Assembly: GCF_000591055.1 (NCBI RefSeq)
Contig: NC_020388.1
Span: forward strand, 1,364,001 to 1,428,000
Origin: Natronomonas moolapensis 8.8.11
GTDB taxonomy: Archaea; Halobacteriota; Halobacteria; Halobacteriales; Haloarculaceae
Direction of reading: 5' to 3'
DNA length: 64,000 nucleotides
In this document: positions 1 to 64,000 of the stretch, piece after piece
How the letters are laid out: each line of letters opens with the position of its first letter
Numbering within the stretch: position 1 is the stretch's first letter
Notes under the pieces: generated by a model
What the model was told of the DNA's origin: nothing
What the model saw: the letters and a program-made list of their open reading frames with translations, nothing else
Database searches by the model: none
Position numbers and translations under genes: made by a program

Positions 1-1323
1 CGTCGTTCCGGCCGATCCGCCACCCGCCGGTCGTTCGAGCCCGATCGGACTCGCGGCTTCCTTGCGGTGGCCGAGTATCCCCTCCGGCCGGTTGTGCATC
101 AGGTATACGAGCACGAGACCCATGATGACGAGTTGTAGTTGTTGCATATTGTCGATCGTGTACACGAACAACGGGATCGGGTTCGCCGAGTCCACGATCG
201 GCGCAACGGCCCCAGCGAACGTGTCGACCGCGTCGACCTCGATCGTCTCCTGAACGATGTTCTTGACGAACAGCGGCCCGCGGAACAGAAAGGCCGCAAA
301 CACCGCGCCGCCGACGACGCTGCCCGTGTTCGAGCCGGCACCGCCGATAATGAGCGCGATCCACACGAAGAAGGTGATCCGTGGTCGGAACGCGTCGGGC
401 GTGATCGCGCCCTGTTCGGCGTAAAACAGGATGCCGGCCAGTCCCATCAATCCGCAGCCAATCATAAACGCCTGTATCTTGAATCGGCTCGTGTCCTTGC
501 CGAGCGAGCGGGTCGCCTCCTCGTCCTCGCGGATCGCTTTCAGCACCCGACCGAACGGCGAGTTGCCGATCCGTCGCAGTGTCACGTAGAACCCAGCCAG
601 GAACACCAGCAGGACGAGCGCATAAAAGAGGCCATCGAGTACGGGCTTTGGGTTCGCCCCGAGACCGAGTTGGGTTCCGAGCGACTCGGTGAACCCCACG
701 TAGGCTTCCGAGAGCCCCAAGACGGCGAGAAGTTGATCCGTCGGGTCGAAATCGAGGATGAGCCCGGAGCCACCACCGAGACCGGTGTAGTACCCGGCGA
801 CGACGACGTCTTGGAAACTGGACTCGAGCAACGTGAACCGAACGATCTCGCTGAGGCCGATTGTGACGATAGCGAAGTAGTCGGCGCGGAGACGCAACGC
901 CGGTAGCGCAACGAGACCGCCGAAGATCGACGCCGCAACGACGCCGCCGACGATACCGAGCCAAAGCGGCAGGCCGAACCCGCCCGTCGACCCGGCTGCC
1001 GGCTGTGTCAACATCGCGCCCTTCGAGAGGATGGCCGTCGTGTAGATGCCGATCGCCATGAACCCGATGACGCCGATGTTAAACAGTCCCGTGTACCCCC
1101 AATGGAGGTTGAGCCCGAGCGCCAACATAGCGAACACGGCAATATAAAACAAGAGCTGAGCGATCGAGTTGACCTGTTGTCTGACCCCGTACTCGAGGAG
1201 CATCCCGCCAGCGAGGTACAGCGCGAACAGCCCGGCAACGAGCGCCGTCAGCTTCACGGCGTCTTGCCCCCAGACCGCTGCCAGTGCCGTCGCGTTCGGG
1301 CTGTCGCCAGTCTCGTCGCTCAT
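1..1323 (-). CDS. livM: LivM-type branched-chain amino-acid ABC transporter permease (C-terminus cut)
   Basis: Integral-membrane permease of a branched-chain amino-acid (or amide/urea) ABC importer. The reading frame stays open through base 1, giving 441 codons without a stop, so the C-terminus lies outside the window. It is a multi-spanning protein with the LivM hallmark cytoplasmic loop (GNSPFGRVLKAIREDEEA) followed by a helix and IIGGAGSNTGSVVGG, which resembles the permease motif that docks the ATPase. Its ATG overlaps the livH stop by four bases (ATGA), so the two are cotranslated. The substrate-binding protein and the LivG/LivF ATPases are not in view and may lie beyond the left edge. 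The exact substrate cannot be read from the permease. Confidence 0.9.
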   Translation of the reverse strand, partial: MSDETGDSPNATALAAVWGQDAVKLTALVAGLFALYLAGGMLLEYGVRQQVNSIAQLLFYIAVFAMLALGLNLHWGYTGLFNIGVIGFMAIGIYTTAILSKGAMLTQPAAGSTGGFGLPLWLGIVGGVVAASIFGGLVALPALRLRADYFAIVTIGLSEIVRFTLLESSFQDVVVAGYYTGLGGGSGLILDFDPTDQLLAVLGLSEAYVGFTESLGTQLGLGANPKPVLDGLFYALVLLVFLAGFYVTLRRIGNSPFGRVLKAIREDEEATRSLGKDTSRFKIQAFMIGCGLMGLAGILFYAEQGAITPDAFRPRITFFVWIALIIGGAGSNTGSVVGGAVFAAFLFRGPLFVKNIVQETIEVDAVDTFAGAVAPIVDSANPIPLFVYTIDNMQQLQLVIMGLVLVYLMHNRPEGILGHRKEAASPIGLERPAGGGSAGTT

Positions 1324-2444
1324 GCAGTCGACCTCCCGGAGAAGATGCCCGTCGGGCGCACGAGCAACACGACGATCATTACGACGAACGCGGCCGCCCT
1401 CGAGAGGCCAGTCGGGATCCAGACGACGGAGACCGACATCGTGAGACCGATGACGAGGCCGCCGACGATGGCTCCGTATATCGACCCGATTCCGCCGAGG
1501 ATTACCGCTGCGAACACCGGCAACAGGAGGACCCACCCCTGGAACCAGTGTAGCGTCCCGTTCCAGATGACGAACATATAACCGGCGACACCGGCGAGAC
1601 CGGCGCCGATGATCCACGTAAAGCGGATGACTCGCTCCGTCGGGATTCCGGTCACTCGGGCGAGGTCCTCGTTGTCCGCCATCGCCCGCATCGCCTTCCC
1701 GAGTTTCGTTCGCTGGAGAAGCAGGTGTAGCCCGCCCATCAGCGCGACCGCGACGACGACGAGCGACACCTCGTGCAGATCGAGGCTGACGATTCCGTCG
1801 ACGAGTGGGATCGCGACGCTCGGAACGTCCCCCGATGCTGTCACCCCGCGCCGGCCGGGCCCGAAGACGAACTGAATCAGATACCGGAGTGCGAACGCGA
1901 CGCCGACGCTCGTTATCAACAGCGCGATTCCGGACCGGTCTCTGATCGGCCGGTACGCCAGTCGGTCGATCGCAAGCGCGAGCGCGATCGCCGATGCCCC
2001 GGCGACGAGGACGCCGATGAGTACCGCGATCGGTGAGGTGGCAACCCCGATACCGAGGCTGGCCCCGAAGACCGACCCGCCCGCACCGACGAGTAGCAGC
2101 GACCCCAGATCGGCTTCCGCACCGAAGCCGCCCGCCACAACGTAGGTCGCCATCATCCCGGCGAAGGCCCCGCCGGTGATCAGATCGCCGTGCGAGAAGT
2201 TCGCGAAACTCAGGATGCTGTACGTCATGGAGAGTCCGATCCCGGCGAGGCCGAAAAACAGCCCCCGCATCAGCCCGTCTTTTATCAGTACGCCGAGTTC
2301 GGAGACCGGGGTCTGCCCCGACGCCAACTGCCAGCCGAGGTCGAAAAACAGGACCACCGCCACGACGACGACGACCGCACGAATAGGATCCGAAGCCAGT
2401 AGTTGCTGGCTTTTTTTATAAGTGTCCGTGATAGCTGTGCCCAT
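1320..2444 (-). CDS. livH: LivH-type branched-chain amino-acid ABC transporter permease
   Basis: Second membrane subunit of the same importer, 374 aa. It has a hydrophobic N-terminal helix (about residues 22-40), then GLAGIGLSMTYSILSFANF near residue 65, typical of LivH, and a C-terminal VFAAVILGGIGSIYGAIVGG segment matching the EAA-like ATPase-contact loop. It is the first gene of the visible operon and is directly followed by livM through a 4-bp overlap. The ATG was chosen because it precedes a hydrophilic tail and the first helix; an AT-rich stretch (actttagg) lies about 35 nt upstream. It probably works with a periplasmic lipoprotein and two ATPases encoded outside the window. Confidence 0.9.
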   Translation of the reverse strand: MGTAITDTYKKSQQLLASDPIRAVVVVVAVVLFFDLGWQLASGQTPVSELGVLIKDGLMRGLFFGLAGIGLSMTYSILSFANFSHGDLITGGAFAGMMATYVVAGGFGAEADLGSLLLVGAGGSVFGASLGIGVATSPIAVLIGVLVAGASAIALALAIDRLAYRPIRDRSGIALLITSVGVAFALRYLIQFVFGPGRRGVTASGDVPSVAIPLVDGIVSLDLHEVSLVVVAVALMGGLHLLLQRTKLGKAMRAMADNEDLARVTGIPTERVIRFTWIIGAGLAGVAGYMFVIWNGTLHWFQGWVLLLPVFAAVILGGIGSIYGAIVGGLVIGLTMSVSVVWIPTGLSRAAAFVVMIVVLLVRPTGIFSGRSTA

Positions 2445-2696
2445 ACTGTGACTCTACTCGGGTAGGCGGTACACATCCTAAAGTACCCTTCGGCTTGTTC
2501 GAGTTCTGTCGGATCAGCCGGTCAACCCGGTCCGCGGCGTCGGTATCAGCCTCGCGAAGTCCGCGTCGCGGGCTGGCGATGCCGGACGGGCCGCGGGACG
2601 CCGTGGCCGCCGATCCGACCTCGTCTCCGCCCCGGCGGACCCGTCTGGCGGACTCGTTGCGCAAGGCTTTCGTAACGACCAATTGAGTGATCCAGT

Positions 2697-3884
2697 ATGA
2701 TACGGACGCTCGACGACCTCGACGCCGAGGGGGCCGCGCTCGGGGTTCGCGTTGACATCAACAGCCCGATCGACGGCGACGGGCTGGACGACGACGCCCG
2801 CCTCCGGGCACACGTCGAGACGATCGCCGAGTTGTGCCGTCGGGGCGCCCGCGTCGCGTTGCTCGCCCACCAGGGCCGCCCCGGCGGCGAGGAGTTCACC
2901 GACCTCCGGGCCCACGCCGACCGGCTCGACGAACTCCTCGGGTTCCCGGTCGCCTACAGCGACTCGACGTTCACCGCCGATGCCCGCGAGCGGATCGCGG
3001 GGCTCGAGCCCGGATCGGCCGTCCTCCTCGAGAACACCCGGTTTTATTCCGAGGAGTACATGTCGTTCGACCCCGAGGCGGCGGCGGAGACGTACCTCGT
3101 CGAGCGGCTCGCCCCCGCCCTCGACGCCTACGTCAACGACGCCTTCGCCACCTCTCACCGCCGCCAGCCGTCGATCGTCGGCTTCCCGGAGCTCTTGGAC
3201 CCCTACGCCGGACGCGTGATGGAGCGAGAACTCGACGTCCTCGGCAACATCGCCGAGAGCCCCGAACCCCGCGTGTACGTCCTCGGCGGCGCGAAGGTCG
3301 ACGATTCGATCGAGGTCGCGCGGTCGGTCCTCGAGCGGGGGCTCGCGGACTCGGTGTTGACCGCCGGCATCGTCGGCAACGCCTTCCTCCTGGCCGACGG
3401 CGTCTCGCTGGGGGCGGCCTCGGCGGGGGTCGTCAACGAACGAAGCCACGACGCGGTCAAGAACGCCGGGGACCTGCTGGACGACTTCAGCCACCGGATA
3501 TATATGCCCCGCGACGTCGCCGTCGAGCGCGGCGACGAGCGATGCGAGTTCGACCTCGACGAACTGCCGAGCAACAGCCCGGCGATGGACATCGGCGTAC
3601 GGACGGTCGCGGCCTACGCGGAGATTCTCGACGACGCCGGGACCGCGATCCTCAACGGCCCCGCCGGCGTCTTCGAGGACGACCGCTTCGAGACGGGCAC
3701 CCTCGAGATGTACAGCTCCGCGACACGGGCCGATACGAGCATCGTCGGCGGCGGCGACACCGCCTCCGCGCTCCGGAAGCTCGACCTCCTCGAGGGGTTC
3801 GACCACGTCTCGACGGGCGGCGGCGCGGCGCTACGAATGCTGACCGGCGACACGCTCGCCGGCGTCGAGGCTCTCCACCGGTAG
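2697..3884 (+). CDS. pgk: phosphoglycerate kinase
   Basis: Cytoplasmic glycolytic/gluconeogenic enzyme that transfers the acyl phosphate of 1,3-bisphosphoglycerate to ADP. At 395 aa it is full length for the archaeal family. Visible motifs are the N-terminal substrate site VRVDINSP (17-24), HQGRPGG (58-64), LLENTRF (110-116), VNDAFATSHR (146-155), the hinge GGAKVDDS (197-204), and the nucleotide-binding GGGD and STGGGA near the C-terminus. A GNAT acetyltransferase follows after two bases, so the pair is probably cotranscribed. Nothing is truncated. Confidence 0.97.
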   Translation: MIRTLDDLDAEGAALGVRVDINSPIDGDGLDDDARLRAHVETIAELCRRGARVALLAHQGRPGGEEFTDLRAHADRLDELLGFPVAYSDSTFTADARERIAGLEPGSAVLLENTRFYSEEYMSFDPEAAAETYLVERLAPALDAYVNDAFATSHRRQPSIVGFPELLDPYAGRVMERELDVLGNIAESPEPRVYVLGGAKVDDSIEVARSVLERGLADSVLTAGIVGNAFLLADGVSLGAASAGVVNERSHDAVKNAGDLLDDFSHRIYMPRDVAVERGDERCEFDLDELPSNSPAMDIGVRTVAAYAEILDDAGTAILNGPAGVFEDDRFETGTLEMYSSATRADTSIVGGGDTASALRKLDLLEGFDHVSTGGGAALRMLTGDTLAGVEALHR

Positions 3885-3886
3885 CC

Positions 3887-4432
3887 GTGGTGGCCGACGC
3901 ACCGGACGACCTCGGCCCCGATCCCGACCGCAATTTCACACCACCGGGAGACGTGACCATCTCCTCGGCCGGTACCGACGATGCGGACCGGTTGGCCGAC
4001 CTCTGGGTCGACCTCGCCGCCGACCAGCGCCGCCACAGCTCTCACCTCGAGGCCGAGGCCAACCGGGAAGTGATCCACGAAACGATGCTCAGACACGCCG
4101 TTACCGACACGGTCTTTTCCGCGCGGCGGGGCGGCACCGTCGTCGGGTTCGTCACGTTCGGGGTCGAATCGGGCCGCTACGAGCAGGACGTCACTCGGGG
4201 AACGATCCACAACGTCTACGTCGAACCGTCCGACCGCGGCGAGGGGATCGGGAGCGCGCTCCTCGCGGCGGCCGAGCGCGAGCTCGTCTCGCTAGGTGTC
4301 GGGGTCGTCACCTTAGAAGCGATGGCGCGAAACGACGCCGCGCGGTCGTTCTACGCGCGACACGGCTATACCCCCCACCGGATCGAACTCGAAAAGCCCA
4401 TCAACGACGACCCCCTATCCAACGACGGGTGA
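3887..4432 (+). CDS. GNAT-family N-acetyltransferase
   Basis: Predicted acetyl-CoA-dependent N-acetyltransferase of about 181 aa; the acceptor is unknown. The C-terminal half carries the GNAT motif A (VYVEPSDRGEGIGSALLAAA) and then the motif B region with NDAARSFYARHGY, which is well conserved in the fold. No ATG lies in a suitable place. The start is GTG at 3887 or the next codon, GTG at 3890, immediately after the pgk stop. The same frame stays open far upstream inside pgk, but that part is out of frame with pgk and reads as Arg/Pro-rich shadow sequence. Because of the tight spacing it is probably cotranscribed with pgk. Confidence 0.85.
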   Translation: MVADAPDDLGPDPDRNFTPPGDVTISSAGTDDADRLADLWVDLAADQRRHSSHLEAEANREVIHETMLRHAVTDTVFSARRGGTVVGFVTFGVESGRYEQDVTRGTIHNVYVEPSDRGEGIGSALLAAAERELVSLGVGVVTLEAMARNDAARSFYARHGYTPHRIELEKPINDDPLSNDG

Positions 4433-4437
4433 CGCGT

Positions 4438-4511
4438 GCCAGGGGAGCTTGGGTGGTTCAAGCACCCGACTTGTAATCGGGAGTTCGTGCGTTCAAATCG
4501 CACCCCTGGCT
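4438..4511 (+). tRNA. tRNA-Thr (TGT)
   Basis: A full cloverleaf can be drawn. The acceptor stem GCCAGGG pairs with CCCTGGC and the discriminator is T. The D-arm contains GGTGGTTCAAGC, the anticodon stem CCCGA/TCGGG holds loop CTTGTAA (anticodon TGT), and the T-arm has loop TTCAAAT. No intron is visible, and CCA is not encoded. It begins only six bases after the GNAT stop codon. The anticodon reads ACA/ACG threonine codons. Confidence 0.96.
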
Positions 4512-4677
4512 TCCGTCGGCCACGCTCTCGATCGATCCACGCCGCCGCCGGGAACCCGACGGGGCGTCGGCTTGATCGGCGGGGCTGCTTGCGATCCTGC
4601 CCATCGGCGATCGCTCTCCGTCCGGACTCGACCGCACCGAGTGGCATCGACCGGGGGACGCCCGGTACGGGGACGCG

Positions 4678-6048
4678 TCAGTACTTCGCTTCCGCGCCGG
4701 TCTCGGCGTAGATGTCGTCCATGATTCGGTCGCGCTCGCGCCGCCAGGCGGAAAACCCCCCGGGCGAGTCGGGGTACGCCCCGTAGTGTTCGAGCAGTCG
4801 ATCCGCGAGCCGTTTCGTCTCGTAGAGGTTCTTCAGCGTCCCCCAGTGGCCGAAGCTGCGGACGAGCACCCGGAGTTTGAGCCCCCACCCCACGTTTGCC
4901 GACCCCGAGTACAGCGCATCCGAGAGCTTCTCGGCCGGCAGCGATGCCAACAGCGCGAGCAGGTCGTCGAGATCGTAGGCCGTCGACAGGATGTTGTAGG
5001 TGTCGAGGGCAGCGTAGCGGCCGCCGTAGTGCTCCATGACGCGCTTGTTGTATCGCCACAGCGACGACTCGCTCACGTCGTCGGTTTCCAAGGCTTCGAT
5101 GGCCTGCTCGCCCGCGTACTGGCCGGCGTAGGCGGCCCCGGCGATCCCGCCGCCGCTGATGGGGTTGACGTGAGCGGCGGCGTCGCCGATCGCCATATAG
5201 CCGGGCGCGACCGCCGAGTCGTAGGGCCGGCGGGTCGGCAGCGCCGCTCCGAGTTTGTCCGTGACAGTGGCGTTTTTCAGCTCCGGACGGCTCTGGACGT
5301 CCTCCCGGAGGTCGGCGACCAACTGCATCGGCTCCTCGTTCATCTGGAAGCCCAGCCCGACGTTGATCTCCGTCGGCGTCCGCGGGAAATACCACAGATA
5401 TCCCGCCGAGCGCTTCGTCGGCTTGAACACTAGAGCGTCGGACCACGCGACCGGCTCGTCCACCTCGATGACCTCCCGGTAGGCCGAGGAGAACTGCGAG
5501 TACCGGACGTTCGTATCGAAGCTCGCGGACTCGAAGTCGGCTTTGTCCTGCAAAAGCGAGAGAGCCCCGGCCCCGTCGAGGACGATGTCGGCCTCGTAGC
5601 GGCGGTGCTCGCCCTGTTTCGTCGCCTCGAAGCCGTACACTCGGCCGTTGTCATCCTGGAGGACGTCCTGGACGACGGTGTCGTAGTGAAACGTCGTGTC
5701 GGCGCGTTCGGCCCCGTCTATGAGCCGGCGGCCGTAATCGTAGCGGTCGATGACCGCGAGTTCGCCCGGGACGGGGATGTCGAGCGCCACGCCCTCTTGG
5801 GGAATCTCGAACCGGCCGTGATCGACCTCGGTGTTGGTAAACGAGTCCTCGATGTGGGACTTCGGGATCGATTCGGGGAATTTGTCGGCGCCCTTCAGCG
5901 CGTCGCCGCAGGCGATGTGGCCCGCCTCGGTCTCCGTTTTTCGCTCGACGATGACGACGTCGTAGCCGGCCCCGGCGACGGTCGCCGCGGCGTAACAGCC
6001 GGACGTCCCGGCCCCGACGATGGCGACGTCGTACTCGAACGTGGTCAT
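4678..6048 (-). CDS. geranylgeranyl reductase family FAD-dependent oxidoreductase
   Basis: Flavoprotein of 456 aa that in archaea saturates the isoprenoid chains of membrane lipids (digeranylgeranylglycerophospholipid reductase) or related prenyl groups. It starts with a Rossmann FAD motif (VAIVGAGTSGCYAAATVA). It also has a conserved HIACGDALKG segment, the substrate-cavity motif YLWYFPRTPTEINVGLG and the second FAD motif GYMAIGDAAAHVNPISGGGI. The ATG giving MTTFEYD was preferred over an in-frame start nine codons upstream because it places the FAD motif at the usual distance. A TATA-like ctttacta lies about 35 nt upstream. Haloarchaea have several paralogs, so the specific lipid or quinone substrate is inference. 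Confidence 0.88.
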   Translation of the reverse strand: MTTFEYDVAIVGAGTSGCYAAATVAGAGYDVVIVERKTETEAGHIACGDALKGADKFPESIPKSHIEDSFTNTEVDHGRFEIPQEGVALDIPVPGELAVIDRYDYGRRLIDGAERADTTFHYDTVVQDVLQDDNGRVYGFEATKQGEHRRYEADIVLDGAGALSLLQDKADFESASFDTNVRYSQFSSAYREVIEVDEPVAWSDALVFKPTKRSAGYLWYFPRTPTEINVGLGFQMNEEPMQLVADLREDVQSRPELKNATVTDKLGAALPTRRPYDSAVAPGYMAIGDAAAHVNPISGGGIAGAAYAGQYAGEQAIEALETDDVSESSLWRYNKRVMEHYGGRYAALDTYNILSTAYDLDDLLALLASLPAEKLSDALYSGSANVGWGLKLRVLVRSFGHWGTLKNLYETKRLADRLLEHYGAYPDSPGGFSAWRRERDRIMDDIYAETGAEAKY

Positions 6049-6086
6049 GCACACTACTGAGCGCCGCGGGCGCAAAACTCTTTACT

Positions 6087-6150
6087 AGTCGGTGGGCCAG
6101 CAGTCCACCTCGTGGTTTATCAGTCGGTGGGCCAGCAGTCCACCTCGTGG
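6087..6150. repeat. 35-bp tandem duplication
   Basis: A 29-base sequence beginning agtcggtgggccagcagtcc occurs twice, perfectly, separated by six bases (period 35). It lies between the promoter of the geranylgeranyl reductase gene and rpoL. Each copy contains short self-complementary parts (ccac...gtgg). Confidence 0.9.
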
Positions 6151-6232
6151 GTCGCCAGAGCGGCCGCCTCCCCCGGCCACTCGGCCCGCGCTTCCGTAAC
6201 GCTCATACAGCCGATACACCTACACACGGACA

Positions 6233-6517
6233 ATGGATTTACGCGTCATCGAGAATCTGGAGACGGAACTGTCGATCGAGGTGCAAGGCGAAGACCATAC
6301 GTTCATGAACGTGCTGAAGGGGGCGCTGTTGGAGGTAGAGGGCGTCACCACCGCGACGTACGATATGAACCCCGAGCAATCGGGTGGTCAGACCGACCCC
6401 GTGGTCACGCTCAAGACCGACGGCAGCATCGATCCCCTCGACGCCCTTGAGGCCGGCGCGGCCGGCGTCAAGACGAAGACCGGCGCCTTCGTCGACGCGT
6501 TCGAATCCGCGGCCTGA
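6233..6517 (+). CDS. rpoL: DNA-directed RNA polymerase subunit L (Rpo11)
   Basis: Small core subunit of archaeal RNA polymerase, homologous to eukaryotic Rpb11/AC19 and to the bacterial alpha dimerisation domain. It pairs with Rpo3 (RpoD) in the assembly platform. At 94 aa it is full length. The diagnostic segments are the N-terminal strand [17 protein letters not shown] and the helix [15 protein letters not shown], the alpha-motif. The ATG follows an A/C-rich leader with no Shine-Dalgarno sequence, so the mRNA is probably leaderless or nearly so. It faces away from the lipid-reductase gene across a short intergenic region. Confidence 0.95.
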
Positions 6518-6571
6518 CCCACCCCCACTCCCACACCCGGACGCGGCGACTACGTCTCGAGGAGTCGTCTC

Positions 6572-7387
6572 TCAACAGGTTATATACCCGACGAATACGG
6601 TCCCGTCCAGGGCGACGTGGACGTCGATCCCCTCGCCCCCACGATCGGCGAGGACGGCCTCGCGTACCCCGTCGTTCGACAGCAGTCCGTCGGCGATCGC
6701 TCCGGCGAGGGCGGCCTCGCCGTCGTAGGCCGACACGTCGACGTCGGGTTCGGCGATCCCGAACGTCGGCGAGGCCGAACACCGCGGCTCGAACGCCCCG
6801 AAATCGGGGACGGAGCCGTCGTAGTCGGGGTCGTATCGCTCCGCGACCCGGTGGCGGGTGGCGTACTCGGCGTACGCGTCGAGTCCCCCGCCGCGGGCGC
6901 GCTCACCGACGCCCGCCGCCGTTCGTTCGTCGTCGAAGCGCCCGTGTAGCTCGGTTTCGACGGCGGCCAGATCGAGCCCGTCGCTTCGGTCCGCGTCGCC
7001 AGGGACCTCCGGCGGAGCGGGCGGCCCGACGACGCCTGGGAGGGGAATCACACCCGCGAGAACGAGCCCCACGACCGCGACGACGGCGAGGACGCCGACC
7101 AGGTACGGCTTGCCGACCGAGAGGTACCCGGGAGTCGTCGTCTCTCCGTCCAGATCGACCTCGTCGGCCTCGCGTTTCTCGAGAGAGTGGTTCCCACAAC
7201 GCGAGCAGGGCGGGGAGTGTTTGACGTGTTCGCGCCCGCAGTTCGGGCAGACCCACACGAGCGAACCGCTTTCGAAGGGCGAGGCCGATCCTGCCTCGAT
7301 CGGTTCGAACGCCTCGTGGCCGCAGGTCTCACACGGCGGATCCTCGGCGTCGTACTCCCGGCCGCACCACGCACACTGCCACTTCAC
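6572..7387 (-). CDS. membrane-anchored double zinc-ribbon protein of unknown function
   Basis: No firm family assigned. The 271-aa protein has three visible parts. Two zinc ribbons lie at the N-terminus (CAWCGREY...CETCG at 5-21 and CPNCGREH...CSRCG at about 47-63). One transmembrane helix follows (about residues 93-115, VGVLAVVAVVGLVLAGVIPL). An extracytoplasmic domain of about 140 residues then has a helix spaced like those of CAP/SCP domains (HGRFDDERTAAG ... LDAYAEYATRHRVAERYDPD) but lacks clear catalytic residues. The zinc ribbons would sit in the cytoplasm and the C-terminal domain outside. Its partner and function are unknown, and the CAP resemblance is weak. Confidence 0.75.
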   Translation of the reverse strand: MKWQCAWCGREYDAEDPPCETCGHEAFEPIEAGSASPFESGSLVWVCPNCGREHVKHSPPCSRCGNHSLEKREADEVDLDGETTTPGYLSVGKPYLVGVLAVVAVVGLVLAGVIPLPGVVGPPAPPEVPGDADRSDGLDLAAVETELHGRFDDERTAAGVGERARGGGLDAYAEYATRHRVAERYDPDYDGSVPDFGAFEPRCSASPTFGIAEPDVDVSAYDGEAALAGAIADGLLSNDGVREAVLADRGGEGIDVHVALDGTVFVGYITC

Positions 7388-7479
7388 GGGCGCGCCCTCG
7401 CCGTCATTGTACTGTCCGCGAGAACGGCTGCTGTGAAATAAAAGCTTCCGTTAGCCGAACGCGGGCGTCGCATCGCCGC

Positions 7480-8295
7480 TCAGATCCGGATCGGGAGCCC
7501 CTGCTCGGCGAGGTGGCGTTTGGTCTCGTCGACCGAGTACTCCTCGAAGTGGAAAATCGAGGCCGCGAGAGCGGCGTCCGCGCCGGCCTCGGTGAACACC
7601 TCGTCCATGTGTTCGGGCGACCCACAGCCCGACGAGGCGATGACGGGCGTCGAGACGCTGTCGCAGACCGCCTTCGTCAGGGGAATGTCGTAGCCCCGTT
7701 TCGTTCCGTCGGCGTCGATGGAGTTGACGAACAACTCGCCGGCACCCCGGCTTGCAGCCTCGTTCGCCCACTCGACGACGTCGAGGCCGGTCCCCTCGCG
7801 GCCGCCTTTGACCGTACATTCGAACCAGCAGGACTCGCCGTCGACCTCGACGTAGTGTTCGCCCGCCTCGTCGAAGCGTCGCCGGGCGTCGACCGAAATG
7901 ACGATACACTGGCTGCCGAACGCCTCGGCCCCCGCCTCGATCAGTTCGGGGCGTTCGATCGCACCCGTGTTGATCGACACCTTGTCCGCGCCGGCCCTGA
8001 GCGTCTCTTTGATATCGGGTTTCGTCCGGATGCCGCCGCCGACGGTCAGCGGAATGAAACACTCGTCGGCCACCGCCGAGACGGTGTCGAGCATCGTCTC
8101 TCTGCCCTCCGCAGAGGCGGTGATGTCGAGGAAGACGAACTCGTCGGCGCCGGCCTCGTTGTACTTCTTGGCGAGTTCGACCGGGTCGCCGGTGTACTCG
8201 AGGTCCTCGAAGTTGACCCCGGTGTAGACCGCCGCCTCCCCGTCGTCGTCGACGTCGACGTCGATACAGGGGATGATCCGTTTAGTGAGCGTCAT
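7480..8295 (-). CDS. hisF: imidazole glycerol phosphate synthase cyclase subunit HisF
   Basis: Cyclase half of IGP synthase in histidine biosynthesis. It uses ammonia from HisH to convert PRFAR into imidazole glycerol phosphate and AICAR. It is a 271-aa TIM barrel. The catalytic acid/base aspartates are visible at D12 (IIPCIDVD) and D136 (VISVDARRR). Phosphate loops include VGGGIRT (85-91) and the C-terminal [11 protein letters not shown] region. The extra acidic residues in the first loop ([11 protein letters not shown]) are a halophilic trait. No other his genes are adjacent. Confidence 0.97.
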
Positions 8296-8433
8296 TTACC
8301 GATTCGACGTTGACCGGGGCCGGGTTTGACGGTTTCGGATGTTCGGGTGGCGGAGATTGACAGCCTGCGGGAGCGAACAATAGCCCGCAAGAGGGGACAT
8401 CGGCAGAGCCTTTTTATCGGGAAGATACTGCGC

Positions 8434-8853
8434 ATGCAGTATCTCCGGTACGCCCTCGTGGCGCTCGTCGCCTACGCCGCGGTCGCGCCGCTGACGAAGG
8501 TCGCCATGCGGGACCTCCCCGCCGACAGCGTCGCGTTGGTGACTAACGGGATGCTCGCGATCGCCACGCTCGCGCTCGTCCTCGCGACCGACCGACCCCT
8601 CCTCGCCGCGCTGACACACGAGCGTGCTCCCTACATCTACGCCGCCGGGGCGTGTCTGACTATCGGCATCCTCGCGTACTACCGGGCGCTCGCCGCCGGG
8701 CCGGTCAGCATCGTCGTCCCCATCTTCGGGCTTTCTTTGAGTGCCAGTTCTGCCCTCGGGATCGTCTTTCTCGAGGAGACGCTGATGGTCCCGAAAGGGG
8801 CCGGCATCGCCCTCGCGGTCGTGGCGGTCTTTTCGACGACGTTCGGGGGGTAG
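8434..8853 (+). CDS. EamA/DMT-family membrane protein (single half)
   Basis: A 139-aa hydrophobic protein with about five predicted helices, resembling one EamA repeat unit of the drug/metabolite transporter superfamily. The C-terminal signature GPVSIVVPIFGLSLSASSALGIVFLEE, with the conserved Glu pair, is characteristic. Full-length EamA transporters carry two such repeats, so this one presumably works as a dimer, like the small DMT proteins. A tttttatc TATA-like element lies just upstream of the ATG, supporting this start over an in-frame one 36 codons earlier. The substrate is unknown. Confidence 0.8.
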   Translation: MQYLRYALVALVAYAAVAPLTKVAMRDLPADSVALVTNGMLAIATLALVLATDRPLLAALTHERAPYIYAAGACLTIGILAYYRALAAGPVSIVVPIFGLSLSASSALGIVFLEETLMVPKGAGIALAVVAVFSTTFGG

Positions 8854-8935
8854 CCTCGGGGGAGCGGCCCCCCACCGATCCCCGCCGCCCGCAGACGGAG
8901 GGATGACTTTTGTCCGCCGCCGGCCAACGGGTGGT

Positions 8936-9502
8936 ATGGCACGCGAATCCGACGCCGAGGAGGTGGAGTACGGCGACCGAGCGCCGGCGTTCGAGTTGCC
9001 GGGGGCCGACGGCCGGACGTACGACCTCGAGTTCTTCGACGATCACGACGCTCTGCTCGTCGTGTTCATGTGCAACCACTGCCCGTACGTGCAGGCGAAG
9101 TTCGATGTGATGAACGCGATCGCCGCCGACTACGCCGACGTCGCGGTCGTCGGCATCAACTCCAACGATGCCGAGGCGTACCCCGAGGACGCCCTCGAGA
9201 AGATGATCGAGTACGTCGACCGCGGCGAGATCGACATCACGGCGTACCTGCGGGACGAGACGGCTGCCGTCGCGCGAGCGTACGGCGCGGTCTGTACGCC
9301 CGATCCGTTCCTGTTCGAAAACGACGACGGCGTGTTCCGGCTGGCGTATCACGGCCGCTTCGACGACGCGATGAACCCCGACGACGAGCCCGCCGGCGAA
9401 CCGGGCGGCGACGTGCGCGACGCGATCGATGCCGTCCTCGCGGGCGAGGCTCCCGAGGAGACGTTCGTTCCCTCGCGGGGCTGTTCGATCAAGTGGCCAT
9501 AG
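8936..9502 (+). CDS. thioredoxin-fold redoxin with CNHCPYV motif
   Basis: A 188-aa thioredoxin-like/AhpC-TSA-like protein. Its CxxC (C46-C49, MCNHCPYVQ) lies at the end of the first core strand. PAFELPGADGRTYDL at the N-terminus and the cis-Pro region VCTPDPFLF are typical of the fold. Homologs with the CNHCPYV signature are widespread in bacteria and archaea but poorly characterised. A general thiol-disulfide or peroxide role is inferred from the fold. The second in-frame ATG was chosen because it gives the usual short N-terminus; an upstream ATG eleven codons earlier is possible. There is no signal peptide, so it is cytoplasmic. Confidence 0.85.
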   Translation: MARESDAEEVEYGDRAPAFELPGADGRTYDLEFFDDHDALLVVFMCNHCPYVQAKFDVMNAIAADYADVAVVGINSNDAEAYPEDALEKMIEYVDRGEIDITAYLRDETAAVARAYGAVCTPDPFLFENDDGVFRLAYHGRFDDAMNPDDEPAGEPGGDVRDAIDAVLAGEAPEETFVPSRGCSIKWP

Positions 9503-9515
9503 AGGCGCCACCGAG

Positions 9516-9601
9516 CTATAGTAGCGATCGGAAGACACTGCACACTCGATCGCACGATGGCAGTGCGATCGATGTGTAATCACTTGCGATGGTTACTATA
9601 G
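9516..9601. mobile_element. 86-bp palindromic MITE-like repeat, copy 1
   Basis: The ends are near-perfect inverted repeats (ctatagtagcgatcggaag at the left, ctatagtaaccatcgcaag as the complement of the right). The interior is also largely self-complementary around cgatcgcac...gtgcgatcg. A second copy of exactly the same length, in the opposite orientation and differing at about five positions, lies at 17734-17819. It encodes nothing convincing. Size and structure fit a miniature inverted-repeat transposable element; no target duplication is obvious. Confidence 0.85.
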
Positions 9602-9965
9602 TCGAAAAACGTGACGAGCGCCGTGGAGGCGACACGGACCCGCGAGCGAGTAGGGTGGGGGTGTTTTTATAAAGAGTCAGGGAGATCACACTCTCCCGCG
9701 AGGACACAGAATAAATATCACACAGCCCGGAGCGCCTGCGGTACGGTGGGAGACGGTACTTCGGTGAAGTCGGCGCGGTCCGGCGTCTCGGTGGATCACT
9801 CCCACGATTTCAGTCGTTTGAGGGCCTCTACAATCGAATCCTCGCGCAGCCGAACGAACACCAATGCCACGTCCCGGTCTCGATCAGCCGTGACCGACGA
9901 CCGTCTACGGGGAGCGCCGGTCCGCACGGAGATGTTTATAACTCCCTGCGGGACCCACAGTGGGT
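9602..9965. other. intergenic region without a convincing gene; carries the methyltransferase promoter
   Basis: An open frame on the plus strand is rich in Ser/Arg/Thr and looks non-coding. On the minus strand a stop-terminated stretch (ending ...VEALKRLKSWE at about 9795) has protein-like composition but no start codon in reach, so it may be a decayed remnant. A TATA box, tttataac, at 9935-9942 sits 24-31 nt before the next gene's ATG. Confidence 0.55.
9935..9942 (+). promoter_or_regulatory. TATA box for the O-methyltransferase gene
   Basis: tttataac, centred about 27 nt before the ATG at 9966. This spacing implies a leaderless transcript starting at that ATG and argues against the GTG two codons earlier. 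Confidence 0.7.
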
Positions 9966-10790
9966 ATGGGCGTGCCAGATGACGTCGAGGCGTTCGCGGC
10001 GGCGATCGGCCCCGAACCGGACGCGGTGCTCGAATCGATGGACCGACGCGCGGCGGCGGCGGGGTTTCCGACCGTCGGCCCCGCGGTTGGCGGGTGGCTC
10101 CGGGTGCTCGCCGGCCTCGTCGACGCCGAACGGGTCTTCGAGTTCGGATCGGGGTTCGGCTACTCCGCGTACTGGTTTCTCGGCGGGATGGCCGAGGACG
10201 GCGAGATCGTCCTCACCGAGATCGACGCCGAGGAGTTAGACGCCGCCCGGGAGTATCTCGAACGCGGCGGCTACGCCGACCGCGCGCGTTTCGAGGTAGG
10301 GGACGCAGTCGGGATCGTCGAGGACTACGAGGGACCCTTCGATATCGCGTTGCTCGACAACGAAAAGCACCGATACGTCGAGGCGTTCGAGGCGATCCGC
10401 CCGAAGCTCCCCGTCGGCGGCCTCGTCGTCGCCGACAACGTAATCGAGGGTCCCCACGAGTTCGGGACGCTACGCCGGCTCGTAGCCGAGGGCGGGGACG
10501 GCGATATAAACGTGGACGGCGGCAGGGAGAGAAGCGCCGATGGAGAAGCCGACGGCGACGGAGAAGCCGACGGCGACGGAGAAGCGGACGGCGGCGGAGA
10601 AGCGGACGGCGGCGGAGAAGCCGACGGCGACGGAGAGAGAAGCGACGACGGGCAACGACTCGGCGACCCACACGCAGACGCGGCCCGCGGGATCGAAGTG
10701 TATCTCGAGCACGTTCGATCCGCGGAGGGGTTCGAGACCGCGCTGCTCCCCGTCGGCGAGGGGCTGGCAGTCACGCGACGGACCGGGTGA
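9966..10790 (+). CDS. class I SAM-dependent O-methyltransferase with internal repeat insert
   Basis: A 274-aa methyltransferase of the caffeoyl-CoA/catechol O-methyltransferase type. Motif I is VFEFGSGFGYSAYWF (about 56-70), followed by EIVLTEIDAEELDAAREYL (motif II) and the metal-site-like FDIALLDNEKHRYVEAFE with VADNVI. Residues 194-223 are five 6-residue repeats (EADGDG/EADGGG) encoded by an 18-bp tandem repeat. They form an acidic flexible insert before the last strands (GIEVYLEHVRS...LAVTRR). The family does not normally have this insert. The acceptor substrate is unknown. The ATG is chosen from the TATA box spacing. Confidence 0.85.
   Translation: MGVPDDVEAFAAAIGPEPDAVLESMDRRAAAAGFPTVGPAVGGWLRVLAGLVDAERVFEFGSGFGYSAYWFLGGMAEDGEIVLTEIDAEELDAAREYLERGGYADRARFEVGDAVGIVEDYEGPFDIALLDNEKHRYVEAFEAIRPKLPVGGLVVADNVIEGPHEFGTLRRLVAEGGDGDINVDGGRERSADGEADGDGEADGDGEADGGGEADGGGEADGDGERSDDGQRLGDPHADAARGIEVYLEHVRSAEGFETALLPVGEGLAVTRRTG
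10545..10634 (+). repeat. five 18-bp tandem repeats inside the methyltransferase gene
   Basis: The unit gaagccgacggcgacgga occurs five times in frame; the middle two copies carry c-to-g changes. It encodes Glu-Ala-Asp-Gly-(Asp/Gly)-Gly. It is a coding microsatellite that lengthens a surface loop without breaking the frame. Confidence 0.9.
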
Positions 10791-10820
10791 GGTGGTGTTC
10801 GGCCCGAGGGTCGACAGCCC

Positions 10821-10884
10821 CCGACTCCGACAGCCTCCGACTCCGACAGCCTCCGACTCCGACAGCCCCCGACTCCGACAGCCC
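10821..10884. repeat. four 16-bp tandem repeats between two convergent genes
   Basis: The unit ccgactccgacagcct is repeated four times with one or two changes. It fills the gap between the methyltransferase stop and the FKBP gene stop. Both genes end here, so it lies in the 3' region of each. Confidence 0.85.
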
Positions 10885-10887
10885 CGT

Positions 10888-11358
10888 TCAGTTGACCTCG
10901 ACAATCTCGATTTCGAACGTCAGCGTCTCGCCGGCGAGTCGGGGGTTGAAATCGACCCGGACGACCGCCTCGCCGCTGTGGACGACCTCGCCGTGTTGGC
11001 CGTTCTGCGCCTCGAGGTAGGCACCCTCTTCTGGGGTCTGCCCGCCGAGCATCTCCCGTAGCTCCTCGGTCTCGAACTCCTGGACGCGCTCCTCGCTGTG
11101 TTCGCCGTAGGCCTTCTCGGGCGGGATCGTGAGCGTCGTGGTCTCGCCGGCCTCCAGGCCGACGAGCCCCTCCTCCATCCCCTCGATGACCTGTTCGGCG
11201 CCGACGTCGACCGTCAGCGGCGTGTACTCGCGGTCGGGCTGGGCCTCCGCCAGCCCCGCCTCCTCGGCGACGGCTTCGCGGGAGGTATCGAAGACGGTCT
11301 CATCGTCCAGTCGGCCGGTGTACTCGAGCGTCACGGAATCGCCAGTAGCTATCGTCAC
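10888..11358 (-). CDS. FKBP-type peptidyl-prolyl cis-trans isomerase (SlyD-like)
   Basis: A 156-aa proline isomerase/chaperone with an FKBP core (GDSVTLEYTGRLDDETVFD, then VIEGMEEGLVGLEAGE). An insert-in-flap domain of about 50 residues (EKAYGEHSEERVQEF...) gives chaperone activity in SlyD-type proteins. The C-terminal FKBP strands (AGETLTFEIEIVEV) close the fold. The only start that fits the family N-terminus is GTG at 11358. The frame runs upstream, but those residues do not look like FKBP and no ATG is present. Cytoplasmic. Confidence 0.88.
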   Translation of the reverse strand: MTIATGDSVTLEYTGRLDDETVFDTSREAVAEEAGLAEAQPDREYTPLTVDVGAEQVIEGMEEGLVGLEAGETTTLTIPPEKAYGEHSEERVQEFETEELREMLGGQTPEEGAYLEAQNGQHGEVVHSGEAVVRVDFNPRLAGETLTFEIEIVEVN

Positions 11359-11471
11359 ACCGGTTCGAGGTTCGCCACACGGAAAACCCGTTGCATCGGG
11401 AGGCGACCGGGCGGAAACTCGGTTCGAATTCCCCTGGTGTATCCGTGGTTCGCGGGATCTTCGCCGCAAAG

Positions 11472-11811
11472 TGCGCGGGACCGGATTCGAACCGGAGGGA
11501 GACGGTCGGCCTCGCTTCGCTCAGCCGCTGCGACTCCCTGGGTTCGAACCCGCTGACGATGCCACTCCGCACTGCTGTTCGGAGATGGCATGCGCGGGAC
11601 CGGATTCGAACCGGAACCAGACGTGCTCGCTTCGCTGCGCGCGTCTGGTGGGACTCGAACCGCTCCTGCTCTCTCGTCGCTTCGCTCCTCAGTGCGCGGG
11701 ACCGGATTCGAACCGGAGGGAGACGGTCGGCCTCGCTTCGCTCAGCCGCTGCGACTCCCTGGGTTCGAACCCGCTGACGATGCCACTCCGCACTGTTGCT
11801 CGGAGATGGCA
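11472..11811. repeat. tandem array of tRNA-Leu 3'-end duplications
   Basis: A 24-base block (tgcgcgggaccggattcgaa + ccgg), identical to the discriminator, acceptor and T-arm half of the adjacent tRNA-Leu, occurs at 11472, 11591 and 11693 in addition to the gene's own copy at 11812. Two of the units are 119 bp long and differ at only about two positions; the middle one is 102 bp with a different interior. Each interior also contains a second TTCGAACC or CTCGAACC T-loop-like box and a CTCGCTTCGCT stretch. No complete extra tRNA can be folded. No credible protein is encoded. Confidence 0.9.
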
Positions 11812-11896
11812 TGCGCGGGACCGGATTCGAACCGGCGGACCCCTACGGGATAGCGTCCTAAGCGCTACGCCTTTGGCCTGGCTCGGCAACCCGCGC
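11812..11896 (-). tRNA. tRNA-Leu (TAG)
   Basis: An 85-nt class II tRNA. Acceptor GCGCGGG pairs with CCCGCGC and the discriminator is A. The D-arm contains GCCAGGCC, and the anticodon stem TAGCG/CGCTA closes loop CTTAGGA (anticodon TAG). A long variable arm (TCCCGTAGGGGTCC region) and T-loop TTCGAAT follow. It reads CUA/CUG leucine codons. Its 3' end is copied three times downstream (lower coordinates). Confidence 0.95.
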
Positions 11897-12262
11897 GCAG
11901 TTTCCCGTACCGGAGTCACTCAAAAATAGCTGTCGCTCCTGAGCGGTCCGTCGGCAGCGGTCGGCGTTTGTACGAGGTGTATTTAAACACCCCGAACGAC
12001 GGCGGGCCTCGCGATCGCCGTCTCTACGGCTCCCGCTGGACGATTCATTTATAAATGAGATCGACGCGGACGTTCCGAGAGTGTCTTCGTTCGCCTATCC
12101 GGCGTCGGGGGACGGTCGATCGTCCACCAGTATCAGCTGACCGGTTGCGGGCGCACCGAGGGGGCGTCCCAGACGGTCGATCGGCGGCGACCGTAGCACC
12201 TCTGTCGTCGACGGCTCGGTCGCGTCACGATAGTTTATACGGCGCGCGGGCCTACTTCCTGT
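11897..12262. other. intergenic region upstream of the SDR gene
   Basis: Contains AT-rich motifs (gtatttaaacacc near 11977 and catttataaatga near 12046) that look like TATA boxes without a matching gene. The true SDR promoter tttatac is at 12234-12240. An Arg/Ser-rich open frame beginning at the second motif overlaps the SDR gene out of frame and is not believed. Confidence 0.6.
12234..12240 (+). promoter_or_regulatory. TATA box for the SDR gene
   Basis: tttatac, centred about 26 nt before the ATG, consistent with a leaderless mRNA. Confidence 0.7.
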
Positions 12263-13264
12263 ATGCACGTACTCGTCGTCGGCGGAACGGGGTTCATCGG
12301 CACGCACCTCTGTCGGGAGCTACACGACCGGGACCACGAGGTGACGGCGTTGTCGCGCTCGCCCGGCTCGGCGGATCTCCCCTCGGGCGTCCGGACGGTG
12401 ATGGGCGACGTGACGGCCTACGACTCGATCGAGGGGGCCTTCGAGGGCCAAGACGCCGTCGTCAACCTCGTGGCGCTGTCGCCGCTGTTCCGTCCGTCCG
12501 GCGGCAACGAGACGCACTTTCGAGTCCACGAGGGCGGGACGGCCAACGTCGTCCGGGCGGCCGAAGCGCACGGCGTCGATCGATTGGTCCAGTTGAGCGC
12601 GCTCGGGGCCGACCCCGACGGTGACACCGCCTACATCCGGTCGAAGGGACTCGCGGAGGAACTCGTCCGGGAGTCGGACCTCGAGTGGGTCGTCTTTCGG
12701 CCTTCGGTCGTCTTCGGCGACGGCGGGGAGTTCATCCCCTACACGAAGCGGCTCGCGCCGCCCTACGTCACGCCGCTGCCGGGCGGCGGCGAGACACGGT
12801 TCCAGCCGATCTGGGTCGGTGATCTCGTTCCGATGCTTGCGGACGCGATAGCGGGAAACGAGGGAGGAGGCGACGACGGGGGCAAGGGGAGAGGCGACGA
12901 GGCGGTCGAGGACGGAGACGACGCCCACGCCGGCGAGACCTACGAGGTCGGTGGGCCTGACGTGTTGACGCTCGCCGACCTCGCCGACCTCGCCCACGGG
13001 GCCGACGGCCGATCGGTCGGCGTCGTCTCGATCCCGATGTCGGTCGCGGGGATCGGGCTCAAATCGCTCGATCACGTTCCCGCGTCGGTGCTCGACGCCA
13101 TTCCCGGCGTCCCGCGGATGGGTTCGGATCAGTTCCGGTCGCTGCAGTTCGACAACACCGTCGACCACAACGACGCGTCGGCGTTCGGGGTCGACGTTGA
13201 GGACCTGTTGACAGTCGCGGCGTATCTGGAGTCCGACGCGAATGCGGACGCAGCGCGCGCCTGA
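12263..13264 (+). CDS. NAD(P)-binding atypical SDR protein (NDUFA9/NmrA-like)
   Basis: A 333-aa protein with an N-terminal Rossmann fold (HVLVVGGTGFIGTHLCREL). It belongs to the atypical short-chain dehydrogenases related to complex I subunit NDUFA9. DAVVNLVALSPLF and RLVQLSALGAD are typical; the classical catalytic Tyr-x-x-x-Lys is represented only by AYIRSKGLAEELV. A Gly/Asp-rich loop of about 25 residues (EGGGDDGGKGRGDEAVEDGD, around 199-218) is a halophilic insert. The biochemical role is unknown; members bind nucleotide and help assemble membrane complexes or modify quinones/lipids. Confidence 0.83.
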   Translation: MHVLVVGGTGFIGTHLCRELHDRDHEVTALSRSPGSADLPSGVRTVMGDVTAYDSIEGAFEGQDAVVNLVALSPLFRPSGGNETHFRVHEGGTANVVRAAEAHGVDRLVQLSALGADPDGDTAYIRSKGLAEELVRESDLEWVVFRPSVVFGDGGEFIPYTKRLAPPYVTPLPGGGETRFQPIWVGDLVPMLADAIAGNEGGGDDGGKGRGDEAVEDGDDAHAGETYEVGGPDVLTLADLADLAHGADGRSVGVVSIPMSVAGIGLKSLDHVPASVLDAIPGVPRMGSDQFRSLQFDNTVDHNDASAFGVDVEDLLTVAAYLESDANADAARA

Positions 13265-13347
13265 TGCCACCGTTGTAGGCCCGTCCGCTCGGCGTTCCTC
13301 GGTCGTTCTGTCCGCTCAGCGTCAGACGTCGGCCGAAAGCTTATCAG

Positions 13348-13360
13348 GTCCCTGGGACCC
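13348..13360. promoter_or_regulatory. palindrome in the cetZ promoter
   Basis: ggtccctgggacc is a perfect inverted repeat lying between the TATA-like agcttatca (about 13337-13345) and the cetZ ATG. Its position would suit an operator overlapping the transcription start. Not a known site. Confidence 0.4.
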
Positions 13361-13379
13361 TATTCGAACAAGACTTGCT

Positions 13380-14558
13380 ATGAAACTCGCAATGATCGGC
13401 TTCGGGCAGGCCGGCGGGAAGATCCTCGACCGGTTCCTCGAATACGATTCCAGCCGAGGGACCGGCATCATCGGCCACGCCATCGCCGTCAACTCCGCGA
13501 AGGCGGACCTGATGGGGCTCGACTACGTGCCGAACGAAAACCGGGTTCTCATCGGGCAGTCGGTGGTGAAAGGCCACGGCGCCGGGACCGAGCCCGATCT
13601 GGGCGAGAAATGCGCCCGCGAGGATCTAGAGGAGATCCAAAGCGCGATCGACAAGATGGTCTCCTCGGAAATCGACGCGTTTTTGATAATCGCTGGACTC
13701 GGTGGCGGCACCGGCAGTGGCGGGTCGCCCATCCTCGCCGACCATCTCCAGCGGCTCTACGTCGAGCCAATCTACGGGCTCGGCATCCTCCCCAGCCGCG
13801 ACGAGGGCGGGATCTACAACCGGAACGCCGCCCGATCGTTCCAGTCGTTCGCCGAGTCCGTCGACAATCTTCTCGTCTTCGACAACGACGCGTTCAAGAC
13901 CGGCGGCGAGAGCATCGGCGAGGGGTACGCCGAAATCAACGACGAGATCATCACTCGCTTCGGCGCGCTGTTCTCGGCGGGCGAGGTGGAGGCCCTCGGG
14001 GACAACGTCGCCGAGAGCGTCGTCGACGCCTCCGAGATCATCAACACGCTCGGCGAACACGGGATCACCTCGATCGGCTACGCGAGCGAGCCAGTCGATC
14101 CCGGCGGGGGGAACTCGGGGCTGCTCGATCGGCTTCGCGGCGGCAGCAAGGACGAGAACGGCTTCTCGACGGCTGGCGATGCGACCAATCGGATCACCTC
14201 GCTCGTCCGAAAGGCGACACTCGGGAAGTTGACCCTGCAGTGTGAGGTCGACAGCACCGAGCGGGCGCTGCTTTTGGTGTCGGGGCCGCCCGACGCGCTC
14301 AACCGAAAAGGGATAGACAAGGCGCGGAAGTGGCTCGAAGACCAGACCAGCTGCATGGAGGTCCGGGCGGGCGACTACCCACTGCCCAACGAGAAGAAGG
14401 TTGCCGCCATCGTCGTGTTGGCCGGGGTCACAGACGTGCCCCGGGTCAAGGACATGCAGCGGATGGCGATCGAGGCCGAGGAGCGAAGCGAGGAGCTCAG
14501 ATCACAGAGCAAAGACAACTTAGAGGACCTGATACAATACGGCGACGATGAAGAGTAG
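13380..14558 (+). CDS. cetZ: CetZ, tubulin/FtsZ-like GTPase
   Basis: Archaeal tubulin-superfamily cytoskeletal protein, 392 aa. Haloarchaeal CetZs control cell shape and motility rather than division. The GTP-binding T1 segment is MIGFGQAGGKILDRF (5-19), the tubulin signature is GGGTGSGG (108-115), and the synergy-loop half with TSLVRKATLGKLTLQC follows. The start ATG gives MKLAMIGFGQ, as in other CetZs; the frame upstream is non-conserved. The 3' end overlaps the next gene by 11 bp, coupling it to a secreted membrane protein and, further on, cofC. Which CetZ subgroup it belongs to needs a tree. Confidence 0.94.
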   Translation: MKLAMIGFGQAGGKILDRFLEYDSSRGTGIIGHAIAVNSAKADLMGLDYVPNENRVLIGQSVVKGHGAGTEPDLGEKCAREDLEEIQSAIDKMVSSEIDAFLIIAGLGGGTGSGGSPILADHLQRLYVEPIYGLGILPSRDEGGIYNRNAARSFQSFAESVDNLLVFDNDAFKTGGESIGEGYAEINDEIITRFGALFSAGEVEALGDNVAESVVDASEIINTLGEHGITSIGYASEPVDPGGGNSGLLDRLRGGSKDENGFSTAGDATNRITSLVRKATLGKLTLQCEVDSTERALLLVSGPPDALNRKGIDKARKWLEDQTSCMEVRAGDYPLPNEKKVAAIVVLAGVTDVPRVKDMQRMAIEAEERSEELRSQSKDNLEDLIQYGDDEE

Positions 14559-15303
14559 TACACTCGCCGCCACGCTCGTCGCCCTCCTGTTGTTCGGCAC
14601 GCTGTTCGCGGGATCGGCCGCCGCAGTCGAGAGTACCGCCCAAGAACTCCCCGAGGAGTCGGAGGTTGGGACGGACTTCGAGGCGACGTTCGAGGTGACG
14701 AGCCTCTTCGACGAGTTCGAACGCTGGACGCTCGTCACGAACACGGACCTCGACAACGCGACTTGGACGATCCGGCGGTACAACCAGGCGGGCGACGAAC
14801 TCTCCCGCGAGGACGTCGACGGGGCCTCGGCGACCGAACCGATCGACATCGACGACGACACGGCGAGCGTCGAGATCCGTGTCACCGGGACGACTCCGGA
14901 AATAAGCGAGTTGAGCTACGAGCCGCCGGATCGGTTCGTCGCTGCGAACTTCACGCTCGAGCGGGCGGGTGGCACCGAGCGCTCGATCGGGAGCCACGAG
15001 AGCCACCACTACACCGCCGAGAGCCGACAGGCCCGCGAGGCGATCGACAGCGCCAGCGAAAGCGTCGGGGACTCGGGCGGCGACGCGCGGGACTCCCTCG
15101 ACAGCGCCATCTCGGCCTACGAGAGCGGGAACTTCGAGAACGCGATCGACCTGGCCGAGCGGGCCGAAAGCGAGGCCTCCCAGAGCCGGCTCGTCCGGAA
15201 CGCGCTGCTCGGCGTCGGCGCCGTGATCGTGCTCGCGATCCTCGTCGGCGGCGGCTACTGGGTGTATAAATCCAGACAACAGGGGCCGAGCCGCCTGAAG
15301 TGA
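14548..15303 (+). CDS. secreted, C-terminally membrane-anchored protein of unknown function
   Basis: A 251-aa protein with a Sec signal peptide (residues 1-26, [17 protein letters not shown]). An acidic extracellular domain of about 120 residues, predicted mostly beta, follows. A helical region (about 150-210) is rich in Ser/Ala/Glu ([27 protein letters not shown]) and resembles TPR-like or coiled helices. A C-terminal transmembrane helix ([20 protein letters not shown]) has a short basic tail. It overlaps cetZ and touches cofC, so all three are cotranscribed. No known domain recognised; an envelope role linked to CetZ is only suggested by position. Confidence 0.8.
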
Positions 15304-15911
15304 TGGACGTCCTCGTCCCGTTCGCGGCGAGCCGGCCGAAGACGCGACTCGCCGGCGTGCTCGGCCCGGACGAACGCGCCGAGTTCGCGGCTGCGATGCG
15401 CCGAGACGTCTGTTCCGCAGTCGACTCGGCTGGCGGGTCGCCGACGGTTCTGTCGACGGATCCGATCGAGTCGGCGTGGCCGGTCGTCGTCGACGACCGG
15501 CCGCTGACGGAGGCGGTCGACGATCGGCTCGAACCGCCGGTCGCAGTCGTGATGGCGGACCTCGCGCTTGCGACCCCCGAAGCGCTGTCGCGGCTCCTCG
15601 GGGCGGACGGCGGCGTCGTTCTCGCCCCCGGCCTCGGCGGCGGGACGAACGCCATCGTCGTCCGGACGCCCGATTTCCACGTCGACTACCACGGCGCGTC
15701 GATCGCCGACCACCGACGGATCGCGGCGGACGTCGGGACGACGACGACGGTCGATTCGTTTCGACTCGCGGTCGACGTCGACGAGACCGACGACCTCGCG
15801 GAGGTGCTGTTACACGGCGAGGGACAGGCCGCCCGGTGGCTCCGGGAAGCGGGCCTCGAACTCGAGATGACCGGCGGGCGCGTCACAGTCTCTCGGTCGG
15901 CCCGCCGGTAG
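15303..15911 (+). CDS. cofC: 2-phospho-L-lactate guanylyltransferase CofC
   Basis: Nucleotidyltransferase of F420 biosynthesis. It activates 2-phospholactate (or a related three-carbon phosphate) with GTP for transfer to the deazaflavin Fo. It has 202 aa and a glycosyltransferase-A-like fold. Visible motifs are [14 protein letters not shown] (nucleotide loop), [14 protein letters not shown] (metal-binding Asp) and [13 protein letters not shown]. The ATG shares one base with the upstream stop (TGATG), giving tight coupling. cofG follows about 156 bp downstream with its own promoter. Confidence 0.92.
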
Positions 15912-15970
15912 TCGACGCCGCTGGTAGCCGACGCCGCCGGTAGTCGACGCCGCTGGTAGCCGACGCCGCC
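15907..15970. repeat. four 16-bp tandem repeats at the end of cofC
   Basis: Two perfect copies of a 32-bp unit, each made of two near-identical 16-mers (ggtagtcgacgccgct / ggtagccgacgccgcc). The first unit includes the cofC stop codon, so the array begins at the gene's last codons and fills the gap to the cofG promoter. Confidence 0.88.
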
Positions 15971-16036
15971 GGTCGATCCCCCGACGCGTGGGGCAGTTGG
16001 TCGGCGCTCCGATCGCTGACGTCGCCGGGGGCGATT

Positions 16037-16044
16037 CTTTTATC
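16037..16044 (+). promoter_or_regulatory. TATA box for cofG
   Basis: cttttatc, centred about 27 nt upstream of the GTG start. It supports this GTG and a leaderless transcript separate from the cetZ-cofC unit. Confidence 0.7.
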
Positions 16045-16067
16045 TTTCCGAGTACCCGAGACGTGGT

Positions 16068-17144
16068 GTGTTCGGAGCGAGCGAGTACGGGGTCGACATC
16101 GAAATCTCGACGGAAGCCGTCGATCGGCTGGTAGCCGTCACGCCGGGCGACGTCGATCCGGCCCCCGAACTCTCCTTCGCACGGAACGTGTTCATCCCGC
16201 TGACGACCGCCTGCCGGTACACCTGCACCTACTGTACGTACTACGATTCGCCGGGGAACGCCTCGTTGTTGTCGCCGGCCGAGGTGCGGGAGATCTGCGA
16301 GCGCGGGGCCGACGCCGGCTGTACGGAGGCACTTTTTACGTTCGGTGACGACCCCGACGACCGTTACACCGAGATCCACGAGCAGCTCTCGGCGTGGGGC
16401 CACGACTCGATCCACTCGTATCTCCGGGAGGTCTGCGGGATCGCCCTGGAGTGTGGGCTCCTCCCGCACTCGAACCCCGGCGACCAGACGCGCGAGCAAA
16501 TGGCCCGCGTCGCCGACGTGAACGCCTCGATGGGCGTCATGCTCGAGACCACCGCCGAGGTGGCCGCCCACGGCGGCCCGAGATCGAAAGCGCCCGGCCA
16601 GCGGCTGGCGACCATCGCGACCGCCGGGGAGTTGGGCGTCCCCTTCACGACGGGCGTGCTCGTCGGGATTGGCGAGACGCTCCGGGACCGCGCCGAGAGC
16701 CTGCTCGCGATCCGGGAACTCCACGAGCGGTACGGCCACGTTCAGGAGGTCATCGTCCAGCCCGTCGTCGAGAACGAGCGCTGGGGCGGGGGCTCGCCCG
16801 ACCTGGCGACGATGCGGCGGGTGACCGCGATGGCCCGGGCGGCCCTCCCCGAGAACGTCAGCGTCCAGTCGCCGCCGAACCTCGCGCCCGTCGAGCAACT
16901 GCTCGACTGCGGCGTCGACGACTTCGGCGGCGTCTCGCCGGTGACGGGCGATCACATAAACCCCGAGTACGCGTGGCCGGCGCTTTCAGAACTGGAGGAG
17001 ATCGCCGAGCGAGCCGGAGTCCCCCTCGCCGAACGGCTGCCGGTGCACGAGCGGTATGTCTCCGGGGCGTGGCTCCCCGAGCGGATCGAGGCCGCGATTG
17101 AGGCCGACAACAGGGCCGGGCGGCGGTACCGCGCTCTGTTGTGA
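16068..17144 (+). CDS. cofG: Fo synthase subunit CofG (radical SAM)
   Basis: 7,8-didemethyl-8-hydroxy-5-deazariboflavin synthase small subunit. With CofH it condenses tyrosine and the flavin precursor 5-amino-6-ribitylaminouracil into Fo, the chromophore of F420. It has 358 aa. The radical SAM cluster motif CRYTCTYC places cysteines at 49, 53 and 56. Downstream motifs include PHSNPG, MGVMLETTAE and the PNLAP substrate segment. Translation starts at GTG, 24-31 nt after a TATA box. cofH is not in the window. It works in the same pathway as cofC just upstream. Confidence 0.95.
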   Translation: MFGASEYGVDIEISTEAVDRLVAVTPGDVDPAPELSFARNVFIPLTTACRYTCTYCTYYDSPGNASLLSPAEVREICERGADAGCTEALFTFGDDPDDRYTEIHEQLSAWGHDSIHSYLREVCGIALECGLLPHSNPGDQTREQMARVADVNASMGVMLETTAEVAAHGGPRSKAPGQRLATIATAGELGVPFTTGVLVGIGETLRDRAESLLAIRELHERYGHVQEVIVQPVVENERWGGGSPDLATMRRVTAMARAALPENVSVQSPPNLAPVEQLLDCGVDDFGGVSPVTGDHINPEYAWPALSELEEIAERAGVPLAERLPVHERYVSGAWLPERIEAAIEADNRAGRRYRALL

Positions 17145-17270
17145 GACGTGCGTCGGTGCCGCGATCCGCTGCGAGTCGGCGGTGGTATCACAAGCCACTG
17201 TGAGTCGGTGAGCGTCCGAGGTTCACGCTCCAGCCGACGGAATATCTAAACAGTATACTCTGGCCCCGTT

Positions 17271-17284
17271 CGTATTTAAATACG
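17271..17284. promoter_or_regulatory. perfect AT-rich palindrome / TATA element
   Basis: cgtatttaaatacg is a 14-bp perfect palindrome containing a TATA-like core. A 15-codon reading frame begins 14 nt downstream (17298-17345) and its stop overlaps an ATG in ATGA fashion. Whether it drives transcription of the small membrane protein downstream is unknown. Confidence 0.4.
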
Positions 17285-17419
17285 GTTCCGGGTATCGATG
17301 GATCTGGGACCGCACGACTGCACGTCCCTGCAGCCGTTTTTATGAGAGCGCGGTCACTCATTTTCAGCTGGTGGAAGCCGGCGCTGGGGTATTTAACTTC
17401 GGCGAGTAAATTTGACAAT

Positions 17420-17626
17420 ATGGTCATTCGAGTAGTTCTGGCAGTCTTGGGCGTGGTTGAGTTGCTCTTCCCCAGACGGCTCACCGACTACGTAATGCAT
17501 GCGACAACTGTAGGAGAGACTACATACGAGTATAAATCGTGGGTGTACAATCTCGCCAGACTCGAAGGGCTTGTCTTCATTCTGATCGCAGTGAGGTGGG
17601 GCAAGAACCGGAATGAAGATAGTTAG
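17420..17626 (+). CDS. small membrane protein (68 aa)
   Basis: Unknown function. It has two hydrophobic segments (MVIRVVLAVLGVVELLF and LEGLVFILIAVRWG) around a polar loop with YEYKSWVYNLARLEG, a pattern seen in small haloarchaeal membrane proteins. A TATA box (gtatttaac, about 17388) lies about 27 nt upstream of this ATG, making it preferable to an in-frame ATG 26 codons earlier, which itself sits in another AT-rich element. Base composition is less GC-rich than its neighbours. Confidence 0.65.
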   Translation: MVIRVVLAVLGVVELLFPRRLTDYVMHATTVGETTYEYKSWVYNLARLEGLVFILIAVRWGKNRNEDS

Positions 17627-18008
17627 GGAGCTATCGTGATTCAGCGGTCGAATCTCGGCGTTCACGCCGGGCGTGACTCGCGTACGCCCCGTGGCACAAA
17701 TCACCGGAGATGGCCGGTCTGGAACCCCACCAGTTATAGTAACCATCGGAAGTGATTACACATCGATCGCACTGCTGTCGTGCGATCGAGTGTGCAGTGT
17801 CTTCCGATCGCTACTGTAGTATCGCTCGTGGCGTTCGTTCACACACGAGGTCCGCTGACCCCCGATGGCTGGCGACCGCGGGAGTCAGTCCAACGCCCGA
17901 GTAATAACAGGCCGAGATCCCTCTGTCGAGGGACCCCGCGCCGTCGTCGAGCGTCGCCCGACTGCCTGCGGGATCTTCGATCCCGCTCCGCTTACGCCGC
18001 GGAGGACG
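17627..18008. other. intergenic region holding the second MITE copy
   Basis: Apart from the palindromic element at 17734-17819 I see no gene. Open frames here are Arg/Ser-rich shadows. Confidence 0.6.
17734..17819. mobile_element. 86-bp palindromic MITE-like repeat, copy 2
   Basis: Same length as and about 94% identical to the complement of copy 1 at 9516-9601. The ends are ttatagtaaccatcggaag and, reversed, ctacagtagcgatcggaag. In one orientation both copies give the same spurious peptide start (MRSSVQCLPIAT), a useful tag for finding others. No target-site duplication is evident. Confidence 0.85.
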
Positions 18009-18500
18009 TCACTCGGAGGCCGGTCCGCCCGGCGTCGACCCGTCGCCGCTTCCGTCGTGACCGTCACTTCTGTCGTCGGTGTCGATCGCCGTCTCGCCGC
18101 CGTGGTCGGCGTCCGTCTCCGCCTCCACCTCCACCTTCGGGAGTACGACCTCGAGCGTCCCGGCGCGGGTGAGCGCCGCCTCGGCCCGGCCGGCATCGAT
18201 CGACGCCCCGTCGGGGAGCGCGACCTCGCCGTCGAGGGCGAGCCCGCGTCCGGGGAATCGCATCTCGTAGCCGTCGTGGAACTCCCGGAATCGGTCGATT
18301 CGAACCGAGAGCGTGTCGTCTTCGAAATGGACTGATACGTCGTCGCCGATCGCGCCCGGCGCGTCGAAGACGGCGAGATACGCCTCATCGCTCTCAAGGA
18401 GATCGGCCGGGAGCGACGTCCGCTCTTGGAGTCGGCTCGTCGCCCGGCCGATCCCGTCGATAATGACCCGCCCGAGCGACGCCCCCACCTTCCGGATCAT
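18009..18500 (-). CDS. Hsp20/alpha-crystallin-like protein
   Basis: A 163-aa small heat-shock-protein-like sequence. The alpha-crystallin-type beta domain spans about residues 35-125 (YLAVFDAPGAIGDDVSVHFE, then LSVRIDRFREF, ALDGEVALPDGASI and TLEVVLPK). It ends in an acidic disordered tail rich in Asp/Gly/Ser. The A-x-x-x-n-G-V-L core is represented by AALTRAGTLEVVLP. The start overlaps the stop of the upstream zinc-ribbon protein by four bases (ATGA), so the two are translated together. A chaperone function is inferred from the fold. Confidence 0.8.
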   Translation of the reverse strand: MIRKVGASLGRVIIDGIGRATSRLQERTSLPADLLESDEAYLAVFDAPGAIGDDVSVHFEDDTLSVRIDRFREFHDGYEMRFPGRGLALDGEVALPDGASIDAGRAEAALTRAGTLEVVLPKVEVEAETDADHGGETAIDTDDRSDGHDGSGDGSTPGGPASE

Positions 18501-18655
18501 ACCTCCAGGGCCTCCAGTCCGCCACTCTCGCCGCAGTACGGACAGCTGAAGGCTTCGACGCCCGTTCCGTCCGGCATCGAGTACCGGTAGTGCAACTCCA
18601 TCATGTCGAGATCGCAGCCGTCTCGGGTGCAGACGACCTCCAGGGTTTTCGGCAT
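18497..18655 (-). CDS. small zinc-ribbon protein (52 aa)
   Basis: Only 52 residues, with paired cysteines CTRDGC (9-14) and CPYCGESGG (38-46) expected to bind one zinc. MELHYRYSMPDG between them is a conserved-looking segment. I recall haloarchaeal proteins of this kind being grouped in a DUF (possibly DUF7559), but I cannot verify that. It is the first gene of a two-gene unit with the Hsp20-like protein. An upstream in-frame start exists, but the internal ATG gives the compact ribbon. Confidence 0.7.
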   Translation of the reverse strand: MPKTLEVVCTRDGCDLDMMELHYRYSMPDGTGVEAFSCPYCGESGGLEALEV

Positions 18656-18878
18656 ACCGCATGCTACGGGAGAGACAGTAATCAATTCCCCGGCAGGGGC
18701 GAGGCGGTCAACAACCGCGACCTCAAGGGTCAATGCTTGTCCTCACACCGCACGGGGCTTGGCAGTGAACGGTTCCTCGTAGCAAACGGCTTGCGACACG
18801 CGCACGGAGACCAGTTCCGATGGATAGAGACCCCCACGCGACCCTCGTTGCTTTGTGCTAGGGGACCGTTCGGTCGAT

Positions 18879-19697
18879 ATGAACATCCGTGGCGTCGACT
18901 TCAGCGGTGGCCGGCGGCCGGGCGAGGACATCTGGATCACGAGCGGGCGGCTCGAGGCCGACCGTCTGTGTATCGAGCGCTGCCAGTCTGCGGCCGAGCG
19001 GTTCGACGAGACCGGTCGGGGGCCGATACTCCGTGCGCTGCGCCGGACGCTCGGGCGTTCCGACGGCGTGACCGGCCTCGACGTCTCCTTCGGGCTTCCC
19101 GCCGAGTTGCTCCCCGACCGGATTGAGGGGTGGCACGGGGCGACGCGCTGGTTCGCGACGGCCTTCGCCGACGCCGACGCGTCCGCGATGCGCGAACGGC
19201 TCAAATCGGCCGCCCGGTCGTTGCCGGGCGAGAGGATCGAACTGAAGCGGCGAACAGACCGGACCGTCGGCGCGAGTTCGCCCTACAGCTTCATCACGTA
19301 CTACCAGACGCTGTACGGGATCCGAGAGGTGCTCGCACCGCTGGTCGAAGCCGGATCGGTGTCTGTCCCGCCGATGGACGCCCCCGGCGAGCGGAACGCG
19401 ATCGAGGTCTATCCGGCGGGTACGCTTCGACGACTCGGGACAGTCGACACGGAATATAAAAACGGAGCCGACGGGGCGGCGGCCAAGCGGCGCGAGATCC
19501 TCGATCGGCTGTCGGCGCCCGACGCCGGGGAGAGCGCCGTCGAACTCCCCGAACCGGTCCGCGAAACCGCCACGGACGAGCCGGGGGGCGACGCCCTCGA
19601 CAGCGTCGTCGCGGCCGTTTCGGCGGCGCGGGCAGCCCGGAGTGGATTCGGGACGGACCGCCCCTACGACGACCGGGAGGGGTTTATATATGTCTGA
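18879..19697 (+). CDS. DUF429 domain protein
   Basis: A 272-aa protein of the DUF429 family (RNase H-like fold, biochemical role not established). It starts IRGVDFSGGRRPGEDIWI, where the early Asp in a G-[VI]-D strand is the family hallmark. TGLDVSFGLPAELL and AIEVYPAGTLRRLG follow at conserved positions, as does a C-terminal GGDALDSVVAAVSAARA helix with Asp. The second in-frame ATG was chosen because it starts directly at the first conserved strand. Confidence 0.85.
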   Translation: MNIRGVDFSGGRRPGEDIWITSGRLEADRLCIERCQSAAERFDETGRGPILRALRRTLGRSDGVTGLDVSFGLPAELLPDRIEGWHGATRWFATAFADADASAMRERLKSAARSLPGERIELKRRTDRTVGASSPYSFITYYQTLYGIREVLAPLVEAGSVSVPPMDAPGERNAIEVYPAGTLRRLGTVDTEYKNGADGAAAKRREILDRLSAPDAGESAVELPEPVRETATDEPGGDALDSVVAAVSAARAARSGFGTDRPYDDREGFIYV

Positions 19698-19722
19698 CTC
19701 GCTCGTGGGCGGTCCGCAGGCG

Positions 19723-19730
19723 AAATATAT
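19723..19730 (+). promoter_or_regulatory. TATA box for the 65-aa membrane protein
   Basis: aaatatat about 30 nt before the ATG at 19758. It makes the earlier in-frame ATG at 19731, which lies inside the box's own neighbourhood, unlikely. Confidence 0.6.
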
Positions 19731-19757
19731 ATGAAACGACCGCCGAAACCCTCGGGT

Positions 19758-19955
19758 ATGGTCGAGATCATCGAACTGGCGGGCGGCATCGGATTCGGAC
19801 TGTTCATCGGCGCGTTCTTCGGCTTCGTGCTCTCGCGCGGCGACCTCGTCATGACGGGCGTCGGCGCCGTTGCCCTCACCGTGGCAGTGGTCATCTACAC
19901 GTTCACGCTCGCACAGACCGGCGGCCTCGACGCCGTCGAGCCGAACTCGCACTGA
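19758..19955 (+). CDS. small membrane protein (65 aa)
   Basis: Two predicted transmembrane helices (IELAGGIGFGLFIGAFFGFVL and MTGVGAVALTVAVVIYTFTLA) separated by a short SRGDL loop, with a polar acidic tail. No family recognised. Comparable short two-helix proteins are common in haloarchaea. The start is chosen from TATA spacing. Confidence 0.65.
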   Translation: MVEIIELAGGIGFGLFIGAFFGFVLSRGDLVMTGVGAVALTVAVVIYTFTLAQTGGLDAVEPNSH

Positions 19956-20323
19956 CGACCCCCGGGCAGGGTATATAAATACCGACGAACTCATTTATAT
20001 GCCAGTCCGGACAGTTTTGAGATTGTAAACCGACCTTTTTTAATTGTAAACCGACCGGCGGGGAGTCGTGCGAGCGGGCCGGCGCGAGCGTCCGCTCGGT
20101 GACTCGAATCAACGTACGCGCGACTCCATCGTGTACGTCCGTCGAGGGTGGTGCGACCCCGTTTATATACATGATTGGGAGCATTTATATATGCGGTCTG
20201 GCGAATTTATATATCTATTCGGACACATTCTTATACCTGGCCGGCCCCACCGACCCCGAAGCCGACCGCCCCGCCCCGGCTCCATCCGCATCCGTTTTAC
20301 CCGTCGACGCCGTCCCGTCGTGT
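19956..20323. promoter_or_regulatory. intergenic region with a cluster of TATA-like boxes and a direct repeat
   Basis: At least five TATA-like octamers (around 19971, 19993, 20161, 20184 and 20207) and a weaker ttcttatacc near 20228 occur within 270 bp. attgtaaaccgacc is directly repeated at 20022 and 20043 (21-bp spacing, one helical double turn). The radical SAM gene begins at 20324 after ccgttttaccc. No protein gene is evident; the repeated boxes suggest multiple transcription starts or a regulator-binding region. Confidence 0.55.
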
Positions 20324-22054
20324 ATGAAGGACCCGGCGGATATCGACGTCACCATCGTCGACGGCTACGTCGACGAGCCGGCGCACTTCGGCGTGCCGCC
20401 GTACATTTCGACGTACCCCCGCTTCGCGGCCGGGGCCGCCGTCGACGCCGGCGTCCCCGCCGACGCGATCACGTACTACACGATCGATGAACTGCGCGAT
20501 GACCGTTCGCGGTGGCGCGACGTCGTCGACGCCGACCTGTTCGTCTACGTCGGCGGGATGACCGTCCCCGGCAAGTACGTCGGCGGCACGCCCGCCGAAC
20601 CCGGCGAGGTCAAGGAACTCGCGTGGGCCGCCGAGGGGACGAGCGTGATGGGCGGGCCGGTCAGATTCGGCGTCGGCGAGGCCAACGAGGGGGCCACGGA
20701 GACCGAGCGGAGCGACCTCGATTACGACTTCCTCGCGATGGCCGACATCGAAGCCGCCGTCTACGACCTCGTCCACGGCGGCCTGGAGGGGTTCGAGGAC
20801 CGCTACCGCGACAACGCCGAGCTGGACCGGTGGGCGGAAAAAGGGGCGTTCGTCGTCGAACAACACCCCGACCACCCCGACTACCTCATCTGCGAGATGG
20901 AGACCTCCCGGGGGTGTCCCTACCGGTGTTCGTTTTGCACGGAACCGATGTACGGCGATCCGAGCTTCCGGACGCCCGAGTCGGTCGTCAGCGAGGTCTC
21001 CCGGCTTGCAGACCGCGGGGCGCGACACTTCCGGTTGGGGCGGCAGGCCGACATCCTCGCCTACGGCGGCGACGGCGAGGCACCGAACCCCGACGCCCTC
21101 GAGGCGCTCTACGGCGGCATCCGGGCGGCGGTTCCGGACCTCGGAACGCTACACCTCGACAACATGAATCCCGTGACGATCACGGAGTACCCCGAGTTGT
21201 CCCGAGAGGGCATCCGGATCATCGCCGAGCACAACACCCCCGGCGACACGGCCGCCTTCGGCCTCGAGTCGGCCGACCCGCTCGTCCAGGAGGAGAACAA
21301 CCTGCTCGTGACCGCCGAGGAGTGTCTCGAGGCGGTTCGGATCGTCAACGAGGAGGGCGGGTGGCGCCCCGGCGAGGCGGCCGACGGCGAGCGCGCGTAC
21401 GGCCCGTCCGTCGACCCGACCGCCGACCGCCTCCCGAAGCTGTTGCCGGGGATCAACCTCGTCCACGGTCTCGCCGGCGAGCGCCGCGAGACGTTCGAGC
21501 ACAACAAACGGTTCCTCCGGGACGTCTACGAGGCGGGGCTGATGCTCCGCCGGATCAACATCCGGCAGGTGATGGCCTTCGAGGGCACCGAGATGGCGGA
21601 GACGGGCGCGGAGATCGCCAACGACCACAAGCAGCTGTTCAAGACGTACAAACGGGAGGTCCGCGAGGAGATCGACAACCCGATGCTTCAGCGCGTCGCG
21701 CCGCCGGGGACCGTCCTCCCGAACGTCTACCTCGAGTACCACCAGGACGGCAAGACGTTCGGCCGCCAGCTCGGCACCTACGCCCTCCTGGTCGGGCTAC
21801 CCGGCGAGCGCGAACTCGGCCGGACGATCGACGTCGCGGTCACGGACCACGGCTTCCGGTCGGTCTCCGGTGTCCCCTACCCCCTCGACGTCAACGCGGC
21901 GTCGATGGACGAACTCCGAACCCTGCCGGGTGTCGGCAAGCAGCGCGCCGGCAACATCGTCGTCGGCCGCCCCTACGAGCGCGCGAGCGAGGCGGCCGGC
22001 GACCTCGACCTCTCGCGGTTTTGCACCGCCGGCCGCCCCGGTAGCGCCCGGTAG
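20324..22054 (+). CDS. radical SAM protein with C-terminal helix-hairpin-helix
   Basis: A 576-aa protein. Residues 1-180 form an N-terminal alpha/beta domain (IDVTIVDGYVDEP..., DADLFVYVGGM) that may resemble a B12-binding-like fold. The radical SAM core begins METSRGCPYRCSFC, with cluster cysteines 198, 202 and 205. GARHFRLGRQADILAY and HLDNMNPVTI follow. The C-terminus has a helix-hairpin-helix (about 535-560, NAASMDELRTLPGVGKQRAG), a DNA/RNA-binding motif. This domain combination is known in archaeal radical SAM proteins, but the substrate is not known to me; nucleic-acid modification is inferred from the HhH. Confidence 0.85.
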   Translation: MKDPADIDVTIVDGYVDEPAHFGVPPYISTYPRFAAGAAVDAGVPADAITYYTIDELRDDRSRWRDVVDADLFVYVGGMTVPGKYVGGTPAEPGEVKELAWAAEGTSVMGGPVRFGVGEANEGATETERSDLDYDFLAMADIEAAVYDLVHGGLEGFEDRYRDNAELDRWAEKGAFVVEQHPDHPDYLICEMETSRGCPYRCSFCTEPMYGDPSFRTPESVVSEVSRLADRGARHFRLGRQADILAYGGDGEAPNPDALEALYGGIRAAVPDLGTLHLDNMNPVTITEYPELSREGIRIIAEHNTPGDTAAFGLESADPLVQEENNLLVTAEECLEAVRIVNEEGGWRPGEAADGERAYGPSVDPTADRLPKLLPGINLVHGLAGERRETFEHNKRFLRDVYEAGLMLRRINIRQVMAFEGTEMAETGAEIANDHKQLFKTYKREVREEIDNPMLQRVAPPGTVLPNVYLEYHQDGKTFGRQLGTYALLVGLPGERELGRTIDVAVTDHGFRSVSGVPYPLDVNAASMDELRTLPGVGKQRAGNIVVGRPYERASEAAGDLDLSRFCTAGRPGSAR

Positions 22055-22074
22055 CGCCCGCGAGATTCAAGTCG

Positions 22075-22716
22075 ATGGGGTCGGTACAGCCCATCGTGGC
22101 AGTCTCGTTCGATCTCTTCGGTACGCTCGTCGTCGCCGAGACGCCCGACGATCCCGCGGCCGCGGTCGCCGAGGCGCTCGCCGAGCGTGGCGTGTCTGTG
22201 CCGCCGGACTTCGGGGACGCCTACCGCGAAGTCCACGTCGACGCGCCGGTGGGCGCGGAGGTCCCGCTCCCGGCCCACGTCGCCGCGGCGCTGGCCTCAC
22301 GGGGCGTCGACGCGCCGAACAACGCCGCCCGCCGGGCGGTCGTCGCCGCCTTCGACCCGACGGTCAGCCGCCGCGAGGGCGCGCGGTCGGCGATCGACGC
22401 CGCGGCCGAACGCGGCCCGGTCGGGCTCTGTTCGAACTGCAGCGTCCCGGAACTCGTCGGGCGGACACTCGTCAGAGCGGAGCTCCGAGGCGTCTTCGAC
22501 GCCGTCGTCTCGAGCGTCGGGTGCGGGTGGCGAAAGCCCGACCCGCGGGCGTTCGAGGCGGTCGCCGGGCGGCTCGGCGCCGACACCGAATCGCTCGTCC
22601 ACGTCGGGGACGACCCCGAGGCGGACGGCGGGATCGAGGCCGCCGGGGGGCGCTTTCTCGACGTGGAGGATATCGGCCTTCCCGGGCTCGCATCACGGCT
22701 GGAGTCGCTGCCGTGA
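22075..22716 (+). CDS. HAD-superfamily hydrolase of the cobamide operon
   Basis: A 213-aa phosphatase-like protein. HAD motif I is VSFDLFGTLV (nucleophile D13), motif II GLCSNCSVPE, motif III WRKPDPRAFEAVAGRLG and motif IV VHVGDDPEADGG. It is the first gene of an overlapping run of cobalamin genes and its stop overlaps the cbiB GTG (GTGA). No CobC/CobZ alpha-ribazole-phosphate phosphatase is seen here, so dephosphorylating an intermediate of nucleotide-loop assembly is an attractive but unproven job. Confidence 0.85.
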   Translation: MGSVQPIVAVSFDLFGTLVVAETPDDPAAAVAEALAERGVSVPPDFGDAYREVHVDAPVGAEVPLPAHVAAALASRGVDAPNNAARRAVVAAFDPTVSRREGARSAIDAAAERGPVGLCSNCSVPELVGRTLVRAELRGVFDAVVSSVGCGWRKPDPRAFEAVAGRLGADTESLVHVGDDPEADGGIEAAGGRFLDVEDIGLPGLASRLESLP

Positions 22717-23642
22717 CCGCACTCGACCCGGGGCTCGCGCTCGTCGTCTCGGTCGCCGTCGCGGGGGGGCTCGAGACCGCCGTCGGGGAGCCGCCGGCCG
22801 CGGCCCACCCGGTCGCGCTCCTGGGGCAGGCGGTCGAACCACTGGCGGGCACCGACTTCGGCGTCCCGCGGCTCGCCGGCACGGTCTACGCGTTGGCGGT
22901 GCCGACCAGCTGCGCGCTTGTAGCCGCCGCCGCCGTGGCGCTCGCCGCGAGGCTCCCGGTTCCGTTCGCGGACGCGCTTCTTGCGGGGCTCGTCCTCTGG
23001 GTCGCATCGAGCGTCCGTCTGCTCGTCGAGAGCGGCCGCCGGGTCGTCGAGTCGAGCGACACCGACCTCGAGGACGCCCGGGGGGCGCTGCTCGCGCTCG
23101 TCGGCCGGGACGCCTCGGAGCTGTCGGCCGGCCTCGTCAGGAGCGCGGCCGTCGAGAGCCTCGCGGAGAACTTCTCCGACGGCTTTCTCGCGCCGCTGTC
23201 GGCGTTCGTCGCGTTCTCGTTCGTCTCCCTTCCCGCGGCGGCCGCCGCCGCGGCGTTCCTCAAGGGCGCGAACACGATGGATTCGATGTTCGGCTACCCC
23301 GGCCCGTTCGGCTGGGCGAGCGCCAGGCTCGACGACGCTCTCATGTTCGTTCCGGCACGGGCGTCGACGCCGTTCCTGGCGGTGGGCGCCGGCGACCCCG
23401 AAGCCCCCCTCCGGGCGCGCCGGTACGCCCGTGAGCCGGCCTCCCCGAACGCCGGGTGGCCGATGGGGACCCTCGCCGCGGCGTTGAACGTCCGCCTCGA
23501 AAAGCCCGGTACCTACACGCTCAACGGGGTCGCCGGCCACCCGACGGTCACCGAGAGCCACGGCGCCGTCGGCGCAGTGTGTCGCGGGGCGGTCCTCGCC
23601 TATGGGGTAGCCGTCACCGTGGGGGTGCTCCGATGGCTCTGA
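22713..23642 (+). CDS. cbiB: adenosylcobinamide-phosphate synthase CbiB
   Basis: Integral-membrane enzyme that attaches (R)-1-amino-2-propanol phosphate to adenosylcobyric acid. It has 309 aa and several helices. Family signatures are ETAVGEPPAAAHPVALLG at the N-terminus, then VESLAENFSDGFLAPL and KGANTMDSMFGY in the middle, and PGTYTLNGVAGHPTV near the end. Translation starts at a GTG overlapping the HAD stop by four bases. The end overlaps cobS by ten bases. Confidence 0.94.
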   Translation: MTALDPGLALVVSVAVAGGLETAVGEPPAAAHPVALLGQAVEPLAGTDFGVPRLAGTVYALAVPTSCALVAAAAVALAARLPVPFADALLAGLVLWVASSVRLLVESGRRVVESSDTDLEDARGALLALVGRDASELSAGLVRSAAVESLAENFSDGFLAPLSAFVAFSFVSLPAAAAAAAFLKGANTMDSMFGYPGPFGWASARLDDALMFVPARASTPFLAVGAGDPEAPLRARRYAREPASPNAGWPMGTLAAALNVRLEKPGTYTLNGVAGHPTVTESHGAVGAVCRGAVLAYGVAVTVGVLRWL

Positions 23643-24388
23643 GATCTATCGCGGGCGGGCTCCGTGGCGGCGTCGCGTTCCTCACCCGCGTTCCGGTCGG
23701 GAGCAACGAGGCCGACTGGGACCGGTTTCGGTCGTTCCCCGCCGCGTTCTCGCTTGTGGGGTACCCGATCGGTGCGGTCGCGGCGCTGCCGTTCCTGTCG
23801 GGGCTGTCGGCCCCCACGGTCGCCTTCGGGTACCTCCTCGCGCTCGTCGCCGTCGTCGGGATCCCCCACTTCGACGGGGTCGCCGACCTCGGCGACGCGG
23901 TGGCGGCACACGGGGCGGGCGACGCCCGGGCGGCGCTGAAAGACACCGCGACCGGCGTCGGCGCGATCGTCGCAATCGCGGTCGTCGTGGGGGGGTTGGT
24001 CCTCGGGGCGCTCGGGCTCGCCGGCGCGCCGCCGCGGACGGCCGTCGGGATCGTCGTCGCCGCCGAAGTGGGCGCGAAGCTCGGGATGGCGAGCGTGGCC
24101 TGCCTCGCGAGCGCGGCCCACGAAGGGCTCGGGTCGGCGTTCACCGAGCGCGCCGAACCGGTGTTGCTCCTCGGCCCGGCCCTCGCGGCGCTCCCGGCGG
24201 CGCTGCTCGTCGGCCCCGTCCGGGCCGGGATCGCCGCCGTCGCCGCCGGGCCACTCGTCGCGGTCGGCCTGATCCGGTGGGCCGACGGGACGCTCGGCGG
24301 CGTCAACGGCGACGTCTTCGGCGCGACGAACGAACTCGCCCGCGTCCTCGGGCTGCATCTGGGGGTGATCGCGTGGACGCTCTCGTGA
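23633..24388 (+). CDS. cobS: cobalamin synthase CobS (cobalamin-5'-phosphate synthase)
   Basis: Membrane enzyme that joins adenosylcobinamide-GDP with alpha-ribazole (phosphate), completing the nucleotide loop. It has 251 aa and about six helices. Diagnostic elements are GVAFLTRVPVG at the N-terminus, the catalytic-site motif HFDGVADLGDAVAAHG and DTATGVGAIVAI. The C-terminal part has GGVNGDVFGATNELARVLGL. It overlaps both neighbours, as expected for a tightly coupled operon. Confidence 0.95.
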   Translation: MALRSIAGGLRGGVAFLTRVPVGSNEADWDRFRSFPAAFSLVGYPIGAVAALPFLSGLSAPTVAFGYLLALVAVVGIPHFDGVADLGDAVAAHGAGDARAALKDTATGVGAIVAIAVVVGGLVLGALGLAGAPPRTAVGIVVAAEVGAKLGMASVACLASAAHEGLGSAFTERAEPVLLLGPALAALPAALLVGPVRAGIAAVAAGPLVAVGLIRWADGTLGGVNGDVFGATNELARVLGLHLGVIAWTLS

Positions 24389-24960
24389 TGTGCGGCGGGG
24401 CGGGGACCCGCCTCGACCGCGGCGAGAAGCCGCTGTTCGAGGTCGGCGGCGTACCGATGGTCGAGCGCGTCCTCGACGCCCTCGATGAGAGCCGGATCGA
24501 CACCGCATACGCTGTCACGTCCCCGGAGACACCCGAGACGGCCGACCGGTTGCGTGGCCGGGCACCGATCGTCGAGACCGACGGCGAGGGGTACGTCGCC
24601 GACCTGACGGACGCGGTAGGACGCGTCGGCCGCCCCGTGGTGACCGTCGCCGCCGACCTCCCGCTCTTGACCTCGGAGCCGATCGACCGGGCGATCGACG
24701 ACCACGACGGCGGCGCGTTGACGGTCTGTGTGCCGGCAGTGCTCAAGCGTCGCCTCGGCGTCAGCGTCGACACGACCCGGACCCACGGCGGCCGCGAGCT
24801 CGCGCCGACCGGGCTGAACGTCGTCGGCCAGCGCGGGGGGGAGACGATGCGCGCGAGCTACGACGCCCGCCTCGCGGTCAACGTCAACCGGCCCGGCGAC
24901 GCGGCCGTTGCGTCGGCGTTCGCCGATTCCATCGACGGGGGTGCATCGGATGGATCCTGA
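24373..24960 (+). CDS. cobY: adenosylcobinamide-phosphate guanylyltransferase CobY
   Basis: Archaeal, non-orthologous replacement of bacterial CobU guanylyltransferase. It makes adenosylcobinamide-GDP. It has 195 aa with the nucleotidyltransferase signature MCGGAGTRLDRGEKPLFEVG (6-25), VTVAADLPLLTSEPI and a C-terminal VNVNRPGD. The start GTG overlaps cobS by 16 bp. Unlike CobU it has no P-loop kinase domain, consistent with salvage through CbiZ and CbiB rather than direct cobinamide phosphorylation. Confidence 0.93.
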   Translation: MDALVMCGGAGTRLDRGEKPLFEVGGVPMVERVLDALDESRIDTAYAVTSPETPETADRLRGRAPIVETDGEGYVADLTDAVGRVGRPVVTVAADLPLLTSEPIDRAIDDHDGGALTVCVPAVLKRRLGVSVDTTRTHGGRELAPTGLNVVGQRGGETMRASYDARLAVNVNRPGDAAVASAFADSIDGGASDGS

Positions 24961-25963
24961 CAGCGTCGACGACGTCGGGCGCGTCCCCCACGGATCCAGC
25001 GACGACCCGGACGTACTCGACCTGAGCGCGAACATCAACCCGCGTGTGCCGGACGGCACGCGGTCGATCTATCGGGAGGCATTCGCGGACGCTCGGTCGT
25101 ACCCCGACGACAGCTACCCGGAATTCCGGGCGGCAGCAGCCGACTACGTCGGTTGTGACCCCGAGTCGGTCGTTCCGACGCCGGGGGGGCTGGCGGCGAT
25201 CCGGCTGGCGATCGGCGTGACCGTCTCGCCGGGCGACCGCGTCCTCGTTCCCGCGCCCTCCTTCGGCGAGTACGTCCGCGAGGTCGAGTTGGCCGGCGGC
25301 GAAGCCGTCGTCGTTCCGCACCGGGAAGTCGTCGATCGCGACCCCGCCGGGTGCGCAATGGCGATCGCCTGCACGCCGAACAACCCGACCGGGGAGCTGT
25401 ATCCGGACGCCGATCTGCGGTCGTTCGCCGACCGGTGTGCGGACTCGGGGACGACGCTCCTGGCCGACGAGGCGTTCTTGGGGTTCACCGACCGGGCGTC
25501 GCTTGCCGGCCATCCGGCCGCCGTCGTCGCCCGCTCGCTCACCAAACTGTTCGGGCTGCCGGGGCTTCGGGCGGGCTTTGCGGTCGCTGACGGCGGGGTC
25601 GGCGAGCGGCTTCGCACGGCCCGGCCGGCGTGGTCCGTCGGCGGCCCCGCTGCGGCAGTAGGTGCCCACGCGATGCGGGATTCGGCCTTTGTTGAGGCGA
25701 CCCGAAGACGCGTCGCCGAGGAGCGCCGGTACCTCCACGATGGGCTTGCGGCCCGCGGGTTCGACGTCTCTCCATCGGCGGCCCCGTTCGTGCTCTGTGA
25801 CGTCGGCGAGTCGCCCGCGGAACTGCTCTCGGCCTGCCGCCAGCGGGGGGTCGTCCTCCGGGACGCGACGACGTTTCGCGGGCTCGATCGGCACGTCCGG
25901 ATCGCCGTCCGGGACCGGGCGGCGACCGAGGCGCTGTTTTCGGTGCTCGACGAGGTGTGGTGA
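24950..25963 (+). CDS. cobD: CobD-like PLP-dependent decarboxylase/aminotransferase
   Basis: Fold-type I PLP enzyme of 337 aa in the histidinol-phosphate aminotransferase/threonine-phosphate decarboxylase group. Motifs are DLSANINPRVPDG (24-36), TPNNPTGELY (142-151), LADEAFLGF and the PLP lysine K199 in ARSLTKLFGLPGLRAGF. In this cluster the expected activity is making (R)-1-amino-2-propanol phosphate from L-threonine phosphate for CbiB. Sequence alone does not fully exclude an aminotransferase. It overlaps cobY by 11 bp. Confidence 0.88.
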   Translation: MDPDSVDDVGRVPHGSSDDPDVLDLSANINPRVPDGTRSIYREAFADARSYPDDSYPEFRAAAADYVGCDPESVVPTPGGLAAIRLAIGVTVSPGDRVLVPAPSFGEYVREVELAGGEAVVVPHREVVDRDPAGCAMAIACTPNNPTGELYPDADLRSFADRCADSGTTLLADEAFLGFTDRASLAGHPAAVVARSLTKLFGLPGLRAGFAVADGGVGERLRTARPAWSVGGPAAAVGAHAMRDSAFVEATRRRVAEERRYLHDGLAARGFDVSPSAAPFVLCDVGESPAELLSACRQRGVVLRDATTFRGLDRHVRIAVRDRAATEALFSVLDEVW

Positions 25964-26673
25964 TGTTCGAGTACGAACGCACCGACGAGTGTCTGACGCT
26001 CCGCCGGCCGGGGACGCGGTGGCTCTCGAACGGCTTCGACGGCGGATACGCGACGGCTCCGGCTGCTCACAACCTCACCGTCCCGGAGGGGTTCGAGCGC
26101 ACGGACCTCGCGACGTACGCGGCCGAGCGGCTGGGGTCGCCCCCCGAGGGGCCGACGCTTTTGACCGGCGTCCGACAGACGAACGCGAGGGGGGCTCGGT
26201 ATGGGCCGGTCGAGGCGGTCGTGACCGCGGGGCTGTCGAACCCCGCCCTGCTGCCCGCTGGTGACGACAGCCACAGCACAGACACCCGAGGCGACGCCGA
26301 CGCGGACGCATCCCCCGACGACGCGTTCCGGCCCGGGACGGTCAACGTCCTCGTCGGGTCGGCGGAGCCGCTCTCTGAGGGCGGACTGGCCGGCCTCCTC
26401 GCGACGGTCGTCGAGGCGAAGGCGGCGACGCTCGTCGACCTCGTCGGTCCCACCGGGACGACGAGTGACGCGGTCGCGGTCGGGTGTCCGAGCGCCGAAG
26501 CGGGCGCGCCGTTCGCCGGGAGCGCGACCACCGTCGGCAACGCGGCCCGCGTCTGCGTCCGGGACGCGCTCGCGGCCGCGCTTGAGGCCCGGTACGACGG
26601 GGACCTACCCGACCCCCGCGGGGCCGAGCACGCGACCGTCACCTCGGGCGAGGCGACGCCGTTCACCCCGTAG
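25963..26673 (+). CDS. cbiZ: adenosylcobinamide amidohydrolase CbiZ
   Basis: Salvage enzyme that hydrolyses the aminopropanol side chain of adenosylcobinamide to give adenosylcobyric acid, which CbiB then reuses. It has 236 aa. LSNGFDGGYATAPAAHNLTV near the start, TLLTGVRQTNARGARYGPVEAVVTAGLSNP and KAATLVDL...GTTSDAVAVGCP are family hallmarks. An acidic, low-complexity loop (about 102-123) interrupts the conserved core, a typical halophilic insertion. It shares one base with the upstream stop (TGATG). Last gene of the cobamide operon. Confidence 0.94.
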   Translation: MFEYERTDECLTLRRPGTRWLSNGFDGGYATAPAAHNLTVPEGFERTDLATYAAERLGSPPEGPTLLTGVRQTNARGARYGPVEAVVTAGLSNPALLPAGDDSHSTDTRGDADADASPDDAFRPGTVNVLVGSAEPLSEGGLAGLLATVVEAKAATLVDLVGPTGTTSDAVAVGCPSAEAGAPFAGSATTVGNAARVCVRDALAAALEARYDGDLPDPRGAEHATVTSGEATPFTP

Positions 26674-26680
26674 GACCCGG

Positions 26681-26687
26681 TTTATAT
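26681..26687 (+). promoter_or_regulatory. TATA box for the bat-type regulator
   Basis: tttatat, centred 26 nt before the ATG at 26710; leaderless spacing. Confidence 0.7.
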
Positions 26688-26709
26688 TCCTCGGCGTTCA
26701 CCCTCCGAC

Positions 26710-27393
26710 ATGCGCGAACTCGTCGTCGTCGTCGAGCACCCGCCGGAAGCGAACCCGGTCGCTGACCTGCTCGCAGAGCACCCCGACGCGAGGCTCCGGT
26801 CGTCGGCGTGTCACGTCACCGAGAGGAGCCTCTGGCGGGTCGACCACGCCAGCGGTCCCGAGGCCGCACTCGACCGCCTCGAGGACATGGCCGGGGCGCG
26901 GTACTTCACCGACTGTCTCGTCCGGGACGGCTGCGACGGCGACTGGGAGACGACGGTGTTGGATCGCTCCGCCGGCTCGCTCGTGTTGTACTCCTACTGG
27001 GAGCGGACCGACGACTGCGATTCGATCCCGCATCTCGCCCGCGAGCGCTTCGGCGACGGGGTTGTCCTCGAGGAGACCTGGCGCGGGCGGACCCAACGCT
27101 GGCGGGTGCTCGCGCCGGACGGGCCGGTCGGGGGGTTCGTCGAAGCGGTTCGCGACATCGCCGACGCCGACGTCCGCTTCGAGCGCGTCTCCGACCCCGA
27201 ACGGGAGGCGGACCCGGGGCTACCACCCGAGCAGGCAGACGCCCTCGCCGCCGCGGTCGAGGCCGGCTACTACGAGACGCCGAGAGAGGTCGAAGCGTAC
27301 GAACTCGCCGACCGACTCGGAGTGCCGGGGTCGACGCTCGCCTACCGGCTCCGTCGCGCGGAGGCCTGGCTGGCGAAGCGGTACGTGGAGTAG
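26710..27393 (+). CDS. bat-type helix-turn-helix transcriptional regulator
   Basis: A 227-aa protein of the bacterio-opsin-activator (HTH_10) family. Residues 1-170 form the family's sensory-like N-terminal domain. Residues about 175-226 carry the HTH, with EQADALAAAVEAGYYETPRE, then VEAYELADRLGVPGSTLAYRLRRAEAWL, the standard C-terminal signature. It is transcribed from its own TATA box after the cobamide operon. Target genes are unknown; neighbouring operons are candidates. Confidence 0.88.
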   Translation: MRELVVVVEHPPEANPVADLLAEHPDARLRSSACHVTERSLWRVDHASGPEAALDRLEDMAGARYFTDCLVRDGCDGDWETTVLDRSAGSLVLYSYWERTDDCDSIPHLARERFGDGVVLEETWRGRTQRWRVLAPDGPVGGFVEAVRDIADADVRFERVSDPEREADPGLPPEQADALAAAVEAGYYETPREVEAYELADRLGVPGSTLAYRLRRAEAWLAKRYVE

Positions 27394-27573
27394 CGCGGGC
27401 CGACGCGTCCGGTTTCGATCCGAGGGGTCGCTCTCCTGTCCGCGCCCATTTATATATAGCCGGGCGGACGGATCACCAACACCGCATATAAACCCTCGGC
27501 GAATTTATAACCAGTCGGCCGAGTGGTCTCGCTAACTCGAATATGTCCCCGCCAAACAGCGGTTCGGTCACGA

Positions 27574-28797
27574 TCACAGCTCGCTCATCGACGCCCCCGC
27601 GCCGACAGTGACGAGCGCCGCGGCCGCACACAGCGCGAGCCCCGGGGCGAACGACCCCGTCGCGTCCCGGAGCGCGCCGACGACGACGGGGCCGAGAAAG
27701 CCCCCGACTTCCCCGACCGCGAAGACGAGACCGACCGCGGTCCCGGTCAGCGCCGGACCGATCCCCTCTATTTCGACCGGGATCGCCCGGATCAGCGGCG
27801 ACAGCCCGCCGACGCCGACCCCGACCGAGACGACCGGGAGCACGAGCAACAGCGCAAGCGCTGGCGTAAAAAAGAGCCCGAGAACCCCGACACAGGCGAT
27901 AGCGCCACAGCCGACGAGCGCCTCGCGGGTCGCCCCGAACCGATCGGCGAGCGCCGGCGCGGCGAGGACGCCCGCGATCTGTCCGCCGACCAGAACGGCG
28001 GTGACCCCGCCCGCGAGCCCCGGGGTGATCCCGCGGGCCTCGAACAGCGTGACGAGCCACCCCTGGAGGCCGTGGATGACGAACAGATACGCCGTTCCGA
28101 GGAGCACCAACAGCCGGAGATCGCGGTGGGCGAAGACGGCGCGGACGTCGCTCCGAAGCGACGCGAGCGCGAACCCCTCGCTCTCGTCGGCGCCGTCGTC
28201 GGGGTCGTGGCGGCCGGCCGGAACCCCCCACGCCAGAAACGCCCACCCGACGGCGAGCGCGAGCATCACCGTCCCGCTCGCGGCGAACAGCGGCCGCCAC
28301 CCGCCGAGCGCGGGACCGAGTACCGACCGCCCCGCCGCAAACACCGTTGCGCTCCCCGCATAGGACGCGAGCAGATACACCGACGCTGCCCGTCCGACGA
28401 ACGCCGGCGGGTAGAGCTCGGCGGCGAGTTTCGGGAGCCCGAAGGTGATCCCCGTCGCGCCGACGCCCATCAGCAGCGTCAACGCGAACATCGATGGGAA
28501 CCCGCCCGCGCTCGCCCGGCCGAACTGCCCAAGCCCCGCGAGCGCGATCCCGAGGCCGATGCTGGTTCGCGCGCCGACGCGGTCGACGACGAGGCCGCTC
28601 AGGAGGCCGAGCGGGATGTACGTCAGCGGAATCGCGCCGGCCAGCACGCCCGCCTGCGTCCCGCTCAACCCCAACGCGTCGGTGATCGCAGAGAGGTACG
28701 CCGGCAGCGAGAACCACACGAACAACAGCGCACCGTACCCGATCCCCCCGACGGAGAGCAAGGTGGCGTTTTCGATCCTCGTCGGCCGACGTGTCAT
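27574..28797 (-). CDS. MFS transporter
   Basis: Major-facilitator permease of 407 aa with about twelve helices. The MFS motif A-like loop GLLSGLVVDRVGARTSIGLG lies between helices 2 and 3, and its counterpart LADRFGATREALVG lies in the second half. The central loop is acidic (GRHDPDDGADESEG). A TATA box (gtatatg, 28822-28828) lies directly upstream and sets the ATG at 28797 as the leaderless start; the GTG eight codons earlier would sit inside the promoter. The substrate is unknown; the general type resembles nitrate/anion or organic-acid porters and CynX-like proteins. Confidence 0.88.
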   Translation of the reverse strand: MTRRPTRIENATLLSVGGIGYGALLFVWFSLPAYLSAITDALGLSGTQAGVLAGAIPLTYIPLGLLSGLVVDRVGARTSIGLGIALAGLGQFGRASAGGFPSMFALTLLMGVGATGITFGLPKLAAELYPPAFVGRAASVYLLASYAGSATVFAAGRSVLGPALGGWRPLFAASGTVMLALAVGWAFLAWGVPAGRHDPDDGADESEGFALASLRSDVRAVFAHRDLRLLVLLGTAYLFVIHGLQGWLVTLFEARGITPGLAGGVTAVLVGGQIAGVLAAPALADRFGATREALVGCGAIACVGVLGLFFTPALALLLVLPVVSVGVGVGGLSPLIRAIPVEIEGIGPALTGTAVGLVFAVGEVGGFLGPVVVGALRDATGSFAPGLALCAAAALVTVGAGASMSEL

Positions 28798-28880
28798 CGC
28801 TTCGTCGTTCGGGAGAGCCACGTATATGTGCTGTCGTCCGGCGCCGCCAGGTCCGTATTCGCTCGGCCACAGCTTCCGGT

Positions 28881-29060
28881 ATGGCCTCTACGCACACGTG
28901 CGATGGCTGTGGAGCGACGCTGGGCGCGGCCGAGGATCTGACGCGGGAGTCGACGACGACGGGGCGGTCGTGGTACTGCGGGTACTGCCGGACGCCGGTG
29001 CCGTCGGTCGTCGCCGAGCGGCTCGCACACCGCCGGGACGGGTCACCGACGGATCGATGA
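28881..29060 (+). CDS. small zinc-finger protein (59 aa)
   Basis: Four cysteines in two CxxC pairs (CDGC at 7-10, CGYC at 33-36) predict one zinc ribbon. The rest is polar. It begins MASTHTCDGCGATLG. It is divergently transcribed from the MFS gene with only about 80 bp between them. No known family; zinc-finger microproteins of this size are common in haloarchaea. Confidence 0.65.
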   Translation: MASTHTCDGCGATLGAAEDLTRESTTTGRSWYCGYCRTPVPSVVAERLAHRRDGSPTDR

Positions 29061-29175
29061 CCGACGGCACTGGCATATCGCCGGTACTGTCTGGCCGAGC
29101 GTTCCGCAGACGACCGCCGGAATTGGTGGTTTCCATCGATTTATACACCCCGAGCGCGTTGTTGAAAATATAGAT

Positions 29176-30237
29176 ATGAACGCATCACGTCGTGCGTTTT
29201 TGAGCGGTGCCGGTGCCACACTCGGGACCGGAATCGCCGGGTGTCTCGAACTCGGCGGCGGGTCGGACACGCTCCGTATCATCGACTGGGGATACGTGTA
29301 CAACGACGGTGTCATCGAGGCGTTCGAAAACAGACACGGCGTGACTGTCGAACGACAGTCCGCACAGGGGTCCGCGGAGACGCTGTCGCAACTCCGGGCC
29401 GGGCGCGCCGACTACGATATCGCGCCGCTCGGTAACTACGCGGTGAAGCCGGCGATGGACGAGGAGTTGATTCAGCCGATTGATCTCGATCAGGTGCCGT
29501 CGTACGAGGACGTCTTCGACTTCCTGAAGAAGGATTACTTCGAGAGCGACGGACAGGTGTACGGCGTCCCCCGGAGCTTCGGACAGACGCCGCTCGCCGT
29601 CAATACCGACATCGTTGACCGCGAGATTACGGCGCTCGCTGATCTGTGGGACGACGACCTGTCGGGGGTCGCAGGGGGCCGCGACGACGCACGGCTTCAG
29701 GTGTTGTACCGGAACGCCGCCGTCGGGGCGGAGCTGAACCCATCCTCGGAAGCCGACATCGATACCGAGGCGCTCCGTGCGGATCTGGTCGACAGACTGA
29801 ACAACACGGCTGGACTCTGGGGCAACGGCGGCGAGTCCGAGCAACTGCTCCGCACGGAGACGGTCGGCGTCCAGCCGGTGTGGAACTACGTCATTCAGGC
29901 GATGGAAGACGATGGGCTGCCGGTCGAACGGGTGTTCCCCGAGGAGGGGACGAAAGCGTGGTTCATCCAGCATACGATCCGCGCCGGGGCCGAGAATCCG
30001 GAACTCGCACACACCTTCATAGAGGAGTGGCAAAGCGAGATGGGGTATCGGTCGCTGATGGAGCCGAACAACATTGCGGTACCCAACGAGCGGGTCTTCG
30101 AGGAACAGAACATCGACAGAACGGTTCTCGGTCTCGACACCCCCGACCAGTTCATATACGAGGAACCGAAACCGCCGGAACTCATCGAGACGTACAGTCG
30201 GACGTGGAGCGAGGCAAAGACCGAATCCGGCGGATGA
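29176..30237 (+). CDS. PotD-type ABC transporter substrate-binding lipoprotein
   Basis: Extracytoplasmic solute-binding protein of 353 aa. It has a Tat signal (SRRAFLSG) and a lipobox ending IAGC, so it is predicted to be exported folded and lipid-anchored. LRIIDWGYVYNDGVIEAFENRHGVTV is the family start; YDIAPLGNYAVKPAMDEELI and YGVPRSFGQTPLAVNTDIV match spermidine/putrescine- and thiamine/iron-type binding proteins (family 1/6). It is the first gene of a four-gene importer operon. A TATA-like atttatac lies about 33 nt upstream. The ligand (polyamine, thiamine, ferric or other) is not determined by the sequence. Confidence 0.88.
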   Translation: MNASRRAFLSGAGATLGTGIAGCLELGGGSDTLRIIDWGYVYNDGVIEAFENRHGVTVERQSAQGSAETLSQLRAGRADYDIAPLGNYAVKPAMDEELIQPIDLDQVPSYEDVFDFLKKDYFESDGQVYGVPRSFGQTPLAVNTDIVDREITALADLWDDDLSGVAGGRDDARLQVLYRNAAVGAELNPSSEADIDTEALRADLVDRLNNTAGLWGNGGESEQLLRTETVGVQPVWNYVIQAMEDDGLPVERVFPEEGTKAWFIQHTIRAGAENPELAHTFIEEWQSEMGYRSLMEPNNIAVPNERVFEEQNIDRTVLGLDTPDQFIYEEPKPPELIETYSRTWSEAKTESGG

Positions 30238-31325
30238 CGGCGACCGCAGCGCTCGAAGTCGAGGGGCTGTCGAAATCCTTCGGCGACGTCGCGGCGGTCG
30301 ACGACGTTCACCTTCGGATCGACGGCTCGGAGTTTCTCGGATTGGTCGGTCCTTCAGGGTGTGGAAAGACGACGACACTCCGGATGCTGGCCGGGCTCGA
30401 GCGACCGGACACCGGCGTCGTTCGGATCGGTGGCAAACCGGCGACGGACCTGCCGCCCCGCTCGCGGGATACGAACATCGTTTTTCAGGACCTGGTCCTG
30501 TTTCCGCACATGAGCGTCGCCGAGAACGTCGGATACGGTCTCGCACGGCAGGGTATCGACGGCGACAGGCGCCGCCGCCGTGTCGAGGAAGCCCTCGAGT
30601 TGGTTTCGCTTCCGTCCTACGGCGACCGAGATCCAGCGGCATTGTCCGGCGGTCAAAAACAGCGCGTCGCGTTGGCTCGGGCTTTGGTAAACGATCCGAC
30701 GGTGTTGTTGCTCGACGAGCCGCTGTCGTCGCTCGACCGGGCGCTCAGAGAGGAGATGCAATCGGAGTTGAAACGGATCCAACGCGAGTCCGGGACGGCA
30801 TTTCTGTACGTTACGCACGATCAAGAGAGCGCGATGAGCATGTCCGACCGGATCGGCGTCATGCGCGAGGGGCGCATCGTCGACATCGGTACTCCGGAGG
30901 AGCTGTACGGTCGGCCGAAGACACAGTTCGTCGCCGATTTCCTCGGGGGCGCGACGACGCTCCGCGGCGACGTTACCGCTGTCGACGGCGATCGTGCGGC
31001 TGTCGAGACAGCGCTTGGCGGGTTCGAAGCCGCCGCCAGCCGGAGCGATCCGTCGGTCGGCGAGACGGTTACGGTCGTTATTCGTCCCGAATCGGTATCC
31101 GTCGGCGAGGGGCCCTTTTCGGGGACCGTTCGGCGGCTAGCGTACAAGGGATTTTATCGACAGGTGACGGTCGAAACGGGTGACGGCGGGACGCTTGCGG
31201 CACGAACAGCGGTCGACAGCCGGACGACTCCCGACCGCCCTGCGGGCGGGGGCGGCATGGCTACCGGCGATCGTATCCGGTTTGCTATCGACCGGGCAGT
31301 CATAGTAGACGATGAAGACGAGTGA
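30234..31325 (+). CDS. PotA-type ABC transporter ATP-binding protein
   Basis: Cytoplasmic ATPase, 363 aa. Walker A is GPSGCGKTT (39-47), the Q-loop glutamine is Q85, the signature LSGGQ (137-141), Walker B VLLLDEP (157-163), and the switch histidine is in YVTHDQESAMSM. A C-terminal TOBE-like domain (about 240-363) includes VVIRPESVSV. It overlaps the binding-protein gene by four bases (ATGA) and the next permease by 14. It energises the permeases encoded downstream. Confidence 0.93.
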   Translation: MTATAALEVEGLSKSFGDVAAVDDVHLRIDGSEFLGLVGPSGCGKTTTLRMLAGLERPDTGVVRIGGKPATDLPPRSRDTNIVFQDLVLFPHMSVAENVGYGLARQGIDGDRRRRRVEEALELVSLPSYGDRDPAALSGGQKQRVALARALVNDPTVLLLDEPLSSLDRALREEMQSELKRIQRESGTAFLYVTHDQESAMSMSDRIGVMREGRIVDIGTPEELYGRPKTQFVADFLGGATTLRGDVTAVDGDRAAVETALGGFEAAASRSDPSVGETVTVVIRPESVSVGEGPFSGTVRRLAYKGFYRQVTVETGDGGTLAARTAVDSRTTPDRPAGGGGMATGDRIRFAIDRAVIVDDEDE

Positions 31326-32154
31326 ACGCAGAGGGGGAGTCCGAGACGCCCTGATCGCGAGTGGGCCGGTCACGATCGCGGCGTTGCTCGGCATTCTCCC
31401 GGTCGCGATACTCCTCGTCGAGAGCATCGCCCCGGGGCCGTCCATCGACAACTACGTTACGGCGACGACGCCGCTGTACCGGACGAGCCTGGTATACTCG
31501 CTCGGGATGGGTGTGGCAGCGACTCTCACGTGTCTCGTCGTTGCGTACCCCGTGACGTACTGGCTCGCACATCGATGCCCAGCCAGCATCAGGCTACCGG
31601 CGCTCATCGCGCTCACGCTGCCGTTGTGGCTCAACTACGTTGTCCTCAATTACACGTGGGTGTGGATCCTCGCGCGCGGCGGCATCCTGAACCGGCTGCT
31701 CGTCGCCACCGGGGTCGTCAGCGACCCGCTCGGGCTGTTGTTCACCGACCTCTCGGTGTTCATCGGATTCATTTATATATACCTCCCCTACGTCGTGTTG
31801 ACGCTGTACGTTTCGATGGAGCGACTCGACGGGCGGTTGATCGAAGCCGCCCGCGACCTCGGGGCGACGAACCGGCGGGTCGTCGTCGACGTGGTTCTTC
31901 CACGGACGTTTCCGGGGGCGGTCGCCGGCGCGATCGTCGTTTATGCCCGGATCGCCGGCGCGTACACGACGCCGGAGATACTCGGCGGCCCCGGAGAGGT
32001 GATGATCGCGACGCTCGTCGTCGAGGCGTTCGAACAGTTCTCTGCTCTCGGGTTGGCTGCCGCCCTCTCTATGGTCTTTTTGTCGATCGTCGTCGTCGGG
32101 TTCGTTCTCGGGGCTCAATTGCCGCCGGTCAGACGGGAGTTGAAACGATGGTGA
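31312..32154 (+). CDS. PotB-type ABC transporter permease
   Basis: First membrane subunit, 280 aa with about six helices. The ATPase-coupling EAA loop is LIEAARDLGATNRRVVVDVVLPRTFPG (about 179-205). A basic N-terminus (MKTSERRGGVRD) precedes helix 1. It overlaps the upstream ATPase gene by 14 bp and the downstream permease by seven. It pairs with the next gene's product as a heterodimer. Confidence 0.93.
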   Translation: MKTSERRGGVRDALIASGPVTIAALLGILPVAILLVESIAPGPSIDNYVTATTPLYRTSLVYSLGMGVAATLTCLVVAYPVTYWLAHRCPASIRLPALIALTLPLWLNYVVLNYTWVWILARGGILNRLLVATGVVSDPLGLLFTDLSVFIGFIYIYLPYVVLTLYVSMERLDGRLIEAARDLGATNRRVVVDVVLPRTFPGAVAGAIVVYARIAGAYTTPEILGGPGEVMIATLVVEAFEQFSALGLAAALSMVFLSIVVVGFVLGAQLPPVRRELKRW

Positions 32155-32954
32155 CCCGACTCGACCGGTTGCTCGTTCGGGGTGCCGGCCGCTTTCCGGG
32201 GGCGGTCGTCGCGGTGACGTTTTGTTTCCTGTATCTTCCCGTCGCTGTCGTCGGATATCTGTCTCTATCGCCCGGCGCTCAGCCAACAATCCCACTCGAT
32301 GGGTTCTCGCTGCGGTGGTACGGCGAGGTGTTCGCCGATCGCCGCTTCCTCAGGAGCATGCTCACGAGCCTCGGCCTCGGCGTCTTCGCCGCCGTGTTCG
32401 GGACCACCCTCGGGTTGGCCGCGGCCTACACCCTCGTCCGCAGCCGGCTCCGCGCGTCCGTTCGTGGCGCGATCGGTGCCGTCATCGCGCTTCCGCTGTT
32501 CGTGCCCACGGTGGTCGTCGCCTTCGGAATCGGGATCACCGCCAACCGCCTCGGCATCGGGTTCGGCCTGCTCCCGGTCGCGCTCGGGCACCTGTTTTGG
32601 GTGCTCCCGTTCAGCACGTTCCTCATTGCGGCCCGGTACGGCGAATTGGATCCGGCGGTCTCCGAGGCCGCCCGCGACCTCGGCGCCGACCGGGTGGCCG
32701 TCTTTCGAACCGTAACGCTTCCACTACTGTTGCCGGCCCTCGTCGCCAGCGCGTTGTTCTGTTTCGCCCTCTCGTTTAACGAGTTCCTTATCACGTTCTT
32801 TTTATCAGGATCCGGAACGACGACCGTCCCGCTCGAGATATTCGGGAAGGTTCGCGTCGGCGCGACGTCGTTTCTCAACGCCGCGAGCGTCATTGTCCTC
32901 GTCATCGGCGCGCTCGCCGCCGGTACCGCCTCGGCGATCCGCAAGCCGACCTGA
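32148..32954 (+). CDS. PotC-type ABC transporter permease
   Basis: Second membrane subunit, 268 aa, about six helices, with EAA loop VSEAARDLGADRVAVFRTVTLPLL (about 171-194) and LSFNEFLITFFLSG, conserved in PotC-like permeases. The start ATG lies seven bases before the end of the partner gene. It completes a full binding-protein, ATPase and two-permease importer in one operon. Confidence 0.93.
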   Translation: MVTRLDRLLVRGAGRFPGAVVAVTFCFLYLPVAVVGYLSLSPGAQPTIPLDGFSLRWYGEVFADRRFLRSMLTSLGLGVFAAVFGTTLGLAAAYTLVRSRLRASVRGAIGAVIALPLFVPTVVVAFGIGITANRLGIGFGLLPVALGHLFWVLPFSTFLIAARYGELDPAVSEAARDLGADRVAVFRTVTLPLLLPALVASALFCFALSFNEFLITFFLSGSGTTTVPLEIFGKVRVGATSFLNAASVIVLVIGALAAGTASAIRKPT

Positions 32955-33005
32955 CCCGGTCGGGACCCGCGGTACCGGCGTGGAGTTCCCGAGCGCGGGT
33001 GCCGG

Positions 33006-33461
33006 TTATCCGTTCCGATCGGTGACCAGCGAGAGCCGATACGGGTCCCCCCGAAACCGGGCGTCCGTCTCGATGTCGGCGGGAAGTTCAACCCCAGCGT
33101 GTGCTTCGAGCAGCTCGCCGAGTTCCGCCAACCCCGGCGAAGCCCCGGTTTCGCCCGCGCCGGGGTGCCAGGACACACAGCGCTCGATGTGTTTGTCCTC
33201 GATGGCGGTTTCGACAACGACGACCGCCTCGGCCGAAAGCCGCTCGGAGTCGAGGACGAGCGGCGACTGGACGGTACGCACCGGTTGCAACGACAGCCGA
33301 ACCGTCGCGCCACGACAGTCAGCACCGGGATCCGAGACGCACCCGGCCAGAGGCAGAGCCACCGCGAGCAGACAGACGTCGCGGCGCGTCGAGCGACTGT
33401 CGGCGTCACGGGGTGTCGTCGATGGTCGCGCTGCCGAGCGCACGTCTGCCGTTGGCTGCAT
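33006..33461 (-). CDS. putative lipoprotein of unknown function
   Basis: A 151-aa protein with an arginine pair followed by a hydrophobic stretch ending in the lipobox LPLAGC (about 36-41), so it is probably Tat-exported and lipid-anchored. The mature part has three more cysteines and alternating strands (ATVRLSLQPVRTV, AEAVVVVETAIEDKHIERC), then a Leu/Glu-rich helix. A TATA box (aattaaaag, 33481-33489 on the opposite reading) is centred 24 nt upstream. No family recognised. Confidence 0.7.
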   Translation of the reverse strand: MQPTADVRSAARPSTTPRDADSRSTRRDVCLLAVALPLAGCVSDPGADCRGATVRLSLQPVRTVQSPLVLDSERLSAEAVVVVETAIEDKHIERCVSWHPGAGETGASPGLAELGELLEAHAGVELPADIETDARFRGDPYRLSLVTDRNG

Positions 33462-33480
33462 ACCGGGCCGTTCGTTCCTG

Positions 33481-33489
33481 AATTAAAAG
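33481..33489 (-). promoter_or_regulatory. TATA box for the putative lipoprotein
   Basis: Reads cttttaatt on the coding strand, centred 24 nt before the ATG. Confidence 0.65.
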
Positions 33490-33509
33490 GACGTTCTGAT
33501 TTCGGGGTA

Positions 33510-33767
33510 GTGTTCAGATACGCTGATTCCATGCGAAGCTGAACGATCCGATCCAGTCGGCGGCGGTTTTTATTTCTATAGAAACACGTTCAAAAAATAA
33601 ACCAGCCAGGTGCAGTTGAACACTGAGCCTCATCAGAAACGTCGGTGCCGCTTCTCGTTCAACAGACTCTAAGTCAATCTCGTCTAAATGCCCGTTGAGA
33701 CGGTCGTTTTCGGGCATAGATCACTCAGAAAACCCTACGCTTCACTCTTCAATCCGTATTTGAACAC
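33510..33767 (-). mobile_element. internally deleted IS6-family element (258-bp miniature derivative)
   Basis: The terminal inverted repeats are gtgttcagatacg at the left and gtgttcaaatacg (complement) at the right, 12/13 identical. Between them runs one 67-codon frame that joins both ends of an IS6-type (ISH14/15-like) transposase. Its N-terminus is MPENDRLNGHLDEIDL...FLMRLSVQLHLAGL and its C-terminus AADWIGSFSFAWNQ. The catalytic DDE region of roughly 150 residues is missing. No matching 8-bp target duplication was found beside it. It should be mobilisable only in trans, if at all. Confidence 0.75.
33514..33717 (-). pseudogene. IS6-type transposase remnant with the DDE core deleted
   Basis: 67 codons, ATG to TGA, still in frame. 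Residues 1-40 match my recollection of haloarchaeal IS6 transposase N-termini and the last 17 match the C-termini. The junction lies at about residues 40-50. It cannot catalyse transposition. Confidence 0.72.
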
Positions 33768-33818
33768 CGCGCGTCGCGATGGACAAACAACTATGAAGGA
33801 AGCGTCCGTAGATGACGT

Positions 33819-34040
33819 ATGGCAGATGCCGAACCAACCGAAGAGCGGATCGACGAGACGACCACCTGGCCCGACCTCGCGATCAGCCTCTACGACCGAC
33901 TCACGGGGCGGGGCGCGGAGATAATCTACGAGTTCGAAGACATGGAAGTCGAGGTTCCAAGCGGGACCGGCGAGGACGTCGAGCACGCCCGCTGGCGCCT
34001 CGACGGCGAACTCCGGGTGTCGACCGAAGAGCGTGACTGA
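33819..34040 (+). CDS. small acidic protein (73 aa), paralog 1
   Basis: Unknown function. Acidic and soluble, with ISLYDRLTGRGAEIIYEFEDMEVEVPSG followed by ARWRLDGELRVSTEE. The second half aligns by eye with the third gene of this run (EISVTVEDLEIDVPL ... ATWRFEGNLTVRVEG), so the two are diverged paralogs flanking an unrelated gene. Its end overlaps the next gene's GTG by eight bases. Confidence 0.7.
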   Translation: MADAEPTEERIDETTTWPDLAISLYDRLTGRGAEIIYEFEDMEVEVPSGTGEDVEHARWRLDGELRVSTEERD

Positions 34041-34419
34041 GGCCCCAACGTCGCTACACGTCGACGCCGACCTGACAGTTTCGGTGGGCAGCGCCGAGGC
34101 CGAGGTCCGTTCGACTGGCGAGCGCCTCTTCGTCGAGTTCCACTCACTGTCGGACGCCCGCGCGATGGCAGAGGCCCGCCCGGGAAGCGTCGTCGACCGG
34201 CTCCCGGCGGCGCTACGGGCGGCCGATCTCACCGTCGAGACCCGGGTCCGGGGACGGACCGTCCTCGTCTCGGGACGGGAAGCGTCCCCCGGCGCGCTCT
34301 CGGAGATTCTCGGGAGCGCCCCCGACGAGGTCCGGCTCGCGGGCGTCGCGGGGGCGGCTGCGGGCGCGGTCGAACCGTACGTCCACGCCGTATATAAACG
34401 TCTCACCGACGACTCATAA
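34033..34419 (+). CDS. conserved-looking protein of unknown function (128 aa)
   Basis: Begins at a GTG overlapping the previous stop. It is soluble, with beta-strand-like segments (SLHVDADLTVSVGSAEAEV, TVETRVRGRTVLVSG) and a helix near the C-terminus (VAGAAAGAVEPYVHAVYKRL). Middle member of a three-gene unit with two paralogous small acidic proteins. No domain recognised. Confidence 0.65.
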   Translation: MTEAPTSLHVDADLTVSVGSAEAEVRSTGERLFVEFHSLSDARAMAEARPGSVVDRLPAALRAADLTVETRVRGRTVLVSGREASPGALSEILGSAPDEVRLAGVAGAAAGAVEPYVHAVYKRLTDDS

Positions 34420-34428
34420 CGAGCACAG

Positions 34429-34692
34429 ATGCACTACCGACAGCCGAACGCCGACAGGACGACCTGGAACGACGCAATAGACGACATCCTCTCCGAGGAA
34501 CTCGACCGGGACGACGAGATCTCGGTAACCGTCGAGGACCTCGAGATCGACGTCCCGCTGGCGTTCGATGCGGATGCGCCGCGTGCGACGTGGCGCTTCG
34601 AGGGGAACCTCACAGTACGCGTCGAGGGCGACGCCGACCCCCTCGCCGACTGGCTTCGTTTTTGGGCGCGCCGGTCGGGCGCCGGACGCTGA
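34429..34692 (+). CDS. small acidic protein (87 aa), paralog 2
   Basis: Shares with the first gene of the unit a strand-turn-strand pattern: acidic strand (VTVEDLEIDVPL), turn, then ATWRFEGNLTVRVEG. It ends in a short Trp/Arg-rich helix (DWLRFWARRSG). It starts ten bases after the previous stop. Function unknown. Confidence 0.65.
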   Translation: MHYRQPNADRTTWNDAIDDILSEELDRDDEISVTVEDLEIDVPLAFDADAPRATWRFEGNLTVRVEGDADPLADWLRFWARRSGAGR

Positions 34693-34960
34693 TGAGCGTC
34701 CGCCTGCGCGTATTCGGGACACATCCCCCCCGCATCGCGCACGGTGTTGAGATACTGAAAGAAAACGAGTGGAACACCTCAAAGACGTGGTGCGAATGTG
34801 GTGCGACCGCCGATAGCGCGCGCGGTCGAAGCGGGGACCGAATCGAAGGGAAGTGGCTGCGGTTCGAATCCACCCGAAACGACCTGTGCCACGAACGGCA
34901 GCCGTCGTCTCACTCCGTGTCGCCGACACTACTATGCGATTGCCAGGCGTACCCGTAGGT

Positions 34961-35347
34961 ATGACACCCGAGACAGACGATACGGAATCGACGTCGACGC
35001 TGGGGCGAGTGCTGGTTGGACTCGGACTCGCATTTCAGGCCGTTGAGGACTTCCGGGATATGGACGACACCGTCGAGTACGCCGACTCGGCCGGTGTCCC
35101 GCTGCCGGAACTCGTTGCCCCGTTCGCCTCGGGAATGATGCTCGTCGCCGGGGTCGGTATCGCGCTGTGGCGACTCCCCAGACTCGCCACCGGGGCGGCG
35201 GCTACGTTCCTCGCCGTCGTCACGACGACGATGCACGACTTCTGGAACGCCGATCCCGACGACAAAGGTGGCGAACGACTCGCCTTCTTCGGCAATCTCG
35301 CGATGTTCGGCGCGGTGATCGTGTTCCTGCGGAAAGCATACGAGTGA
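34961..35347 (+). CDS. DoxX-like small membrane protein
   Basis: A 128-aa protein with four predicted helices. It resembles the DoxX/DoxD group: GRVLVGLGLAFQAVEDFRD, ELVAPFASGMMLVAGVGIALWRLPR and a final FFGNLAMFGAVIVFL. These often accompany oxidative-stress or thiosulfate-quinone systems, but the role is unproven. The ATG fits a TATA-like actatgc about 27 nt upstream; the in-frame upstream sequence is not conserved-looking. The stop codon is immediately part of the adjoining IS200/IS605-type end. Confidence 0.75.
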   Translation: MTPETDDTESTSTLGRVLVGLGLAFQAVEDFRDMDDTVEYADSAGVPLPELVAPFASGMMLVAGVGIALWRLPRLATGAAATFLAVVTTTMHDFWNADPDDKGGERLAFFGNLAMFGAVIVFLRKAYE

Positions 35348-35666
35348 CATCCTCTCGCGGGTAAAGGCGCGGGCCTCCCACCCGGTGTTGGCCGGGCAGG
35401 TCAATCCCGACGGTTGGGAGTCTACGGTTTGCTGGACAGTCAGCCAGTGGCTTTGCCACGAAGCCGTTACTCGTACCCTGGAGAGGGCTTCGAGGTACCT
35501 GATTGTTTAACGACTGTCGGCGTGGTCGGCTTACTGTTTGTTTCCGGCTGTGAACCGTGGCGACCACCGAGTCAACCGCCAGTTCTCCACGCACGACGTA
35601 TGGCACGATGGGTTGTAACGTAAATTGTCGGATTCATCTGGTAGCTAAAGCCACCAGTATTCTCCT
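35345..35666 (-). mobile_element. IS200/IS605-derived non-autonomous element (PATE-like)
   Basis: At low coordinates lies tgacatcctctcgcgggtaa, whose complement (GAGAGGATGTCA preceded by a GC hairpin) looks like the right end of haloarchaeal IS200/IS605 or tnpB elements. At high coordinates lies a hairpin, tggtagctaaagccacca (35639-35656), a plausible left end. The roughly 290 bp between encodes no transposase, only short frames. This matches the general design of palindrome-associated elements described in haloarchaea. Boundaries are approximate. Confidence 0.55.
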
Positions 35667-35766
35667 CGAATCTCTATAAACTGCTCCGGGGTCGAGCCCC
35701 GGGGCACCCTGCTTGTTGTCTCTGTAGACAGCACCGCACTCCGCCGGCACCGCAACCCCGGCCGTG
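35667..35766. other. short intergenic spacer with a GC hairpin
   Basis: ccggggtcgagccccgg near 35687 is a strong hairpin in the 3' region of the HiPIP gene. It is a possible transcription-end structure, but the T-run is weak. Confidence 0.4.
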
Positions 35767-36330
35767 TTAGCCGTTTCTGGTCGGCGGCTTCTGCAGGCCG
35801 GGCTCGTCGCTCTCCCCGAGCGGGTCGGGGTTCGGGAACTCCTCAATCTCGGGGTGTTGTTGATATAGCGCACACCAGTCCTGCGAGCGGACCCGCCCCT
35901 CGACGATCGCACAGGCACCGGCCATTCCCTCGTCACCCGTGTGTTTGCTCGGAATGAAGAATCGGCAGTTCGCACAGAGTTGATACCCCTGTGGGTGACA
36001 CTGGTAGGCCGCGTCTTCGCGGGCGGTCAGGTCGTCGGGGTTTCGCTGGATGCCGGCAGTGCTTTCCGCAGTTCGGTACTCCTCGGAGACTTCGATGTCG
36101 TTTTCCTCGACGCACCAGTTCGAAGCCCGCTCGGTTTCGGCTTCGTCTTCAGCCCCGCCGTGATCTCCGTTGCCGCCGTGATCTCCGTTACCGCCGCCGC
36201 CACCGAGCCCCAAGCAGCCGGCGAGCGCGGCGACGGACGCACCGCTCGCCGCCTGCAGAAACTGCCGCCGCCTCGAAGTGCTCGTTCCGGACTGTTTCGT
36301 CTCCGCCCCGCTGTCTCGTTCGTTCGACAT
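35767..36330 (-). CDS. high-potential iron-sulfur protein (HiPIP-like), Tat lipoprotein
   Basis: A 187-aa exported electron carrier. The Tat motif SRRRQFLQAASG is followed by a lipobox ending LAGC (about 36-39). A Gly/His/Asp-rich linker (GGGGGNGDHGGNGDHGG) then leads to a C-terminal HiPIP-type domain. Its four cluster cysteines are C119, C122, C140 and C153 (CANC, then GMAGACAIVEG, then SQDWCALY). HiPIPs carry a [4Fe-4S] cluster between 2+ and 3+ states and shuttle electrons on the outer face of the membrane. The ATG giving MSNERDSG is used since upstream residues do not fit a Tat leader. Confidence 0.88.
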   Translation of the reverse strand: MSNERDSGAETKQSGTSTSRRRQFLQAASGASVAALAGCLGLGGGGGNGDHGGNGDHGGAEDEAETERASNWCVEENDIEVSEEYRTAESTAGIQRNPDDLTAREDAAYQCHPQGYQLCANCRFFIPSKHTGDEGMAGACAIVEGRVRSQDWCALYQQHPEIEEFPNPDPLGESDEPGLQKPPTRNG

Positions 36331-36457
36331 CTCTATAGATCTGTTTTGACCGCTACTCCCTAATCTTTGCTGTCCGATTGCGGGCGACGGCGGACGTCCC
36401 GCCGGCAGGGGTAGTTGACACGCCGGAGGGGGAAACACAGACCCGTATCGAACGGGC

Positions 36458-38446
36458 TCAGAGCCACTCGTCGGGTTTCGTGTCGTAGTCGACCTCCGTC
36501 GCGCGGATGTCCGCTATCTCCTCGTCCGGGAGGTCCTCGCGCTCGAAGGACTCGCCGTCGAACCGGAGTAGCGTCCCCCGCTCCGTCGGTTCGGGTTCGC
36601 GGTCCCGCCGTCTGGCGACCTCGATGTCGTGTTCGTCGAACTCCTTGCGGATCGTCTTCAGCGCCACCGGCCGTCCCCACAACTCGAAGACGCGTTCGAG
36701 GGTCTGTTTGGCCTGTTGGAGGTCGAGTTGGACCCCGTTGTAGTGGTGGGCGAGCAGCAACTCGTTTCTGTTCCGGAAGTTGCCGTCGTGGACGGCGATG
36801 GTCGGCTTTCCGAAGTTCGTGAACTGCAACATGAGCTTCTTTTTGACGTCCTCGGCGGCCGTCGACGTGGCGCGGAAGTCACCCGTCGTGTGGGTGAACT
36901 CGTAAGTAAAGTACTCGTTGGTCTCGACGAACTCCTCGGTGAGGAACTCGTCGAGGAACGTGACGTCGTTGTGGCTCTCGCGGACCTCGAACATCCGGTC
37001 CCAGCCGGCTGCTCTGTCGACGTCATCCAGGGCCGCCTCGACGGAACCATACCGGTCGGTCTCGAAGAGATACCGCGCAATCCGTTCGAGTTCGCCCTGG
37101 GTGACGCGCTTGAGAAAGCCCCGGTGCTCCCGTTTGACCAGCGAGTAGTGGCGCTCGGCCATCCCCTGGTAGGTGAGCAGCTTCCAGGGGTAGCGTTCAA
37201 CGCCGACGTCCTCGCCGTTCCGGACGCGTTCGAGGGTCTCGGCGTCGATCCGCGGATCGTCGGGAGCGAGCGACTCGAGGTGGCCGACCGGGTCTGTGAC
37301 GACCGGGTCCGGCTCTAGGTACTCTAGCACCCGATCGAGGTCGACCGAGTCGCCGAAGTTCCGCCACGTCACCCCCTCGACGCGGAGCAGGTGTTCTATC
37401 ACTGCCCGACGGTTCCGGCGGTTCTCGACGTACTGCCACAGCTCGAAGCCAAGTTTGTAGGGGTTCAACCCCGGAGAGCCGAGTACCTGGGCCATGTGAT
37501 CGGCGTAGGAGACGAACTCGTCGTCGCCGGCGAAGTTCTCGTCGGCCATCATCCGCGACTCGTGATAACTCGCCCACCCCTCGTTCATCACCTTCGTCAT
37601 CTTCTGTGGGGCGAAGTAGTATGCCTCCTTCCGCAGGAGCTCGAGGATCTCGCGTTGCCACTCCTCGTACTCGCTCGCCCGCTCCGAGGCCTCGTCGTAG
37701 GCCTTCCCGTGAGCCGTCAAAAACGCCAACACGTCCAGTTCGGGTTCGGCAGGGAACGCCGTCCCGTCCTCGTCGCCGGTCATCGAGTCGAGGAACGACT
37801 CGTCGAACACCTCGTCTCTGACCTCCTCGGAGAGGTCCAGATCGTCCAGTCGATCCTCGATATCCGCCGTGATGGCGGGCTCGTCCTCGGGATCGAGCGC
37901 CGCCGAGAAGGGTCGGTGCTGGTCGACGTTGTCCTCCAGACAGAGCACGTGATCGATCCACTCCTCTACGGCCTCCCGGGAGATCTCCGGGTCGTCCATG
38001 TACTCGGCGATCACGTCGGCGTGACGCTCCAGCATCGCTGCCGCGTCGGGCGATTCCGAAAACATCCGGAACCACTCGTTGTTCCTGAAGAAGTCCGCGT
38101 GCGCTTCGACGTGCGTGATGACTGCTTTCTGGTCTGCGAGCTCGTTCGACTCCTGGAGGAAGGCGTTTGAGGGATCGTCGTTGTTGACGATCTCGAAGGC
38201 CTTCCCACCGAGGAACTGCCGCTGTTTCCGCTGGCGGTCGTAGCTCATTCCCCACCGCCAGTGGGGATACCGGCGCTGGAAGCCGCCGTAGGCGATCAGC
38301 TCGTTCATCTCGTCGTAGTCGACGATCCAGTAGTTCACCTCGAAGGGGTCGAGGCCGAGCTTTTCGGCGAGTTCGTTCGCCGCCCGGGCCGGTTCGGTCA
38401 ACCCGTCGGCGATCCGCTGTTTGTGGAATCTGTCGTCGGTGCTCAT
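36458..38446 (-). CDS. SpoVR family protein
   Basis: A 662-aa member of the SpoVR/YcgB family, found in spore-cortex formation in Bacillus and in a stress operon with YeaG/YeaH in enterobacteria. The molecular function is unknown. [24 protein letters not shown] near the N-terminus, [10 protein letters not shown] and [11 protein letters not shown] are characteristic. The C-terminal part has [24 protein letters not shown]. The ATG overlaps the DUF444 stop (ATGA). The frame upstream of the ATG is a shadow of that gene. Last gene of a four-gene operon. Confidence 0.93.
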
Positions 38447-39762
38447 GCGTCGTCCTCCGTGCTGAGTATCGTGTCGATCGCTTCGACCACGTCGTCGGGG
38501 CCCTCGACGTAGGCCACGGCGACGTTCGAGACCTCGGAGAAGTGGCGCTCGATTTCCCCCGCGTGGGTGGCGTTGATCGCGTTCCCCGACGGCTGTGTCT
38601 CCACGTAGGCGTGGAGGTTCGCCGGGATCTCCTCCATCATCGGGATCACCCGTTCTTCCGTGTCGTTCGAGGAGTTCTCCGAGTCCCCTGCGGCGAACAC
38701 GTAGCGGTTCCACTCGCTCCAGGGGTACTCCGACTCGAGGACCGCCGCCGCCAGTTCGTAGGCGCTGGATATCCGGGTGCCGCCGCCCGACCGGATGCCG
38801 AAGAACTCCTCGCGGTCGACCTCCCAGGCGTCGGCGTCGTGGGCGATGTAGACGAACTCGGCGTTGTCGTACTTGCCGGTGAGATACCAATCCAGCGGGG
38901 TGAACGTCCGCTCGACGAGTTCGCGCTTGGCCTCCCGCATCGATCCGGAGACGTCACGGATGTTTACGACAACGACGTTCTTTTCGCGCTCTTCGACGAT
39001 CTCCGGGTAGCGATAGCGCTCGTCCTCGCGCCTGAAGGGGACTTCGTCGATCCCTTCCCGACGGATCCGGGCCGCGGACGGCTCCCTGTCGACGCTCGCC
39101 GTCATTTCCTCGATCGAACCCCACCTGGAGCGCTCCTCTGCCGGGATCGACTCGTAGGCGTCCTCGATCCACGCCCGCGAGACCGGGATGTGCTCGCCTC
39201 TTGCCCACTCGAAGACCGTCGCGGGACCCCACCCCTCGACGCGGAGGGCCTCCTCGATGTACGTCTCGTCGAAGTCCATCGCCAGTTTCCGCTTGAGGCC
39301 CTCCTTGAACAGCCGTTCGAAATCGAGCGTGCTCGCCGGCCCCGAGCGCGTGATGTCGGTGAAGTCGCCCTCCGTCTCCTCGATCACCTTCTTGCCCTTC
39401 GGCTCCAGGTCGAGGCCCAACTCCTCGTCGAGTTCCTCGGCGAACTCCTCGGGATCCATCTCGTAGTGTTCGTGCTCTGTCCCTTCCTCGCCGGGGTCGC
39501 CGTCCGCGCCGTCGTCGCCGGGTTGGGGCTGTGGCTCGCCGACCGGGTCGCCGACGTCCGGCGTCCCGCCCTGGCCCTGGCCGACCCCACCCATGTCGCG
39601 GGGATCGTAGGCGAACTCCGGCGGGTCGACGATCTTGATCGGAATCCGGATCTCGTCGGGGCGGGACTCGCCCAGGTCGCCGTATTGGATGAACTCCGAG
39701 AGGTCCTCTCGTTTCGCCTCGCCGACCTCGCGGTACCGGTCGAGGTCGTCTCTACGCCCCAC
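38443..39762 (-). CDS. DUF444/UPF0229 protein (YeaH-like) with VWA-type MIDAS
   Basis: A 439-aa protein. Residues about 260-430 resemble a von Willebrand A domain, with MIDAS DVSGSM (270-275) and [13 protein letters not shown]-terminally it has a Gly/Gln/Pro-rich acidic stretch (about 57-100). A second conserved block is [21 protein letters not shown]. In bacteria YeaH forms a stress-response unit with the kinase YeaG. Translation starts at GTG, supported by a rare, good Shine-Dalgarno GGAGGTGA six bases upstream (39769-39776). It is coupled to spoVR by ATGA. Confidence 0.9.
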
Positions 39763-39768
39763 GGCCGA

Positions 39769-39776
39769 TCACCTCC
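39769..39776 (-). promoter_or_regulatory. Shine-Dalgarno sequence for the DUF444 gene
   Basis: Reads ggaggtga on the coding strand, six bases before the GTG. This is unusual in a window dominated by leaderless or overlapping starts, and it fixes the start codon. Confidence 0.75.
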
Positions 39777-39870
39777 TGTTTCCGACGCTCGGCCGCGACG
39801 GACGTCGTCAGCCGTTCTCGGCGTCCAGCCGCGATCGGTCCCTCGCGGGGACCGTCGGCCGCGAACCCGA

Positions 39871-42150
39871 TCAGTCCCATCGGTAACTCACCTGTCCCAT
39901 GACGTGTCTGCTAGTCAACTCCGCGGACGCGGCGGAGTAGTCGAACATCTCCCGGAGGTTCGCGATCGTGCGCTCTTTGACCACCTCGGTCTCGGTCCCC
40001 GACGGCGGGTCGTCCCACTGGTCGGGATCGAGGTCGGCGTACGTTCGTCGGACGTCGTCCCAGTCGTGGCTCCCGAGGACAGTTCTGATGACGGGGATCT
40101 CCCGGGGGTCCACGTCCGAGATCCGGAAGTCCGAATCGCGGTTGCGCCAGGCGTGGCGGTTCAGCGCCGTGATGACCTTCTCGGCTCGGAACGTCTCGAC
40201 GCCCTCCGTCGGGTCGGTTCCCCGGTAGTCGTCCTCGTCGAAGCGGCCGAGGTGTTCGATCTCGAACACTTTCATTTTCAACGGATCCGGTTCGACCGCC
40301 TCGCCGCGGTCGTTCGTGATCCGCTCGCCTTCGACCCACGCGTAGACGTGTTCGATGTACTCTTCGACGGTCGCCTCGTCGACTCGCTTGTCGCGCATGA
40401 TCGCATCGACTACGTCGGACTCCTGGCGGCTGAACACGTGATTCTTGATCGGCACGAGTCGGCTCTCGTACTCGTTTCGCTCGTTCGGCGAGAACACGGG
40501 CGCGTCGTCGAGACCCTCCACCATCGCGTTCAGGACGTCCCGTGGCATGATGACGTTCTCGACGTCCAAGTCCGGATGGTGACGCTCGGTCTCCTCGTAC
40601 AGCAGATCGGCGAGCGTATCGCGGGTGTACGTGACGGGAATCCCCCTCGATCCCTCGGTCGGGTCGCCGAAGTCGAACTCCTCGCGGTAGCGGCGCTCGT
40701 CGCCGTCCTGTAAGTAGCCGCGGTCGTAGATCAGTGCCTTGTCGACGAGGTCCAACCCCGGCGGCAGTGACTCGGTGTCGAGTCTCGTCCCGATGGCGTA
40801 CAGCGCTGCCGCCTCGATCGTGTGCGGGGCGAGTTCGCGTTCGCGAACCTCGCCGTCGCCGCCGCGAACCGAGATTCCGATCGGTGCCCGGTAGGCGGCT
40901 TCGAGTTGCTCGTAGCTGTCGGCCTCCCAGATTTCCGTCTCGTTCGTGAGTTCGCGCTGGAGGAGTTCGGCCTCCAGCGAGAGGTTCGTCAAGTAGGTGA
41001 ACTCGTGTTTGTCGAGGCGTCGCTTCAGCGCCTTCAGGGGGTCCGACCCCTCCCGTTCGGCGTGTTGGTTTAGCTGTGCCTCGAGGTCGGGGTTCGAGAT
41101 GATGATCATCTGGGTATCGATGTCCATCCCGATTCCCTTGTCGAGTTTCACCGCCCCCTCGTCGGGGACGTTCAACAGCTTCTGGAGCAGGTCTGCGTGT
41201 TGGGCCGCGTCCTCGACGATCGTGAGCAGGCCGTTGCCCTGCGAGAGGACGCCGTCGTAGCTGAACGCCTGTGGGTTCTTTCGCCCCCGGGAGTCGAGCC
41301 GCTGTAACATGCCGGCCATCCACGACCCGACGAGTCGTTCCTTCGGCGAGCCGTCGTCCTCGCTGTGGAGGACGCCGATCCCCTGCCCAACGTCGACAAC
41401 GAAGTTCTTGACGCGGAGGTGGCGTTTGTCCGTGATGGCCGAAAACAGGTTCTCCGTGCCTTCGCGTCGGTACTGCTCTTCGAGGTGGTCGTAGGCCTCC
41501 CGGCTGAAGGGATCCAAACTGGTCTCGAGGTGGATCGGAATGTGGTCGTCGAGTGCTTCGTTGAGGTCCTCGAGGATCGCGTCCCGAACGGGTTCGGGAA
41601 ACACGGACAGGGGGTGCGATTGGACGGGCGAGGCGTACCACTCGTCCTCGTTCGGCGGGGCCGAGTCGCCGTAGGTCATCCCGACCGATCCCTCGCTCCC
41701 GGAGTTATCGACGTTCCACTCGACGGTGTAGCGACGACCCGCATCGGTCTTCGAGTACTCCCGGAGCCCGTTTATCAGACAGCGCTTGAGCTCCGACTTC
41801 CCGGTGGCGGTGGGGCCATCGAGCCAGAGGATCTTCTCCTCTTTGCCCCGTCGCGCCGCGATCGATCGGAGGTCGTCGACGAATGCGTTCAACACCTCCG
41901 TGTTGCCGAGAATGGCGTGTTCGCCGTCGTTGTAGGGATCGTCGAAGAAGCGATAGCGCTCCGTCCGTTCGCCCTCCTCGACGACCGAACGCGTGCCGGC
42001 CGCCTCGATGGCCGCAAGCAGGTACTTCGAGGCGTGGGCCGCCGATTCGGGGCGTTCGAGCACGCGATCGACGTACTCGGAGATCGACATCGGCGGCTCG
42101 TAGGTCTCCGCTAAAGCCTCGTCGGCGCGGTCGACGTACCCGTCGGTCAT
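39871..42150 (-). CDS. PrkA-type serine protein kinase, second paralog
   Basis: A 759-aa AAA-like kinase/protease family protein. The P-loop is GPTATGKSELKRCLING (112-128). NVDNSGSEGSVGMTYGDS and RHLRVKNFVVD follow, and FSYDGVLSQGNGLLTIVEDA is typical of PrkA's AAA core. The C-terminal third corresponds to the PrkA kinase-homology domain (from about residue 540). It is longer than the first copy and clearly diverged. The start overlaps the first copy's stop (ATGA), suggesting equimolar synthesis and possibly a heteromeric complex. Confidence 0.9.
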   Translation of the reverse strand: MTDGYVDRADEALAETYEPPMSISEYVDRVLERPESAAHASKYLLAAIEAAGTRSVVEEGERTERYRFFDDPYNDGEHAILGNTEVLNAFVDDLRSIAARRGKEEKILWLDGPTATGKSELKRCLINGLREYSKTDAGRRYTVEWNVDNSGSEGSVGMTYGDSAPPNEDEWYASPVQSHPLSVFPEPVRDAILEDLNEALDDHIPIHLETSLDPFSREAYDHLEEQYRREGTENLFSAITDKRHLRVKNFVVDVGQGIGVLHSEDDGSPKERLVGSWMAGMLQRLDSRGRKNPQAFSYDGVLSQGNGLLTIVEDAAQHADLLQKLLNVPDEGAVKLDKGIGMDIDTQMIIISNPDLEAQLNQHAEREGSDPLKALKRRLDKHEFTYLTNLSLEAELLQRELTNETEIWEADSYEQLEAAYRAPIGISVRGGDGEVRERELAPHTIEAAALYAIGTRLDTESLPPGLDLVDKALIYDRGYLQDGDERRYREEFDFGDPTEGSRGIPVTYTRDTLADLLYEETERHHPDLDVENVIMPRDVLNAMVEGLDDAPVFSPNERNEYESRLVPIKNHVFSRQESDVVDAIMRDKRVDEATVEEYIEHVYAWVEGERITNDRGEAVEPDPLKMKVFEIEHLGRFDEDDYRGTDPTEGVETFRAEKVITALNRHAWRNRDSDFRISDVDPREIPVIRTVLGSHDWDDVRRTYADLDPDQWDDPPSGTETEVVKERTIANLREMFDYSAASAELTSRHVMGQVSYRWD

Positions 42151-44219
42151 TCCTCTTCCATCTCCGCTTTGGCCACCTCGGCGCCGGCGAACTCGAGCAC
42201 CTCCTTTGCACCCTCGGTGCTGTACCCTTGCTCTTCTAAGGCGTCGACCCACGCGTTTCGCTCGTCGTCGTCGAGGTCGCCGCTGGAGACGAGCGCCGAG
42301 AAGTTGATATTGTGCTTTTTGTCCTCCCAGAGCTTCCGTTCGAGCGCCCGGCGGAGCCGGTCGTTGTCCTGCGGTTCGAACGTCTCGCCCTCGCGGGCGC
42401 GGCGGCTGACCCAGTTTGCGACCTCCTGTCTGAAGTCGTCCTTCCGATCGGCCGGCACGTCGAGTTTCTCCTCGACGGCCCGCAGGAACGTCTCGTCCGG
42501 CTCGGACTCCCGGCCGGTGATCGAGTCCTCGACGGTGTCGTCGTCGATGTAGGCCATGACGTGATCCATGTACTTCTCGCCCTGTCGTTGGATTTCGTCG
42601 AGGTCGTACGCCAGGGCGTGGCGGACGTCCTCGATCGCCCGCTCTTTGTACTCCTCGCGGACCAACTCGAGGTACCGGTAGTACGTCTCGAAGTTCTCTT
42701 CGGGGATCGAGCCGTGATTCTCGAGGTTGCCCTCGAGATGGTTGAACGCCGTCAGCGGCGAGAGGAACATCCGCTCTCTGTGCATCGAGTCCATGATAGC
42801 CTCGGCGATCTCGTCGCCGATGAAGCGCGGCGAAACGCCGTCCATCCCCTCGCCGATGTCGGCCGTCTCCTCGGCCTCGTCGCGGAGCTTCTTGACGTCT
42901 ATGTCCTCGCCCTCGTCGATCTCGCCGTTGTAGGCCTTGGCCTTCTGGACGACGGAGACGGTGCCGCCGTCGGGCTCCTCGATGCGTGTCAACACGCCGA
43001 ACAGCCCGGCCATCTCCAGGGTGTGTGGCTCGACGTGGATATCCGGGACGTCGGCGTTGTTGAGCATCTTCCGGTAGATCTCGGCCTCCTCTTCGTACTG
43101 GAGGACGTAGGGGAAGTCGATCCGTTTGGTCCGGTCGTTGAACGCTTCCATCTTCTCGTCGCCCTTTTTATCTCGGTACTCGGGCATGTTCGTCCGACCG
43201 ACGATGACCTGGTCGATGTCGATACGGGGGTTGTTTTTCGGCTTGATAGTCTGTTCTTGGCTGGCGTGGAGGAAGTCATAGAGGAACTCCCGCTGGAGTT
43301 TCAACAGCTCCTCACCGGAGAAGATGCCGCGGTTGGCGTTACAGAAGGCTCCGGAGTAGTCGAACGCCCGTGGGTCGCTCTCGCCGTAGACCGCGATCTT
43401 CGAGTAGTTGACGTCGCCGGTGAGTTCGGTCTCGTCTTGGTTCTTTTTGTCCTTCGGCTCGAACGTCTCGACGGCCTGGCGTTTGTTTTCGTCGGCGAGC
43501 AGGCGGACGACCTCGACGTGGTTCTCCAGCACTGCCTGGAGGTCGTCGTCGTAATGTTCCAACAGCGCGTCCATGTAGAACTCGCTCGCGGGATCTAACG
43601 CCTGCTCGTTGCGGATCGTGTAGGGGGCGTCGAGCCGGTCGTTGAGGTCGTCGATGACCCGCTTGCGGCCCTCGAGCGGCAGGAGGACGATCGGGTCTTG
43701 GTTCATCGGCGACCGGACGACGTCGTCGGCGGGGTCTTGATCCGGGAGGACGTCACAGAGCCCGGTCCAACGGAAGGTGTACATCCGACCCGCCTCGCGC
43801 GTGGTGTAGTCCTCGAAGTACCGCCGGATCTGTCGGTCGAAGTCGGACTTCCCCGACCCGACGGGGCCGAGCAGGAGTTTGATCCGCTTTTCCGGGCCGA
43901 GACCACGGGCGCCGGATTTCACCTTGTTCGTGAACTCGTGGATCGCCTCGTGGATGATCCGCCCGTAGAAGGTGTTCTCGCCGTCGCCCAGCGGGTCCTC
44001 GGCGGCGATGTCGTACTCGACGATCCCCGCCTCCTCGTCGTAGGCCGTGCCGTAGTAATCGAACATATCAGCCAGCCGCTGGTGGGCATTGCGGGCGATC
44101 TTCGGGTCGTCGTATAGCTCCTGCAGGTACCACTCGAACGACCGCGTCCGGCGGAGGTCCGACGGGATCGTGCTCCGATACTCCTTGCTGAGTTCTTCGA
44201 GGGTTTCCATATCACTCAT
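42147..44219 (-). CDS. prkA: PrkA-type serine protein kinase, first paralog
   Basis: A 690-aa homolog of Bacillus PrkA and E. coli YeaG. It has an AAA-type ATPase core with P-loop LLGPVGSGKSDFDRQ (117-131), and TFRWTGLCDVLPDQDPADD, AFDYSGAFCNANRGIFSGEEL and VIVGRTNMPEYRDKKGDEKM, all family hallmarks. The C-terminal region (from about residue 520) is the kinase-homology domain. It is the first gene of the operon. An alternative start three codons downstream exists. These kinases are linked to stationary-phase and stress physiology in bacteria. Confidence 0.94.
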   Translation of the reverse strand: MSDMETLEELSKEYRSTIPSDLRRTRSFEWYLQELYDDPKIARNAHQRLADMFDYYGTAYDEEAGIVEYDIAAEDPLGDGENTFYGRIIHEAIHEFTNKVKSGARGLGPEKRIKLLLGPVGSGKSDFDRQIRRYFEDYTTREAGRMYTFRWTGLCDVLPDQDPADDVVRSPMNQDPIVLLPLEGRKRVIDDLNDRLDAPYTIRNEQALDPASEFYMDALLEHYDDDLQAVLENHVEVVRLLADENKRQAVETFEPKDKKNQDETELTGDVNYSKIAVYGESDPRAFDYSGAFCNANRGIFSGEELLKLQREFLYDFLHASQEQTIKPKNNPRIDIDQVIVGRTNMPEYRDKKGDEKMEAFNDRTKRIDFPYVLQYEEEAEIYRKMLNNADVPDIHVEPHTLEMAGLFGVLTRIEEPDGGTVSVVQKAKAYNGEIDEGEDIDVKKLRDEAEETADIGEGMDGVSPRFIGDEIAEAIMDSMHRERMFLSPLTAFNHLEGNLENHGSIPEENFETYYRYLELVREEYKERAIEDVRHALAYDLDEIQRQGEKYMDHVMAYIDDDTVEDSITGRESEPDETFLRAVEEKLDVPADRKDDFRQEVANWVSRRAREGETFEPQDNDRLRRALERKLWEDKKHNINFSALVSSGDLDDDERNAWVDALEEQGYSTEGAKEVLEFAGAEVAKAEMEEE

Positions 44220-44585
44220 TCTATCACGGGGACGCGACGTGTCCCGTCCGCTGGCCGTCGTCTCGGCGTTCGATCTCCTGCTCAAACCGGTCTCTCCCGA
44301 ACGACGCATCGACACGGGTGCCGAGAGACGGTGATCGATACCGATACTATCTTGTATGAGAGTGCTACGCACTCATAAATGTTGTTACCAGTGCCCACGA
44401 TATTCGACCGCACGCAGTCCCGAAACCCGGCAAGCGACGACCTATTCCACGCTCCCCGTGAATCGATGACTGGCGGCGGCCCGAGGATCTTTTATAAACA
44501 TCCGCCCGACAGCCGATACGGACGACTTCCCGTGGAGGCCGGCACGGGACGTGGGGATTATATAAATCGGCTCTGTAGAACGGGC
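44220..44585. promoter_or_regulatory. upstream region of the prkA operon and of the 27-aa peptide
   Basis: Divergent promoter region of 366 bp. An imperfect inverted repeat (tgagagtgctacgcactca, 44357-44375) sits about 140 nt before prkA. TATA-like tttataaa (44491-44498) and ttatataaat (44558-44567) face right; the latter serves the 27-residue peptide. No longer gene is evident. Confidence 0.55.
44558..44567 (+). promoter_or_regulatory. TATA box for the 27-aa membrane peptide
   Basis: ttatataaat, centred about 24 nt before the ATG at 44586. Confidence 0.7.
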
Positions 44586-44669
44586 ATGGACAGACAGCAG
44601 ATCATCGCGGTGTTCTTCGTCCTGCTGATGGTGATGTGGCTGGTGGCCGCCGCGGCGACGGTGTTGTAA
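44586..44669 (+). CDS. single-span membrane peptide (27 aa)
   Basis: MDRQQIIAVFFVLLMVMWLV and a short AAAATVL tail: one transmembrane helix with a charged N-terminus. It has its own TATA box at leaderless spacing and a clean stop. I recall very similar short haloarchaeal proteins beginning MDRQQI, which supports it being real. Function unknown. Confidence 0.65.
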   Translation: MDRQQIIAVFFVLLMVMWLVAAAATVL

Positions 44670-44689
44670 CGGTCGCGGGGCCGTGGTGG

Positions 44690-44779
44690 CCCCGACGAGA
44701 AGCCGGACACCGGTACCGAGACGTCGATTTACAGGCGGTCGAGGCGAATGCCCCGGGGCTTGGCCCCGACGAGAAGCCG
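44690..44779. repeat. direct repeat with GC hairpin left of the broken tnpB
   Basis: ggccccgacgagaagccg occurs at 44690 and 44762. The second copy follows cggggcttggccccg, a strong hairpin. It may be an end of the neighbouring IS200/IS605-type element or a remnant of an older one. Confidence 0.5.
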
Positions 44780-44832
44780 ACAAGCTGTGACACAAATCAT
44801 TAAGCAAACATATGTTTAATCAAGAGACAGCG

Positions 44833-46061
44833 ATGGAGTACAGCCACCGCTACCCTGCATACCCGACACAACAGGTAGTCGGTGAACTGGAACGTCACAT
44901 CGACATTCATCGCCAAGCGTACAACTACACTCGGTACGAGTACGAGAACGTGGATGCCGACGACATTGGCTCCGCGTACAGACACCACTATCGACTTCCC
45001 GGTTGGAAAGACGAGTTCCCCGCCTTCTCGGAAATCAATTCGAAGGCTCTGCAACGAACTGTCACCCGGTTCTACCAGAACCTCGACGGCCTCTCCGAGA
45101 AGAAACAGAACGGTCGGAAGGTCGAGAAGCTCGACTGGAAGTCACCGAGAGAGTTCCAGAGTATAACGTACTCGCAGTCCGGCTTCGAACTCAAAAACAC
45201 GAGTGGCCGACGCGCGACGCTCTGGCTCTCGAAAATTGGTGACATCCATCCGCTACCACCGCGAAATCCGATGAAGCAGACATCAAAGAAGTCACAGTCA
45301 AAAAAGAGACGACTGGTGAGTGGTTCGTCTCCTTCGGGTTGGAACCCGACGACGCAGACCTGCCCGAGAAACCCGCCGTGGACTCGTTGGACGCGAGTAG
45401 CGCAGACTCTCATGGAAAGAACAAGGGTCGAACAACTACGAGAGGCAACGTCGTGAGGTGGCGAAGGTGAAACGCCACATTCGGCGGAAGGTGCTGGACT
45501 ACCAGCACAAGATTACGACGTGGCTCGTCCGCGCGTACGACGCCGTGTTCGTTGAGGACTTGGAAGTGAAAGAGATGCTCGAACAATCGCATAATGCTCA
45601 CAACAAGCAAGATGCGGCGTGGCGACAGTTCATCACTGTGATCGAATACAAGGCCGACCTGTACGGCTGTCACGTCGTACAACCCGAAGCGGCAGGAACG
45701 ACAAAAGAGTGTGCGGCGTGTGGTGTGGAGACGGCGAAACCTATCTCGGTCAGGGAACACTCCTGCCCGGCGTGTGGGTTCGAGTGTGATCGTGATGCGA
45801 ACGCGGTCGTCAGACCACGTCTGACGGGCAGCAAAGTCGCAAAGCGATTTTGCGACGGCGATGAACGTCCTCGAGCGCGGTTGTTCTGAACTAGGGCTGG
45901 GATGGCCCGAAGACACGCCTGTGGAGGCTGCACTCCCTACGGACACGACTCAGTTCGAGTCTGTGTCTGCAACGCGCGTCATCGAAGCAGGAAGCCTCGG
46001 GGTCGTACGGAAGACGAAGTCTTCCGCGATGACGAGACGCTCAGCGCCTCGAACCACTTGA
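44833..46061 (+). pseudogene. tnpB: broken TnpB (IS200/IS605-type RNA-guided nuclease)
   Basis: The N-terminal half reads MEYSHRYPAYPTQQ ... FQSITYSQSGFELKNTSG until about 45240. It then continues in another frame (ADIKEVTVKKETTGEWFVSF...LDAS to about 45400) and a third (NNYERQRREVAKVKRHIRRK...). The jump after LDAS removes the segment expected to hold the first RuvC Asp (GIDLG). The second RuvC Glu (VFVEDLEVKEM), the zinc finger (CAACG...CPACGFECDRDANA) and the final Asp remain. A roughly 50-bp insert with two perfect hairpins interrupts the C-terminus, which resumes at 45861 (MNVLERGCSELGLGWPEDTP). It cannot be active. Confidence 0.85.
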
Positions 46062-46070
46062 CCCCGAGGC
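45994..46070. repeat. right-end hairpins of the tnpB element
   Basis: gcctcggggtc (45994-46004) and gaccccgaggc (46060-46070) are an 11-bp perfect inverted repeat enclosing a smaller perfect hairpin, cggaagac-gaa-gtcttccg (46008-46026). In intact elements this end region gives rise to the TnpB guide (omega) RNA scaffold, so a relic of that RNA may lie here. Confidence 0.6.
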
Positions 46071-46199
46071 GATTCACCGACCTGCCATCTCTCCTGTGGG
46101 GTGAAAAATGACTGCCATGCAGCCCTGTCTTTGTGGGGGATCTGCTCCTCTGTAACGCCGCCCGGGAGCTATTTGTCGTCGGCTTCCGACAGTACCCGT

Positions 46200-46592
46200 A
46201 TGGACGACACGGAACTCCTTTCGCTCGCCCGGGAGGCGGTCGAACGGTCTTACGCACCGTACTCGGAGTACTACGTCGGTGCCGCGATCGAGACCGGCGA
46301 CGGGACGACGTTCACCGGCTGTAACGTCGAAAACGCGAACTACTCGAACAGCGTCCACGCCGAGGAGTTGGCCCTCTCGAAGGCGGTGGCGGCCGGGCAC
46401 CGAGGCTTCGAGGCGGTCGCCGTGAGCTCCGACCGGCGCGACGGGGTGACCCCCTGTGGGATGTGCCGACAATCGCTCGCGGAGTTCTGTGACGACGGGC
46501 TCAGAGTCGTCTGTGACCCCCCGGACGGGCGGGCCAGTTACACCCTGGGCGAGTTGCTCCCGGACACGATCACCGCGGGCCACCTCGAATGA
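46200..46592 (+). CDS. cdd: cytidine deaminase
   Basis: Zinc enzyme of pyrimidine salvage that converts cytidine/deoxycytidine to uridine/deoxyuridine. It has 130 aa. The zinc site is HAEELAL (H53, catalytic E55) with PCGMCRQ (C86, C89). The first ligand is His rather than the Cys of most tetrameric enzymes. FTGCNVENANYSNSV is the substrate-binding segment. The stop overlaps the next gene's start (ATGA), coupling it to a nucleoside phosphorylase that would use its product. Confidence 0.93.
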   Translation: MDDTELLSLAREAVERSYAPYSEYYVGAAIETGDGTTFTGCNVENANYSNSVHAEELALSKAVAAGHRGFEAVAVSSDRRDGVTPCGMCRQSLAEFCDDGLRVVCDPPDGRASYTLGELLPDTITAGHLE

Positions 46593-47416
46593 CCAACGCC
46601 AGCGAGGATCCCAGCGAAGACAAACAGTACCACCTCGGGCTGTATGAGGGCGAAGTCGACGGTCCGGTGTTGCTCCCGGGCGACCCGGGCCGCGTCGACG
46701 TGATCGCCGACCTGTGGGACTCGGCCGAGGAACTCGCCAGCCACCGCGAGTACAGAAGCGTTGTCGGGGAGTACGACGGCGAGCCGGTAACTGTCACCTC
46801 GACCGGGATCGGATCGCCGTCGGCGGCCATCGCCGTCGAGGAACTCGCCCGCGTCGGCGCGGAGACGTTTCTCCGCGTCGGGTCGTGCGGGGCGATCCAG
46901 CGGCACGTCGGCGTCGGCGACCTCGTCATCACCACGGGCGCGGTCAGACAGGAGGGGACAAGCGACGAGTACGTCCGCGAGGACTACCCAGCGAGCGCCC
47001 ACGGCGAAGTCGTGACCGCACTGGTGGCTGCCGCCGAACGGCTCGGCCACGAGTACCACGTCGGCGTCACCTGCTCGACCGACTCGTTTTATACCGGGCA
47101 GTCCCGCCCGGGCGTCGACGGGTTTCGGGCCGCCGGCAGCGACGCCCAGATCGAGGCGCTCCGCGAGGCGGGCGTGCTCAACTTCGAGATGGAGGCGAGC
47201 GCGATCCTGACACTCGCGGGGCTGTACGGACTCCGCTCGGGAGCTGTCTGTACGGTCTATGCGAACCGTGTCACCGGCGAGTTCCGGACGGAGGGCCAAC
47301 GGAAGGCGGCGGAGACGGCGTCGCTGGCCGCGGCGCTTCTCGGTCGGATGGACCGAATCAAAGAGCGCGAGGGTGTCGACCGCTGGCACGCCGGGCTATC
47401 GCTCGGCGATGTGTGA
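46589..47416 (+). CDS. nucleoside (uridine) phosphorylase
   Basis: A 275-aa PNP/UDP-family phosphorylase that cleaves a nucleoside with phosphate to base and ribose-1-phosphate. LLPGDPGRVDVIADLW is the phosphate/purine-loop motif, VTSTGIGSPSAAIAVEEL and FLRVGSCGAIQ line the active site, and NFEMEASAILTLAGLYG is the nucleoside-binding Glu-Met-Glu segment. Pairing with cytidine deaminase in one operon favours uridine as substrate and a pyrimidine salvage role. Confidence 0.92.
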   Translation: MTNASEDPSEDKQYHLGLYEGEVDGPVLLPGDPGRVDVIADLWDSAEELASHREYRSVVGEYDGEPVTVTSTGIGSPSAAIAVEELARVGAETFLRVGSCGAIQRHVGVGDLVITTGAVRQEGTSDEYVREDYPASAHGEVVTALVAAAERLGHEYHVGVTCSTDSFYTGQSRPGVDGFRAAGSDAQIEALREAGVLNFEMEASAILTLAGLYGLRSGAVCTVYANRVTGEFRTEGQRKAAETASLAAALLGRMDRIKEREGVDRWHAGLSLGDV

Positions 47417-47433
47417 GTCCGCTCGGGACGCCG

Positions 47434-48600
47434 TCACATGTCCGGGAACGCCTTCGCGGCGTCCCCGAATCCGGTCACCGTGGTGATCCAGCGGGCGGCG
47501 ACGGTCTTTTTCAGCGCCTTCGCCGCCGGGCCGCCGAAGGTGTCCATCGGGAGCCCCTTGACGTCGTGTGCGACGGCCTTGCTGCCGACGGAGATGAGCG
47601 TCCCCTTGTCCTCGTGTGTCCACTCGACGAGCGGCTCGTCGCGGATCGCACGAGCGATGTTCTCGCCGGCGACTTCGGCGGCCTGCCAGGCGGCCTGCGC
47701 CGTCGGCGGTGCGGGGTTGTCCTGGCCGGACTGGTCGACGAGCGCGGCGTCGCCGAGCGCGAACACGCGCTCGTCGGACGTCCGGAAGTCGGAGGCTGCC
47801 TCGATGCGATTGCTCCGTTCGTCCTTGTCGAGGGCCGCGGTCTCGGCCGCGTCCTGGCCTGTGATACCGCCGGTCCAGAGCAACACGTCGTAGTCGAGTT
47901 CCGTCTCGTCGCCGACGTACACCGTCGCGTCGTCGACCTCGCCGATGAACTCGCCGGTGTGGACCTCGACGTCCTTCTCCTCGAGGAGCTTTCGAAGCTT
48001 CGCCTGCACGACGGGGTCGTTGTTCGGGAAGACGCTGTCCAGCCCCTCGACGAGGTGGATCTCCAGCGGCGCTCGGTGCTTGTCGCGGAACTCCGCGATC
48101 TCGCCGGCGGACTGGATGCCGGAGAGCCCGGCTCCGCCGACGACGACCTGTGCGGGGTCGTTTCGAGCGGCTTCGCGGGCGGCCTCGGTGACGGCATCGT
48201 GGATCTCGAGTACGTCTTCGAGGCTCTTGAGCGTGAGCGAGTGCTCTTCGAGGCCATCGATACCGAAGAAGGCGGTCTTCGAGCCGATACCGACGAGCAA
48301 ATAGTCGTACTCGACAGTCGAGTCGTCGGCGAGTGTGATCACCCGTTCGTCGGTGTCGATGGCGTCGACACGCCCCTGTACGAACCGCGTCGCGGGCGAT
48401 TTGATATCCGAGACGTCGAACGTGATCTTCTCTTTGACGTCCGGGTTCCGGATGCAGCGGTGGGATTCATGGAGCACCAGGTGGTGGTCGACGTCCGATA
48501 CCCAGGTAAGATCGGCCTCAGCGTCGAGTTCCGATTCGAGCCGCTTGATCGCGCCGGTACCGGCGTAACCGGACCCGAGCACGACGACATCCTCTGTCAT
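47434..48600 (-). CDS. NDH-2-like NAD(P)/FAD-dependent oxidoreductase
   Basis: A 388-aa pyridine nucleotide-disulfide-type flavoprotein resembling type II NADH dehydrogenases. The FAD motif is VVVLGSGYAGTGAIKRL at the start, the NAD motif VVVGGAGLSGIQSAGEIAEF around 160, and the FAD-ribityl segment RVFALGDAALVDQ around 290. The absence of a CxxC redox pair argues against a disulfide reductase. It is probably membrane-associated and passes electrons from NADH to menaquinone. The second ATG was chosen because it starts right at the FAD strand. Confidence 0.88.
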   Translation of the reverse strand: MTEDVVVLGSGYAGTGAIKRLESELDAEADLTWVSDVDHHLVLHESHRCIRNPDVKEKITFDVSDIKSPATRFVQGRVDAIDTDERVITLADDSTVEYDYLLVGIGSKTAFFGIDGLEEHSLTLKSLEDVLEIHDAVTEAAREAARNDPAQVVVGGAGLSGIQSAGEIAEFRDKHRAPLEIHLVEGLDSVFPNNDPVVQAKLRKLLEEKDVEVHTGEFIGEVDDATVYVGDETELDYDVLLWTGGITGQDAAETAALDKDERSNRIEAASDFRTSDERVFALGDAALVDQSGQDNPAPPTAQAAWQAAEVAGENIARAIRDEPLVEWTHEDKGTLISVGSKAVAHDVKGLPMDTFGGPAAKALKKTVAARWITTVTGFGDAAKAFPDM

Positions 48601-48864
48601 AGTGGTGTATCGCTGCCCCACCGATACAAACCTGTTGGAAACGGTTCGTCGCCGGGCGACGCGGGTTCCGTTTGAGACGCTCGCTCACGTTGAACTCTGC
48701 GTTTGCTTCGGCTTTCAGTTTGAACTGTACGTTCGTGAGAACAGTCCCGAGGCGGTGGCGAACGAGTACCGGTACGTGTCGGACGACACCCATCGGCTCG
48801 GCCGCGAGCCATCAGCTCGGTTGGTCGGTGCCGCATCGGAGCGCTCTCGCGCAGTGTACGGCAA

Positions 48865-49401
48865 TTAATGAAGCGGCTCTTCCTCGCCCGCCGGTGCTTC
48901 CATGTTGTCGATAGTGAGGATGAGGCTGTTGTTGGTGTCGTCTTTCCCCTCGAGTTGACCCTCAATGAGGAGCTTCGAGAGCGGCGTCGGCCCGACGGTA
49001 ATGTCGTCGCCTTCGTCGAACTCGGAGATCGATCCCTGGAGTTTGATTTCGGCCCGGCAGAGTTCGGGGTGGTGGACACTCGTCAGATCTATCTCCTGGA
49101 CGTTTGTTTTTACCAGTTCGCCCTTGTGCCGAAACGGCACGTCGGCGGCCTGATCCATTTCTTGGATCTTCAACGCGTCGTACGCCGTGGCCGTCGGTTT
49201 ATATCCCCCTTTCGGCCCGGGTACGCCCTCGACCAGTTGCAGCGCCTTGAGGCTCTGCATCTGGTTGCGGATCGTCCCCGGGTTCCGGTCGACCTCGTTT
49301 GCAATGTCTTCACCTTTGACGGCGCTTTCTGACTCGCGAAAGAGGTTGATGAGTTCTTGGAGGATCGTCTTTTGACTGGGAGTAAGTTCGATCGATGACA
49401 T
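48865..49401 (-). CDS. winged-helix transcriptional regulator (often annotated Rrf2-like)
   Basis: A 178-aa protein. Its N-terminal wHTH is LTPSQKTILQELINLFRESE ... GEDIANEVDRNPGTIRNQMQSLKALQLVEG (recognition helix). GPKGGYKPT follows as the wing, as in Rrf2-type proteins. The C-terminal half (VHHPELCRAEIKLQGSI, VGPTPLSKLLIEGQL) is a haloarchaeal sensory domain of unknown ligand; it has one Cys and no Fe-S cluster motif. A TATA-like acttaaac lies about 27 nt upstream of the ATG. It is next to the copper ATPase and oxidase genes, which it might regulate. Confidence 0.83.
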   Translation of the reverse strand: MSSIELTPSQKTILQELINLFRESESAVKGEDIANEVDRNPGTIRNQMQSLKALQLVEGVPGPKGGYKPTATAYDALKIQEMDQAADVPFRHKGELVKTNVQEIDLTSVHHPELCRAEIKLQGSISEFDEGDDITVGPTPLSKLLIEGQLEGKDDTNNSLILTIDNMEAPAGEEEPLH

Positions 49402-49424
49402 AACATACAATTTGGTAGATTGTA

Positions 49425-49432
49425 ACTTAAAC
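49425..49432 (-). promoter_or_regulatory. TATA box for the winged-helix regulator
   Basis: Reads gtttaagt on the coding strand, centred about 27 nt before the ATG; sets the leaderless start. Confidence 0.65.
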
Positions 49433-49586
49433 CCGACGGTGAGAGCGACGGTCTGGAACCCCCCCTGCCAGCGTGTGCGCCAGCCGCCACACCGCAGGCA
49501 GTCGTGTCTTGCCCGTACCGGGGCTCCCGGCGGCATAGATCGGCTCCTGGCGGCATAGACCCGCTGTCGGTCGGAACGGGGCAAAC

Positions 49587-57703: not shown

Positions 57704-57711
57704 TGATAAAC
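57704..57711 (-). promoter_or_regulatory. TATA box of the surE operon
   Basis: Reads gtttatca on the coding strand, centred 26 nt before the ATG at 57681. Confidence 0.65.
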
Positions 57712-57733
57712 GCGCCCTCCGCGGCAGCGAGTG

Positions 57734-57759
57734 TGTGACACCACTGTTTCCGGAGCTAT
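57734..57759 (+). other. ORB-like box 1
   Basis: tgtgacaccactgtttccgg followed by agctat; best-conserved left box, plus orientation. Confidence 0.8.
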
Positions 57760-57835
57760 TGGGTATTGAAATGGCTTGTGAAGCCGTATATTCTCAGACA
57801 GATAGCTGCGGAGATATTGGTCTTTTTATATTCGA

Positions 57836-57862
57836 TGCCCTCCATCGTTTCCGAAGCTTTCA
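57836..57862 (+). other. ORB-like box 2 (degenerate)
   Basis: Core gtttccgaagctt with one internal change; plus orientation. Confidence 0.55.
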
Positions 57863-57945
57863 CACCGGTCGGAGAGTATCAGCTGGGCAGCTCCCGTAGT
57901 GCGAGGAGGACGTCCCGAGGTCGATGTTGAACAGCGTTCAGCTGT

Positions 57946-57970
57946 AACGTCCCGGCGCTTCCGGAGCTAT
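57946..57970 (+). other. ORB-like box 3 (degenerate)
   Basis: Core gcttccggagctat after cccgg; plus orientation. Confidence 0.6.
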
Positions 57971-58011
57971 CGTCGCGGATAGCGCCCGGAACGAGAAATC
58001 AACGCCGGGAC

Positions 58012-58037
58012 ACAGACACCACTGTTTCCGGAGCTAT
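58012..58037 (+). other. ORB-like box 4
   Basis: acagacaccactgtttccgg followed by agctat and then a G-rich run (gggaggggaagatggg); plus orientation, nearest the AT-rich region. Confidence 0.8.
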
Positions 58038-58195
58038 CATGGGAGGGGAAGATGGGATGAGAGGACGGAGAACTCACGTACGGCTGAAACCGTGGGGATC
58101 TCGGTCACGGATTGAGGAGCCCACAGAGAGGGTTTCCGCTGGTACGCGGTAGAGTCTTCGACCGCGCCAGCACATACTCCGGCTTGGATGGCAGG

Positions 58196-58412
58196 CCTGT
58201 TTATTTTAACAGTTGTATTTGTGATAGCAACAATTGCATATATAATATTAATAGTTGCATTTGTGATGTTAACAGTTGTATGTATATATTGCTGGTATCC
58301 ACACACGCGCACACATACGCACATGCACAAATTTATATACGCTCGTATATGTACTTATATATACACTTATGTATACAGTGTTAATAAATATATTTATAAG
58401 ATGTACGCTTAG
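58196..58412. other. AT-rich duplex-unwinding region of the origin
   Basis: About 215 bp dominated by A/T with alternating purine-pyrimidine runs (cacacacgcgcacacatacg, tatatatacac). It has internal repeats aacagttgta...tttgtgat (58211 and 58272 region). It ends at the palindrome gtacgcttagcgtac (58401-58415). It translates as a hydrophobic/Tyr-rich frame that is best regarded as an artefact. Confidence 0.75.
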
Positions 58413-58431
58413 CGTACGCCCGACACCGAAT

Positions 58432-58474
58432 CGGTTCTCACCCAGTACGGTGCCGGTTCTCACCTAGTACGGAC
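58432..58474. repeat. direct repeat in the origin
   Basis: ggttctcacccagtacgg and ggttctcacctagtacgg, 24 bp apart and 17/18 identical, between the AT-rich region and the right-hand boxes. Confidence 0.75.
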
Positions 58475-58558
58475 TAACTCTTACGTCGTCGTTTAAACCT
58501 TTCCGTACTACGAGATCGTGACTTGCCGAGCCCACTACGAACCGTACCTCACGAAGCC

Positions 58559-58586
58559 ATAGCTCCGGAAACACCGGGGAGTGTGC
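58559..58586 (-). other. ORB-like box 5
   Basis: atagctccggaaacaccggg then gagtgtgc; minus orientation. Confidence 0.78.
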
Positions 58587-58600
58587 ATCACCTAGCTCGC

Positions 58601-58627
58601 ATAGCTCCGGAAACGATGGTGTGTGAG
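58601..58627 (-). other. ORB-like box 6
   Basis: atagctccggaaacgatggt then gtgtgag; minus orientation. Confidence 0.8.
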
Positions 58628-58659
58628 GAATATATAAATATCGAGCTTCGGACGCTCCG

Positions 58660-58687
58660 GAAGCTCCGGAAACAGAGGGCTTAACAC
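58660..58687 (-). other. ORB-like box 7
   Basis: gaagctccggaaacagaggg then cttaacac; minus orientation, ending about 20 bp before the orc1 start. A partial box (acgctccgg) precedes it. Confidence 0.72.
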
Positions 58688-58708
58688 AGCGTAGCGCAAC
58701 GCCGTTTC

Positions 58709-59965
58709 ATGGGGATGTTTCAGCGAGATCGTCGGGTATTCGCCGATGCTGAACCCCTTGACGACTCCTACGAGCCCGAGGACATCAGAGAACGCGACGA
58801 GGAACTCGAGAAGTACCAGCGCGCGCTCCAGCCGATCATCGACAACCGCCCTACGTCGAACATCTTTCTGTACGGGAAGACGGGAACTGGAAAGACCGTC
58901 GCGACCAAATTCATGCTGTCGCACTTGGAGGACGACGCCGCACAGTACGACGATATCGACCTCTCGACGGTCTGGGTCAGCTGTGAAAACCTCTCGTCGT
59001 CGTACCAGGTCGCCGTCGCCCTCGTCAACGAACTCCGCGAGAGCCGAGGTGGAGACCGTATCAGCACGACTGGCTACTCCCAACAGCGGGTGTTCGACAT
59101 CCTCTACGAGGAACTCGACGTGCTCGGCGGGACAGTCGTGATCGTCCTCGACGAGATCGACAACATCGGCCACTCCGACGACATTCTCTACGGGCTCCCG
59201 CGGGCGCGCTCGAACGGCTACGTCGAGGACATCCGTCCGGTCATCGTCGGCATCAGCAACGATTTCCAGTTTCGGGACAACCTCTCCCCGAAGGTCAAGG
59301 ACACGCTGGCCGAAAAGGAGATCCTCTTTCCGCCGTACGACGCCAACCAACTCCGGTCGATCCTCGAACCGCGCGCCGAGAAGGCGTTCCACGATGGGGT
59401 TCTGGACGATGACGTCGTACCGCTCTGCTCGGCCTTCGCCGCCCAGGATACCGGCTCCGCACGGCAGGCGATCCGCCTCCTCCGAGAGGCGGGCGAACTC
59501 GCCCAAGCCGACGGGTCCGAGACGATAACCGAAGTCCACGTCCGGAACGCCCAAGACGAACTCGAAAAGAACCAACTCTACGAGGGGATGCAGGAGCTCA
59601 CCACCCAGGGCCACGCCGTCCTCTGTGCGCTCGCGTACCGCGAGGCGCTGGACGAGGTGCCGGTCCGATCCCGCGATCTTTACAAGCGGTATACGAGGAT
59701 CTGCGGCCGCCTCGACACCGACAGCGTGAGCGAGCGCCGTGTCCGGGATCACCTCTCGGATATGAACATGCTCGGACTTATACGCGTCTACGAGCGGAAC
59801 GAGGGGCTCTCCGCCGGCCGGTATCACGAGTACGAACTCGACGTTCCGCTGCGTGCCGTGCTCGATGTCCTGCTCTCGACGAGCCGTTTCGAGGACTTCG
59901 CAGGTATCATCCATTCGGCCGCCGACGACAACGGTCTCCTGCGGTCCGACATCTCAGATTACTGA
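58709..59965 (+). CDS. orc1: Orc1/Cdc6 replication initiator
   Basis: A 418-aa AAA+ initiator that binds origin boxes and loads the MCM helicase. Walker A is GKTGTGKT (56-63), Walker B VVIVLDEID (about 140-148) and sensor-1 VGISNDFQF; the sensor-2-like helix is GSARQAIRLLREAGELA. The C-terminal winged helix (about 330-418) includes RRVRDHLSDMNMLGLIRVYERNEG. The ATG at 58709 is used; a second ATG two codons later is equally possible. Origin boxes flank it on both sides, so it may autoregulate. Confidence 0.96.
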   Translation: MGMFQRDRRVFADAEPLDDSYEPEDIRERDEELEKYQRALQPIIDNRPTSNIFLYGKTGTGKTVATKFMLSHLEDDAAQYDDIDLSTVWVSCENLSSSYQVAVALVNELRESRGGDRISTTGYSQQRVFDILYEELDVLGGTVVIVLDEIDNIGHSDDILYGLPRARSNGYVEDIRPVIVGISNDFQFRDNLSPKVKDTLAEKEILFPPYDANQLRSILEPRAEKAFHDGVLDDDVVPLCSAFAAQDTGSARQAIRLLREAGELAQADGSETITEVHVRNAQDELEKNQLYEGMQELTTQGHAVLCALAYREALDEVPVRSRDLYKRYTRICGRLDTDSVSERRVRDHLSDMNMLGLIRVYERNEGLSAGRYHEYELDVPLRAVLDVLLSTSRFEDFAGIIHSAADDNGLLRSDISDY

Positions 59966-60041
59966 CCGCCGCTCTATACCGACCGCCCCTCCAGACCAGC
60001 CACCGCTTCTTACCGACTGCCGCTCTACTACCTATCTGTTT

Positions 60042-60095
60042 CAAGGAGAGAGTTCCGCCGTTGACGGCGGGCGTGAATCCGATGCGGCCAGCATA
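60042..60095. mobile_element. fragment resembling an IS200/IS605-type end
   Basis: tccgccgttgacggcgggcg is a hairpin of the kind found at the right ends of haloarchaeal tnpB elements, followed by gtgaatcc. No transposase remains nearby. Confidence 0.4.
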
Positions 60096-60184
60096 ATCAC
60101 CGTCCAGTAACGATACGGATAGTTAGATAAAATGGTTCCGTAGTATGACGTCTACCGAGGCGGTCACACCGCCCACCTGAATGC

Positions 60185-60420
60185 ACAATATCGGGGCCCC
60201 GAGTCCCCCTGCCGGGGATAGGAGTAACGGCGGTGGGGCCCCGCCAGTCACCCTGTTATGCCGACTGGGTTACAGACCACTAACCATCCCAATCCAGCGG
60301 TGCGGTGCCGTGGGAACCCCGTCGCTTACCACAGAGAGGAGGTCACTCCGCCGCCCCCACCTGCGAATCCACCATCATAACCGGTCCGTTCCGTCGCTTC
60401 GCCCTTTCACCGGTTCGAGC
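60185..60420. other. hairpin-rich GC block of unknown nature
   Basis: Two cggggccccg/ggggccccgcc palindromes (about 60192 and 60235), a tcccc-ctgc-cgggga hairpin (60214-60228) and further complementary stretches suggest a structured RNA or a remnant element. An 81-codon frame here is Arg/Pro/His-rich and unconvincing. Confidence 0.4.
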
Positions 60421-60423
60421 CAC

Positions 60424-60450
60424 TGAAAGCTTCGGAAACGGTGGAGTACG
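60424..60450 (-). other. ORB-like box 8 (beyond orc1)
   Basis: gaaagcttcggaaacggtgg then agtacgg; minus orientation, one change in the core. Confidence 0.6.
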
Positions 60451-60466
60451 GCCGGTGCCGCCCCAG

Positions 60467-60529
60467 AACGATGCCTCCAACGCGAGAAACGATGCCTCCA
60501 ACGCGAGAAACGATGCCTCCAACGCGAGA
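60467..60529. repeat. three 21-bp perfect tandem repeats
   Basis: Three identical units (aacgatgcctccaacgcgag + a) plus a partial fourth, between two ORB-like boxes; iteron-like in size and location. Confidence 0.88.
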
Positions 60530-60594
60530 AACGATCGTGCGTATTCCGGCCCGAAGAGAGAGAACGCGATAGAGTCAGCTACGTTCCCGAGCGC

Positions 60595-60622
60595 GAAAGC
60601 TCCGGAAACAGTGGTGTGTGAT
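60595..60622 (-). other. ORB-like box 9 (beyond orc1)
   Basis: gaaagctccggaaacagtgg then tgtgtgat; minus orientation, nearly identical to the complement of boxes 1 and 4. Confidence 0.78.
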
Positions 60623-60759
60623 GCGACGCCACGGCCGAGGCTATCGAAGGATCACAAAAATATTTATTTGAATGGAATCCGACACCGCCCCGTCAGACAG
60701 CCGGTATCGATACCGGCCCACACTGGCTCAGACCGCACACCGGTTTATCAAACCCACCC

Positions 60760-61551
60760 TCATCGGCCTTCGAACTCCGGGTCCCGATTTTCCCGGAAGG
60801 CGGCGACGGCTTCCTCGTGATCACGCGTCTGCGCGCAGATCCACTGGGCGCGAGTCGCGTCCGCAAAGGCCTCCTGTAAGGTCGCCTCGAAGCTGCCGTT
60901 GGCCAGTCGCTTGCTCTCGGCGAGGGCCACCGGCGGCCGGTCGGCCAACTCCTCGGCGAACTCGATCGCCGCCTCGAGGGGGTCCTCGGCCAGCTCCCTG
61001 GCGAGGTCCCACTCGACGATCTCCTCACCCTCCAGTTTCCGGCCCGTGAAGATGAGTTCCTTCGCGCGGGCCTCCCCGATTAGCCGTGGTAGCAGATACG
61101 CTCCGCCGTCGCCGGGGACGAACCCGACGTCAATGAACGTCTCGCCGAGGACGCCTGCCTCGCCGGCGATCCGGAAATCACACGCCAGCGCCGTGTCACA
61201 CCCCGCCCCGAGGGCATACCCGTCGACCGCCGCGACGACCGGCGTCCCGATCCCTCTGAGCGTCGCGACGACGTCCTGGAACAATCCGAGCCCGCGCTCG
61301 TACTCGGCGAAGTCCATCTCCGGCGTCAACGGCATCTCCGTCAGATCTACGCCCGAACAGAACGCCTCACCGGCACCGGCCACCACGGTCGCCCGGACGT
61401 CTTCGCGGGCGTCGAGCCACTCGAACGCCTCCACTGCCCCGACGAGCAACGCCTCGGTGTACGCGTTCAGCGCGTCCGGTCGGTCGTAGGTCACGCACGC
61501 GACGTGCTCCCGGAGCCGTTCGATCTCGAGCGGCGCGTCGATCTCAATCAT
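60760..61551 (-). CDS. enoyl-CoA hydratase/isomerase family protein
   Basis: Crotonase-fold enzyme of 263 aa acting on acyl-CoAs. AGAGEAFCSGVDLTEMPL forms the CoA-binding/oxyanion region, and VVAAVDGYALGAGCDTALACDF and ETFIDVGFVPGDGGAYLLPRL carry the second oxyanion strand and catalytic acid. RDHEEAVAAFRENRDPEF is the usual C-terminal helix. The ATG starting MIEIDAPLEIE matches typical family length; a GTG thirteen codons upstream is possible. The specific acyl-CoA is unknown and no beta-oxidation partners are adjacent. Confidence 0.9.
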   Translation of the reverse strand: MIEIDAPLEIERLREHVACVTYDRPDALNAYTEALLVGAVEAFEWLDAREDVRATVVAGAGEAFCSGVDLTEMPLTPEMDFAEYERGLGLFQDVVATLRGIGTPVVAAVDGYALGAGCDTALACDFRIAGEAGVLGETFIDVGFVPGDGGAYLLPRLIGEARAKELIFTGRKLEGEEIVEWDLARELAEDPLEAAIEFAEELADRPPVALAESKRLANGSFEATLQEAFADATRAQWICAQTRDHEEAVAAFRENRDPEFEGR

Positions 61552-61676
61552 CGTCTGTGCCTCATATCGTGAGGTGTCTGTGTCGCCCACCGTTTTGACA
61601 GCGTCGCCTGCGGTTCGGCGGACGGGGGCGAACGCTTCGAGACGAGAGCCTGCGACCCGACGACCCGGATCTAGGC

Positions 61677-61686
61677 GTTTAACTAT
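61677..61686 (+). promoter_or_regulatory. TATA box for the DsbA-like gene
   Basis: cgtttaacta, centred about 26 nt before the ATG at 61708. Confidence 0.6.
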
Positions 61687-61707
61687 GCCGAATACATTGA
61701 GTTCGAC

Positions 61708-62322
61708 ATGGATCGGACACCTTCCCGACGGTCGTTCTTAGCTGCTGGCGGAGCGGCCGTGTTGACCACACTCGCCGGCTGCTCGGGCGGCGGCTCGGAG
61801 ATCGATCTGAGCGGGATCGACGACGGGTCCCGCCCGGCGATCGGCGCGTCCGACGCCCCCGTCACGATGGCCGTCTTCGAGGACTACAGTTGCCCGCACT
61901 GTCAGCGGTTCACGCTCAACAACACGCCGGCGATCGTCCAGCAGTACGTCGAACCGGGGGACGTCAGGTATCTCCACGCTGACTTCCCGATCCCGGTCGA
62001 CGACTGGTCGTACCCCGCGGCGAACGCCGGCCACGCCGTCTTCGAGGACGCCGACAACGACGCCTTCTGGGCGTTCACCATGGCTCTCTTCGAGGACCAA
62101 CGGAGCTACTCGCTGGACGTCTTCGAGGAGATCGCCGAGGACGTCGCCGGCGTCGGGGCTGCCGCCCGGAGCGCAGCCGACGAAGGGACGTACCGCGACC
62201 GCATCGACGCCGACCGCCAACGCGGCAAGAGCTGGGGCGTCCAGGGGACGCCGACGGTGTTCGTCGGGGACGAACAGGTCGAACTCGACGGGATCGCCGA
62301 GGCGATCGAGAGTCGTCTGTGA
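61708..62322 (+). CDS. DsbA/thioredoxin-like Tat lipoprotein
   Basis: A 204-aa exported thiol-disulfide protein. The Tat motif SRRSFLAAGG and lipobox LAGC (22-25) predict a lipid-anchored protein on the outer surface. The active site is EDYSCPHCQRF (C62-C65), followed by ADFPIPVDDWSYPAANAGHAVFE and the cis-proline loop GVQGTPTVFVGDEQVELDG. It matches the DsbA/DsbG-like thioredoxin_4 group that forms or isomerises disulfides in secreted proteins. Confidence 0.92.
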   Translation: MDRTPSRRSFLAAGGAAVLTTLAGCSGGGSEIDLSGIDDGSRPAIGASDAPVTMAVFEDYSCPHCQRFTLNNTPAIVQQYVEPGDVRYLHADFPIPVDDWSYPAANAGHAVFEDADNDAFWAFTMALFEDQRSYSLDVFEEIAEDVAGVGAAARSAADEGTYRDRIDADRQRGKSWGVQGTPTVFVGDEQVELDGIAEAIESRL

Positions 62323-62440
62323 TTGAGCGCCGCTTACCTTCTATGCCTGACCTGCTTGACCGCTCGGCCGCGCTTGCGGTTCTCCAGGTACCACTCGGGT
62401 TAGCGGTAACTCAAGTACACCGGGACCGTACTGTGGATCG

Positions 62441-63451
62441 ATGAGTGACTCGACGCCGACGCCCGAGACCGGTCCGACGCCGACGCCCGGCATCCACCAC
62501 GTGACGTGCATCGCGGGCGATCCACAGCGGAATCTGGAGTTCTGGGTCGAGACGCTCGGTCTCCGACTGGTCAAGCGATCTATCAACCAGGACGACCCCG
62601 GGACGTATCACTTTTTTTTCGCCGACGCCGAGGGAACGCCGGGAACGAGCATGACCTTCTTCCCGTGGTCCGACCTCTCTTCGGGCACAGTCGGAACCGG
62701 ACAGGTTTCCCGAACCGCGTTCAGAGTCCCGTCGGGCAGCCTCGACTTCTGGGAGGCACGCTTCGACGACCACGGCGTCGAGTACGACGACCGAATCGAG
62801 CGCTTCGGCGAGACCGTCCTCCCCTTCTGGGACCCCGACGGCCTGCCGGTCGAGTTGGTCGAGGTCGACGTGCCCGAGGACGACCCGACCGTCCCGTGGA
62901 CGGCATTCGTCCCCGAGTCGGCCGCGATCCGCGGGTTCCACTCGGTGACGCTTTGGCTCGCCGACCCCGAACCGACCGGGGAGTTGCTCCGGACGATGGG
63001 GCTGGAGGAACGGGGCAGCGAGGCGTCGCCGGGCGATGCGTCGGGCGACGAACGGACCCGGTTTTCCGCAGCCGGCCCCGTCGGGAAACACGTCGACGTG
63101 GTTCCGACAGTCGAGAGCGGTCGGCAGGGCCACGGAACGGTCCACCACGTCGCTTTCCGGACGCCGACGGACGAGGACCAGGCGTCGATGCGGCGAGCCG
63201 TCCAGTCGGCGGGGCTGCGCCCGACCCGACAGATCGACCGCCACTGGTTTCGGTCGGTCTACGTCCGGGAGTTCGGGGGCGTGCTGTTCGAACTCGCCAC
63301 GAGCGGCCCGGGATATACGAGCGACGAGCCGCTGGCGGAACTCGGCGAACGACTCGTCCTTCCCGGCGAGTTCGAGGACCGACGCGGGGAGATAGAAGAC
63401 GCGTTACCGGACGTGACGGTCCCGCGTCCCGAACTGGCCGACGCCGACTGA
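62441..63451 (+). CDS. two-domain VOC family ring-cleaving dioxygenase-like protein
   Basis: A 336-aa protein with two vicinal-oxygen-chelate modules. The first begins GIHHVTCIAGDPQRNLEFWVETLGLRLVKR and the second AIRGFHSVTLWLADPEPTGELL. Likely metal ligands are His in GIHHVTC, His in GTVHHVAFRT and Glu in GGVLFELAT. Homologs are annotated as ring-cleaving (hydroquinone/catechol-type) dioxygenases, but the natural substrate in haloarchaea is not known. The N-terminus has a Thr/Pro repeat (TPTPETGPTPTPG). Confidence 0.88.
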   Translation: MSDSTPTPETGPTPTPGIHHVTCIAGDPQRNLEFWVETLGLRLVKRSINQDDPGTYHFFFADAEGTPGTSMTFFPWSDLSSGTVGTGQVSRTAFRVPSGSLDFWEARFDDHGVEYDDRIERFGETVLPFWDPDGLPVELVEVDVPEDDPTVPWTAFVPESAAIRGFHSVTLWLADPEPTGELLRTMGLEERGSEASPGDASGDERTRFSAAGPVGKHVDVVPTVESGRQGHGTVHHVAFRTPTDEDQASMRRAVQSAGLRPTRQIDRHWFRSVYVREFGGVLFELATSGPGYTSDEPLAELGERLVLPGEFEDRRGEIEDALPDVTVPRPELADAD

Positions 63452-63454
63452 GGG

Positions 63455-63546
63455 TGACCGACACGGCCGACACGACCGGCACAACCGACACGGCCGACAC
63501 GACCGACACGCCTGAGACAACCGATTCGGCCAACACGACCGACAAC
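63455..63546. repeat. degenerate short tandem repeats (gacacgacc type)
   Basis: About ten imperfect copies of a 9-mer (acacggccg / acacgaccg) between the VOC gene and the next small gene. An open frame through it is Thr/Asp-rich and not believed. Confidence 0.75.
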
Positions 63547-63587
63547 TTCGCCCACGAGCTTTTGACTCCCCGACGCCGAACGTCGGT

Positions 63588-63926
63588 ATGACCGACGACT
63601 CCGACACGGCGTTCGAGACGGAACGGCGGGCGGCACAGGAGTTGCTGGCTGACGACTCGATCACGGCGCTGTACGTCGGCGTCGTCAGTGACGGCGACGC
63701 CCTCGAGACGACGTTCGCACAGACCGCGGAGGATCCACAACGGGAGGGTCTACAGGCGCTGTCGTTGCTTGCCGCGCACGTTCGACTCGTCGCGAACGAG
63801 GCTGGCGTCGACCCGGCTGCGGTAGCAGGGGATGCGGCGACGCTCGCCGGCCGGATGGACGAGCTCTCGCCCGGGGAACTGGCCGACGCGAGGGACGACG
63901 GCGGGGCTGGGCCGGACCCGGAGTGA
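63588..63926 (+). CDS. small acidic protein of unknown function (112 aa)
   Basis: Soluble, mostly helical and strongly acidic. ERRAAQELLADDSITALYVGVVSDGDALETTFAQ is followed by a long helix (GLQALSLLAAHVRLVANEAG) and an acidic tail (DARDDGGAGPDPE). It looks like a conserved haloarchaeal small protein; I do not recognise the family. The ATG follows a spacer of short repeats. Confidence 0.65.
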   Translation: MTDDSDTAFETERRAAQELLADDSITALYVGVVSDGDALETTFAQTAEDPQREGLQALSLLAAHVRLVANEAGVDPAAVAGDAATLAGRMDELSPGELADARDDGGAGPDPE

Positions 63927-63978
63927 CCTCCGAGCGTGGGACCCGGGATCGGACGGCGTCTGCGTGTGGACTTCACTG

Positions 63979-64000
63979 TTGACATCCTCCTCCGCCTGAA
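63979..64000 (-). mobile_element. right end of an IS200/IS605-type element cut by the window edge
   Basis: ttgacatcctcctccgcctg at the very end. Its complement (CAGGCGGAGGAGGATGTCAA) is the typical terminus of haloarchaeal tnpB/IS200 elements. An element transcribed leftward probably begins just beyond the window. Confidence 0.5.

Follow-up and report, generated by a model that had tools for sequence, protein, structure and literature searches.

The window, a 64,000-nucleotide stretch of DNA, comes from the salt-loving archaeon Natronomonas moolapensis 8.8.11, which has a single 2.9-Mb chromosome, carries no plasmids, and avoids the tetranucleotide CTAG (PMC3623002). It contains an orc1/cdc6 initiator gene of 418 aa (58709..59965, plus strand), the product of which scored 434 bits with TIGR02928 (cut-off 181). 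The protein has AAA+, Cdc6_lid, and C-terminal Cdc6_C winged-helix domains and is alignable with the archaeal Orc1 structures 2V1U and 2QBY. The intergenic region adjoining the gene, as in haloarchaeal orc1/cdc6-associated origins, carries inverted ORB-like repeats: four boxes on the minus strand to the left of an AT-rich stretch (57741-57757, 57842-57858, 57952-57968, and 58019-58035) and three on the plus strand to its right (58561-58577, 58603-58619, and 58662-58678), the array ending ~30 bp 5′ of orc1. These are the seven boxes that an earlier, sequence-only reading of the stretch had placed around the AT-rich region ahead of orc1, and all were found in the opposed orientations it gave; two further plus-strand boxes downstream of the gene, at 60426 and 60596 (cores 60428 and 60598), were absent from its list.

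Read 5′ to 3′ toward the G-rich end, the box core is AGCTYCGGAAAC followed by RGTGG, and the right end (GTGGWGKG) lacks a long G run. The complete 23-mer GACACCACTGTTTCCGGAGCTAT is common to only two copies (57737 and 58015), the remaining ones keeping the core with 1–3 changes. We scored the boxes with a weight matrix derived from 200 boxes in other species, those of the window being left out. In the left arm, boxes L1 (ATAGCTCCGGAAACAGTGGTGTCA, 57736..57759), L2 (AAAGCTTCGGAAACGATGGAGGGC, 57837..57860), and L4 (ATAGCTCCGGAAACAGTGGTGTCT, 58014..58037) reached 33.8, 32.8, and 34.2 bits, respectively, while L3 (AGCTCCGGAAGCGCCGG, 57952..57968), the right half of which is degenerate, has one mismatch to AGCTCCGGAAACNNNGG and fell under the threshold of the model. 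In the right arm, R1 (ATAGCTCCGGAAACACCGGGGAGT, 58559..58582) scored 21.8 bits and R2 (ATAGCTCCGGAAACGATGGTGTGT, 58601..58624) 36.5 bits; R3 is a doubled box beside the orc1 start (58653..58678), with AGCTCCGGAAACAGAGG at 58662 and a degenerate right half. The downstream boxes D1 (AAAGCTTCGGAAACGGTGGAGTAC, 60426..60449) and D2 (AAAGCTCCGGAAACAGTGGTGTGT, 60596..60619) scored 32.2 and 38.8 bits, the latter being the best box of the window. They flank 3.3 perfect tandem copies of a 21-bp repeat (AACGATGCCTCCAACGCGAGA, 60467-60535). The AT-rich stretch (58200..58420), presumably the unwinding region, contains imperfect 21-bp and 12-bp tandem repeats (58202-58290 and 58334-58377), and the GC content is 0.46 at 58000-58499 in comparison with ~0.64 around it.

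The sequence-only reading had staked its proposal on the repeats not recurring throughout the genome away from orc1 genes, and they do not. The exact 12-mer AGCTCCGGAAAC occurs at seven places in the 2,912,573-base genome, of which six fall inside a 2.9-kb span (1,421,746-1,424,609, corresponding to window 57746-60609), and the reversed control pattern occurs at none. With the looser AGCTYCGGAAACNNNGGNG and at most one mismatch, eight of the nine genome matches fall at the locus. The family model likewise recovered seven boxes within the window, and 715 kb of sequence sampled from the rest of the genome yielded none; the five boxes it found in the region upstream of orc1 compare with a maximum of zero in 1000 Markov controls. 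Chance or generic repeats unrelated to Orc1 would have nothing beyond the palindromic TCCGGA within the box to recommend them; they are at odds with these counts and with the conservation of the boxes in 24 other loci, and as the boxes are recovered by a model made from other species, we give this explanation practically no weight.

To place the box in a wider context, we collected the Orc1 relatives sharing it, here called family A: 20 loci from the genome collection and 18 plasmid records with >80% identity, spread over Haloferacaceae, Natrialbaceae, Haloarculaceae, Halobacteriaceae, and Halococcaceae. In many of the other species, the pair of gene and boxes is mostly plasmid-borne. The haloarchaeal search for the core beside orc1 paralogs, proposed in the sequence-only reading, showed the box to accompany a ~82–91% identical orc1 in 24 other loci. 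Across 25 family-A loci, we counted 207 matches with at most three mismatches, or 8.3 per locus, in comparison with 0.57 per locus for the same box seed in 30 Halobaculum-type loci and 0.45 in 11 family-B loci. The consensus is gAwAGCTYCGGAAACRGTGGWGKGT. The box is thus common to Orc1 proteins at least ~80% identical and different in other Orc1 families. The layout is kept as well: Relative to the start codon, a pair of minus-strand boxes lies around -410 and -360, and plus-strand boxes follow around -150, -110, and -50; R1 (~-150) and R2 (~-110) of the window stand at family positions. Downstream boxes begin ~50 bp past the orc1 stop, and at least one lies within 700 bp downstream of the gene in 22 of the 25 loci. 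In this genome the boxes are confined to the locus, and in relatives they keep their layout. As the box goes strictly with family A across haloarchaeal families, and other Orc1 families combine the generic right half (GTGG) with a different left half, the separate Orc1–ORB specificity pair suggested earlier is well supported.

Two members of the collection differ from the common form. A 129-kb plasmid holds two family-A orc1 copies (10362-11363 and 85954-87207) with nearly identical upstream boxes, and in one of them the N-terminal part is missing from the match. In Haloarcula amylolytica, the match covers only the C-terminal 138 residues of the family-A Orc1 (locus 3001-3414), and two downstream boxes are present without a full-length orc1 frame, apparently as an origin remnant.

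In the circular plasmid pHSR-CO (34,990 bp), the single initiator annotated is a family-A Orc1, surrounded by the same array. Read from annotation, and with an initiator of another type possible, this plasmid is our strongest indirect indication that the pair may suffice for replication. It also bears on whether Orc1 could instead be a transcription regulator, like Orc1-2 of Sulfolobus, and the boxes its operators rather than an origin. Orc1-2 paralogs are known noninitiators (PMC9738581), and the boxes at our locus adjoin promoter-like sequence. However, the boxes of this genome are restricted to the orc1 locus and hence define no regulon, plasmids carry the family, in one case as the sole annotated initiator, and inverted arrays with an AT-rich center are the layout of an origin. 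We consider a purely regulatory role improbable. From sequence, the locus is very probably a chromosomal replication origin with ~9 copies of a private box and a neighboring orc1, and the prediction of an origin with its own Orc1–ORB pair is supported.

We compared the boxes of other Orc1 families. The Halobaculum-type box is ACWGCGGACAYNGTGGTGT, that of family B, represented in the same genome at 1.630 Mb, GACACTGGACACAGTGGGGTG, the type of Haloarcula marismortui pHMA133 CTTCACTTGAAAGAGTGGTGTG, that of pR1SE2 ACACTCGACACGGTGGGGTG, and the Halorussus type GACAGCGGAAACGRTGGGGT. The GTGG right part is common to several families, and the left parts differ. The winged-helix comparison called for in the sequence-only reading gave a parallel picture: The segment SERRVRDHLSD is nearly constant inside family A, and the corresponding segment is VPRRMRDHL in the Halobaculum type and family B and GQRSLHNHL in the marismortui type. 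The differences are consistent with family-specific recognition, with residue–base assignments unproven by these alignments. A further element, GTGG[TC]TTTA[TA], at most 60 bp from the start, was present in family A (23 of 25 loci) and in the Halobaculum type (27 of 30); it fuses the last box with a TATA-like sequence and suggests autoregulation. Tentatively, and with rather more doubt than confidence, we propose that the ORB is a two-part address, in which the GTGG right half is common, the left half is private and read by the winged helix, and the box positions and the TATA-fused box are fixed. If true, family A, the Halobaculum type, and family B would form a readable Orc1–ORB recognition code, and one could predict from the protein sequence of an Orc1 which origins it is able to use. 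The contrasts between box families also provide a natural data set on how Orc1 proteins distinguish origins.

The principle of a private Orc1–ORB pair is not new, as such pairs have been described in haloarchaea (Wu 2012, PMC3528665; Wu 2013, PMC3936714), and there are precedents as well for genes with boxes on either flank, for titrating clusters placed downstream, and for dormant origins gained by acquisition (PMC3528665, PMC3936714, PMC4441112, PMC4595724). Our locus resembles the origins of PMC3528665 in its AT-rich region flanked by inverted ORB-like repeats beside orc1/cdc6, in the tie of the ORB to an Orc1 family, and in its patchy, mobile distribution, and in some members of that group boxes likewise flank the gene on both sides; the boxes may differ at the G-rich end, which is GTGGWGKG here rather than a long G string. 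We did not find the core AGCTYCGGAAAC printed in the haloarchaeal origin literature, supplements being outside the scope of that search; the box may be in the supplement of PMC3528665, as the genome of Halalkalicoccus jeotgali, whose plasmid 1 carries a family-A member, was used in that study. Extra boxes of matching type immediately follow the initiator gene, as in oriC2-cdc6E/oriC2D of Haloarcula hispanica (PMC3936714), although there are two here in comparison with 11 in oriC2D. The genome's own oriC1-like locus, near 3 kb and close to the contig start, shares an Orc1 gene and inverted boxes with the window locus but has the box CCACCCGAAACAAAGGGGATGGGGGG and an Orc1 only ~37% identical, and the window locus was rejected as a haloarchaeal oriC1 on these grounds. 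The suspicion that the core differs from that of the main haloarchaeal origin is supported, as is the likening of the layout, with its inverted boxes, AT-rich region, and TIGR02928 Orc1, to established archaeal origins.

The reading that we prefer, with a probability of roughly 0.85, is that the locus is a self-contained origin–initiator cassette of a plasmid-borne family-A Orc1, now residing in the chromosome. The Orc1 produced from 58709 would bind its private ORBs as opposed arrays on either side of the AT-rich region, melt that region, and recruit the MCM helicase. Through the boxes beside the orc1 start it may repress its own gene, and the two downstream boxes may, by analogy with oriC2D, titrate Orc1 and lower initiation. 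In Haloarcula hispanica, origins are used by the product of the adjacent cdc6 (PMC3936714). Our analysis adds a clearly delimited Orc1–ORB pair that occurs in several haloarchaeal families, for the most part on plasmids; with one copy caught in a chromosome reported to be plasmid-free, the acquisition of an extra origin, and its use versus silencing, become directly testable.

That the cassette is in active use during normal growth of this host is, in our judgment, a toss-up. Its Orc1 is intact, and the gene showed dN/dS of ~0.03–0.10 against 21 relatives where computable, with synonymous sites near saturation; such values indicate strong purifying selection and a protein kept working. On the other hand, the window copy is atypical. 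The inner gap is ~525 bp in comparison with 209 bp in family A, the left-arm boxes are spaced by 101, 110, and 67 in comparison with 49, and the promoter-fused GTGG[TC]TTTA[TA] is missing, this being one of two such loci among the 25. These departures fit either remodeling after capture or decay. In the Orc1 tree, the window protein has an end branch of 0.10 in comparison with 0.014–0.028 in its nearest relatives; the inner branches are mostly too weak to identify a donor. Over 50-odd sampled stretches of the genome, GC skew and coding-strand bias were noisy, showed no switch at 1.42 Mb, and so speak neither for nor against an origin; we gave no weight to a local skew change around 57.5–58.5 kb.

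Recently acquired origins can be dormant, as is oriC4 of H. mediterranei (PMC4595724), and capture followed by dormancy or decay, with a genuine Orc1–ORB pair that does not normally start replication, is a variant compatible with the cassette reading. The longer center, the altered left arm and lost promoter-fused box, the faster evolution of Orc1, the rarity of the family-A gene in the genus (2 of 20 genomes), and the foreign-looking block nearby all favor dormancy, and precedents exist in H. mediterranei oriC4 (PMC4595724) and H. hispanica oriC3-cdc6D (PMC4441112). An intact Orc1 with dN/dS of ~0.04 speaks against it, as do the boxes that remain: three near-perfect ones on the left, two on the right at family positions, and two downstream. 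We place dormancy at slightly under even. The likeness to oriC4-cdc6H of H. mediterranei and oriC3-cdc6D of H. hispanica extends to the setting, all being chromosome-acquired pairs near variable or foreign DNA and absent from close relatives; H. argentinensis, the bearer of a cdc6D homolog, has a family-A gene.

The cassette lies almost opposite to the oriC1-like locus, 48.8% of the circle away, and at a synteny breakpoint as judged from gene order: The left-side genes (copA, cox, surE, and the gene at 57016) keep their order in relatives, and the right-side genes are found elsewhere. With the left block conserved and the right-hand genes relocated, a clean empty site could not be demonstrated in relatives. 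A low-GC block of ~200 kb (~1433000-1650000; GC 0.46–0.6 in most 4-kb bins in comparison with ~0.66) starts ~5 kb past the right end of the window and ~10 kb from the origin. Inside it are an Orc1-like fragment (near 1.453 Mb) and the family-B orc1 origin (1630398), and the published prophage at 1,501,283-1,545,787 would fall there too (PMC3623002). The setting resembles that of Haloarcula origins acquired with new genomic content (PMC3528665, PMC4441112), an analogy that need not imply a single integration event. No tRNA was found at the block edges in the stretches scanned, and a search of phage records and viral contigs gave no match. CTAG occurs only twice in 3 kb of the origin region, which is indecisive as a mark of foreign DNA.

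To the left of the array, the minus-strand gene at 57016-57681 has no Pfam or NCBIfam match, occurs in most of the genus (19 of 20 genomes), and adjoins surE in four relatives; it represents a conserved, uncharacterized family. Gaps near surE and tspO contain 24-bp (6.4 copies, 56800-56952) and 29-bp (6.7 copies, 55290-55482) tandem repeats.
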